Source: Arthrobacter sp. (lineage in GTDB: Bacteria; Actinomycetota; Actinomycetes; Actinomycetales; Micrococcaceae). From it: a stretch of DNA of 36,736 nucleotides. The position numbers were made by a program, and so were the translations under genes. The stretch's first letter is position 1, and every line of letters begins with the position of its first letter. The DNA lies in the NCBI GenBank assembly GCA_025464875.1, contig JAODMV010000004.1, positions 1 through 36,736 on the forward strand, given 5' to 3'. Below, piece after piece: positions 1 to 36,736 of this stretch. The notes beneath the pieces were generated by a model that was not told the origin of the DNA, did no database searches, and saw only the letters and a program-made list of their open reading frames with translations.

Positions 1-2
1 AG

Positions 3-1667
3 AACCCGGGCACCAACCATCCCCGCATGCTCACCGAGCTTGAGGCGTGCAAGGAAAACGGCGGCGAGATCGTCGCCGTCAACCCCCTCCCCGAGACGGG
101 CCTGCGCCGCTATAAGAACCCGCAGAAGGTCAAGGGCATCATCGGCCGCGGCACGGAGATCGCGGACCAGTTCCTGCAGATCAGGCTCGGCGGCGACATG
201 GCGCTGCTGCAGGCCGTCTCCAAGCGGGTGCTCGACGCCGAGGCCAAGAACCCGGGGACCGTGCTGGACCACGCCTTCCTCGCCGAGCACTGCGAAGGAC
301 TCGACGAACTCAAGAAGCACCTGAGCCAGCTCGACGAGCAGGCCGTGCTTGAAGCAACGGGCCTGCGCGCCGAGGAAATCGATGAGCTCGCCGCCCGCTA
401 CCTCAAGGCCGAGAAGGTCATCATCACCTGGGCCATGGGCCTCACGCAGCACAAGAAGGCCGTGGCCACCATCAAGGAGATCATCAACCTGCTTCTGTTG
501 CGCGGCAACATCGGCAAGCCGGGCGCCGGAGCCTCCCCCATCCGCGGGCACAGCAACGTCCAGGGTGACCGCACCATGGGCATCTGGGAGCAGATGCCCC
601 AGTCGTTCATGGATGCCCTCGGCAAGGAATTCGACTTCGAGCCGCCGCGCGGACACGGTGCGGACTCCGTCGAGACCATCAACCGGATGCGCGACGGCGG
701 GATCAAGGCCTTCATCGCTTTGGGCGGGAACCTGGTCTCCGCCATCTCGGACACGAACGCCGCGGAAGCCGCGATGGCGAATACCGAAATGACGGTGCAG
801 ATCTCCACGAAGCTGAACCGGTCCCACACGGTGACCGGCCACGAAGCGCTGATCCTTCCCACCATGGGCCGCACGGAAATAGACATCCAGGAATCGGGCC
901 CCCAGTTCGTCTCCGTCGAGGACACGGTCTGCGCTGTCCACCCCTCCCGGGGCAGCGTCGAGCCGGTCTCCCACCAACTGCTCTCGGAGCCGGCGATCGT
1001 CAGCCGCCTTGCCAAGGAAGTCCTGGGCGAGAAGGTCAAGGCCGACTGGGACGGGTTCGAAAAGAACTACGACCTCATCCGCGATCACATCTCCCATGTG
1101 GTGGCGGGCTGTGAGAACTACAACGAACGGATCCGCCAGGAGGGCGGCTTCGTCCTTGCGAACGGCCCGCGGGACTCCCGCACCTTCCCGACGCCGACAG
1201 GCAAGGCCGTGCTTACCGTCAACGAACTGGAGCACGTCGAGAAGCCGGAAGGCACCTTGATCCTGCAGAGCATGCGCTCCCACGACCAGTTCAACACCAC
1301 CATCTACGGGCACAACGACCGCTACCGGGGCATCAAGAAGGGCCGCCACGTGGTGTTTGTGAACCCGGAAGACATCGCCGAACTCGGTCTTGCGGACGGG
1401 CAGTTCGTCGACATCCGCGGGCAGTACCAGGACGGCGTGGAGCGCGTGGCCCGCAAGTTCCGGGTGGTCTCCTATCCCACGGCCCGCGGCTGCGCGGCCG
1501 CCTACTATCCGGAGGCGAATGTCTTGGTGCCACTGAACCACACGGCGGAAGGCAGCAACACCCCTGTCTCCAAGGCCGTCATCGTCCGGCTCGAAGCCAG
1601 CCTGGACCAGACGCCGGGCGGTTCCGAGCAGGCAGCTGCCGGTGCCGCGGCGCCGGGCGCGTCCTGA
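3..1667 (+). CDS. FdhF/YdeP-family molybdopterin oxidoreductase, C-terminal part (5' end outside window)
   Basis: The reading frame is open from the first bases of the window (codons from position 3 read NPGTNHPRMLTELE), so the start lies upstream and the ATG at 27 is internal. What remains is about 554 residues. Features typical of the formate-dehydrogenase-alpha-like FdhF/YdeP family are GASPIRGHSNVQGDRTMGI, LGGNLVSAISDT, and a C-terminal molybdopterin-dinucleotide-binding barrel (GRHVVFVNPEDIAELGL through TPVSKAVIV). The protein should bind a bis-MGD cofactor in the cytoplasm. Its physiological substrate is not known for most members, so formate is only a possibility. The last 20 or so residues are a low-complexity Ala/Gly tail. 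A strong hairpin follows the stop. It lies next to other Mo-enzyme genes but is separated from the cox operon by two minus-strand genes. Confidence 0.87.
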   Translation, partial: NPGTNHPRMLTELEACKENGGEIVAVNPLPETGLRRYKNPQKVKGIIGRGTEIADQFLQIRLGGDMALLQAVSKRVLDAEAKNPGTVLDHAFLAEHCEGLDELKKHLSQLDEQAVLEATGLRAEEIDELAARYLKAEKVIITWAMGLTQHKKAVATIKEIINLLLLRGNIGKPGAGASPIRGHSNVQGDRTMGIWEQMPQSFMDALGKEFDFEPPRGHGADSVETINRMRDGGIKAFIALGGNLVSAISDTNAAEAAMANTEMTVQISTKLNRSHTVTGHEALILPTMGRTEIDIQESGPQFVSVEDTVCAVHPSRGSVEPVSHQLLSEPAIVSRLAKEVLGEKVKADWDGFEKNYDLIRDHISHVVAGCENYNERIRQEGGFVLANGPRDSRTFPTPTGKAVLTVNELEHVEKPEGTLILQSMRSHDQFNTTIYGHNDRYRGIKKGRHVVFVNPEDIAELGLADGQFVDIRGQYQDGVERVARKFRVVSYPTARGCAAAYYPEANVLVPLNHTAEGSNTPVSKAVIVRLEASLDQTPGGSEQAAAGAAAPGAS

Positions 1668-1688
1668 CACCGTTCAGCCCGCAAGCGA

Positions 1689-1725
1689 GGGCCCGCGCGG
1701 GTTCCCGGCCGGGGAACGCGGGCCC
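1689..1725. terminator. Strong GC hairpin between convergent genes
   Basis: GGGCCCGCG at 1689-1697 pairs with CGCGGGCCC at 1717-1725. Inside it, GTTCCC (1701-1706) can pair with GGGAAC (1712-1717). The hairpin begins 22 bases after the oxidoreductase stop and is followed by a T-containing run (tgctgttgatgttgg). The convergent DUF6457 gene ends at 1746, so the element probably serves both strands. The T-tract is weak, as is usual at high GC. Confidence 0.6.
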
Positions 1726-1745
1726 TGCTGTTGATGTTGGTGCTG

Positions 1746-2063
1746 CTACTGGGCAGTCTTGGCCCAGCCACTGTCGTCGGGGCCGCCGGATTCCCCGTCC
1801 CCGGCGAGCTGGATGACCTTGTCCGCGGCGGTCACGACGGCGCCGTGCGTGCTCTTCCGGTCCCCGGTGGAGGCCGTGCCCGCGGCGTAGCCCACGATGA
1901 AGGCACTGAGGGCGCCGGCGTGCGGCCCCACGGACCGGGAGGACTCCTCGGCGACCTCGATGACCTTCTCGTGATCGACTTCCAGGTCAAGAATCTGCAG
2001 GGCCTGGATCAGGCGGCTGCTCCATTCCCTCAACGCACTGTCTTCCTCGCGGGACAAAGTCAT
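1746..2063 (-). CDS. DUF6457 domain-containing protein (105 aa)
   Basis: This is a small soluble, mostly helical protein. It starts MTLSREEDSALREWSSRL and contains LEVDHEKVIEVAEES, followed by VGPHAGALSAFIVGYAAG, which is the pattern I associate with DUF6457. I chose the ATG at 2063 over a longer upstream frame because an AAGGAG site lies a few bases before it and the extension is low-complexity. In actinobacteria DUF6457 occurs alone or fused to MobA-like nucleotidyltransferases near fdhF/fdhD (recalled, not checked). A role in molybdopterin enzyme maturation is therefore an inference supported by the two Mo-enzyme loci on either side. The C-terminal 15 residues are low complexity. Confidence 0.75.
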   Translation of the reverse strand: MTLSREEDSALREWSSRLIQALQILDLEVDHEKVIEVAEESSRSVGPHAGALSAFIVGYAAGTASTGDRKSTHGAVVTAADKVIQLAGDGESGGPDDSGWAKTAQ

Positions 2064-2213
2064 CGCTGCTCCTTCTGCTGGGGCTGCCCGGGCTCCCTGC
2101 TTCCCGGGGCGTCGGCTACCACTCAAGGGATAGCACCCGCTCCGGCTTTGTGCAACGGACGCAAGCCCGACCGGGACGATGGAATCAGACGGAGGACCGG
2201 CCGGCATCCAGCC

Positions 2214-3200
2214 CTAGCTCCAGAGCGCCACGTGGAACTTCGAGCCGCGACGCTCTAGGCCGCGCGAGCCGCCCGGGGCAACCATCACGGCGGTCGCGTC
2301 CGCGGTGCTGACGAAGCGCTGCAGCATCTGCGCCATGGTGGTGGTCCGCCGGTGGTCCAGGGTGCTGGCCCACCACAGGCCAGAGACGGGTGTTCCGACG
2401 ACGGGCAAGCGGACCAGGGCCCCACCCTGGATTTCGGCCCGAACAATGTGTCCCATCGCCAGCATGACCCCCTCGCCCGCCCGCACTGCGGCGAGGGCGT
2501 CGGTTTCGCTGCTGAGCCGGATGACGTCCGGCGCCACGCCCGCCGACGCCAGCCAGCGGCCCTCTTCCGTGCCCTCCTGGATCCCGGCAGGTCCGGCGAA
2601 CCACGGCCTGCCCAGCAATTGGGCCACGGGCACCGGACCGTGCAGGCGCCCCAGGGGGTGCGCCGCAGCGGCCACGAAGACCCGCTGATAGCGCAGGAAC
2701 GGAACGCACTCCAGTCCCAGCTCGGTAACCGTGCTGCCGGCCCGGGCCGGTGGCCGGGCTCCCAGCGCGATGTCGCAGGCGCGCTGTGCCAGGAGCGAGG
2801 CGAGGTCCTCGGCCGGTTCGGCGACCACATCCACCGAGGCCCCGGGGACCCGCTTCGTGAACAGGTCCAGGAGCCGGCCGGCCGCATGCTCTGCGAACGG
2901 CGAGGTGGCGACGATCTTCAGCCGTCCGGCGTCGTTCTTGGCGTGGGCGACCTCCCAGCGGGCCTGGTCCGCGAGCCCGACGATGTCCTGCGCGTAGTCG
3001 GTCAGGGCGCGGCCGCCGGGCGTCAGGGCGATGCCGCCCGCGGCGCGCACAAAGAGGGGGTCGCCAAGGTCCTGGCGGAGCGCCGCCAGGGCGGAGGAGA
3101 CCGCTGGCTCGCTGACGCCAAGGGCCTCGGCGGCAGCGTGGAGCGAGCCCAGCCGGGCAACGAGTGCGAACGTGCGGAGTTGGCTCAATGTCATCGACAC
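2214..3200 (-). CDS. LysR-type transcriptional regulator, divergent from the CO dehydrogenase operon
   Basis: Residues 3-62 form a classic LysR winged helix-turn-helix (LSQLRTFALVARLGSLHAAA, then SEPAVSSALAALRQDLGD and FVRAAGGIALTPGGR). The remainder is a periplasmic-binding-protein-like effector domain. Length (328 aa) is normal for the family. The start is GTG at 3200 with GAAAGG about ten bases upstream; an in-frame ATG at 3194 is the alternative. The gene is transcribed away from coxM with only 113 bp between them. LysR regulators divergent from CO dehydrogenase genes are known, for example CutR of Mycobacterium sp. JC1. I infer that this protein activates the cox operon and represses itself through the palindrome at 3203-3226. 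The inducer cannot be read from the sequence. Confidence 0.9.
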   Translation of the reverse strand: MSMTLSQLRTFALVARLGSLHAAAEALGVSEPAVSSALAALRQDLGDPLFVRAAGGIALTPGGRALTDYAQDIVGLADQARWEVAHAKNDAGRLKIVATSPFAEHAAGRLLDLFTKRVPGASVDVVAEPAEDLASLLAQRACDIALGARPPARAGSTVTELGLECVPFLRYQRVFVAAAAHPLGRLHGPVPVAQLLGRPWFAGPAGIQEGTEEGRWLASAGVAPDVIRLSSETDALAAVRAGEGVMLAMGHIVRAEIQGGALVRLPVVGTPVSGLWWASTLDHRRTTTMAQMLQRFVSTADATAVMVAPGGSRGLERRGSKFHVALWS

Positions 3201-3202
3201 GG

Positions 3203-3226
3203 CGTCATAACCTTTCGCTTATGACG
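3203..3226. promoter_or_regulatory. Candidate LysR operator: perfect 8-bp inverted repeat in the lysR-coxM gap
   Basis: CGTCATAA (3203-3210) and TTATGACG (3219-3226) are perfect inverted repeats around an 8-base spacer. The spacer holds the Shine-Dalgarno GAAAGG of lysR on the minus strand. The element starts three bases upstream of the lysR start codon and ends three bases before a TTGACA box of the cox promoter. Symmetry and placement fit a LysR-family activation/autoregulation site, although it does not match the T-N11-A spacing exactly. Confidence 0.6.
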
Positions 3227-3229
3227 ATA

Positions 3230-3259
3230 TTGACACTCCGTATGGCACCGGGCAACACT
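3230..3259 (+). promoter_or_regulatory. Candidate cox operon promoter (consensus -35, poor -10)
   Basis: TTGACA at 3230-3235 is a perfect -35 hexamer. At 17-18 bases distance only weak -10 matches (around 3253-3259, caacact) are present. A good -35, poor -10 and an adjacent operator are typical of an activator-dependent promoter. It would leave a 5' leader of about 45-50 bases before coxM. Confidence 0.4.
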
Positions 3260-3313
3260 GGCGTCAATTCGGCGCTGCGCGACGTTGCCAGGGCCCAGGA
3301 GTGAGGTAGGACT

Positions 3314-4192
3314 ATGCAGATTCCGGCTCCATTCGACTATGTGCGCGCCACTTCGGTGGACGACGCGCTTGAACTCCTCTCGCGCCACGGCGCGGAGTCC
3401 CGGGTCGTCGCCGGGGGTCACAGCCTCCTGCCGATGATGAAGCTCCGGCTGTCCCGGCCCGAGTGGCTGATCGACATCAACGACCTTTACGAACTCGACT
3501 TCATCCTCCGCGACGGCGACAAGCTGCGGGTCGGCGCCCTGACCCGCCACACCACGCTCCTGGAGTCAGCCGAGGTTGCCGGGCTTTTCCCCATCGTCCG
3601 GGACGCCGAGTCAGTCATCGCCGACCCGATTGTCCGCAACCGCGGAACCATCGGCGGCTCGCTCTGCCAGGCCGATCCGGCCGAGGACCTGTCCACCGTG
3701 TGCGACGTCCTGGGCGCGGAAGCCGTCATCCGCGGGCCGGGCGGCGAGCGCATCTTGACTATGGCCGACTTCCACCGCGGCCCCTACGAGACGGCGGCGG
3801 GCCCGGATGAGTTGCTCTGCGAGCTCCGCTTCCCCGTCCGTTCCCGTTCCGGGAGCGCCTACGAGAAGGTTGAACGCCGGGTAGGCGACTGGGCTGTCGG
3901 TGCGGCCGGCGCCTCCGTCACGCTCGCCGGGGACGGTACGATCGCCGATGCCGCCGTCGGACTCACAGCCCTTGGACTCGACCACACGGTCGCGGAGGCC
4001 GGCGCGGTGCTGCGCGGCCAGCGTCCCGCGGAGGAGCTGTTCGTTGAGGCCGGACGGCTGGCAGCGGCTGCCTGCGATCCGGTGGACGACCAGCGCGGCC
4101 CGATCGACTATAAACGGCATCTCGCCGACGAACTCACCCGGCGCGTGCTGCGGCTAGCCTGCACCCGCGCAATCCAGACACAGGAAGGTTGA
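3314..4192 (+). CDS. coxM: CO dehydrogenase medium (FAD-binding) subunit
   Basis: This is the flavoprotein subunit of a molybdenum hydroxylase. It carries electrons from the [2Fe-2S] subunit via FAD to the respiratory chain. Two FAD-binding motifs are visible: VVAGGHSLLPMMK at residues 31-43 and NRGTIGGSLCQADPAED at 109-125. AGGHSLLPMMK is the version I associate with form I CO dehydrogenases. Its length (292 aa) matches CoxM of Oligotropha carboxidovorans (about 288). The ATG follows GAGGTAGG. It is the first gene of the operon, and its stop overlaps the ribosome-binding region of coxS, suggesting translational coupling. Confidence 0.93.
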   Translation: MQIPAPFDYVRATSVDDALELLSRHGAESRVVAGGHSLLPMMKLRLSRPEWLIDINDLYELDFILRDGDKLRVGALTRHTTLLESAEVAGLFPIVRDAESVIADPIVRNRGTIGGSLCQADPAEDLSTVCDVLGAEAVIRGPGGERILTMADFHRGPYETAAGPDELLCELRFPVRSRSGSAYEKVERRVGDWAVGAAGASVTLAGDGTIADAAVGLTALGLDHTVAEAGAVLRGQRPAEELFVEAGRLAAAACDPVDDQRGPIDYKRHLADELTRRVLRLACTRAIQTQEG

Positions 4193-4197
4193 CGGGG

Positions 4198-4754
4198 ATG
4201 CAGATCAACATGACCGTGAATGGCAACGAAGTCACGAACGACATTGAACCCCGTGTGCTCCTCGTCCACTACGTCCGCGAGGTCCTCGGCCTGACCGGCA
4301 CCCACTGGGGCTGCGACACAAGCAACTGCGGAACCTGCGTGGTCCTGATGGACGGGCAGCCGGTGAAATCCTGTACCGTCCTCGCGGCCATGGCCGCTGG
4401 CCACGACATCCGAACGGTCGAGGGACTGGCCGCAGGAGGAACGCTCGATCCCGTCCAACAGGGTTTCATGGCGGAACACGGGCTGCAATGCGGCTTCTGC
4501 ACCTCCGGCATGATGCTGACCGCCCGTGCCCTGCTGGACAAGAATCCGCATCCGGACGACACGGAGATCCGGCAGGCCATCTCGGGACAGATCTGCCGGT
4601 GCACGGGTTACGCAACCATCGTCCGCTCCGTGCACTGGGCAGCGGCTCACCCCGCCGGCGCCGACGCGGCAGCCACTGTCGACGCGGTTCTCGACGGCAC
4701 GGACAACGCGGTCCCGGATATCGCAACGGAGCTAGTGGAGACAGAGGTGAAGGC

Positions 4755-4758
<4 letters not shown>
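4198..4758 (+). CDS. coxS: CO dehydrogenase small subunit, two [2Fe-2S] clusters
   Basis: The small iron-sulfur subunit relays electrons from the Mo-Cu site to the FAD. The N-terminal plant-ferredoxin-like cluster is held by Cys39, Cys44, Cys47 and Cys59 (GCDTSNCGTC ... C). The C-terminal four-helix domain binds the second cluster via CGFC (98-101) and CRCTG (133-137). I place the start at ATG 4198, because AGGAAGG at 4182-4188 is correctly spaced for it. A TTG at 4189 overlapping the coxM stop is the alternative. At 186 residues the protein is longer than the typical 160-170 because of an acidic, Ala-rich tail after the last cluster domain. Its TGA overlaps the coxL ATG (ATGA). Confidence 0.95.
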
Positions 4759-7148
<2,390 letters not shown>

Positions 7149-7149
7149 C

Positions 7150-8085
7150 ATGACCCCGGCCACAGGCTCCCTTACGGCCCGGGCGAATGACCTCGCCTCC
7201 CGCCGTGAGCCGTTCGTCCACGCCACGGTGGTCCGCGCGCAGCGGCCCACCAGCGCCCACGCCGGGGACACGGCCCTGGTGCTCCCCAGCGGTGAGATCC
7301 AGGGCTTTGTGGGCGGAAACTGCGTCGAGTCCTCGGTGCGTGAATACAGCCGCCAGGTGCTGGCGTCCGAGGAGCCACTCCTGCTGCGCGTGGTGCCCGG
7401 CGAGCCCTCCCGCAGCGTGGAGGAGGGCGCCGTCGAGGTCTCAAACCCCTGTCTCAGCGGCGGCGCCATCGAGATCTTCCTCCAGCCGCGCATCCCGGCA
7501 CCGCGCGTGCTCGTGGTCGGCACGACGCCGGTGGCACAGGCGCTGGAGACCCTTGGTGCCGGCATCGGGTTAGCCGTGGAGCTCATCGACGGCGACTCGG
7601 CGGAGCCACGGACCGACGATGCGGCCCTGATTGTCGCCTCGCATGGAAAGGCAGAGGAAGCCGCCCTCGAGGCGGCCCTGCGCGCAGGTGTGCCCTACGT
7701 CGCCCTGGTTGCGAGCGAGAGCCGCGGGGCCGCCGTGCTTGACTCCCTCGACGTCGACGACGCACTGCGGGCGCGGGTCTTCACGCCCGCAGGCCTGCGG
7801 CTCGGAGCCCGCACCCCCGGGGAGATCGCTCTGTCGATCCTGGCCCAGCTCGTCCAGGAACGGGCCAAGGCCCGGCACGCCCCACCCCACCCGGCAGAAG
7901 CGCCGGCCGCGCCCGGATCCGCCGGAACGCCGGCGACGACGATCGACCCGGTCTGCGGCATGACCGTGGCGGCGGCGGAAACTTCGCCGCATCTCGAACA
8001 CGACGGCGCCGCTGTTTACTTTTGTTCGCCCGGCTGCCGTGCCGCCTTTCACAAGGATCCGGAGCACTATGCCCCCACACCCTGA
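7150..8085 (+). CDS. XdhC/CoxI-family cofactor-maturation protein fused to a C-terminal YHS metal-binding domain
   Basis: Residues 1-112 are an XdhC N-domain (FVGGNCVE at 53-60 and NPCLSGGAIEIF at 99-110). Residues 115-240 form the Rossmann-like XdhC C-domain, ending GLRLGARTPGEIALSILAQL. A Pro/Ala linker (about 242-264) then leads to a YHS domain at 265-305, with DPVCGM (Cys269) and FCSPGC (Cys292, Cys296). XdhC proteins bind and protect the molybdenum cofactor while its sulfido ligand is added before insertion. YHS domains are metal-binding and common in copper-transporting ATPases. In an operon for a Mo-S-Cu enzyme the fusion suggests a link between sulfurated cofactor and copper; this is inference. 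It starts one base after the coxL stop and overlaps the next gene by 17 bases. Confidence 0.88.
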   Translation: MTPATGSLTARANDLASRREPFVHATVVRAQRPTSAHAGDTALVLPSGEIQGFVGGNCVESSVREYSRQVLASEEPLLLRVVPGEPSRSVEEGAVEVSNPCLSGGAIEIFLQPRIPAPRVLVVGTTPVAQALETLGAGIGLAVELIDGDSAEPRTDDAALIVASHGKAEEAALEAALRAGVPYVALVASESRGAAVLDSLDVDDALRARVFTPAGLRLGARTPGEIALSILAQLVQERAKARHAPPHPAEAPAAPGSAGTPATTIDPVCGMTVAAAETSPHLEHDGAAVYFCSPGCRAAFHKDPEHYAPTP

Positions 8086-8731
8086 GCGCAGGAGCGCCGG
8101 CCTGATCCTGGCGGCAGGAGGATCGCGGCGCCTCGGACGGCCAAAGCAACTGCTGCCCTACGGCGGGGGCGTGCTGCTGGACGCCGTCCTTGCCACCGCC
8201 CGGGACTGCGGCTTGGACCAGATTGTCCTGGCACTGGGAGGAGCGGCCGCGGAGGTACAAGGCACTGTGAATACCAGCGGCTGCGACGTGGTGGTCAACC
8301 GCGACTTCGGCGAGGGCTGTTCTTCCTCGATTGCCACGGGAATGGCCGTGCTGCACCCGGAAACGGATGCTTTGGTCCTGTTGCTCGGGGACCAACCGGG
8401 GGTCCGGGCCGCGAGCGTCCGCGCACTGCTGGGCGTCCTCTTCGGCGGACCGGGTCCGGAGGGCGCCGCGCCGCGGAGCCGCCTTCAAGGGGCTGACCGG
8501 CCCGGCATCGCCGTGTGCCGCTACGACAACGGGATCGGCCATCCCCTGGCCTTCGCCAAGGCGTTCCTGCCAGAGCTGTCCGGCTTCCACGGTGACAAGG
8601 CGGTCTGGAAGCTGCTGGACCGGCGGGCGGACGACGTCGTCGAGCTTGCCGTCCCCGGTCCCGTGCCGCTGGACGTCGACACGGAAGAGGACTACCGCCG
8701 GGTCCTGGCCGAGTTGGAAGGAGCGCTGTGA
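8069..8731 (+). CDS. MocA/MobA-like molybdopterin nucleotidyltransferase
   Basis: The N-terminus has the nucleotidyltransferase signature LILAAGGSRRLGRPKQLLPY, with the Gly-rich NTP loop and the Lys that contacts phosphates. LLLGDQPGV is the metal-binding acidic motif, and a C-terminal LDVDTEEDYRRVL closes the fold. The family uses CTP (MocA) or GTP (MobA) to attach a nucleotide to molybdopterin. Since CO dehydrogenases use the cytosine dinucleotide form, cytidylyltransferase activity is the better guess. I chose ATG 8069, with GGAG shortly upstream inside the preceding gene. A frame extension to 8039 is possible but lacks a site. At 220 aa it is slightly longer than typical MocA (about 190-200). 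Its TGA overlaps the coxD GTG. Confidence 0.85.
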   Translation: MPPHPERRSAGLILAAGGSRRLGRPKQLLPYGGGVLLDAVLATARDCGLDQIVLALGGAAAEVQGTVNTSGCDVVVNRDFGEGCSSSIATGMAVLHPETDALVLLLGDQPGVRAASVRALLGVLFGGPGPEGAAPRSRLQGADRPGIAVCRYDNGIGHPLAFAKAFLPELSGFHGDKAVWKLLDRRADDVVELAVPGPVPLDVDTEEDYRRVLAELEGAL

Positions 8732-9651
8732 GCGCGGCGGCGCGCACCGGCGCAGAAGAGGACGTACGGCGGCGGGTGCCCGATGTTCCCTCGCTGATGG
8801 CAGCGCTGGACCGGAACGACTACCTGGCCGAGGTAGGCCTGGCCACGGCACTGTTCCTCGCCGTCCGGCTGCCGCAGCCCATCCTCCTAGAGGGAGAGGC
8901 CGGCGTGGGCAAGACCGAGGCGGCGAAAGCCCTGGCCGAGTTGCTGGATACGCCGCTCTACCGGCTGCAGTGCTACGAAGGGATTGACGCCGGTGAGGCC
9001 CTCTACGAGTGGAACCACCAGAGGCAGCTCCTCGGGATCCGGCTGGCCGAAGTGCGCGACGCCTCCGTCACCGAAGCCGACCTCTTTAGCCCGGAGTACC
9101 TGCTGCGGCGACCGCTGCTTCAGGCGATCGAGCACGGCGGCCCGAGGCCTGCGGTGCTGCTGCTGGACGAGATCGACCGCGCTGACGCCGAGTTCGAGGC
9201 CTTCACCTTTGAGCTACTGGCCGAGGCCGCGGTCACCATCCCGGAACTCGGCACTATCCAGGCCACCCATCCGCCGATCGTCATCCTGACCTCCAACCGG
9301 ACCAGGGATCTGCACGACGCCCTCACCCGCCGCTGCCTCTATCACTGGATCGACTACCCCGGACCGGACCGGATCGCGGAAATCATCCGACGCCGCGTAC
9401 CGGCGAGCAGCGGCCCGCTCGCCCTGCAGGCCGCAGCCGTGATCACCAAGCTGCGCACCCTGGACCTTGCCAAGCCCCCGGGGATTTCGGAGGCCATCGA
9501 TTGGGTTGCAGCCCTGGCCGTACTGGGCGTCGGACATATTGACGCCACGACGGCGGAGCGGACCTGGGGCTCGATCGTCAAGAACCGGGATGACCTGGAG
9601 CTGGTCGGCGCCCGCGGGGCAGCCTGGCTCGTGGACGGCACCGGTGGCTGA
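8728..9651 (+). CDS. coxD: CoxD-type MoxR AAA+ ATPase
   Basis: This is a single AAA+ module. Walker A is GEAGVGKT (56-63), Walker B is LLLDEID (144-150), and there is a sensor-like ILTSNRT and a DALTRRCLYHWIDYP motif typical of the MoxR group. In O. carboxidovorans, CoxD is needed to sulfurate the Mo centre of apo-CO dehydrogenase and works with the VWA protein CoxE. The GTG start at 8728 overlaps the stop of the nucleotidyltransferase, and AAGGAG at 8718-8723 serves as ribosome-binding site. Length (307 aa) is normal. The gene is followed without a gap by coxE, as in other CO dehydrogenase clusters. Confidence 0.93.
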   Translation: MSAAARTGAEEDVRRRVPDVPSLMAALDRNDYLAEVGLATALFLAVRLPQPILLEGEAGVGKTEAAKALAELLDTPLYRLQCYEGIDAGEALYEWNHQRQLLGIRLAEVRDASVTEADLFSPEYLLRRPLLQAIEHGGPRPAVLLLDEIDRADAEFEAFTFELLAEAAVTIPELGTIQATHPPIVILTSNRTRDLHDALTRRCLYHWIDYPGPDRIAEIIRRRVPASSGPLALQAAAVITKLRTLDLAKPPGISEAIDWVAALAVLGVGHIDATTAERTWGSIVKNRDDLELVGARGAAWLVDGTGG

Positions 9652-10882
9652 GGGCGCCGCGCCCCCGGTGGTGGCGGCGGCCCTGTCCGCTGCCTTCATC
9701 ACGGCCCTGCGGCGGGCGGGGCTGTCCTGTTCCCCCGACCGGGCGGTCCGGCTCGCCGAAGCCCTCCACCTGGTCCCTCCGAGCGACGTTGAACCGCTCT
9801 ACTGGACGTCCCGGGTGGTGCTGGTGTCCACACGTGAGCAGCTCCCGGTGTTTGATGCCGTCTTCTCCGCCGTGTTCCGCGGCGGCTTCGATCCTGCCGC
9901 GCAGCTGCTCGGTGCGGGAGCGCCGGCGGCGGGCCTCGAAGAGGCCCATACCCGGCCTTCCCCCGGCGACAACCGCGCGACGCCGATCGAACAGCCCCGC
10001 CAGCGTTCCCATCCAGCCGTTGCCTCGGCCGGAGCGGAGGGCCCCCCGGGCCGCGATCCTTCCGAACGGGAAGCCATGCTGGCCGCGGCCTCAACTGACG
10101 AGCACCTGCACGAGATGTCCTTCGCGGCGCTTTCCTCCGAGGAAGTCCGCGACATCAGGAGCCTGGTGGCCCGGCTGCTGCTCGCGACGCCGGCGCGCTT
10201 GAGCCGACGCACCCGCAAGTCCGCCCACAGCAGCGCCCGGCTGGACATCCGGGCCACGGTCCGCGCGGCCCGGCGCTCCGGTTCCGACACCACCCGGCTG
10301 CTGTATGCCCGGCGTCGTGAGCAGCGGCGCAAACTGGTGCTGCTTTGCGACGTCTCCGGCTCGATGGAACCGTACGCGCGGGTCTTCGTCTCGCTGCTGC
10401 AGGGATCGGTGGCCTCTGCCGGGGCTGAGGCGTTCGTGTTCTCCACCCGCCTGACACGACTAACCCGGCAACTCTCGCTGCGCGACCCCGACGAGGCGCT
10501 GGCCCGTGCCGCCGCCACGGCCCCCGACTGGGCCGGGGGTACGCGGATCGCCGATAGCCTCCGCCGCTTCGTGGACGAACACGGCCGCCGCGGGCTCGCC
10601 CGAGGCGCGGTGGTTGTGATCTTCTCCGACGGCTGGGCCCAGGAGGATCCCGAGCAGGTCGGCGCCCAGATGGCGCGGCTGCGGAGGCTGGCGTACCGGG
10701 TTATCTGGGTGAATCCGCGCAAGGCGGCACCGGGCTACCAGCCGCTGGTGGGCGGAATGGCGGCCGCCCTGCCATACTGCGACGCCTTTGTCAGCGGCCA
10801 CAGCTACACGGCGTTGGTAGAGCTGGCAGCCGCAATCCGCGGCGACGGCCAGTCATCATTTGAGAGGCAAAGGACCAGCTAA
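9644..10882 (+). CDS. coxE: CoxE, VWA-domain protein for CO dehydrogenase maturation
   Basis: The C-terminal half is a VWA_CoxE domain with a complete MIDAS site: DVSGS (from Asp236), the GGTRI threonine and FSDGW. The N-terminal half is helical, with RRAGLSCSPDRAVRLAEAL and LYWTSRVVLVSTREQLPVFD. The two are joined by a Pro/Arg-rich linker and the helical SSEEVRDIRSLVARLLL. CoxE partners the CoxD ATPase, and its VWA domain is thought to present the apo-enzyme to it. I place the start at GTG 9644, which overlaps the coxD stop; the frame upstream of it is antisense-like sequence within coxD. The stop TAA shares one base with the coxG ATG. Confidence 0.9.
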   Translation: MAEGAAPPVVAAALSAAFITALRRAGLSCSPDRAVRLAEALHLVPPSDVEPLYWTSRVVLVSTREQLPVFDAVFSAVFRGGFDPAAQLLGAGAPAAGLEEAHTRPSPGDNRATPIEQPRQRSHPAVASAGAEGPPGRDPSEREAMLAAASTDEHLHEMSFAALSSEEVRDIRSLVARLLLATPARLSRRTRKSAHSSARLDIRATVRAARRSGSDTTRLLYARRREQRRKLVLLCDVSGSMEPYARVFVSLLQGSVASAGAEAFVFSTRLTRLTRQLSLRDPDEALARAAATAPDWAGGTRIADSLRRFVDEHGRRGLARGAVVVIFSDGWAQEDPEQVGAQMARLRRLAYRVIWVNPRKAAPGYQPLVGGMAAALPYCDAFVSGHSYTALVELAAAIRGDGQSSFERQRTS

Positions 10883-11673
10883 TGCACATTGACAGCACAT
10901 TCGAGGTAGTCGCCCCGATCGATCAGGTGTGGGACACGCTCACGGACTTTGAACGGGTGGCCGGCTGCGTCCCCGGCGCCAGGATCCTGAACAAACTCTC
11001 CGAGGATGCGTACCAGGTGGGCATGACGGTAAAGCTAGGCCCGGTAAACATGCAGTACAAGGGCCTGCTGAATGTCGTCGAGCGCAATGCCGCCGAACAC
11101 CGCGCGGTACTCAGCGGCAAGGCCCAGGAGACGCGCGGGCAGGGCACCGCGGAGGCAACCGTCACGCTGCTCCTAACAGAAGATGGCGGCCCTACGCGCG
11201 GGACCGTCACCGCCGACGTGGCACTCTCCGGAAAGGCCGCTGCCATGGGCAAGGCGGTTATTGGCAGCGTCACCGAGCAGATGATGTCCGTCTTCGCGAA
11301 GAATCTGCAGGCCATGCTGGCGGATCCGGCGAAGGAACCTGCCCTTGTTTCCGGATCCGCTTCGGAGACGAGTGCGGCGCCCGCGCCCGCGCCTGCGGAA
11401 GACTCGGTGGCCGGAGCGGTGGCCGGTTCCGCCCCGTTACAGACGTCGGAGCTCACGCGCCCCGTTCCGATGGCTGTCCCTCCGGCCATCAGCGCGGCGG
11501 CAGCGCCCGCGAGCGGCAGCCTGGACGCGTGGAACCTCGCCAAGGGCGTCGCCGCAGATCAGCTCTCGAGCCCCGGCAAGCTTTTCGGCGTCGTGGCCGT
11601 GGTGGCGTGCCTCGCCTACTGGGCCGGCCGGCGGTCGGCGTTCCGGATGCTCCGGCTTTGCGGCAGGCTCTGA
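10882..11673 (+). CDS. coxG: CoxG, SRPBCC-fold protein with C-terminal membrane anchor
   Basis: Residues 1-150 are a CoxG/SRPBCC domain (FEVVAPIDQVWDTLTDFERV, CVPGA, LGPVNMQYKG, AMGKAVIGSVTEQMM). An Ala/Pro-rich linker of about 65 residues follows. Near the C-terminus a single hydrophobic helix (LFGVVAVVACLAYWAG) is followed by the Arg-rich tail RRSAFRMLRLCGRL. In O. carboxidovorans CoxG helps attach CO dehydrogenase to the inner membrane. More recent mycobacterial work, recalled rather than checked, proposes that the domain carries menaquinone to the enzyme. The visible soluble cavity domain plus tether fits either role. ATG 10882 lies downstream of a GAGGCAAAGGA site in coxE. Confidence 0.9.
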   Translation: MHIDSTFEVVAPIDQVWDTLTDFERVAGCVPGARILNKLSEDAYQVGMTVKLGPVNMQYKGLLNVVERNAAEHRAVLSGKAQETRGQGTAEATVTLLLTEDGGPTRGTVTADVALSGKAAAMGKAVIGSVTEQMMSVFAKNLQAMLADPAKEPALVSGSASETSAAPAPAPAEDSVAGAVAGSAPLQTSELTRPVPMAVPPAISAAAAPASGSLDAWNLAKGVAADQLSSPGKLFGVVAVVACLAYWAGRRSAFRMLRLCGRL

Positions 11674-11682
11674 GGACCGCCC

Positions 11683-12810
11683 ATGCGTGATGTTCTGGAT
11701 GCCATGATGCCGGGCTGGCGGAGGGGCGACACCGCAGGGCTGGCCACTGTCGTGAGCACTTACAGTTCCGCCCCGAGGCTCCCGGGGGCGTCCATGCTGG
11801 TCACTGCCGCGGGCGAAGCTGTGGGGTCGGTTTCAGGCGGCTGCGTCGAGGGCGCCGTCTATGAGCTCGCCACACAGGTCAGGGAGGAGGGAAAGGCGGT
11901 CCTCGTGCGCTACGGGATCAGCGACGACGATGCGTACGCCGTCGGCCTGACCTGCGGCGGGATCATCGACATCTTCGTGGAGCCGGTCTCGCCGGAGAGC
12001 TTTGCCGAACTCGACGACGTCGGACAGGACATCGCGGCCGGGCGGCGGGTGGGGGTCGCAACGGTGATCGAGCACGCGGACAGCAGCCGGCTGGGCCGAC
12101 ACCTCGTCGTTAGGCCGGACGGTTTCGACGGCGACCTCGGCTCCGAGCGGTCCAACTGTGCTGTCGGCGATGACACCCAGGGCCTCCTCGCCGCCGGGCA
12201 GACCGGTATCCTCAGCTACGGCCTCGACGGCGAACGGCTCGACACCGGCATGCGGGTCTTCTTCGCAAGCTACGCGCCGCCGCCGCGGATGCTCGTCTTC
12301 GGAGCCATCGACTTCGCCGCCGCGCTGGCCCGGCTGGGATCCTTCCTCGGATACCGCGTCACTGTCTGCGACGCCCGTGCCATCTTCGCCACTCCCGCCA
12401 GGTTCCCGGACGCGGCGGAAGTCGTCAACGCGTGGCCGCACCGCTATCTGGCCGAGCAGCTTTCCAAGCGCCTGGTGGATGAACGGACCGTCCTCTGTGT
12501 CCTTACACATGACCCGAAATTCGATATCCCGCTGCTGGAAGTGGCCCTGAGCGGCAGCCCGGTCGCTTTCATCGGCGCCATGGGCTCCCGGCGGACCCAT
12601 GCGGACAGGATTGCCCGGCTGCGCCACGCGGGCCTGGGCGAGGCCGAGTTGTCCAGGCTCCACAGCCCGGTGGGACTGGACCTCGGCGCACGCACCCCCG
12701 AGGAGACGGCAGTCTCCATCGCGGCCGAGTTCATCGCCAGGCAGTGGAACGGCACCGGCGTGCCGTTGCGGCAACTTGGCGAGCGGATCCACCACGAGGA
12801 GCCACGCTGA
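11683..12810 (+). CDS. coxF: CoxF, full-length XdhC/CoxI-family maturation protein
   Basis: The N-domain shows ATVVSTYSSAPRLPGASMLV and SGGCVEGAVYE (Cys54). It is followed by LTCGGIIDIFVEP. The C-terminal Rossmann domain starts near RMLVFGAIDFAAALARLG and ends with AFIGAMGSRRTHADR and LDLGARTPEETAVSIAAEF. This is the standard two-domain XdhC layout (375 aa), distinct from the YHS-bearing paralogue four genes upstream. CoxF is implicated in completing the bimetallic cluster in O. carboxidovorans, possibly at the copper step. The gene begins 9 bases after coxG, with GAGGA before the ATG, and its stop abuts the DUF5134 gene. Confidence 0.9.
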   Translation: MRDVLDAMMPGWRRGDTAGLATVVSTYSSAPRLPGASMLVTAAGEAVGSVSGGCVEGAVYELATQVREEGKAVLVRYGISDDDAYAVGLTCGGIIDIFVEPVSPESFAELDDVGQDIAAGRRVGVATVIEHADSSRLGRHLVVRPDGFDGDLGSERSNCAVGDDTQGLLAAGQTGILSYGLDGERLDTGMRVFFASYAPPPRMLVFGAIDFAAALARLGSFLGYRVTVCDARAIFATPARFPDAAEVVNAWPHRYLAEQLSKRLVDERTVLCVLTHDPKFDIPLLEVALSGSPVAFIGAMGSRRTHADRIARLRHAGLGEAELSRLHSPVGLDLGARTPEETAVSIAAEFIARQWNGTGVPLRQLGERIHHEEPR

Positions 12811-13550
12811 TTGCCGACGGCGCCCTGCGCTGGGCAATGACAGCCGTGCTGCTGGCAGCGACCCTGTACTCGGGCTTCCGGGCCAGCAGGAAATCGGCGC
12901 TGGCCAACCGGGTCGACCATGGCCTCCATGCCGTGATGATGGCGGCCATGGTCCTCATGCTGGCGCCCGGCGTACAGTGGGCCGTGCTGCCCCAGATTCT
13001 CGTTTTCGTCCTGGCCGCTGGATGGTTTCTCATCCAGGCCGCGTCCCTGCCGGCAATCCATGGAGCCGGCACCGGACTCGCCGGCCGCGGAAAGCCTCTC
13101 TACGACGCACTCGTCATGGCGGCCATGGCGTACATGCTGGCCGCGATGGCCTTCCACGGGACCCGCGAAGCGGGTGCGGGCACGGACGTTGCCGTGATCC
13201 TGGGCCAGTCATCACATCACCGCGGGGATGCGGCCGCAGGGCAGCCACTGGCCCGGCCACTGCAGGACTGGGGCGGTCAGCCGGCTCTTCTCCTGGCCGT
13301 GGCGTTCTCAGTGGCCGGAGCCCTCTGGGCAGTGCGCATGCTCCGGCAGCTTCGAGACGAGGCCAAGGCGCAGCCGGCCCGCCCCGGTCAGGGCCCTTCC
13401 GGACGCCGTCTCACCGTTCACCACCGCTCCGGACGCCGTCTTCCGGCGGGCAATTCTCCGGGACAAGGTTCTCTGCGAATTTGCGACACCGTCCTTGAGC
13501 TCGTGGGCGCGGCTTCGATGGCCGTCATGTTCGCGGCGTTGGTGCCCTGA
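12810..13550 (+). CDS. DUF5134 six-helix membrane protein with His/Met ladders, end of cox operon
   Basis: About six hydrophobic segments are visible, beginning with MTAVLLAATLYSGFRA and ending ELVGAASMAVMFAALVP. Two helices carry regularly spaced metal-type ligands: His37, His40, Met43/44, Met47, Met50; and Met103, Met106, Met109, Met113, His116 (numbered from 12810). A loop contains SSHHRGD. Spacing of 3-4 places these side chains on one face of each helix. The start is unclear. GAGGAG sits correctly for a rare ATT at 12810, ATG 12837 lacks a site and would clip the first helix, and ATG 12744 would overlap coxF by 67 bases. The family function is unknown. Copper transfer for the Mo-Cu site is my inference from ligands and position. 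Confidence 0.75.
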   Translation: MADGALRWAMTAVLLAATLYSGFRASRKSALANRVDHGLHAVMMAAMVLMLAPGVQWAVLPQILVFVLAAGWFLIQAASLPAIHGAGTGLAGRGKPLYDALVMAAMAYMLAAMAFHGTREAGAGTDVAVILGQSSHHRGDAAAGQPLARPLQDWGGQPALLLAVAFSVAGALWAVRMLRQLRDEAKAQPARPGQGPSGRRLTVHHRSGRRLPAGNSPGQGSLRICDTVLELVGAASMAVMFAALVP

Positions 13551-13592
13551 CCGTCGTCCCGCACCGCCAAACGTCGGGCGTAAGCTCGTGGG

Positions 13593-14213
13593 ATGGCGAG
13601 ATACTTCGATGTGCACCCCGACAACCCCCAGCCGCGCTCCATCAACCAAGTCATGGATATCGTGCGGGCGGGCGGCCTGATCGCCTATCCGACCGACTCC
13701 TGTTACGCACTCGGCGCGCAACTGGGGAACAGGGACGCGCTGGACCGCATCCGCGGGATCCGCCACCTCGACGACAAGCACCACTTCACGCTGGTCTGTA
13801 AGGACTTCGCGCAGCTGGGGCAGTTCGTGCAGATCGACAATGATGTGTTCCGCAGCATCAAGTCCGTCACGCCCGGCAGCTACACCTTCATCCTGCCCGC
13901 GACCAAAGAGGTACCCAAGCGCCTGCTGCACCCGAAAAAGAAGACCGTCGGGGTACGCATCCCGGACAACCCTGTGGTCCAGGCGCTGCTGGCCGAGCTG
14001 GGCGAACCATTGCTGTCCAGCACGCTGCTGCTCCCCGACGAGGAGGAACCGCTGACTCAGGGCTGGGAAATCAAGGAACGGCTCGACCACGTTCTGGACG
14101 CCGTGATCGACTCCGGCGACTGCGGGTCCGAGCCGACCACGGTCATCGACTTTTCCAGCGGGGTTGCAGAGATCGTCCGACGCGGGACGGGTGACCCGTC
14201 CCGGTTCGAATAG
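13593..14213 (+). CDS. Sua5/YciO/YrdC-family protein (YciO-like)
   Basis: Residues 14-195 form a YrdC domain: INQVMDIVRAGGLIAYPTDS, LDRIRGIRHLDDKHHFTLVCKD, PGSYTFILPAT and VGVRIPDNPVVQALL. The pattern and 206-aa length match YciO rather than TsaC/Sua5. YrdC-domain enzymes make L-threonylcarbamoyladenylate for the t6A modification of tRNA. YciO is a close paralogue whose contribution is less certain, so the exact activity should not be assumed. The ATG has only a weak GTGGG upstream. It ends two bases before the stop of a convergent small membrane protein gene. Confidence 0.85.
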   Translation: MARYFDVHPDNPQPRSINQVMDIVRAGGLIAYPTDSCYALGAQLGNRDALDRIRGIRHLDDKHHFTLVCKDFAQLGQFVQIDNDVFRSIKSVTPGSYTFILPATKEVPKRLLHPKKKTVGVRIPDNPVVQALLAELGEPLLSSTLLLPDEEEPLTQGWEIKERLDHVLDAVIDSGDCGSEPTTVIDFSSGVAEIVRRGTGDPSRFE

Positions 14214-14215
14214 GA

Positions 14216-14497
14216 CTAGGTGGCTACCGTTCCGGAAGGCGGCGCCGCCTGGCGCGGCCGCCGGTTCCAGAGCCACCGGCGGATGAGGTCAATGGCAGCC
14301 AGCAGCCCTGCGAGGGGCGAAAGGACTGCAGCCGCGTAGACGAACAGCAACCAGGTCAGAGTGGCCACCGGCGTCTGGTTGGTGCTCAACAGGGACAGCC
14401 CGCCGAACAGTCCCAAGGTCCAGAAAAGGACCACTGCGAACAGTACCGTCGCCGCGGGGAAATATTCGTTCTTCACGACCGAAACCAAGGTTTTCAT
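14216..14497 (-). CDS. Small two-helix membrane protein of unknown function (93 aa)
   Basis: After a short MKTLVSVVKNEYF N-terminus come two hydrophobic helices (PAATVLFAVVLFWTLGLFGG and TLTWLLFVYAAAVLSPLAG). A basic C-terminus contains RRWLWNRRPRQ. It has no cleavable signal and should sit in the cytoplasmic membrane with the positive tail inside. A clear GAGGAGGG lies just before the ATG, which makes translation convincing. I do not recognise the family. It converges with the YciO-like gene. Confidence 0.65.
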   Translation of the reverse strand: MKTLVSVVKNEYFPAATVLFAVVLFWTLGLFGGLSLLSTNQTPVATLTWLLFVYAAAVLSPLAGLLAAIDLIRRWLWNRRPRQAAPPSGTVAT

Positions 14498-14805
14498 AGA
14501 CCCTCCTCATGCCTGGCGGTGGAGAAAGTCCGCCGGAGTCATTCCCAGTATGGGGCCAGCGGCCGCCGGATTCTCGGAGAATCCCGGCCGGGTGATGAAG
14601 CTAACTCGCACGGGGTCCGCCCAACTATTTCCAGCGGGGCCACGCACGACGAAGCGAACGTATGTTCGAATGATAGATGGGCGCTGCAGACAGCGTCCGC
14701 GCCGCCCTCTACGTCCGCCGGCCCCGCGGATTCCTGGAGAAACATGCGTAGCAGTCCGCGCGGAATGCGGCGGGCGCGGCCAAGGCTGCCGGAGGCGGTG
14801 TGCTG
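14498..14805. other. Non-coding gap with no recognised element
   Basis: This 308-base stretch lies between the small membrane protein gene and the 3' end of the SARP regulator, both on the minus strand. Apart from the GAGGAGGG ribosome-binding site at its left edge I see no convincing frame, hairpin with T-tract, repeat or RNA gene. It should contain the promoter of the small membrane protein. Confidence 0.4.
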
Positions 14806-15816
14806 TCAGACGGCGGCCCGGACCCTCTGCAGGAATGAATCAACGACCCGCCCGGCGTTCTCGTGCATGCGCCTGGATTCTGCCGCGGGCAGTTGCCGGC
14901 CCTTGGGCCCGTTCAACCGCTCTCCCAGGTACAGCAGTGCTGCCAAGACCTCGGACAGCTCGGTGTTGCCTTCGGCGCGCTTGCGCAGGAGTCGCAGGTG
15001 CGCCTCCTGAAGGGCCGGGCCGGGCGCACAGCCCAGGTCCCGGTCGAAGAGCCGGCGGCATCGGTCGTACGCGGACAGACCCTCGACCGGCAGGCCTGCT
15101 TGTTCGTACCCGGTCACCAGTACGGTCCATGCCTTTTCGTTGAGGGGCTCGGAGCGGATGGCTGCCTGTGCCAGGCTGACGGCGACCTCGGGCTTGTCCA
15201 GCAAAGCTGCGGTCTCTGCGGCGAAAATCTGCGCAGCCACCTTTTCCGCAGCTTGGCGTGTCCGAGCCTCCTCAGCCCAGTCGGCGGCGAGTTCGGACCC
15301 GAGAAGCGGCTCGGCGGAGATGGCCAACGCCTGGAGCAGCAGCTCATGGGCTTCAGCGGGCGTCGCCTCGGCGGCGGCGCGGACCAGCCGGCGGAAATTT
15401 GCAAGGTCAAGATCCACAAGCTGCGGATCCAGGACGTAGCCGCTGTTCGCAGTGCGGAGCGGGCCGGTCTTGGTCTGGCCGGGCTGGATCGCCCGGCGGA
15501 TGCCGCTGACGTAGCTCTCAAGCGTGGCAACGGCGCCGTCGCTGGCATCTGGACCCCACAGGATTTCGATCAGCCGGGTCTTGGAAACGGGCGTTCCCAG
15601 ATTCAGCAGAAGTATTTCCAGGATGTGCCGTGGCTTGCAGCCGCCCATGTCCGCGGCTGTGAGTGCGACACCGTCCCGGCGCACTCCGAAAGTTCCGAAA
15701 AGGCGAACCGATATCGACGGTGTAGGTCCGTTCAGTTTCTCCACGATGTTCTCCGATTTCCCCAGATAAACGAACTCAATCGCATTTGTGAGAGGCCGGA
15801 TTGCCTGCGGAACCAT
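14806..15816 (-). CDS. SARP-type transcriptional regulator (OmpR-like wHTH plus BTAD)
   Basis: From ATG 15816 the protein has 336 residues. An OmpR-type winged helix covers about 36-130 (ISVRLFGTFGVRRDGV, SKTRLIEILWG, TLESYVSGIRRAIQ, NSGYVL). A bacterial transcriptional activation (BTAD) domain of TPR-like helices follows at about 132-285, including AWTVLVTGYEQAGLPVEGL, YDRCRRLFDRDLGCAPGPAL. This is the short SARP layout without an AfsR ATPase domain, and such proteins usually activate a specific gene set. The start is uncertain: the frame is open for another 100 residues, but that part is low complexity and lacks homology features. A SARP normally sits next to its target, and here no biosynthetic cluster is visible. 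Confidence 0.8.
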   Translation of the reverse strand: MVPQAIRPLTNAIEFVYLGKSENIVEKLNGPTPSISVRLFGTFGVRRDGVALTAADMGGCKPRHILEILLLNLGTPVSKTRLIEILWGPDASDGAVATLESYVSGIRRAIQPGQTKTGPLRTANSGYVLDPQLVDLDLANFRRLVRAAAEATPAEAHELLLQALAISAEPLLGSELAADWAEEARTRQAAEKVAAQIFAAETAALLDKPEVAVSLAQAAIRSEPLNEKAWTVLVTGYEQAGLPVEGLSAYDRCRRLFDRDLGCAPGPALQEAHLRLLRKRAEGNTELSEVLAALLYLGERLNGPKGRQLPAAESRRMHENAGRVVDSFLQRVRAAV

Positions 15817-16133
15817 GCGGTGGACGCCCTGTTCCTCCGACTTCCAATCACACCGTGACACGCCAGGCATGGCCCAACAAGCCGTGCAACTACCCGATCT
15901 TCCACCCGGTAAAAGACGGGTACCGGTGCCAGTACCGCCGAGTACGGCCGACGACCGGTTGGCAGGTGGCTCGACGCGCGGGGCAGGTAATTTTCGCTGC
16001 GAAAGTCGTGCGTCCTCAAGTATTCGCCGAAGCCGTCCCGCACGGGAAAAAGTTGGCTTGCCACGGCCAAATCCGGCGTTCCGCCCAGCGATCGGGGTTG
16101 GCCTACGGAGCGACAACGTGCGAGCGGCGGCCC
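15817..16133. other. Upstream region of the SARP gene, with repeated GTACCG motifs
   Basis: This 317-base gap between the SARP start and the stop of the HtrA-like protease is somewhat less GC-rich than its surroundings. No frame in it looks coding. It holds the promoter of the SARP gene and three spaced copies of a GTACCG-like word (15920, 15932, 15942). I see no clear terminator for the protease gene. Confidence 0.4.
15920..15947 (-). promoter_or_regulatory. Possible SARP-binding direct repeats
   Basis: GTACCG occurs at 15920-15925 and 15932-15937, and GTACGG at 15942-15947 (starts 12 and 10 bases apart). They lie 105-130 bases upstream of the SARP start codon. SARPs typically bind short direct repeats spaced about one helical turn next to the -35 region, so autoregulation is possible. 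The match is by spacing only. Confidence 0.3.
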
Positions 16134-17120
16134 CTACGTCTTGTCGGTCATCTCCTGGGGTACCGCCACCAAGTGAAGTTCCACGCCGTCTCGGAGCACG
16201 GCAAGGTCCAGTGGCGCGCCGATGGCTTCGGCAAAGAGCAGCCTCTGCAGGCTCTCGGCGTTGGAAAGGGATTTTTGTCCAGCGCTCAGGAGGACGTCGC
16301 CGGCGCGGAGCCCCCCATGTTCGGCAGGCGATCCTGCGAGGACCTCGACGACGAGCAGCCCCTCCCTGCGTCCCGCCCGGACCACCGTGCTGGCCGGCAG
16401 CTGGACGGGGGTGTTCACGAGGCCTAGATAGGCGCGCCGGACGCGCCCGTCCTTGAGCAGCGAGGCGATGATCCGTCGGGAGGTGGCGTTGACAGGAACA
16501 GCCAGACCCAGCCCTGCCCCGGCCACGGCAGTGTTGATGCCTACAATCCGGCAGCGGGCGTCCGCGAGCGCGCCTCCGGAGCTGCCCGCGTTGAGGGCGG
16601 CGTCGGTCTGGATAACGTCCTCGATCATGCGCCGGTTGCGCCCGGACCAGACAGGGATGGACCGGCCCAGGCCGCTGACGACGCCGGCCGTCACCGAGCC
16701 CGCCAGCCCCAAGGGGTTGCCGACAGCGATCACAAGCTGCCCGACCCTGAGCGATTCGGCGTCACCGAATTCCGCGGGCGCCGCAGTAGGGGCCCTGCCG
16801 TGGACAACGGCGAGGTCGGAGAGGGGATCAGCGCCGACCACCTCTACTGCGGTCCTGGTGCCATCGGCAAAGATCGCGTGGCCGGCCTCGGTGCCGCCCA
16901 CCACATGGGCGTTGGTGACGAGGTAGCCGTCGGAGGTGAACAGGACCGCAGATCCCGCCCCCACCCTGAACCTGCCGTTGCGTCCGTTGCCCGTCATCTC
17001 GATCGCGGCGACGTGAGGCGTAACCGCTTCGGCGACGCGGACAACCGTTGCGGAATAAGAGTCCAGCGGGTCCTCGGACGCGTCAGACCCCGACGCCCTG
17101 CTGATCAGCGTTGCCACCAT
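16134..17120 (-). CDS. HtrA/DegP-like S1C serine protease with one PDZ domain, no visible signal peptide
   Basis: The trypsin-like domain has a full catalytic triad: His72 in TNAHVVGG, Asp102 in DPLSDLAVV and Ser181 in NAGSSGGAL. A single PDZ domain occupies about 235-320 (YLGL, GLLVVEVLAGSPAEHGGLRAGDVLLSAGQKSL). HtrA proteases degrade or refold damaged proteins, usually outside the membrane. Here the N-terminus (MVATLISRASGSDASEDPLDS) has neither a signal peptide nor a transmembrane helix, so the enzyme appears cytoplasmic unless the start is wrong. The start is well supported by AGGAGGTGC directly before ATG 17120. It is divergent from the HtaA-domain gene. Confidence 0.88.
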   Translation of the reverse strand: MVATLISRASGSDASEDPLDSYSATVVRVAEAVTPHVAAIEMTGNGRNGRFRVGAGSAVLFTSDGYLVTNAHVVGGTEAGHAIFADGTRTAVEVVGADPLSDLAVVHGRAPTAAPAEFGDAESLRVGQLVIAVGNPLGLAGSVTAGVVSGLGRSIPVWSGRNRRMIEDVIQTDAALNAGSSGGALADARCRIVGINTAVAGAGLGLAVPVNATSRRIIASLLKDGRVRRAYLGLVNTPVQLPASTVVRAGRREGLLVVEVLAGSPAEHGGLRAGDVLLSAGQKSLSNAESLQRLLFAEAIGAPLDLAVLRDGVELHLVAVPQEMTDKT

Positions 17121-17234
17121 GCACCTCCTGCGAACCGGTACCTATCCAAGTGAACCACCGGCAACGGGGCGGTAGTCCTGGACCCTCCTACGCCGTCAGA
17201 GAAACACGCCGGAGGACCGGCATCGCGGAAACAG

Positions 17235-17264
17235 TTCAACGCGCCGGCAATCCGCCACTAGGCT
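17235..17264 (+). promoter_or_regulatory. Candidate promoter of the HtaA-domain gene
   Basis: TTCAAC at 17235-17240 and TAGGCT at 17259-17264 are separated by 18 bases and resemble a housekeeping promoter. The AGGAG ribosome-binding site follows at 17291. This rests on sequence match alone. Confidence 0.35.
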
Positions 17265-17302
17265 CGGGAGGAGACCAGCCCATCAGCCACAGGAGAACCC
17301 AC

Positions 17303-17803
17303 GTGAACCCAGCGTCCGCAACACCTGACCCGCTGCCTCCGCTGGGCCTGACCTGGGGCATCAAGCGCAGCTTCATCGACTACATCACGGGGCTTCCGGA
17401 TGGCGCCGTTTCAGCAGCCGACGGCGCCACGGTGGTCGAACCAGGCCGGTTCTGCTTTACCCCCGATGGCTCCGATTACAACGTTGCTCAGGGCGCGGGG
17501 GTGCTGCGCTTCCGGGGCGACGTCCGCCTCGCCGGCCACCACGGAATGATGTTCGTCCGGCTGTTGGATCCCTGGGTCGAGCTCACCGGCGGCCGCGGGA
17601 TCCTGTCCATCAGCACGGGCGGCGGCGGGCAGGAGCGCACGGACGTGGGCACCCTGCGGGCTGCGGCGCCCCGGGAAGTTGACGGGTACCTGGTCTGGGA
17701 ACGCGTCGAGGTGCTGATCTCCCCCGCGGGCTCGGAACTGTTTGACGGCCAGTACGCCGCCGGACAGCAGATGGACCCCCTCGTCATCCGGGTCGCGGCC
17801 TAG
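17303..17803 (+). CDS. HtaA-domain protein, cytoplasmic form (166 aa)
   Basis: The protein is essentially one HtaA domain: LTWGIKRSFIDYITGLPDG, FCFTPDG, GVLRFRGDVRLAGHHGMMFV and LLDPWVELTGGRGILSI. In corynebacteria HtaA domains bind haem at the cell surface and sit in secreted, anchored proteins. This version has no signal peptide, no second copy and no transmembrane anchor, so a surface haem-uptake role is not supported, and no haem transporter genes are adjacent. The GTG start at 17303 has AGGAG seven bases upstream. The GHHGMM segment contains potential haem or metal ligands. Confidence 0.78.
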   Translation: MNPASATPDPLPPLGLTWGIKRSFIDYITGLPDGAVSAADGATVVEPGRFCFTPDGSDYNVAQGAGVLRFRGDVRLAGHHGMMFVRLLDPWVELTGGRGILSISTGGGGQERTDVGTLRAAAPREVDGYLVWERVEVLISPAGSELFDGQYAAGQQMDPLVIRVAA

Positions 17804-17944
17804 GCGCAGACCAGGCCACGGGCCACCCCCGGCCGGAACTTCCACTGCAATTCTTCCGGTGCTCTGGGCAGCCGCCGGCCCATCTGTAAGGATGTGAACT
17901 GACGTGGCGCCGTCGAGGGCCTAAGTTCGTTGAAGGAGACCTGC

Positions 17945-19858
17945 GTGGTTGAATCCACCGTTGTGGACGAGGCATCCCGGCTACATGTGCTCACAGCCTT
18001 GGCAGCGGGCGCGGACATCCTGCCCGAAGATCCGGACGGGGCAGCTTTCCGGCGGCGGTTCGACCTCCATTTCCCCGAACTCTGCCGGCTGTTCCACGAT
18101 CTCTACGGCTCGCGGCCGGACTGGCTGGAACAGCTCACCGCCCTGCTGTTGCAGGCCGCCCGCTCGTGGACGGAAAGGCCGCCCGAGCTGAAAGCCCTCG
18201 ACGCCGAGCGCGAACACAACAGCGGCTGGTTCCAGTCCGAGCGAATGCTCGGCGGCGTCTGCTACGTCGACCGCTACGCGGCGGACCTGGACGGAGTCCG
18301 CGCCCGGCTCCCCTATTTCAAGGAACTCGGCCTGAGCTACCTGCACCTGATGCCGCTGTTCCTGGCTCCCGAACCGCTATCCGACGGCGGGTACGCCGTC
18401 TCAAGCTACCGGAAGGTCAACCCCAAGCTCGGCACCATGGAGCAACTGCGCGCGCTCGCTGCCGAACTGCGGGCCAACGGCATCAGCCTGGTCGTCGACT
18501 TCATCTTCAACCACACCTCCAACGAACACGAGTGGGCCCGGAAGGCCGCTGCGGGCGACGCGGACTACAGCGACTACTACTGGATCTACCCGGACAGGAA
18601 GATGCCGGACGCCTTCGAGGAAGACGTCCGGGAGATCTTCCCGGACGATCATCCCGGCTCGTTCGTCGAGCTCGCCGACGGGCGCTGGGTCTGGGCGACC
18701 TTCCACACTTTTCAGTGGGACCTGAACTACGCCAATCCGGAAGTGTTTCGGGCCATGGCCGGCGAAATGCTCTTCCTGGCCAACCAGGGCGTGGAGATCC
18801 TGCGGATGGACGCCGTCGCCTTCATCTGGAAGCAGCTCGGGACGCCGTGCGAGAATCTGCCGGAGGCCCATACCCTGCTGCAGGCCTTCAACGCCGTCTG
18901 CAGGCTCGCCGCGCCGTCGGTGCTCTTCAAATCCGAGGCGATCGTCCACCCCGACGAGGTCGCCCAATACATCGATCCTGCCGAATGCCAGCTCTCCTAC
19001 AATCCGCTGCAGATGGCGTTGATCTGGGAAGCAATGGCCACCCGGGAGGTTTCGCTTCTGGCCCAGGCCCTCGAACGGCGCCACAACATCCCGGCCGGGA
19101 CCTCGTGGGTGAATTACGTGCGCAGCCATGACGACATCGGCTGGACTTTCGCCGACGAGGACGCCGCTGAGTTGGGCATCAACGGCTACGACCACCGGCG
19201 GTTCCTCAACTCGTTCTACGTCAACCGCTTCCCCGGGAGCTTCGCACGCGGGGTCCCCTTCCAGGACAACCCGCGCACGGGTGATTGCCGGATTTCCGGC
19301 ACGACGGCGTCCCTGTTGGGGCTGGAGGACGGGTCCTCCCAAGCAGTGGCCAGGATTCTGCTGGCACACTCCGTGGCCTTCAGCACGGGCGGGATCCCCC
19401 TGCTCTACCTCGGCGACGAGGTGGGGCAGCTCAATGATTACCAGTACGCCCTCGAAGAGGGCCACGGAGCGGACAGCCGGTGGGTACACCGGCCCCACTT
19501 CCCGGCCGAGCGGTACGCAAGGCGCCATCGCCCGTCGACTCCCGAAGGCGCGGTCTTTGCGGGTTTGCGGAAAATGGTTTCGGTGCGTGCCAGCGCACCG
19601 GAACTGGCCGGAACCCGGCTGGTGGAGTTCAGTACGAATAACGCGGGCGTCCTGGGCTATCAGCGGCCGGGCGCCGGAACGCAGATCCTGGCCCTCGCCA
19701 ACTTCAGCGACGGACCGCAAACGATCTCCGCGGCGACGCTGTCAGGTTTCGCGGCCGACGCCGTCGACCTCTTGGCTGGGTCCAAGGTGCGCCTGGACGA
19801 AGGAATCGTGCTCGGCCCACACGGGTTCGTCTGGCTCCGGGTGCGGGCCGCCCCGTGA
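17945..19858 (+). CDS. Amylosucrase (GH13 subfamily 4)
   Basis: The enzyme transfers glucose from sucrose to a growing alpha-1,4-glucan and releases fructose (EC 2.4.1.4). The whole protein follows the Neisseria polysaccharea enzyme as I recall it, including length (637 versus 636). Shared segments are FNHTSNEHEWA, FQWDLNYANPEVFRAMAGEM, ILRMDAVAFIWKQ with nucleophile Asp289, FKSEAIVHPDE with acid/base Glu331, and WVNYVRSHDDIGWTFADEDA. There is no signal peptide, so it is probably cytoplasmic and acts on imported sucrose. I chose GTG 17945, with AAGGAG upstream; a TTG at 17930 would place the start before that site. A hairpin follows the stop. Characterised amylosucrases exist in Arthrobacter. 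No sucrose transporter is adjacent. Confidence 0.95.
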   Translation: MVESTVVDEASRLHVLTALAAGADILPEDPDGAAFRRRFDLHFPELCRLFHDLYGSRPDWLEQLTALLLQAARSWTERPPELKALDAEREHNSGWFQSERMLGGVCYVDRYAADLDGVRARLPYFKELGLSYLHLMPLFLAPEPLSDGGYAVSSYRKVNPKLGTMEQLRALAAELRANGISLVVDFIFNHTSNEHEWARKAAAGDADYSDYYWIYPDRKMPDAFEEDVREIFPDDHPGSFVELADGRWVWATFHTFQWDLNYANPEVFRAMAGEMLFLANQGVEILRMDAVAFIWKQLGTPCENLPEAHTLLQAFNAVCRLAAPSVLFKSEAIVHPDEVAQYIDPAECQLSYNPLQMALIWEAMATREVSLLAQALERRHNIPAGTSWVNYVRSHDDIGWTFADEDAAELGINGYDHRRFLNSFYVNRFPGSFARGVPFQDNPRTGDCRISGTTASLLGLEDGSSQAVARILLAHSVAFSTGGIPLLYLGDEVGQLNDYQYALEEGHGADSRWVHRPHFPAERYARRHRPSTPEGAVFAGLRKMVSVRASAPELAGTRLVEFSTNNAGVLGYQRPGAGTQILALANFSDGPQTISAATLSGFAADAVDLLAGSKVRLDEGIVLGPHGFVWLRVRAAP

Positions 19859-19907
19859 GGCGAGTCGTGCACCGACGCTTCACCGGCCATCGCCGGGGAG
19901 AAAACGC

Positions 19908-19950
19908 CCGGCCGCCCGCTGGTTGAGGAGAGCGTGCGGCCGGACTCTTT
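19908..19950 (+). terminator. Probable terminator of the amylosucrase gene
   Basis: CCGGCCGC (19908-19915) pairs with GCGGCCGG (19936-19943). After one mismatch CGCT (19917-19920) pairs with AGCG (19931-19934), leaving a 10-base loop. ACTCTTT follows. It begins 50 bases after the stop codon. Confidence 0.5.
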
Positions 19951-20138
19951 GGACACTGGCCGCCGGGCTACACACCGACCGGCACGCCTTGCGGGTCCTC
20001 TAGCAACTGTCCCGCATCCCGCTGAGAGCACGCTGAGAGAGGCCGAACGTGGGAACCGGGCGGGGGCAAACCGGGCTCGTAGGGTGCAGAAGCGGCCTTA
20101 CCGTTGTCCGGGGCGCAGAGTTGCCCCATTCTTGGAGC

Positions 20139-21605
20139 ATGGAAGAGGGCACGTCAGGGGTCCCGCGTTCCCGCAGCAGCGGGTGGGGTGTGCGAAAACG
20201 CTCGACGGCGGTCGCCGTGATCGTCGTGGCAGCGGCACTGTTGCTTGGCGGTGGGATCCTGTTGCTGCTGCTGCACACCTCGCTGACCGCTTCGACCGAG
20301 TCGGCCGCTGAGCAGAAGACCCAGCATGTGGTCGCGGAGCTGGAGGACCTGGACCTTACCGACGCCGGCGACTACATCGTTGCCGGTGCGCTCGCTGGCC
20401 AATTCGTCCAGCTGCTGGCCCCTGCGGGCCATGTCGTGGCCAGTTCTGACCCCAATGTTGCCAACTCCCCGCTGTCCGCACAGCAGCCCGCCCCCGGGCA
20501 GACCCTGACCCGGAATGTTTCCAGTCTGCCGAGCATCGGGAGCAACGATGATTTCTACATTGTCACCACGGGTGTGCGGGTGGGCGAGGATGTCTACAGA
20601 GTGGTCGTCGCCTCAAACGTCCAGGTCCAGACGGACACCCTCTCCACCGTCGCCTGGTTCATGCTCGGGGCAACGCCGTTGCTCCTGGTCGTGGTCGCGG
20701 CATCCGTGTGGCTGCTGGTCGGGCGCTCCCTGCGCCAGGTTGAACGGATCCGGGGCCAGGTCGCGCGAATCAACGCCGAACGCCTCGACGGACGCGTCGA
20801 TGTCCCGCCCACCAACGACGAAATCCATGCCCTTGCACTGACCATGAACATGATGCTGGACCGACTTCAGGCCTCGGACCGTGAACAACGCCGCTTCGTC
20901 TCGGACGCGAGCCACGAATTGCGCAGCCCCCTGGCAACCCTGAGTGCCGGAGTGGAGATCGCCACGGCAGACCCTTCCGGGGCGATGTGGCATCAGATGA
21001 AGGATGTCCTGTCGGAGGAAACGGCCCGCATGAGCTACCTGGTGGAGGATCTGCTGACCCTGGCCAAGACGAACGACGGCGGCCACAAGCTCGAGCAGTC
21101 GGACGTGGACCTGGATGACGTGGTGGACCAGGAGATCCGGCGGCTGCGCTCCACCAGCCGGAGGCAGATCACGGCCGAGCTCAGCCCGGCCCGGATCACA
21201 GGCGATGCCCGCCGGCTCGCGCAGGTGCTGCGGAACGTCCTGGACAACGCCGAGCGCCACGCCCTGTCCCGGATCACCGTCCGCCTGAGCATCTCCGCCG
21301 ACGCAGCCGTGGTCACGGTCGACAACGACGGCGATCCGGTACCCGAAGCAGATCGGGACCGAATCTTTGAACGGTTCGTCCGCCTCGATGAGAACCGCTC
21401 CCGTGAAGGCGGCGGCAGCGGACTCGGGCTATCCATTGCGGCCGGAATCATGGCCGCCCATCACGGTTCCATCCGGGCAACCGACGGCCCGGCGGGCGAG
21501 TGCCGCTTCGAGCTGACCTTCCCAGCCCTCGATGCGGACAACGCCACCTCGTTCACGTCTGCGGAGGGGCGCCGGCCGCGGCCGCAGGGGTCGGGTCGGC
21601 GCTGA
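20139..21605 (+). CDS. Sensor histidine kinase, HAMP-containing
   Basis: Domain order: TM1 about 21-46, an extracytoplasmic domain of about 125 residues, TM2 about 172-195, a HAMP linker (RSLRQVERIRGQVARIN), a HisKA domain with SDASHELRSPLATL and phospho-acceptor His259, and a HATPase domain with NVLDNAERHA (N box), VDNDGDPVP (G1) and GGGSGLGLSIA (G2). The ligand of the outer domain is unknown. ATG 20139 has GGAG close by; the frame extends 30 codons upstream without a better site. Its presumed response regulator gene runs in the opposite direction and the two genes overlap by 53 bases at their 3' ends, so the last 17 codons of the kinase are antisense to the regulator. Confidence 0.93.
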   Translation: MEEGTSGVPRSRSSGWGVRKRSTAVAVIVVAAALLLGGGILLLLLHTSLTASTESAAEQKTQHVVAELEDLDLTDAGDYIVAGALAGQFVQLLAPAGHVVASSDPNVANSPLSAQQPAPGQTLTRNVSSLPSIGSNDDFYIVTTGVRVGEDVYRVVVASNVQVQTDTLSTVAWFMLGATPLLLVVVAASVWLLVGRSLRQVERIRGQVARINAERLDGRVDVPPTNDEIHALALTMNMMLDRLQASDREQRRFVSDASHELRSPLATLSAGVEIATADPSGAMWHQMKDVLSEETARMSYLVEDLLTLAKTNDGGHKLEQSDVDLDDVVDQEIRRLRSTSRRQITAELSPARITGDARRLAQVLRNVLDNAERHALSRITVRLSISADAAVVTVDNDGDPVPEADRDRIFERFVRLDENRSREGGGSGLGLSIAAGIMAAHHGSIRATDGPAGECRFELTFPALDADNATSFTSAEGRRPRPQGSGRR

Positions 21606-22263
21606 GCAGGTATCCCATGCCGCGCACGGTCCTCAGGCTCTGCAGGCCAAACGGGGCATCGATTTTGCGCCGGAGATAGCCGACATAGACCTCCACCACG
21701 TTGTCCGCGCCCTCGAAGGCCGGATCCCACACGTGGTCCAGAATCTCAGCTTTCGACACTATCTGGTCATGCCGGCGCATCAGGTACTCCAGGAGCCCGT
21801 ATTCCCGCGCCGTGAGGCTGATGACTGAATCGCCGCGGCGGACCCTGCGGTTCACCGGATCCATTGTCAGGGTTCCCAGGGTCAGCACGACGGGCCGCTC
21901 CGGTGCTCCCCTTCGGATCAGTGCCCTGATCCTCGCCACCAGGACCCGGAAGCTGAATGGCTTGGTCAGGTAGTCATCGGCGCCCAGGTCGAAGGCGTCG
22001 GTCTGGTCGTATTCGCCGTCCTTGGCCGTGAGCATCAGCACCGGGGTCCAGATCTTGCGTTGCCGCAACTCCTTCAGGACGTCGTAGCCGTTCTTAAGCG
22101 GCAGCATCAGGTCGAGCAGGACCACGTCGTAGGCGTTGTCCGTCGCGGCCGTCAGGCCACTGACGCCGTCGTGGGCGATATCGACGATGAAGCCTTCGAT
22201 CCTCAGCCCGCGACGGACCGTCTCGGCCAGGGCTCGTTCATCCTCCACCATCAGAATCCTCAT
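21553..22263 (-). CDS. OmpR/PhoB-type response regulator, convergent with the kinase gene
   Basis: The receiver domain has the acidic pocket (Glu7, Asp8), phospho-acceptor Asp51 in VVLLDLMLP, the switch Thr79 and Lys101 in LTKPFS. The C-terminal winged helix covers about 130-225 (LTAREYGLLEYLMRRHDQIVSKAEIL, ADNVVEVYVGYLRRKI, RTVRGMGYLL). The ATG at 22263 follows GAGGGGAG. The C-terminal tail PTPAAAAGAPPQT is encoded in the overlap with the kinase gene and is low complexity. The pairing with the kinase is inferred from adjacency, since a shared operon is excluded by the orientation. Confidence 0.93.
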   Translation of the reverse strand: MRILMVEDERALAETVRRGLRIEGFIVDIAHDGVSGLTAATDNAYDVVLLDLMLPLKNGYDVLKELRQRKIWTPVLMLTAKDGEYDQTDAFDLGADDYLTKPFSFRVLVARIRALIRRGAPERPVVLTLGTLTMDPVNRRVRRGDSVISLTAREYGLLEYLMRRHDQIVSKAEILDHVWDPAFEGADNVVEVYVGYLRRKIDAPFGLQSLRTVRGMGYLLSADPTPAAAAGAPPQT

Positions 22264-22444
22264 CGCGGGACTCCCCTCTGAGACAGTAGGGCGCTTCGTT
22301 CAACAGCTTAGGCCTGTCGGCGGCGCGACGTCGCTTGTCGTGAGGGTCACTGCGCCATTGGCCCCCGTTCCCGGCAAATTCCCGGTTCGATACTGTACCG
22401 TTCAATCCCGGAAAGCCAGAACAACGGAAAAGAGAACCAACCAG

Positions 22445-22747
22445 GTGGCAACCGATTATGACGAAGTCCGATCCGACGTCGCGGAATCACGCAACGCTTC
22501 CTTGGCGGCCCTCCGCTCCGCAAACGCGCCGGACGCCCGGAGCGTAGCGCGCGAGCTCGACGAAGCCGACACATCCGAGGGCGTGGAGCTGCCCGGCGCC
22601 GACCTCTCAGGCGAGGAACTGACCGTCACGGTCATCCCGCAAAAGGAAGACGAGTTCACCTGCTACTCCTGCTTCCTGGTCCGACACCGCTCCCAGCTCG
22701 CCCGCGAAAAGGCCGGCCACGCGTATTGCGCTGACTGCCTGAGCTAA
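22445..22747 (+). CDS. DUF4193 zinc-ribbon-like protein (100 aa)
   Basis: This is a small acidic protein starting (GTG) VATDYDEVRSDVAESR. It carries a central acidic stretch and ends with FTCYSCFLVRHRSQLA...YCADCLS, a Cys-X2-Cys pair repeated once that should bind zinc. That is the DUF4193 pattern, found throughout actinobacteria. Function is unknown; resemblance to RNA-polymerase or ribosome accessory proteins is only suggestive. A -10-like TACTGT lies at 22391-22396, giving a short leader. The gene converges with the LLM oxidoreductase gene. Confidence 0.88.
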   Translation: MATDYDEVRSDVAESRNASLAALRSANAPDARSVARELDEADTSEGVELPGADLSGEELTVTVIPQKEDEFTCYSCFLVRHRSQLAREKAGHAYCADCLS

Positions 22748-22785
22748 GACCCGCCGTCCGGCCCGGCCGGGCACCCCCGCCGCGG

Positions 22786-23826
22786 CTATTGCTTCGCCAG
22801 GAGCCGTTGGACACGCGGTTTGACCTCGCTTGCCAGCAGGGTGAGGGATTCCAGGAGGTGTTCCTGGGGCAGGCCGCCGATGTCCATCTGCAGGAAGTGC
22901 CGCATGTGTCCCATGTGGCCGTGCAGGTCCACAATGCGTTCAGCGACCTCGTCGGGGTCGCCGACGTAGTACGCGCCCGGGGCGTCGGCCTGCGCCAGGA
23001 ACTGACGCCTGTCCGGCGCGGGCCAGCCGCGGAGTTTGCCCATCTCGACGTTTAGCCTGTACCAGCCGGGATAAAACCGCTCCAGGGCTTCCTTCTTCGT
23101 GGGAGCGATCAGGCCCAGGGCCGCGACGGAGACCTTGATGTTCTCCCCGGCGTGTCCGGCCTGTGCGGCCGAGCGACGGTAGAGGTCCGCCAGCGGCGCG
23201 AACCGTGCCGGAGCGCCGCCGATAATGCCGTAGGACACCGGCAGGCCGAGCTGTCCGGCCCGCACGGAGGACGGGGCGCTCCCGCCTGTTGCCAGCCAGA
23301 TGGGAAGCGCATTGACCGGACGGGGAACGACGGCCAGGCTGTTGAGCTCGGGCCGGACCGTACCGGACCACGTGATGTTTCCGGTGCCGCTGTTGTTGAG
23401 GGCCAACAGCAGATCCAGCTTCTCGGCATAGAGGACGTCGTAGTCCTTCAGGTCATAGCCGAAGAGCGGAAACGTCTCCACGGAGGATCCGCGACCGGCG
23501 GTGATCTCTACCCGGCCGCCTCCGGAGATCGCATCGGCGGTGGCGAACTGCTGGAAGACCCGCACCGGGTCATCGGTGCTGATGATGCTCGCGCCGCTGC
23601 CGAGCTTGATCTGTTTCGTTGCCGCCGCCGCCGCGGCGATCACCGTCCCCGGGGAGGACGCAGGCATCTCCAAAGTGTGGTGTTCGCCGACGCCGAAGTA
23701 ATCCAGTCCGGCCCGGTCGGCCAGCACGATCGCCTCGAAGAGGTTGCTGATGGCCTCGGCCGTGGACCGCAGGCTTCCATCGGCGTTGCGTTGCGTGTCG
23801 CCGAAGCTGTATGCGCCCAGTTCCAT
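22786..23826 (-). CDS. LLM-class flavin-dependent oxidoreductase
   Basis: This is a luciferase-like monooxygenase TIM barrel: LGAYSFGDT at the N-terminus, LDYFGVGEHHTLEMPASSPG, KLGSGASIISTDDPVRVFQQF and GGGRVEITAGRGSSVETF. The closing segment is LPIWLATGGSAPSSVRAG. It belongs to the FMN-dependent rather than the clearly F420-dependent branch as far as I can tell; the substrate is unknown. ATG 23826 follows AGGAG. It lies 58 bases downstream of an NAD(P)/F420-type reductase gene and probably shares its MarR-controlled promoter. Confidence 0.9.
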   Translation of the reverse strand: MELGAYSFGDTQRNADGSLRSTAEAISNLFEAIVLADRAGLDYFGVGEHHTLEMPASSPGTVIAAAAAATKQIKLGSGASIISTDDPVRVFQQFATADAISGGGRVEITAGRGSSVETFPLFGYDLKDYDVLYAEKLDLLLALNNSGTGNITWSGTVRPELNSLAVVPRPVNALPIWLATGGSAPSSVRAGQLGLPVSYGIIGGAPARFAPLADLYRRSAAQAGHAGENIKVSVAALGLIAPTKKEALERFYPGWYRLNVEMGKLRGWPAPDRRQFLAQADAPGAYYVGDPDEVAERIVDLHGHMGHMRHFLQMDIGGLPQEHLLESLTLLASEVKPRVQRLLAKQ

Positions 23827-23884
23827 GGTTTTCTCCTATGTGCGGTGCTTTGAGGATGTCGTATGGGCCGGTGAGGGCCGGTGG

Positions 23885-24559
23885 TCAGCTCCGGGCGGGT
23901 TCGCGGTCTGCTGCCAGGATGGTTTGCAGCCGTTCCGCCGAGTGGCTGGCGTTGAAGATCTCGGTGCCGGGCTGGAAGGCGCGTCCGGCCGCGAGCGGCC
24001 CCGCGTCGACGGCGTCGTAGCCTAGGCGGTCGAGGAAACCGGCCACGAGGGCCTTGGCGTCGTCGTCGGCGCCGGCGAGGGCCAGGGCCCGCCGGGTGTC
24101 GGCGCCGCGGTCCCGGCCGTCCTCTTCGATTGCGCGGTAACCGATGTGATTCAGCGTCTTCACGACGTCCGAGCCGGACAGGTGCGCCTGGATGATCTCA
24201 CTGCTCGTCCTACCGGCGGCCTCGAAGACCTCAAGCTCGCCGTCCGTCGGCGCCCAGTAGTTCATCGCGTCGATGACCGTCCTGCCGGCCAGCAGCGCCG
24301 GCTGGAGTGCGAGGTACTTATGCAGCGGCACGGCCAGGACGACGATGTCCGAGCCGGAGGCCTCGGCCGCCGTGGCCGCCGCCGCTCCCGGAGCCATGAT
24401 CTCCACCAGGAGGGCGATCTCCTCCGCCGGCTGCGAGGTGGCGATCCTGACCTCATACCCGGCCTTGAGCGCCTGCCGGGCGACGGCCGTCCCGACCCGC
24501 CCGGCGCCGAGGATGCCAATCGTCCGGGCCCCTGCGGGTGGGGTCTGCGGAGCGCTCAT
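23885..24559 (-). CDS. NADPH:F420-reductase-like NAD(P)-binding protein
   Basis: The N-terminus has a Rossmann nucleotide-binding motif GILGAGRVG (15-23) followed by KAGYEVRIATSQPAE. IVVLAVPLHKY and VIDAMNYWAPTDG resemble the NADP oxidoreductase / F420 reductase family, in which the enzyme exchanges hydride between NADPH and a deazaflavin. F420 use is not proven, and some family members only bind NADP. I chose ATG 24559 because GGAAGG is nine bases upstream; an ATG at 24568 would have no spacing to it. The gene is divergent from marR and precedes the LLM oxidoreductase, so the pair may act together on the same redox chemistry. Confidence 0.82.
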   Translation of the reverse strand: MSAPQTPPAGARTIGILGAGRVGTAVARQALKAGYEVRIATSQPAEEIALLVEIMAPGAAAATAAEASGSDIVVLAVPLHKYLALQPALLAGRTVIDAMNYWAPTDGELEVFEAAGRTSSEIIQAHLSGSDVVKTLNHIGYRAIEEDGRDRGADTRRALALAGADDDAKALVAGFLDRLGYDAVDAGPLAAGRAFQPGTEIFNASHSAERLQTILAADREPARS

Positions 24560-24578
24560 GCTGCCCATCCTTCCGTGC

Positions 24579-24605
24579 AAATATGTTGTTGAACAGACCA
24601 TATTT
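24579..24605. promoter_or_regulatory. Candidate MarR operator (7-bp perfect inverted repeat)
   Basis: AAATATG (24579-24585) and CATATTT (24599-24605) are perfect inverted repeats around 13 bases, in the 93-base gap between divergent genes. The right arm overlaps the -10 box of the reductase gene. A second, smaller palindrome ACAGA-ACA-TCTGT lies at 24609-24621. Both fit MarR-type control; which is bound cannot be read. Confidence 0.55.
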
Positions 24606-24625
24606 CAGACAGAACATCTGTGCAA
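24597..24625 (-). promoter_or_regulatory. Candidate promoter of the reductase/LLM operon
   Basis: On the minus strand TTGCAC (24625-24620) and TATGGT (24602-24597) are separated by 17 bases. The -10 box overlaps the right arm of the 24579-24605 palindrome and the spacer contains the second palindrome. A weaker plus-strand pair, TTGAAC at 24589 and GAACAT at 24612, could drive marR. Confidence 0.5.
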
Positions 24626-24652
24626 CTTCAGACGTGCCGGTATCATGGGTGT

Positions 24653-25156
24653 ATGACCGAGCACACGCAAGCCCTTTCCCCGGGGACGACGGCTGCTGTC
24701 CCCGGCGATCTGGGGTGGCATCTGGGCATGGTCCTGCGCGGCTACCAGACCCGCTTCGAGGCAGCGGTTGCCCAGATGCCGGCCGGCATCCGCGGTTTCC
24801 AGGTGCTGTCCGCCGTCGTTCACAAGGATCCGCCGAACCAGCAGGCTCTCGGGGCCCACTTGGCTATCGACCGGACCGTGCTCACCTACTTGCTCGACAC
24901 ACTCGTGGACGCCGGCGTGGTGGAGCGCATTCCCGATCCGGCGGACCGCAGGGCACGCAAAATCATCGCCACCCCAGCCGGGCGGCAAATGCTCGCCGCC
25001 TTTGAGTCACGCGTCGCGGCTGCCGAGGCCGATCTCCTCGAGGGGATGGAAGAAGACGAGGCCCGGACCCTCGCTGCGCTGATCAGCCGTCTGGCCAAAA
25101 ATGTCCACCGCACCCACCCCGGGACCAACCCCTGCGAAGCCATGGACAAGCTCTAG
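24653..25156 (+). CDS. MarR-family transcriptional regulator
   Basis: The 167-residue protein has a winged helix-turn-helix: GFQVLSAVVHKDPPNQQALGA, LAIDRTVLTYLLDTLVDAGVV and the beta-wing ERIPDPADRRARKIIATPAG. Long helices at both ends would form the dimer interface, as in MarR. I chose ATG 24653; an upstream frame extension has no ribosome-binding site. It is divergent from the NADP/F420 reductase-like gene, with a palindrome in between, so it most likely represses that operon and itself in response to a small molecule. Confidence 0.9.
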   Translation: MTEHTQALSPGTTAAVPGDLGWHLGMVLRGYQTRFEAAVAQMPAGIRGFQVLSAVVHKDPPNQQALGAHLAIDRTVLTYLLDTLVDAGVVERIPDPADRRARKIIATPAGRQMLAAFESRVAAAEADLLEGMEEDEARTLAALISRLAKNVHRTHPGTNPCEAMDKL

Positions 25157-25288
25157 CGTCCCCTCCGGCAGCAAGCACCGGGCGTTGCGCAGCAGGAACG
25201 GCCGGTGCTATTTCGCCGCGGTGGGCGGAGAATGGAGGGTAGGAACTTTTCTTCCAACGCTCCTTCCCAGCGTCGAGGACGGTACGCC

Positions 25289-25672
25289 ATGAAAACTGGC
25301 AAGGTACGGGGATCGCTCCTATTGGTCACGGTCTTACTCGGCACGGGCGCTTGCGCCGGCGGTGATGGATCCCCTACCAAGCCAGAAGGAACGGTAAGCC
25401 CCCCGGCCGTAACCACCCCCGCGCCCAACAGCATGGCTATCAAGGACTTCGACTATGGGGCACCGGTCACGGTGTCCCCGGGTGCCGTGGTCACGGTGAC
25501 CAATCTGGATTCCGCAAGGCATACCGTGACGGCCGACGACGGCGGAACATTTGCCGTGGACGTCGCGGGCAATGGCGGGACGGCCACCTTCACGGCTCCG
25601 GCAACGCCCGGCAACTACCCCTTCCACTGCACCTATCACCCGAGAATGAAAGGGTCGCTCACAGTCAAGTGA
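25289..25672 (+). CDS. Cupredoxin-domain lipoprotein (plastocyanin-like)
   Basis: The N-terminus MKTGKVRGSLLLVTVLLGTG followed by Ala-Cys22 looks like a lipoprotein signal with a slightly irregular lipobox. A Pro/Thr-rich linker (about 28-47) leads to a small beta-barrel with the type 1 copper ligands His78 (SARHTV), Cys114, His117 and Met120 (FHCTYHPRM). It should be an electron carrier on the outer face of the membrane. ATG 25289 has GAGGA ten bases upstream. It is monocistronic and convergent with the methyltransferase gene. It is 12 kb away from the cox operon, so no link to the copper needed there is implied. Confidence 0.88.
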   Translation: MKTGKVRGSLLLVTVLLGTGACAGGDGSPTKPEGTVSPPAVTTPAPNSMAIKDFDYGAPVTVSPGAVVTVTNLDSARHTVTADDGGTFAVDVAGNGGTATFTAPATPGNYPFHCTYHPRMKGSLTVK

Positions 25673-25699
25673 GCGCGCGGAACTGCGCGACCACCGGCG

Positions 25700-26983
25700 T
25701 CAGATCCAGGCGGTCCGGCGCAGCGGCGGTTCGGCGCCGCCCGGGCGCCGCACCAGGACCTGGTTGACCCCCGTAATGCCGGACTCGAAGCCCAAGGCGC
25801 TAGCGACCATATAGAGCCGCCATACCCGGGCCCGCCCTTCGCCGGCGGCCTGTACCGCCTCATCCCAGTGTGCTTCCAGGTTCTGCACCCAGGCCCGGAG
25901 TGTCAACGCGTAGTGTTGGCGCAGCGCCTCGACATCGAGCACCTCCAGGCCGTCAGCCTCGAGCGCGCCGACCATCTCGGCGAGACTGATCATCTCGCCG
26001 TCGGGAAAGACGTAGCGGGGAATGAAGGAGTCCGGGTTGGCCGGGGCCGGGCCGGCGTTCCAGGAGATCGCGTGGTTGAGGAGCCGACCGCCGGGACGAA
26101 GCAGCCGGTACAGCTGGGTGACGTAGTGAGGGGTCTGCGCGCGGCCGACGTGCTCGGACATGCCGATGGAGCTGATGGCGTCGAAGGGGCCGTCGTCGAC
26201 GTCGCGATAGTCCTGGACCCGGATGTCCACGCGGTCCGTCAACCCGGCGCCGGCCACCCTCTTGCGGGCCAGTGCGGCCTGTTCGGCGGAGAGCGTGACC
26301 CCGACGACCTCGACGCCGTAGCGCTGGGCGGCATGCAGGGCAAAGCTGCCCCAGCCGCAACCGACGTCCAGCACCCGCAGGCCCGGCTGCAAGCCCAGCT
26401 TGCGGCAGACCAGGTCAAGTTTTGCCTCCTGGGCGGCATCCAGCCCGACGCCTGCGTCGTTCCAGACCGCGCACGAGTACACCATCGAGGGGCCGAGGAC
26501 GAGGGAGTAAAAGTCGTTTCCGACGTCGTAATGGTGTGAGATCGCCACGGCATCGCGGCTCCTGGTGTGGCTGCGGCCGTGGCGGCCGATTCTTGCTTCC
26601 TCCGGGGGCAGCGCGGGGTTCGCCCCCAGCGCGCCGAGCCGGACGGCGACCTTGAGCACCGTGAAGAGTTCCCGTGCCGTCAGCGGGCGGAACGGTCCGG
26701 TCTCGGCGAACTTCCCGACGGAGCTCAGCGCCGCGAAACCTGCGAACATGTCGCCTGGGGCATCGATTTCGCCGGCGACGTATGCGCGGCTCAAACCGAG
26801 CTGCCCGGGAGACCACAGCATCCGGCGCAAGGCCCGGCGGCTTCGGAACTCTAGCACAGGGGCGTCGGCAGGGCCGGCCTCGGAACCGTCCCAGGCGCGC
26901 AGCCGGACCGGGATCTGGTCCGTGCCCAGGACGATGGCCAGCGCTCCGGCCAGCCGTGATGCCGCACCCGGCGTTTTTGTCAT
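25700..26983 (-). CDS. Cyclopropane-fatty-acyl-phospholipid-synthase-family methyltransferase
   Basis: The 427-residue protein has the SAM-binding motif VLDVGCGWGSFALHAAQ (from 204). CFA-synthase signatures are AISHHYDVGNDFYSL (147-161), MVYSCAVW, ISSIGMSEHVG and RYVFPDGEM. Family members transfer a methylene or methyl group from SAM to the double bond of membrane acyl chains. The N-terminal 120 residues form the lipid-interacting domain usual in actinobacterial versions. ATG 26983 has GTGAGG upstream. The frame continues upstream for 178 residues, but that part is low complexity and antisense to the decayed gerW, so it is not coding. Whether the product is a ring or a methyl branch cannot be told. 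Confidence 0.9.
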   Translation of the reverse strand: MTKTPGAASRLAGALAIVLGTDQIPVRLRAWDGSEAGPADAPVLEFRSRRALRRMLWSPGQLGLSRAYVAGEIDAPGDMFAGFAALSSVGKFAETGPFRPLTARELFTVLKVAVRLGALGANPALPPEEARIGRHGRSHTRSRDAVAISHHYDVGNDFYSLVLGPSMVYSCAVWNDAGVGLDAAQEAKLDLVCRKLGLQPGLRVLDVGCGWGSFALHAAQRYGVEVVGVTLSAEQAALARKRVAGAGLTDRVDIRVQDYRDVDDGPFDAISSIGMSEHVGRAQTPHYVTQLYRLLRPGGRLLNHAISWNAGPAPANPDSFIPRYVFPDGEMISLAEMVGALEADGLEVLDVEALRQHYALTLRAWVQNLEAHWDEAVQAAGEGRARVWRLYMVASALGFESGITGVNQVLVRRPGGAEPPLRRTAWI

Positions 26984-27118
26984 ATCCACTGCCTCACTTC
27001 CGGTGCCAGGGCCCGGCGGATGGTCCGGCACCGTGGCCGTCCAGACGCTAGAGCTTTGGGCCTGCGAAGAGCGTAACGGCTCTGGCGCTCCCCCGGCCAG
27101 ATGCCTCTCGTGAATGCC

Positions 27119-27447
27119 ATGCCTGACGCTTTTTCCTCCCTCGTGGAAACGTTCAAGAATGTGGCTGTATCCAAGGCCTACGGCCCGGCCGTCCAGGTGG
27201 CGAGAGCTGATCCCGGTGGCCTTGGTGTCCTTTGGGTTCGGGGGCGGCAGTGACCCTGAAGCCGGCGACGGCAACGGTGCTGCCGGCGGAGGGGGTGCTT
27301 CGTCCTCCCGCTTGGCGTGTATTGCCGAGGCCGCGGCGGGCACGTGGTTTTCCGGCCCAACACGATCGCGCTCCTGGCCGGATGGTCCCGCCGGTGTATG
27401 CCGTGGGGGTTTCCGCCCGCGGACTGCTTCGGTCGGCGCGGCACTAG
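27119..27447 (+). pseudogene. GerW/YtfJ-family gene, broken by three frame changes
   Basis: Three frames together spell one GerW-like protein. Frame 1 from ATG 27119: MPDAFSSLVETFKNVAVSKAY. Frame 2 from about 27204: ELIPVALVSFGFGGGS, with a Gly-rich run. Back in frame 1 from about 27296: LPLGVYCRGRGGHVVFRPNT and IALLAG. A third frame from about 27382: VPPVYAVGVSARGLLRSARH, ending at TAG 27445-27447. VALVSFGFGGGS and the FxPNTIALLA segment are characteristic of YtfJ/GerW. The function in non-sporulating actinobacteria is unknown. The order is intact and only the frame is lost, so either the gene decayed recently or the sequence contains clustered indel errors. The flanking genes have none. Confidence 0.75.
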
Positions 27448-27558
27448 GGCCCGCCGCCGAACGGGGGCACATTGACACGGAAACGCCGGTAGCCGGGGAG
27501 GAAGAAGCCGCGCCCACCGTTGAAGTGCCCCCGGACGGAGTGTCGCCCCATACCGAAG

Positions 27559-28581
27559 TCAGTCGTGGCTCCGTGCCCGGCTTGGCTGCACCCGCGAGGG
27601 TTCACCTGGCATCTTCGGAAAGTCCGGCGGGAAGGGAAGCTCTCCGAGTCCGGACGCGACGTCCCGATCCCACCACCGAAGAAGGGCGTCGATGGTGCCT
27701 GCGGTGGAGTGCATCCCCGCCCACGGATCACCCGTGGTTTTGAGTCGCTGCGGCACGGTGGCGATCGTGAAATCTTTCGGATCGGCGCTCTCGAGTTCTT
27801 CCCAGTGGATCGGGCAGGAGACCGTAGCGTTTGGCAGGGCACGCGGGCTGTAGGCCCCCGCGATCGTGCGGTCGCGGTTCGCCTGGTTGAAATCGACGAA
27901 TACCCGCCTGCCGCGCTCCTCTTTCCACCAGGCGGTCGTGACCTTCTCGGGCATGCGCCGCTCCAGTTCGCGGGCGGCGGCGATGACGGCGTGCCTCACG
28001 TCCAGGAACTCCCTGGTGGGCTCGATCGGGGCGAAGACATGCAGGCCGCGGCTCCCGGACGTCTTGATGAAAGCTGTCAGCCCCGCCTCGGCCAGCACCG
28101 AGCGCAACTCTTCGGCGGCCGGTTTGGCGTCCTCGAACCCCGTGCCCGGCTGCGGGTCGAGGTCGATGCGGAGCTGGTCCGGGTTGTCCGGGTTCCCTGC
28201 CCGTGAGGCCCAGGGGTGGAACACCACTGTGTTCATCTGCACCGCCCAGACCGCGGCCGCCACTTCCTCCAGGACCAGCTGAGGATGCGAGCGTCCGCTC
28301 GGATAGCTCACGCTCACAGAGCGCACGTACTCCGGCGCGCCCTTCGGAGGATTCTTCGAAAAGAATTGCTCACCTTCAACGTTTTCCGAGAACCGCTGCA
28401 GGGTCATGGGCCGGTCGCCGTTCGCCTCCACGAAGGCGTCCCCGACATCGACAACATAATGGGCGAGGTCCAGCTTCGTCAGTCCGAGCTTCGGCCACAG
28501 GACCCTGCCGGGGCTCGATATTCTGACTTCCCGGGCACCGTGCGGACCGTGGACCACGACCTTGGCTTCTTCCTTGACCAT
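27559..28581 (-). CDS. LigD-type polymerase/primase domain protein, stand-alone
   Basis: This is an archaeo-eukaryotic-primase-like PolDom of the bacterial NHEJ system, here without ligase or nuclease domains (340 aa). The catalytic metal ligands Asp140 and Asp142 lie in LRIDLDPQPG, His181 in TSGSRGLHVF and Asp230 in RRVFVDFNQ. Further family segments are RVLWPKLGLTKLDLAHY and RDRTIAGAYSPRALPNATVS. Such proteins add ribo- or deoxynucleotides at broken ends. Stand-alone copies occur next to separate ligase genes in actinobacteria. No ku or ligase gene is visible here. The start ATG 28581 lacks a good ribosome-binding site but matches the usual N-terminus. Confidence 0.92.
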   Translation of the reverse strand: MVKEEAKVVVHGPHGAREVRISSPGRVLWPKLGLTKLDLAHYVVDVGDAFVEANGDRPMTLQRFSENVEGEQFFSKNPPKGAPEYVRSVSVSYPSGRSHPQLVLEEVAAAVWAVQMNTVVFHPWASRAGNPDNPDQLRIDLDPQPGTGFEDAKPAAEELRSVLAEAGLTAFIKTSGSRGLHVFAPIEPTREFLDVRHAVIAAARELERRMPEKVTTAWWKEERGRRVFVDFNQANRDRTIAGAYSPRALPNATVSCPIHWEELESADPKDFTIATVPQRLKTTGDPWAGMHSTAGTIDALLRWWDRDVASGLGELPFPPDFPKMPGEPSRVQPSRARSHD

Positions 28582-28625
28582 GGGGACAAGCTACTCCCAG
28601 AAAGTCTCCACTGAACAGTCCGGAG

Positions 28626-28915
28626 TTACAGGCAACTGGGCTGGAAAGCCGGATCGGCGGGACCATTCGGAACGGCGAGAGCATTGGCAACCCGCTGCTG
28701 GACGACAGGGTCCTTCGGCGCCTGGTCATGCTCGATGACATCGGCCGGGCACTTGTCCTGGATCGTGATGTTCGTGACCTGCTTTGCCGAACCCTTGAGG
28801 ATCTGGCCCTGGTAAGGGGTGACGACCTCATCAAGCCGGCGCGATGCCGATCAGATATGGATCCGGCGAGAACGACGGCGGCGGCGATGGAAAGTGTTCT
28901 CTTCAGTAGCGACAT
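28626..28915 (-). pseudogene. Secreted lipase/esterase remnant: signal peptide joined to C-terminus
   Basis: From ATG 28915, with GAGG upstream, comes a good signal-peptide start (MSLLKRTLSIAAAVVLAGSI). Around 28830-28860 the frame changes. The next frame reads DEVVTPYQGQILKG and later ITIQDKCPADVIEHDQ, ending FQPSCL and TAA at 28626-28628. DEVVTPY plus a QDxCPxDxxEH segment is the C-terminal pattern of actinobacterial secreted triacylglycerol lipases (alpha/beta-hydrolase), carrying the last catalytic Asp/His. The 200 or so residues between, including the GxSxG serine, are missing. The simplest explanation is an internal deletion of roughly 600 bases that also shifted frame. The family name is from memory and should be confirmed. 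Confidence 0.65.
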
Positions 28916-29135
28916 GGAAACCTCGTCGTTGTTGCGCTTCGTCGAGCAGGCGGGCCGAACACCACGCCACCGGCTGTGGCGCAGCCCATGTTTCTTCACG
29001 CTAGCCAACGGGAGCGGATCCGCGGTGGATTCTGCACGAATGTGCAGGAACCGTCCGCGTTGCCGGATCGGCGCCAGGGTAGGTGCCGTGAGCCAGGAGT
29101 TCCCATGAAGGGGCCGGGCGTGAAAGATGGTGCCC

Positions 29136-29357
29136 ATGAGTGCAACATATGAAGCGTCCCGGCCCGTCACCTCCGACAGCCCCGAGGAGGTGGCTTCAGC
29201 GGTCCGGGCGGCCACACAGGAACTTCGCGACACGTTGGAGAGCAACGGAATCAACGCCACTTTTGAAGATCTTGCCCTGCTCGGGCACTCGGAGTCCTGG
29301 GATGGCGACGGGCAGCGGTGGGTCCATGTCAGCTGGGATGGCGAAGAGGCGGGGTAG
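29136..29357 (+). CDS. Small acidic hypothetical protein (73 aa)
   Basis: I do not recognise this protein. It starts MSATYEASRPVTSDSPEEVA, is acidic and Ala/Glu-rich, and ends SWDGDGQRWVHVSWDGEEAG. The middle, VRAATQELRDTLESNGINATF, looks like one amphipathic helix. It has no signal or membrane segment. A GTG/ATG choice exists nine bases upstream (29127), and the ribosome-binding site is weak (gaaaga). Composition and codon use are like its neighbours, so it is probably real. Confidence 0.5.
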   Translation: MSATYEASRPVTSDSPEEVASAVRAATQELRDTLESNGINATFEDLALLGHSESWDGDGQRWVHVSWDGEEAG

Positions 29358-29424
29358 CGCCAGGAACGGCTGAAGCGTGAACGGAGATGGCACACTGGGT
29401 CTGAACTATGTGGAAGGAGACCCG

Positions 29425-30318
29425 TTGGAGCCACTTTCGGATGTTGAGGTGCCCAGATGGTGGAAGGATCTCGGATTGCCGGGGCTGGTGGATATTCACA
29501 CCCACTTCCTGCCAGACCGCATGATGCGCCGGGTATGGGCGCATTTCGACGAGGCCGGCCCGCTGATTGGGCGCCCCTGGCCGATCACCTATCGGGGAGA
29601 CGAGGCGAACCGATTGGCGCACCTCCGGCAGATGGGGATCCGCCGCTTCACCGCCCTGACCTACGCGCACCGGCCCGGCATGGCCGCCGACCTCACCGAC
29701 TTCGCCTTGGACTTGGCCGCGGCAGAACCGGACTGTGTTCCGAGCGCGACATTCTTCCCCGAGGACGGCGTTCTGGACCAGGTGCGCTCAGCGCTTGAGC
29801 GCGGCGCCCGGGTGTTCAAGGTCCACGCCCAGGTGGGCGGATTTGACCTGCGCGAACCCGTGCTCGACCCGGTCTGGGGACTCCTGGCCGACGCCGCGGT
29901 GCCGGTGGTGGTGCACGTGGGCAGCGGCCCTGTTCCACGGGCAGGTTTCACCGGGCCGGACAAGCTGGAGGGCGTGATGCGGCGGCATCCCAACTTGACG
30001 GCCGTCGTGGCCCATCTTGGCGCACCGGAGTATGCCGAGTTCCTCGACCTGGCCCAGAGTTACCCGCGCCTTCATGTGGACACCACCATGGTGTTCACCG
30101 ATTTCTTCGAGGCAGGAGCCCCGTTCCCCTCCGCGCTTTTGCCGCGGCTGGTGGAGCTCGCCGACCGGGTCGTCCTCGGCAGCGACTTCCCGAACATCCC
30201 TTACAACTACGCCCATCAGTTGGAGGCGCTGGAACGGCTCCGTGACAAGGAGCCCCGCCTCGACGACGACTGGCTGCGCGCCGTCTGCTGGTCCAACGGA
30301 CACAGGCTGATCGGGTAG
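29425..30318 (+). CDS. Amidohydrolase-family metal-dependent hydrolase
   Basis: This is an amidohydrolase-2 (ACMSD-like) TIM barrel. The metal-binding HxH is His25/His27 in LVDIHTHFLP. Further ligands are in FKVHAQVGGFD, VVHVGSG and VAHLGAPEYAEF, and the catalytic Asp in LGSDFPNIPYNYAHQ. The substrate is unknown; the family includes decarboxylases and hydrolases of aromatic or lactone substrates. I prefer TTG 29425 because AAGGAG sits five bases before it, giving MEPLSDVEVPRWWKDLGLPG. GTG 29377 is the alternative, adding 16 residues. It may be co-transcribed with the small gene before it. Confidence 0.83.
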   Translation: MEPLSDVEVPRWWKDLGLPGLVDIHTHFLPDRMMRRVWAHFDEAGPLIGRPWPITYRGDEANRLAHLRQMGIRRFTALTYAHRPGMAADLTDFALDLAAAEPDCVPSATFFPEDGVLDQVRSALERGARVFKVHAQVGGFDLREPVLDPVWGLLADAAVPVVVHVGSGPVPRAGFTGPDKLEGVMRRHPNLTAVVAHLGAPEYAEFLDLAQSYPRLHVDTTMVFTDFFEAGAPFPSALLPRLVELADRVVLGSDFPNIPYNYAHQLEALERLRDKEPRLDDDWLRAVCWSNGHRLIG

Positions 30319-30359
30319 GGGGCCGCCGTTAAATCGTGAAACCCTGGGTACTTGAAGTC

Positions 30360-30377
30360 TAGTAAGCGTGCTGATTA
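30360..30377. promoter_or_regulatory. Imperfect palindrome upstream of the GlsB-like gene
   Basis: TAGTAAGC-GT-GCTGATTA at 30360-30377 is a two-arm inverted repeat with 6 of 8 positions paired, 56 bases before the start codon. A TTGAAG (30352-30357) lies just upstream as a possible -35. I recall similar TAGTAAGC-type palindromes near stress genes in Micrococcaceae, but cannot check this. Confidence 0.35.
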
Positions 30378-30432
30378 ACTCATGAGTATCGCCGCATACG
30401 TCGGCAGCGTCATATCGAAAGGATGTGCAGTC

Positions 30433-30699
30433 ATGGGAATTCTTGGATGGCTCATACTCGGGCTTATCGCGGGGGCCATTGCTAAAGCCATACTTCCTGG
30501 GAGGCAGGGCGGAGGCTGGGTCGTCACCCTCGTTCTGGGCGTTGTCGGGGCGATACTCGGCGGATGGATCGGATCGCTGATCTTCGGCGGGGGGCTCGGT
30601 GATTTCTTCGACCTCCGAACGTGGCTACTCGCCATCCTCGGCGCTGTCATCGTGCTGCTGATCTACGGCGCCGTCGCGGGCCGCAGGACCCGGGCCTGA
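30433..30699 (+). CDS. GlsB/YeaQ/YmgE-family stress-response membrane protein (88 aa)
   Basis: The three-helix, Gly-rich membrane protein starts MGILGWLILGLIAGAIAKA. It contains the family's PGRQGGGWVVTLVLGVVGA and GGWIGSLIFGGG, then a last helix WLLAILGAVIVLLIYGAV and a basic tail GRRTRA. Members are induced by stationary phase, osmotic or envelope stress; the molecular role is unknown. ATG 30433 has AAAGGATG upstream. A strong terminator follows 95 bases after the stop. Confidence 0.92.
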   Translation: MGILGWLILGLIAGAIAKAILPGRQGGGWVVTLVLGVVGAILGGWIGSLIFGGGLGDFFDLRTWLLAILGAVIVLLIYGAVAGRRTRA

Positions 30700-30793
30700 G
30701 CAGTCGACGCATGACTGCGAGGAGCAAACAGCCCCAGCACTGACGGGCACGGCATCCAGGTGCTGTCAACCCGAGGGCGACTATAGATCGAAG

Positions 30794-30830
30794 GTGGCGG
30801 CCTGCTCAAAGGAGCAGGCCGCCACTCTTT
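30794..30830 (+). terminator. Strong intrinsic terminator, 14-bp perfect stem
   Basis: GTGGCGGCCTGCTC (30794-30807) pairs perfectly with GAGCAGGCCGCCAC (30812-30825) around the loop AAAG, followed by TCTTTGTT. This is the best intrinsic terminator in the window. It ends transcription of the GlsB-like gene and insulates the decayed gene on the other strand. Confidence 0.85.
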
Positions 30831-30853
30831 GTTCCGTACCCGTCGAAGCCCGG

Positions 30854-31380
30854 CTAATGATCGTCTGCGGACGACTGGCGGCGATAGCGTTCCCGCTGGC
30901 CGTACGTGGCGCGCAGGATGTCGTCCTTGGACTCGAAACCGGAGCCGGGCGCGCCACCGACGAGGATGTTGTCATCCAGGCAACCTCGCATGGACCACGC
31001 AAGGTCGGCGACGGTGGCGCTGACGCGGCGGTGGATGTTCACGGCGCCCAAAGCAGGCAAAGAATCCAACGCGATCGGCTGGGCGTCGGCCACCTCAACC
31101 ACGAGGGTGCGGCTTTCGAAGCGGATGGGCAGATCGGTCACGCCGACCATGACGTCCCAGTCGAACCGGCGCAGGATCTTCCCCAGGGCGCCCAGCATCC
31201 GCGGCCACCTCGGCCGTCACCTCCGGTTCGACCGCCACCCCAAGGGTCCGTTCCCGTATGGTGTTCACTTCCGCCGACCCATCCGGCACGGCCAGTCTGC
31301 CGCGAGATTCACGAGCACCCCACAGTCCGCGCCCCGGTGAACAGCGCACGGCCGCCGCATATGGGAGTTCAAGGCGCAGC
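30854..31380 (-). pseudogene. Unidentified gene decayed by several single-base frameshifts
   Basis: Read on the minus strand, one protein can be followed through three frames: ALFTGA, then LWGVLVNLAADWP, then AVPDGSAEVNTIRERTLGVAVEP and EVTAEVAA. After one extra base near 31200 comes MLGALGKILRRFDWDVMVGV, TDLPIRFESRTLVVEVADAQ, GAVNIHRRVSATVADLAWSM and ILRATYGQRERYRR, with a stop at 30854-30856. The longest intact piece is 114 codons (30854-31198). I do not recognise the family; LWGVLVNLAADWP suggests a membrane segment near the left end. The N-terminal part is missing and the DUF308 gene follows directly. The consistent reading across frames argues for a real former gene. Confidence 0.55.
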
Positions 31381-31935
31381 TCAGGCGGGGGTCTTGGCCA
31401 GCCTGCGCAACTCAATCCCGGACGCGATGAGCAGTGCGCCGGTGACAATCGCAAAGGCCGACAGCAGACCCAGAAGACTGAGGATCCCGGCCCCGGGAAA
31501 AAGCATCATCAGGAGTCCGAAAAGTGTGGTGACTATGCCGGTAACAAGCCAGAGCCACCACCGTCGAACTGTCTTCTTGACTTCGAAGGCGAGCGCGATC
31601 TGTGAGACGCCCAGGATCACCGCCCATACTCCTATGACGATGGCCAGGACCAGCGCGGTAATGCCGGGCCAGACCAGAGCCACGATGCCCGCGAGAACGG
31701 AGACAACGCCGCCCACGATTTGCCAGGCGGAGCGGCTCTCTTTGTTCCGGATGTATTGCCCGATGCTGGTGACGCCATCAATGATGGCGTAGATGCCGAA
31801 GAGAAAGACCAGTGCGATGACGGTCGGCCCCGGCCATAGGATAACCAGGACGCCAAACAGGACGGCGACGACTCCCCGGATCAGCAAAGCCGTGCCGGAG
31901 CCCTTGAATAGGCTTTTTGCTACAGCTTCAGACAT
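31381..31935 (-). CDS. HdeD/DUF308-family membrane protein (184 aa)
   Basis: Six hydrophobic helices in three repeats of a DUF308 unit are visible, for example LLIRGVVAVLFGVLVILWPG, VVSVLAGIVALVWPG and LVTGIVTTLFGLLMMLFPGA. Each has the RG/G...WPG pattern typical of HdeD-like acid-resistance proteins. Their function outside enterobacteria is not established. ATG 31935 has GGAGG upstream; a longer frame to 32010 lacks a site. It sits among other stress-type genes and just upstream of a decayed gene on the same strand. Confidence 0.88.
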   Translation of the reverse strand: MSEAVAKSLFKGSGTALLIRGVVAVLFGVLVILWPGPTVIALVFLFGIYAIIDGVTSIGQYIRNKESRSAWQIVGGVVSVLAGIVALVWPGITALVLAIVIGVWAVILGVSQIALAFEVKKTVRRWWLWLVTGIVTTLFGLLMMLFPGAGILSLLGLLSAFAIVTGALLIASGIELRRLAKTPA

Positions 31936-32086
31936 GGTCGTACCTCCACTCCATCGCACCTTTGAGTCTCCTCCTGAATCAGTCCACCCGCGTGACCCTG
32001 ACATGTCCAAAAACTGCCGGGTTCTGGCTCTGGCAGGTCCTACGGCGAGCCGCTCGGGTATTCACCGCAGGACCTGTCAGGCCCGC

Positions 32087-32590
32087 TCACTCTTCGTGGG
32101 AGGGCACCACAAGAACCGGCCGGGCTTGCTCCCGGGTCAGGGTCGCGGACACCGACCCTTCCAGCGCCCGGGCCATACGGGCGAGGCGCCCCGGGCGCGG
32201 CCCGCCGACAACGAGCAATGACGCGTCCGTGCTCTCTGCCATCCGGTCAAGCGCGTGGGCCACCTCTCCGTTCAGCACCCGGAAGGACCAAAGCCCGCCG
32301 GGCGGCCCGAGAATGGTTTGAAGCCTCTGCAGCACCTCCTCCGAGGGGAAGTCTGCTTCAACATTGACCGCCGGATCCAGCGACGAGGCTGTCCGCGATC
32401 GTGCGGACTCCCATTCAGTGAGGTAGCTGGCGGGATCCACGAAAGCGCAGATCAGGTGCAACCCCAGCCCCGACGCGAGCCCCGCCGCCGTCCTGAGCAA
32501 ATCCTCCGGAAAATGCCACGCCACTCCCAACACGATCGGCCCGTCCAGACGCCTGTTGCCTGAGAAGCCCGGTTCGCCTGAAGACCCCAT
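32087..32590 (-). CDS. Universal-stress-protein-family protein (single domain)
   Basis: The 167 residues form one Usp fold: PIVLGVAWHFPEDLLRTAAG at the start and HLICAFVDPASYL. The C-terminal nucleotide-binding pattern is LLVVGGPRPGRLARM ... GSVSATLTREQARPVLVVP, close to G-2X-G-9X-G-(S/T) and compatible with ATP binding. USPs are cytoplasmic and induced by starvation or hypoxia. The start at 32590 has only a weak ribosome-binding site. A shorter start is possible, but the family's first strand requires at least residue 18. Confidence 0.8.
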   Translation of the reverse strand: MGSSGEPGFSGNRRLDGPIVLGVAWHFPEDLLRTAAGLASGLGLHLICAFVDPASYLTEWESARSRTASSLDPAVNVEADFPSEEVLQRLQTILGPPGGLWSFRVLNGEVAHALDRMAESTDASLLVVGGPRPGRLARMARALEGSVSATLTREQARPVLVVPSHEE

Positions 32591-32668
32591 CAGTTAACCC
32601 GTCCGCATGCCAGGGAGCCGAACCGACCGCGGGCGAGGGAGCGCCCATACACGGACAGCAGCTGGGGG

Positions 32669-33061
32669 CTAGGCCCAGAATTCGTCACCCTGCGCTGTGT
32701 CCTCGAAGAACTCCCGGCCCTCATTGATCTTGCCGTCTCGAAGCCGGAACGCGAGCGCGCCGTACGTGTCCAGGGTCCTCCCCTTGTTCTCTGCCTGGCT
32801 GTGCTGCAGCGCGACGGTGTGGTTCTCCCCTGCGATGACGTCCTGGACTGTCGCCGTGAAGGTTCCGGCGGAGCGCGTCGCCAGTTCACCGAAATACGCC
32901 AGGATTGCCTCGCGTCCTTGCTTCTTGCCCGAAAGCGCACCGTTTCCGGCGACATGCCAGACTGCGTCCTCCGCGAAAAGTTCGCCAAGTGTCGCCATGT
33001 CTCCCGCGCTGAACGCCTCGTACCCGCGCCGGATCAGTTCAGCGTTTTCCTGGGTTGCCAT
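32669..33061 (-). CDS. NTF2-like / SnoaL-type protein (130 aa)
   Basis: The protein is a single cone-shaped NTF2-like domain: MATQENAELIRRGYEAFSAG, DMATLGELFAEDAVWHVAG, FTATVQDVIAGENHTVAL and TYGALAFRLRDGKINEGREF. This is the ketosteroid-isomerase-like layout of DUF4440/SnoaL proteins, which may bind or isomerise small hydrophobic molecules; the ligand is unknown. ATG 33061 has GAGG eight bases upstream; GTG 33070 is possible. It forms part of a minus-strand run with the MFS gene upstream, separated by 130 bases. Confidence 0.85.
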   Translation of the reverse strand: MATQENAELIRRGYEAFSAGDMATLGELFAEDAVWHVAGNGALSGKKQGREAILAYFGELATRSAGTFTATVQDVIAGENHTVALQHSQAENKGRTLDTYGALAFRLRDGKINEGREFFEDTAQGDEFWA

Positions 33062-33191
33062 CTCGGCCACCTCACCGTCATCGTCGTCGAGTCGCTCTCG
33101 AACGGCTTAAGGCTATTCCTGGCCAATCCGCTTGTCGATGGCCCGGCGACGGGAGCGGGCATGCTTCGCGCGCGTTTAGGGACAGTCCTGG

Positions 33192-34640
33192 TCACTTGGT
33201 TGTCGGTTCCCTCCCCGTATGGACCCCCGGCTCCTTGCTCGTGTTCTGGATACCCAGTGCTGAGACCACGCCCCCAAGGATGAGCAGCAGCGCTGTGGCG
33301 ATCAGCCCGCGGTGGAATCCATCCAGGTCCAGTTGCTTTCCGGTAATGAGCCCCACCAGTGCGATGCCAAGCAGCCCGGCGACCCGGGCGACGGCGTTGT
33401 TCACGGCGGAGCCGATTCCTGACTGTTGTTCGGAGATGGAGCTGAGTATGGCGGCGGTCAGCGGTGCGACGGTTGCCGAGAGACCGACGCCGAACAGGAT
33501 GACCCCGGGGAGCAGCTGAGTCCAGTAGTTGACCGGTGTCTGCGCGGCAAGCATCAGGAGGTAGCCAATTCCGCCGAGAATTGGGCCGAATGCCATGAAC
33601 CAGCGTGGGCCGAACGTGCCGGCCAGGGAACCGAACCATGAGGAGAGAAGGATATTGAGCAGGCTGACCGGCAGGAGTGCCAGGGCGGCCAGGGTTGCCG
33701 AGAACCCGGCCACCTGCTGGAGGAACAGCACGACGATGAACCCCCCGATCGACAGCGCGGCATAGATGAAGGCCGTGGCAACATTGCCGACGGCAAAGTT
33801 CCTGACGGTGAACAGATCGAGCGGCATGAGCGGCTGCTTCGCCATTTGCTGCCGCCAGATGAACGCTGCCAGGCACAGAAGACCGAGGGTGAACGGGCCC
33901 AGGATCATCGGGCTCCCCCATCCGTAGTTGCCTTGCTCGATCAGGGCATACACCGGGCCGCCCAACCCGAGGACACACAGCACCGCGCCGGGATAGTCAA
34001 TGCGGACGCCTTTCTCCCTTACGTCCCGGACGTTCAGCACGCCGAGCAGATACAGCGTCACGGCAATCGGAGCGACGTTGATGCCGAACACCCAGCGCCA
34101 GCTGAGCGAATCGACGAGCAGTCCGCCCAGAATGGGCCCTGCGACAAACGCCACTGTGGTGCCCGCCGTCCACTGACCGATGGCTTTCGCCCGTGCCTTT
34201 TGATCGAAGCTTGACGTGATGAGAGCAAGAGAACTCGGCACCAGCAACGCACCCGCGATGCCCTGCAGGGCGCGCGAGATAATCAGCAACCCGGCGGTGG
34301 GCGCAAAGGCGCACATCAGCGAGGTGACCCCGAACCCGATCAGGCCGATGCGGAGAATGAGGTTTCGTCCGAGTACGTCCGAGAGCGAACCGGCGAGCAG
34401 TATCAGGGAACCGAGGGTGATCAGGTACGCGTCGACCACCCATTGCTGCGTGGTCAGCCCGCCACCCAGTTCGCGCGAAATTGCCGGCAGAGCCACGTTG
34501 ATGACGCTGGCGTCCAGAAATGACACGAAGGACGCGAGTATCGCGATCCAGAGCACGAGCCGCTGCGCCTTGGTGACGGGTGGGGAACTCACCCTTCCAG
34601 TAAACACCGCAACGCCCCGACGGGAAGGCAAGCACACCAC
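33192..34640 (-). CDS. DHA2-family (14-helix) MFS drug exporter
   Basis: An EmrB/QacA-type proton-driven exporter of 482 residues. Motif A appears as GSLSDVLGRN after the second helix, the family's FVSFLDASVINVALPAI lies in helix 1, and motif C-like AGPILGGLLVDSLSWRWVF in helix 5. About 14 hydrophobic segments can be counted. Substrates cannot be predicted. I chose GTG 34640: AGGGGGAG is eight bases upstream and the start lies 14 bases after the stop of the preceding gene, implying one transcript. GTG 34592 is an alternative that loses a short basic N-terminus. Confidence 0.9.
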   Translation of the reverse strand: MVCLPSRRGVAVFTGRVSSPPVTKAQRLVLWIAILASFVSFLDASVINVALPAISRELGGGLTTQQWVVDAYLITLGSLILLAGSLSDVLGRNLILRIGLIGFGVTSLMCAFAPTAGLLIISRALQGIAGALLVPSSLALITSSFDQKARAKAIGQWTAGTTVAFVAGPILGGLLVDSLSWRWVFGINVAPIAVTLYLLGVLNVRDVREKGVRIDYPGAVLCVLGLGGPVYALIEQGNYGWGSPMILGPFTLGLLCLAAFIWRQQMAKQPLMPLDLFTVRNFAVGNVATAFIYAALSIGGFIVVLFLQQVAGFSATLAALALLPVSLLNILLSSWFGSLAGTFGPRWFMAFGPILGGIGYLLMLAAQTPVNYWTQLLPGVILFGVGLSATVAPLTAAILSSISEQQSGIGSAVNNAVARVAGLLGIALVGLITGKQLDLDGFHRGLIATALLLILGGVVSALGIQNTSKEPGVHTGREPTTK

Positions 34641-34654
34641 CCCGGCCGCTCCCC

Positions 34655-35050
34655 CTAGCCGCTGAGGCGCTCATGGAGTTCGAACAGCAGGCGATCGACG
34701 GTCCGGGAATACCTTTCCTGGGCGGAGGCCAGACGCGACAGGCCAGGACTCTCATCGCTGCTGACGCTGATGTGGACCGCGACGTGGCCGCCTTCGGAGG
34801 CCACTTCCGTCCGGATCCGAATGGGCCATTTTTCCGCGGGTAGCAGCATCCCCAAGGCCCGCAGAGCAACCCTGGACCCGAGCCGAGCGGTGATCACGGA
34901 TTCGGTCCGCTCCAGAACCCTGCCCCTGCGCTCGCGCACGAGGCCGGCGACTATCGGCAAGATCTCGTCCGGATCCCGGGCCACTGAATACCGGGCGGTC
35001 CGATCTACGGGTCCCGGATTGAGGTTGACCATGGCGCCAGTCTGTCCCAC
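34655..35050 (-). CDS. Hypothetical protein upstream of the MFS exporter (131 aa)
   Basis: I do not recognise this protein. It looks like a compact alpha/beta fold without signal or membrane segments: RTARYSVARDPDEILPIVAG, GRVLERTESVITARLGSRVA, WPIRIRTEVASEGGHVAVHI and a C-terminal helix ERYSRTVDRLLFELHERL. The alternating polar/hydrophobic strands suggest a small ligand-binding or dimerising domain. GTG 35050 has AGGA six bases upstream; ATG 35032 is the alternative. It is probably co-transcribed with the exporter, but it has no DNA-binding motif that would make it the regulator. Confidence 0.65.
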   Translation of the reverse strand: MGQTGAMVNLNPGPVDRTARYSVARDPDEILPIVAGLVRERRGRVLERTESVITARLGSRVALRALGMLLPAEKWPIRIRTEVASEGGHVAVHISVSSDESPGLSRLASAQERYSRTVDRLLFELHERLSG

Positions 35051-35140
35051 GAAGCGTCCTGCGACAACACTCGGGAGTAGAAGACTTCGCCGACGGGTCC
35101 GATATCCGGGCTTCCCTCCCGTCCGGTCGCTTCCCTTCCG

Positions 35141-36082
35141 TCATCGCTGCCAGCGGGCCGGATCCACCTCAAGCGCCGAACGGTCCCAGTGTCCCGTTTC
35201 CGCGGCCGCATCGTAGCTCGCGTGCAGGAACCGCAGCAGCGTCCCGTCCGGGTCCGACGCGGAGCGGACGTTCTCGTAGGGAAGGAGGTACAGCTTGTCG
35301 GCCGTGTTGTACGCGGCCCCGTCGGCTTCGCCTACCGACTCGGCGTAGCCTGCCGGCTCCGGGTAGGCGTAGGCGTAGAAAGCCCCTTCCTCACCTCCGC
35401 CGGGCCAGAACCCGCAGCTGCTCAGTTCCCGGGAGTAGGCCTCCACCATCACCCTGTCGGGGCTGTTTGGGGCGCCTCCGGGGTGGGCGGGCGCCACGCG
35501 GCCGGAGAACCTCGTGTAGGCCAGGTCCATGGACCCCCAGAAGAAGTGGACGGGACTCGCCTTCCCCCTGAAGGAAGACCTGAAGCCGTTAAGAACGCGG
35601 TCCGCCTGAAGCAACTGCTGCCAGAACAAGCTGGTGGCCTCGGGGTCGTATGAGGCGTGCTGGTGGTCCTCGGCGAACGGGATGGCCGGGACCACCTCAT
35701 TCGGTACCGCCCGGATCGAGGCCTCGATGCCGATCCTGTCCAAGGCCTCGAAGACCTCGGTATGGAATTGGGCCACCGACTTGGCTGCGAGGACCACGCT
35801 GCCAGACCTGCCATCGCTGGAGCGTATGTGCAGCCGGTGATCACAGAAATCGAACTCTATGTCGAACGCCCCGCTGCCATACGGGATCTTTGACGTGGTC
35901 AATCCCCGCGGCGTGACGTACAGCGTCACCTGCCACCAGTGGTTCAGCATCGGCGCATATGCCATCCGGACCTTGCCGACGATCTGAGTCCACATGTGCA
36001 CCGTGTCCCGGGTCTGCGCCCAGTCAGTTACCCGGAGCGTGGGCCACGCCTCGGAATGGCCGGGGGCTTCATGCTGATCCAT
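35141..36082 (-). CDS. DUF5996-family protein (313 aa)
   Basis: Starting MDQHEAPGHSEAWPTLRVTD, the protein has the DUF5996 pattern: WTQIVGKVRMAYAPMLNHWW near residue 35, LYVTPRGLTTSKIPYG, FDIEFDFCDHRLHI and FFWGSMDLAYTRFSGR. It ends EGAFYAYAYPEPAG and LLPYENVRSASDPDGTLLRFL. The family is widespread and uncharacterised; it has no signal or membrane segment. ATG 36082 has GGAAGGA upstream. The frame stays open for 86 more codons upstream, but that part is Pro/Gly-rich and overlaps the region before the decayed dehydrogenase gene, so I left it out. Confidence 0.85.
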   Translation of the reverse strand: MDQHEAPGHSEAWPTLRVTDWAQTRDTVHMWTQIVGKVRMAYAPMLNHWWQVTLYVTPRGLTTSKIPYGSGAFDIEFDFCDHRLHIRSSDGRSGSVVLAAKSVAQFHTEVFEALDRIGIEASIRAVPNEVVPAIPFAEDHQHASYDPEATSLFWQQLLQADRVLNGFRSSFRGKASPVHFFWGSMDLAYTRFSGRVAPAHPGGAPNSPDRVMVEAYSRELSSCGFWPGGGEEGAFYAYAYPEPAGYAESVGEADGAAYNTADKLYLLPYENVRSASDPDGTLLRFLHASYDAAAETGHWDRSALEVDPARWQR

Positions 36083-36342
36083 GGCAGGTCCTTCCGCAGA
36101 AATTCCGAACAAAACAGGGCAGCTATGAACCCTTATACCAAGAGTGGAATGGCCCGCACTATGGCTGGAAGCTCCCCCGGAAGCAATGTCCCGCCGCGCC
36201 GCAGCCGGCCCGGCAGGACAGCCCGGAGGCGAGCCGCCGGGAGGGCCTGCCGCGTGTCCTCTACGATACGGCCACCGACCTGACCGGCATACGCGACGCC
36301 CGATGCCGTGCTCAAAGCCATCGTCCGGGCACCCGGTCATTG

Positions 36343-36736
36343 ATCGGCAGCGACGTCGCCTACCTCATCTCGCTCGAAAACGGGAAGGCGCTGGCCGACG
36401 CCCGCGGAGAGGTGGCGTAGGCCGCCGCATTCTTCCGCTGGTACTTCGAGGAAGCCGTCCGGATCATCGGCGATGTCTTCACCTCGCCGTCGGGCGCCAA
36501 CTAGATCCGGGTGGAGCACCCGCGCATCGGCGTCTGCGTGCTGATCACCCCCTGGAACTTCCCGGCGGCCATGGCCACGAGGAAGCTGGCTCCCGCGCTG
36601 GCGGCGGGTTGCACCGCCGTGCTCAAACCGGCCACGCTCACTCCGCTCACCGCCTTGGCAATCGCCCAACTGATGGTCGACGCCGGAACCCCGGCGGGCG
36701 TGGTCAACGTGATCACCACGAGCACGACCAGCGAGG
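36343..36736 (+). pseudogene. Succinate-semialdehyde-dehydrogenase-like gene with two in-frame TAG codons (runs off window)
   Basis: One frame (codons from 36343) reads an aldehyde dehydrogenase N-terminal half: LISLENGKALADARGEVA, a TAG at 36418-36420, FFRWYFEEAVRIIGDVF, a second TAG at 36502-36504, then [40 protein letters not shown] and [19 protein letters not shown], the [14 protein letters not shown]-binding segment and VLKPA are standard family motifs, and the best fit is GabD-type succinate-semialdehyde dehydrogenase. The first TAG replaces an expected Tyr codon. The frame is otherwise intact, so substitutions rather than indels killed it. Sequence before 36343 is poorly conserved, so the left limit is approximate. 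The 3' end lies outside the window. Confidence 0.8.

Follow-up and report, generated by a model that had tools for sequence, protein, structure and literature searches.

The gene that follows coxF in a form-I CO dehydrogenase operon of Arthrobacter sp. encodes a DUF5134 protein that is probably a Cu(I)-binding membrane protein and an importer supplying cytoplasmic copper enzymes. Little of bacterial copper import has been mapped, and the systems described so far mostly serve respiratory oxidases (PMC7558416, PMC13038864, PMC13344008); our literature search found no mention of DUF5134. An earlier note on this DNA had proposed, from the letters alone, that the protein might be a copper channel with ladders of His and Met residues in two transmembrane helices. 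The copper role held up well, as the ladder is conserved through DUF5134 and the genes recur beside copper enzymes and copper pumps. Met ladders conserved within the membrane, a His/Met loop predicted to be external, and copper genes as recurrent neighbours together make it very likely that the protein binds copper. That it is a six-helix, threefold protein of the cytoplasmic membrane carrying Cu(I) inward to cytoplasmic enzymes has, in our estimate, about an even chance of being correct.

The window examined is the whole stretch of 36,736 nucleotides, and features described below lie on its forward strand unless stated otherwise. The frame at 12810-13550 (+) has 246 open codons, and its product matches PF17197 (DUF5134) over residues 33-244 (E 1.1e-20, 74.5 bits against a cut-off of 29); with six predicted helices, this agrees with the original assignment to a DUF5134 membrane protein. 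The start had been placed at ATT 12810. It is most likely CTG 12807-12809 instead, because an NTG codon (ATG, GTG or TTG) occupies the same position in 12 of 12 cox-linked homologues with an aligned start region and a GAGGAG, the probable ribosome binding site (12796..12801, +), lies inside coxF five nucleotides before the CTG. The gene would then span 12807..13550 (+) and encode 247 amino acids, or 246 if read from ATT; residue numbers here are counted from ATT 12810 and rise by one each if CTG 12807 is the start. The overlap with the coxF stop was found as described, the coxF TGA (12808-12810) falling inside the DUF5134 frame, and with the CTG start it takes the form CTGA. In the host genome, at 83% completeness, a single DUF5134 protein was found. 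Among the cox-linked relatives that have a name, the closest come from Arthrobacter sp. Leaf69 and an Arthrobacter metagenome-assembled genome, and a plasmid search with the protein returned no match.

The operon is ordered coxM-coxS-coxL-xdhC/YHS-mocA-coxD-coxE-coxG-coxF, followed by the DUF5134 gene. Its enzyme subunits are encoded by coxM (FAD subunit, 3314..4192; PF00941, E 4.5e-43), coxS (iron-sulfur subunit, 4189..4758; PF01799, E 1.9e-30) and coxL (form-I large subunit, 4755..7148; TIGR02416, 1369 bits against a cut-off of 991), and CoxL carries the active-site motif AYACSFR (form-I AYxCSFR, with the Cu-ligand Cys). An XdhC/CoxI-type protein with a fused C-terminal YHS domain (7051-8085; PF04945, E 1.9e-10) is encoded next; its YHS tail possibly binds metal and is a candidate cytoplasmic copper acceptor within the same operon. 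The maturation genes include coxD (AAA+ ATPase of cluster maturation, 8728..9651; PF07728, E 5e-11), so called because it is syntenic with the MoxR-family gene that follows coxL on Afipia pHCG3, and coxE (VWA protein, 9467..10882; PF05762, E 3e-57), whose 5' end overlaps coxD and whose real start is probably further downstream. These are followed by coxG (10882..11673; PF06240, E 1.3e-19) and coxF (XdhC family, 11683..12810; PF13478, E 2.5e-41, and PF02625, E 2.6e-32). A pattern search of CoxF found nothing resembling MCPSHGTM, the suspected copper motif of Oligotropha CoxF (PMC4240915), so the copper route of this CoxF may differ from that of Oligotropha. That the DUF5134 gene closes the operon, as the earlier note had it, is not certain, since a same-strand gene of the Sua5/YciO/YrdC family (13593..14213; PF01300, E 1.5e-45) begins only 42 bp downstream. 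On the reverse strand, a LysR-type gene (2214-3200) is divergent from coxM and is a likely regulator of this cox operon.

Conservation of the ladder residues, lack of which the earlier note had named as refuting its proposal, was checked; the outcome did not refute it and singled out Met. The translation contains every residue of the proposed ladders (H40, M43, M44, M47 and M50; M103, M106, M109, M113 and H116). In an alignment of 40 DUF5134 proteins, drawn from this bacterial family and more distant actinobacteria, the mean column identity is 27% and six columns reach at least 90% identity, every one of them Met: M43, M47, M50, M109, M113 and M237. With Met making up 12 of the 246 residues, six out of six has a hypergeometric p of ~3e-9. 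Met is found at positions 43 and 47 in all 40 proteins, at 50 in 39, at 109 in 38, at 113 and 237 in 36 each, and at 240 in 35, while positions 103 and 106 are Met in 27 and 21. Position 40 is His in 31 proteins and Glu in eight, Glu being the residue of the Streptomyces-type copies; position 99, a ladder position in TM4, is His in 35 of the 40 and Asp in this protein, while the remaining copies without His have Asp, Asn or Tyr there. Membership of the proposed ladders therefore stood only in part, as Met44 and His116, conserved in only 2/40 and 4/40, were rejected. Among 11 intact cox-linked copies M47, M50, M103, M106, M109, M240, H136 and H137 are invariant.

The ladders number three and not two, as they recur in a repeat of the whole protein. 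The AlphaFold2 model has six helices (pLDDT 82, pTM 0.78). The first helices of the three repeats are TM1 (residues 4-27, 12819..12890), TM3 (residues 59-79, 12984..13046) and TM5 (residues 156-186, 13275..13367). The second helices carry the ladders: TM2 (residues 31-51, 12900..12962) has H40-M43-M44-M47-M50, TM4 (residues 94-123, 13089..13178) has D99-M103-M106-M109-M113, and TM6 (residues 219-244, 13464..13541) has a third ladder, E230-A234-M237-M240. In pairwise comparisons of helix profiles TM2, TM4 and TM6 match one another at offsets of 59, 131 and 190 (p<0.0005 each), and TM1, TM3 and TM5 do so at 52, 100 and 152 (p 0.0125 for TM1 with TM3, <0.0005 for the other two pairs, including TM1 with TM5). 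Both sets of offsets are additive (59+131=190, 52+100=152), and of the odd-even helix pairs only one matched, at p 0.028. When every offset was scanned with no account taken of helix borders, the best five were 190, 59, 152, 100 and 131; the TM1/3/5 offsets survive masking of the Met and His columns, and in two sub-alignments 59, 152 and 190 were still in the top ten, though gap-rich loops score too. As a control, the known triple repeat of MHYT was recovered by the same test. By these comparisons DUF5134 is three copies of one two-helix hairpin, a threefold repeat newly recognised here, which gives three equivalent ladders. Aligned, these read L-H40-AV-M43-M44-AA-M47-VL-M50 in TM2, Y-D99-ALV-M103-AA-M106-AY-M109 in TM4 and L-E230-LVG-A234-AS-M237-AV-M240 in TM6, roughly [His/Asp/Glu]-x3-[Met]-x2-Met-x2-Met for each second helix. 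A conservation-moment test of ladder facing showed no ladder face. A profile search against PDB chains returned nothing significant and no Ctr match at E up to 1; a fold search of the PDB gave no significant match (best E 0.48) and one of a viral fold library gave none, so that neither sequence nor fold linked DUF5134 to a solved copper transporter. Ccsp, a copper storage protein of Streptomyces, was matched weakly by fold (E above 1), and this was dismissed as similarity between generic helix bundles.

Loop charges orient this predicted structure. Across the family, mean Lys+Arg is 2.0-3.5 in loops 1-2, 3-4 and 5-6 and 0.3-0.7 in loops 2-3 and 4-5. The positive-inside rule then predicts that each ladder has its Met end outside and its His/acid end in the cytoplasm, and that both termini are outside. 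The invariant His136-His137 pair of the cox-linked copies (13215..13220) would then sit in extracellular loop 4-5. This loop has family means of 2.9 His and 2.5 Met and is Met-rich in many relatives; in this protein it has two His and no Met.

Gene neighbourhoods place the family beside copper proteins repeatedly. We tallied by hand 49 DUF5134 places in 150 Arthrobacter genomes. Form-I coxL is present in 42 of the 150 genomes, and in 13 of these 42 DUF5134 lies ~6-8 kb downstream on the same strand, thus accounting for 13 of the 49 places. In a further 22 places a copper amine oxidase gene on the same strand precedes DUF5134 by at most 2.3 kb, often with an amino-acid permease between them. 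Of the remainder, six stand behind an amino-acid permease and one beside CopA/CtaG, five fall at contig ends and two belong to none of these kinds. Adjacency to the amine oxidase has p ~1e-57 if genes are taken as independent with an assumed background rate, a figure weakened by relatedness. No signal peptide was seen at the N termini of the DUF5134-linked amine oxidases, and amine oxidases of this kind have been described as intracellular (PMC9547800). No CopA or CtaG was found near the coxL-linked or amine-oxidase-linked Arthrobacter copies; among other actinobacteria, CopA and CtaG together adjoin DUF5134 at four loci and CopA alone at two. PepSY_TM adjoins it at five loci, and at another stands with CtaG/CopD and CopA. 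The tree has one cox clade (support 99/96), whose neighbour is the branch containing the amine-oxidase copies; the CopA/CtaG and PepSY_TM contexts fall elsewhere. Eight Streptomyces-type copies form one group, in which at least six adjoin an M48 peptidase; no copper gene was recognised beside them among neighbours that are annotated in part only.

Some divergent relatives were also seen. Sub-threshold DUF5134-like hits follow an amine oxidase by 0.2-1.7 kb in G292, G610, G687 and G723, and sub-threshold DUF5134-like proteins at two loci (L061 in G292, L077 in G565) likewise adjoin copper amine oxidase genes, which suggests that the family is wider than PF17197. One divergent DUF5134 gene has a NicO nickel/cobalt transporter gene nearby (L125 536-1591, G604).

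The supply of CO dehydrogenase in particular is weakened by the frequent loss of the gene. DUF5134 is absent from 29 of the 42 form-I cox operons of the genus, and Sua5 directly follows coxF in four operons that lack it. Four operons keep relics only and three other copies are truncated or frameshifted; these seven loci, between coxF and sua5, show repeated loss of DUF5134, and one of them (L150) comes from a low-quality assembly. Since so many operons lack the gene or hold a broken copy, CO dehydrogenase does not need DUF5134, which is at most an accessory supplier. Nine pairs of cox-linked copies have dN/dS of 0.30-0.54, a weak constraint. Form-I coxL in the genus also falls into two groups by the end of the profile match (769 or 770); DUF5134 follows coxL in the first group only (13/25 vs 0/17), and several operons of the second group have no coxG or coxF hit after coxE.

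Inward transport is the simplest reading of these data because the two commonest contexts are intracellular copper enzymes. Under such a mechanism the three ladders would surround one axis as stacked Met triads, with M50/M109/M240 outermost and M47/M106/M237 beneath. Outside, the His/Met-rich loop 4-5 would capture Cu(I), which would then descend the triads and leave them on the cytoplasmic side close to His40, Asp99 and Glu230. The receivers would be maturation factors of a cytoplasmic copper enzyme: CO dehydrogenase by way of CoxF in this operon, copper amine oxidase elsewhere. Cluster maturation of CO dehydrogenase is cytoplasmic according to the Oligotropha account, which proposes Cu(I) delivery via CoxF with CoxE, CoxF being the soluble copper donor (PMC4240915). 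Hand-over to CoxF is proposed here, and the DUF5134 gene overlaps that for this putative Cu(I) deliverer. The earlier remark that copper supply to this enzyme has no assigned transporter holds only in part, CoxF being the proposed soluble donor; the passages of that account consulted here name no transporter for the membrane step. PepSY_TM neighbours, where present, could supply Cu(I) on the outside, as this family has been proposed, from work in Bordetella, to include a copper reductase (PMC13038864).

One of the closest known copper systems is Ctr1, whose filter consists of Met triads stacked in two layers close to the extracellular entrance (PMC6437178). Both have conserved Met pairs in a membrane helix (M-x3-M in Ctr1, M43-x3-M47-x2-M50 in DUF5134, where the pore position of M43 and M47 is putative), Met layers near the extracellular entrance (predicted for DUF5134) and a threefold arrangement (in DUF5134 a threefold repeat of the sequence), and most DUF5134 proteins share with Ctr1 an extracellular Met/His-rich segment. 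However, Ctr1 consists of three chains of three helices, whereas DUF5134 is one chain of six predicted helices with an internal repeat, has M-x2-M between conserved triads and a His/acid layer in the same helices, and matches Ctr in neither sequence nor fold. By analogy, the three ladders could form a Ctr1-like Met filter in a single chain. The importers CcoA and CalT (PMC8406296, PMC6362234) share MxxxM and HxxxM membrane motifs and the supply of cytoplasmic copper, as proposed for DUF5134, but have a 12-helix MFS fold, and DUF5134 has no MFS family hit. The YcnJ/CopCD importers (PMC13344008) likewise take up copper across Gram-positive membranes, and a CopD/CtaG protein adjoins some DUF5134 genes; they differ in having CopC and CopD domains, which are other Pfam families, with no match to DUF5134.

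The MHYT domain (PF03707), the nearest parallel in architecture, likewise consists of three two-helix hairpins whose TM2, TM4 and TM6 carry Met/His motifs, and it occurs in cox clusters. CoxC of Afipia carboxidovorans is an MHYT-LytTR protein, and MHYT needs copper for CO sensing (PMC11347149). DUF5134 might accordingly be a counterpart of MHYT, a copper-dependent sensor that, like CoxC, signals CO, O2 or copper to a partner protein. On Afipia pHCG3, MHYT proteins are encoded next to coxM and immediately behind coxG, and no MHYT protein was found in the host genome or 60 relatives, leaving a vacant place for which DUF5134 is a candidate. We nevertheless consider a sensor unlikely, though a serious rival: MHYT has M-H-[YF] motifs, an extra helix and often an output domain, and DUF5134 has neither an output domain nor the MH[YF]T motif. 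Homology of the two was rejected (hhalign gave a probability of 0.2% with E 0.33, helix tests between the two families were not significant, and there was no PF03707 match among the families listed for the 40 DUF5134 members), the agreement being one of architecture, and a sensor leaves the linkage to amine oxidase, CopA, CtaG and PepSY_TM unexplained. The pHCG3 MHYT protein after coxG (L198 16437-17637) is annotated as two overlapping reading frames, perhaps one frameshifted gene.

CopA is the usual Cu(I) exporter, and its presence with CtaG beside several relatives would fit a protein that clears Cu(I) from the cell, stores it or passes it to factors assembling oxidases outside the cytoplasm. 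Such a role in efflux, buffering or membrane insertion is rather unlikely, given that in Arthrobacter the family most often lies beside cytoplasmic copper enzymes of two kinds with neither gene found nearby, that the Met-rich end and the His-rich loop are predicted outside, and that no cytoplasmic Cys/His metal-binding tail was seen in DUF5134. The two membrane His residues common in the family (His40 and His99) could instead be the ligands of a b heme placed between the helices TM2 and TM4, for example in a partner of a copper or quinone reductase, and some relatives do adjoin PepSY_TM and ferric-reductase-like genes. We give this very little credence, as the substitutions at positions 99 and 40, in this protein and the Streptomyces-type copies among others, remove these His residues; the invariant residues are Met, and for heme ligation the conserved ladder of TM6, the third, would be superfluous. 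Lastly, DUF5134 might have an unrelated role and owe its place beside coxF to an accident inherited within one Arthrobacter lineage, in keeping with the single cox clade, the loss or decay in many operons and the dN/dS values. This, too, is quite improbable: several further copper contexts are found in other parts of the tree, the putative copper ligands are the most conserved residues, and the start overlaps coxF as in translational coupling.

We therefore retain a copper importer as the preferred reading, and its broadest form is tentative: DUF5134 may be a new importer family, in which a single-chain, pseudo-threefold Met-triad channel was recruited to CopA/CtaG/PepSY_TM loci and to those of copper amine oxidase and form-I CO dehydrogenase. 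It would then be the supplier of copper at the membrane that has been missing for the cytoplasmic cuproenzymes of actinobacteria. This conserved family travels with the few cytoplasmic copper enzymes, CO dehydrogenase and the Arthrobacter amine oxidases, whose copper it would carry through the membrane step. The threefold repeat turns the proposal into a structural prediction of three equivalent Met ladders around one axis. If the broadest form is true, the triple-hairpin plan common to MHYT and DUF5134, without detectable homology, would represent a common design for membrane copper binding.
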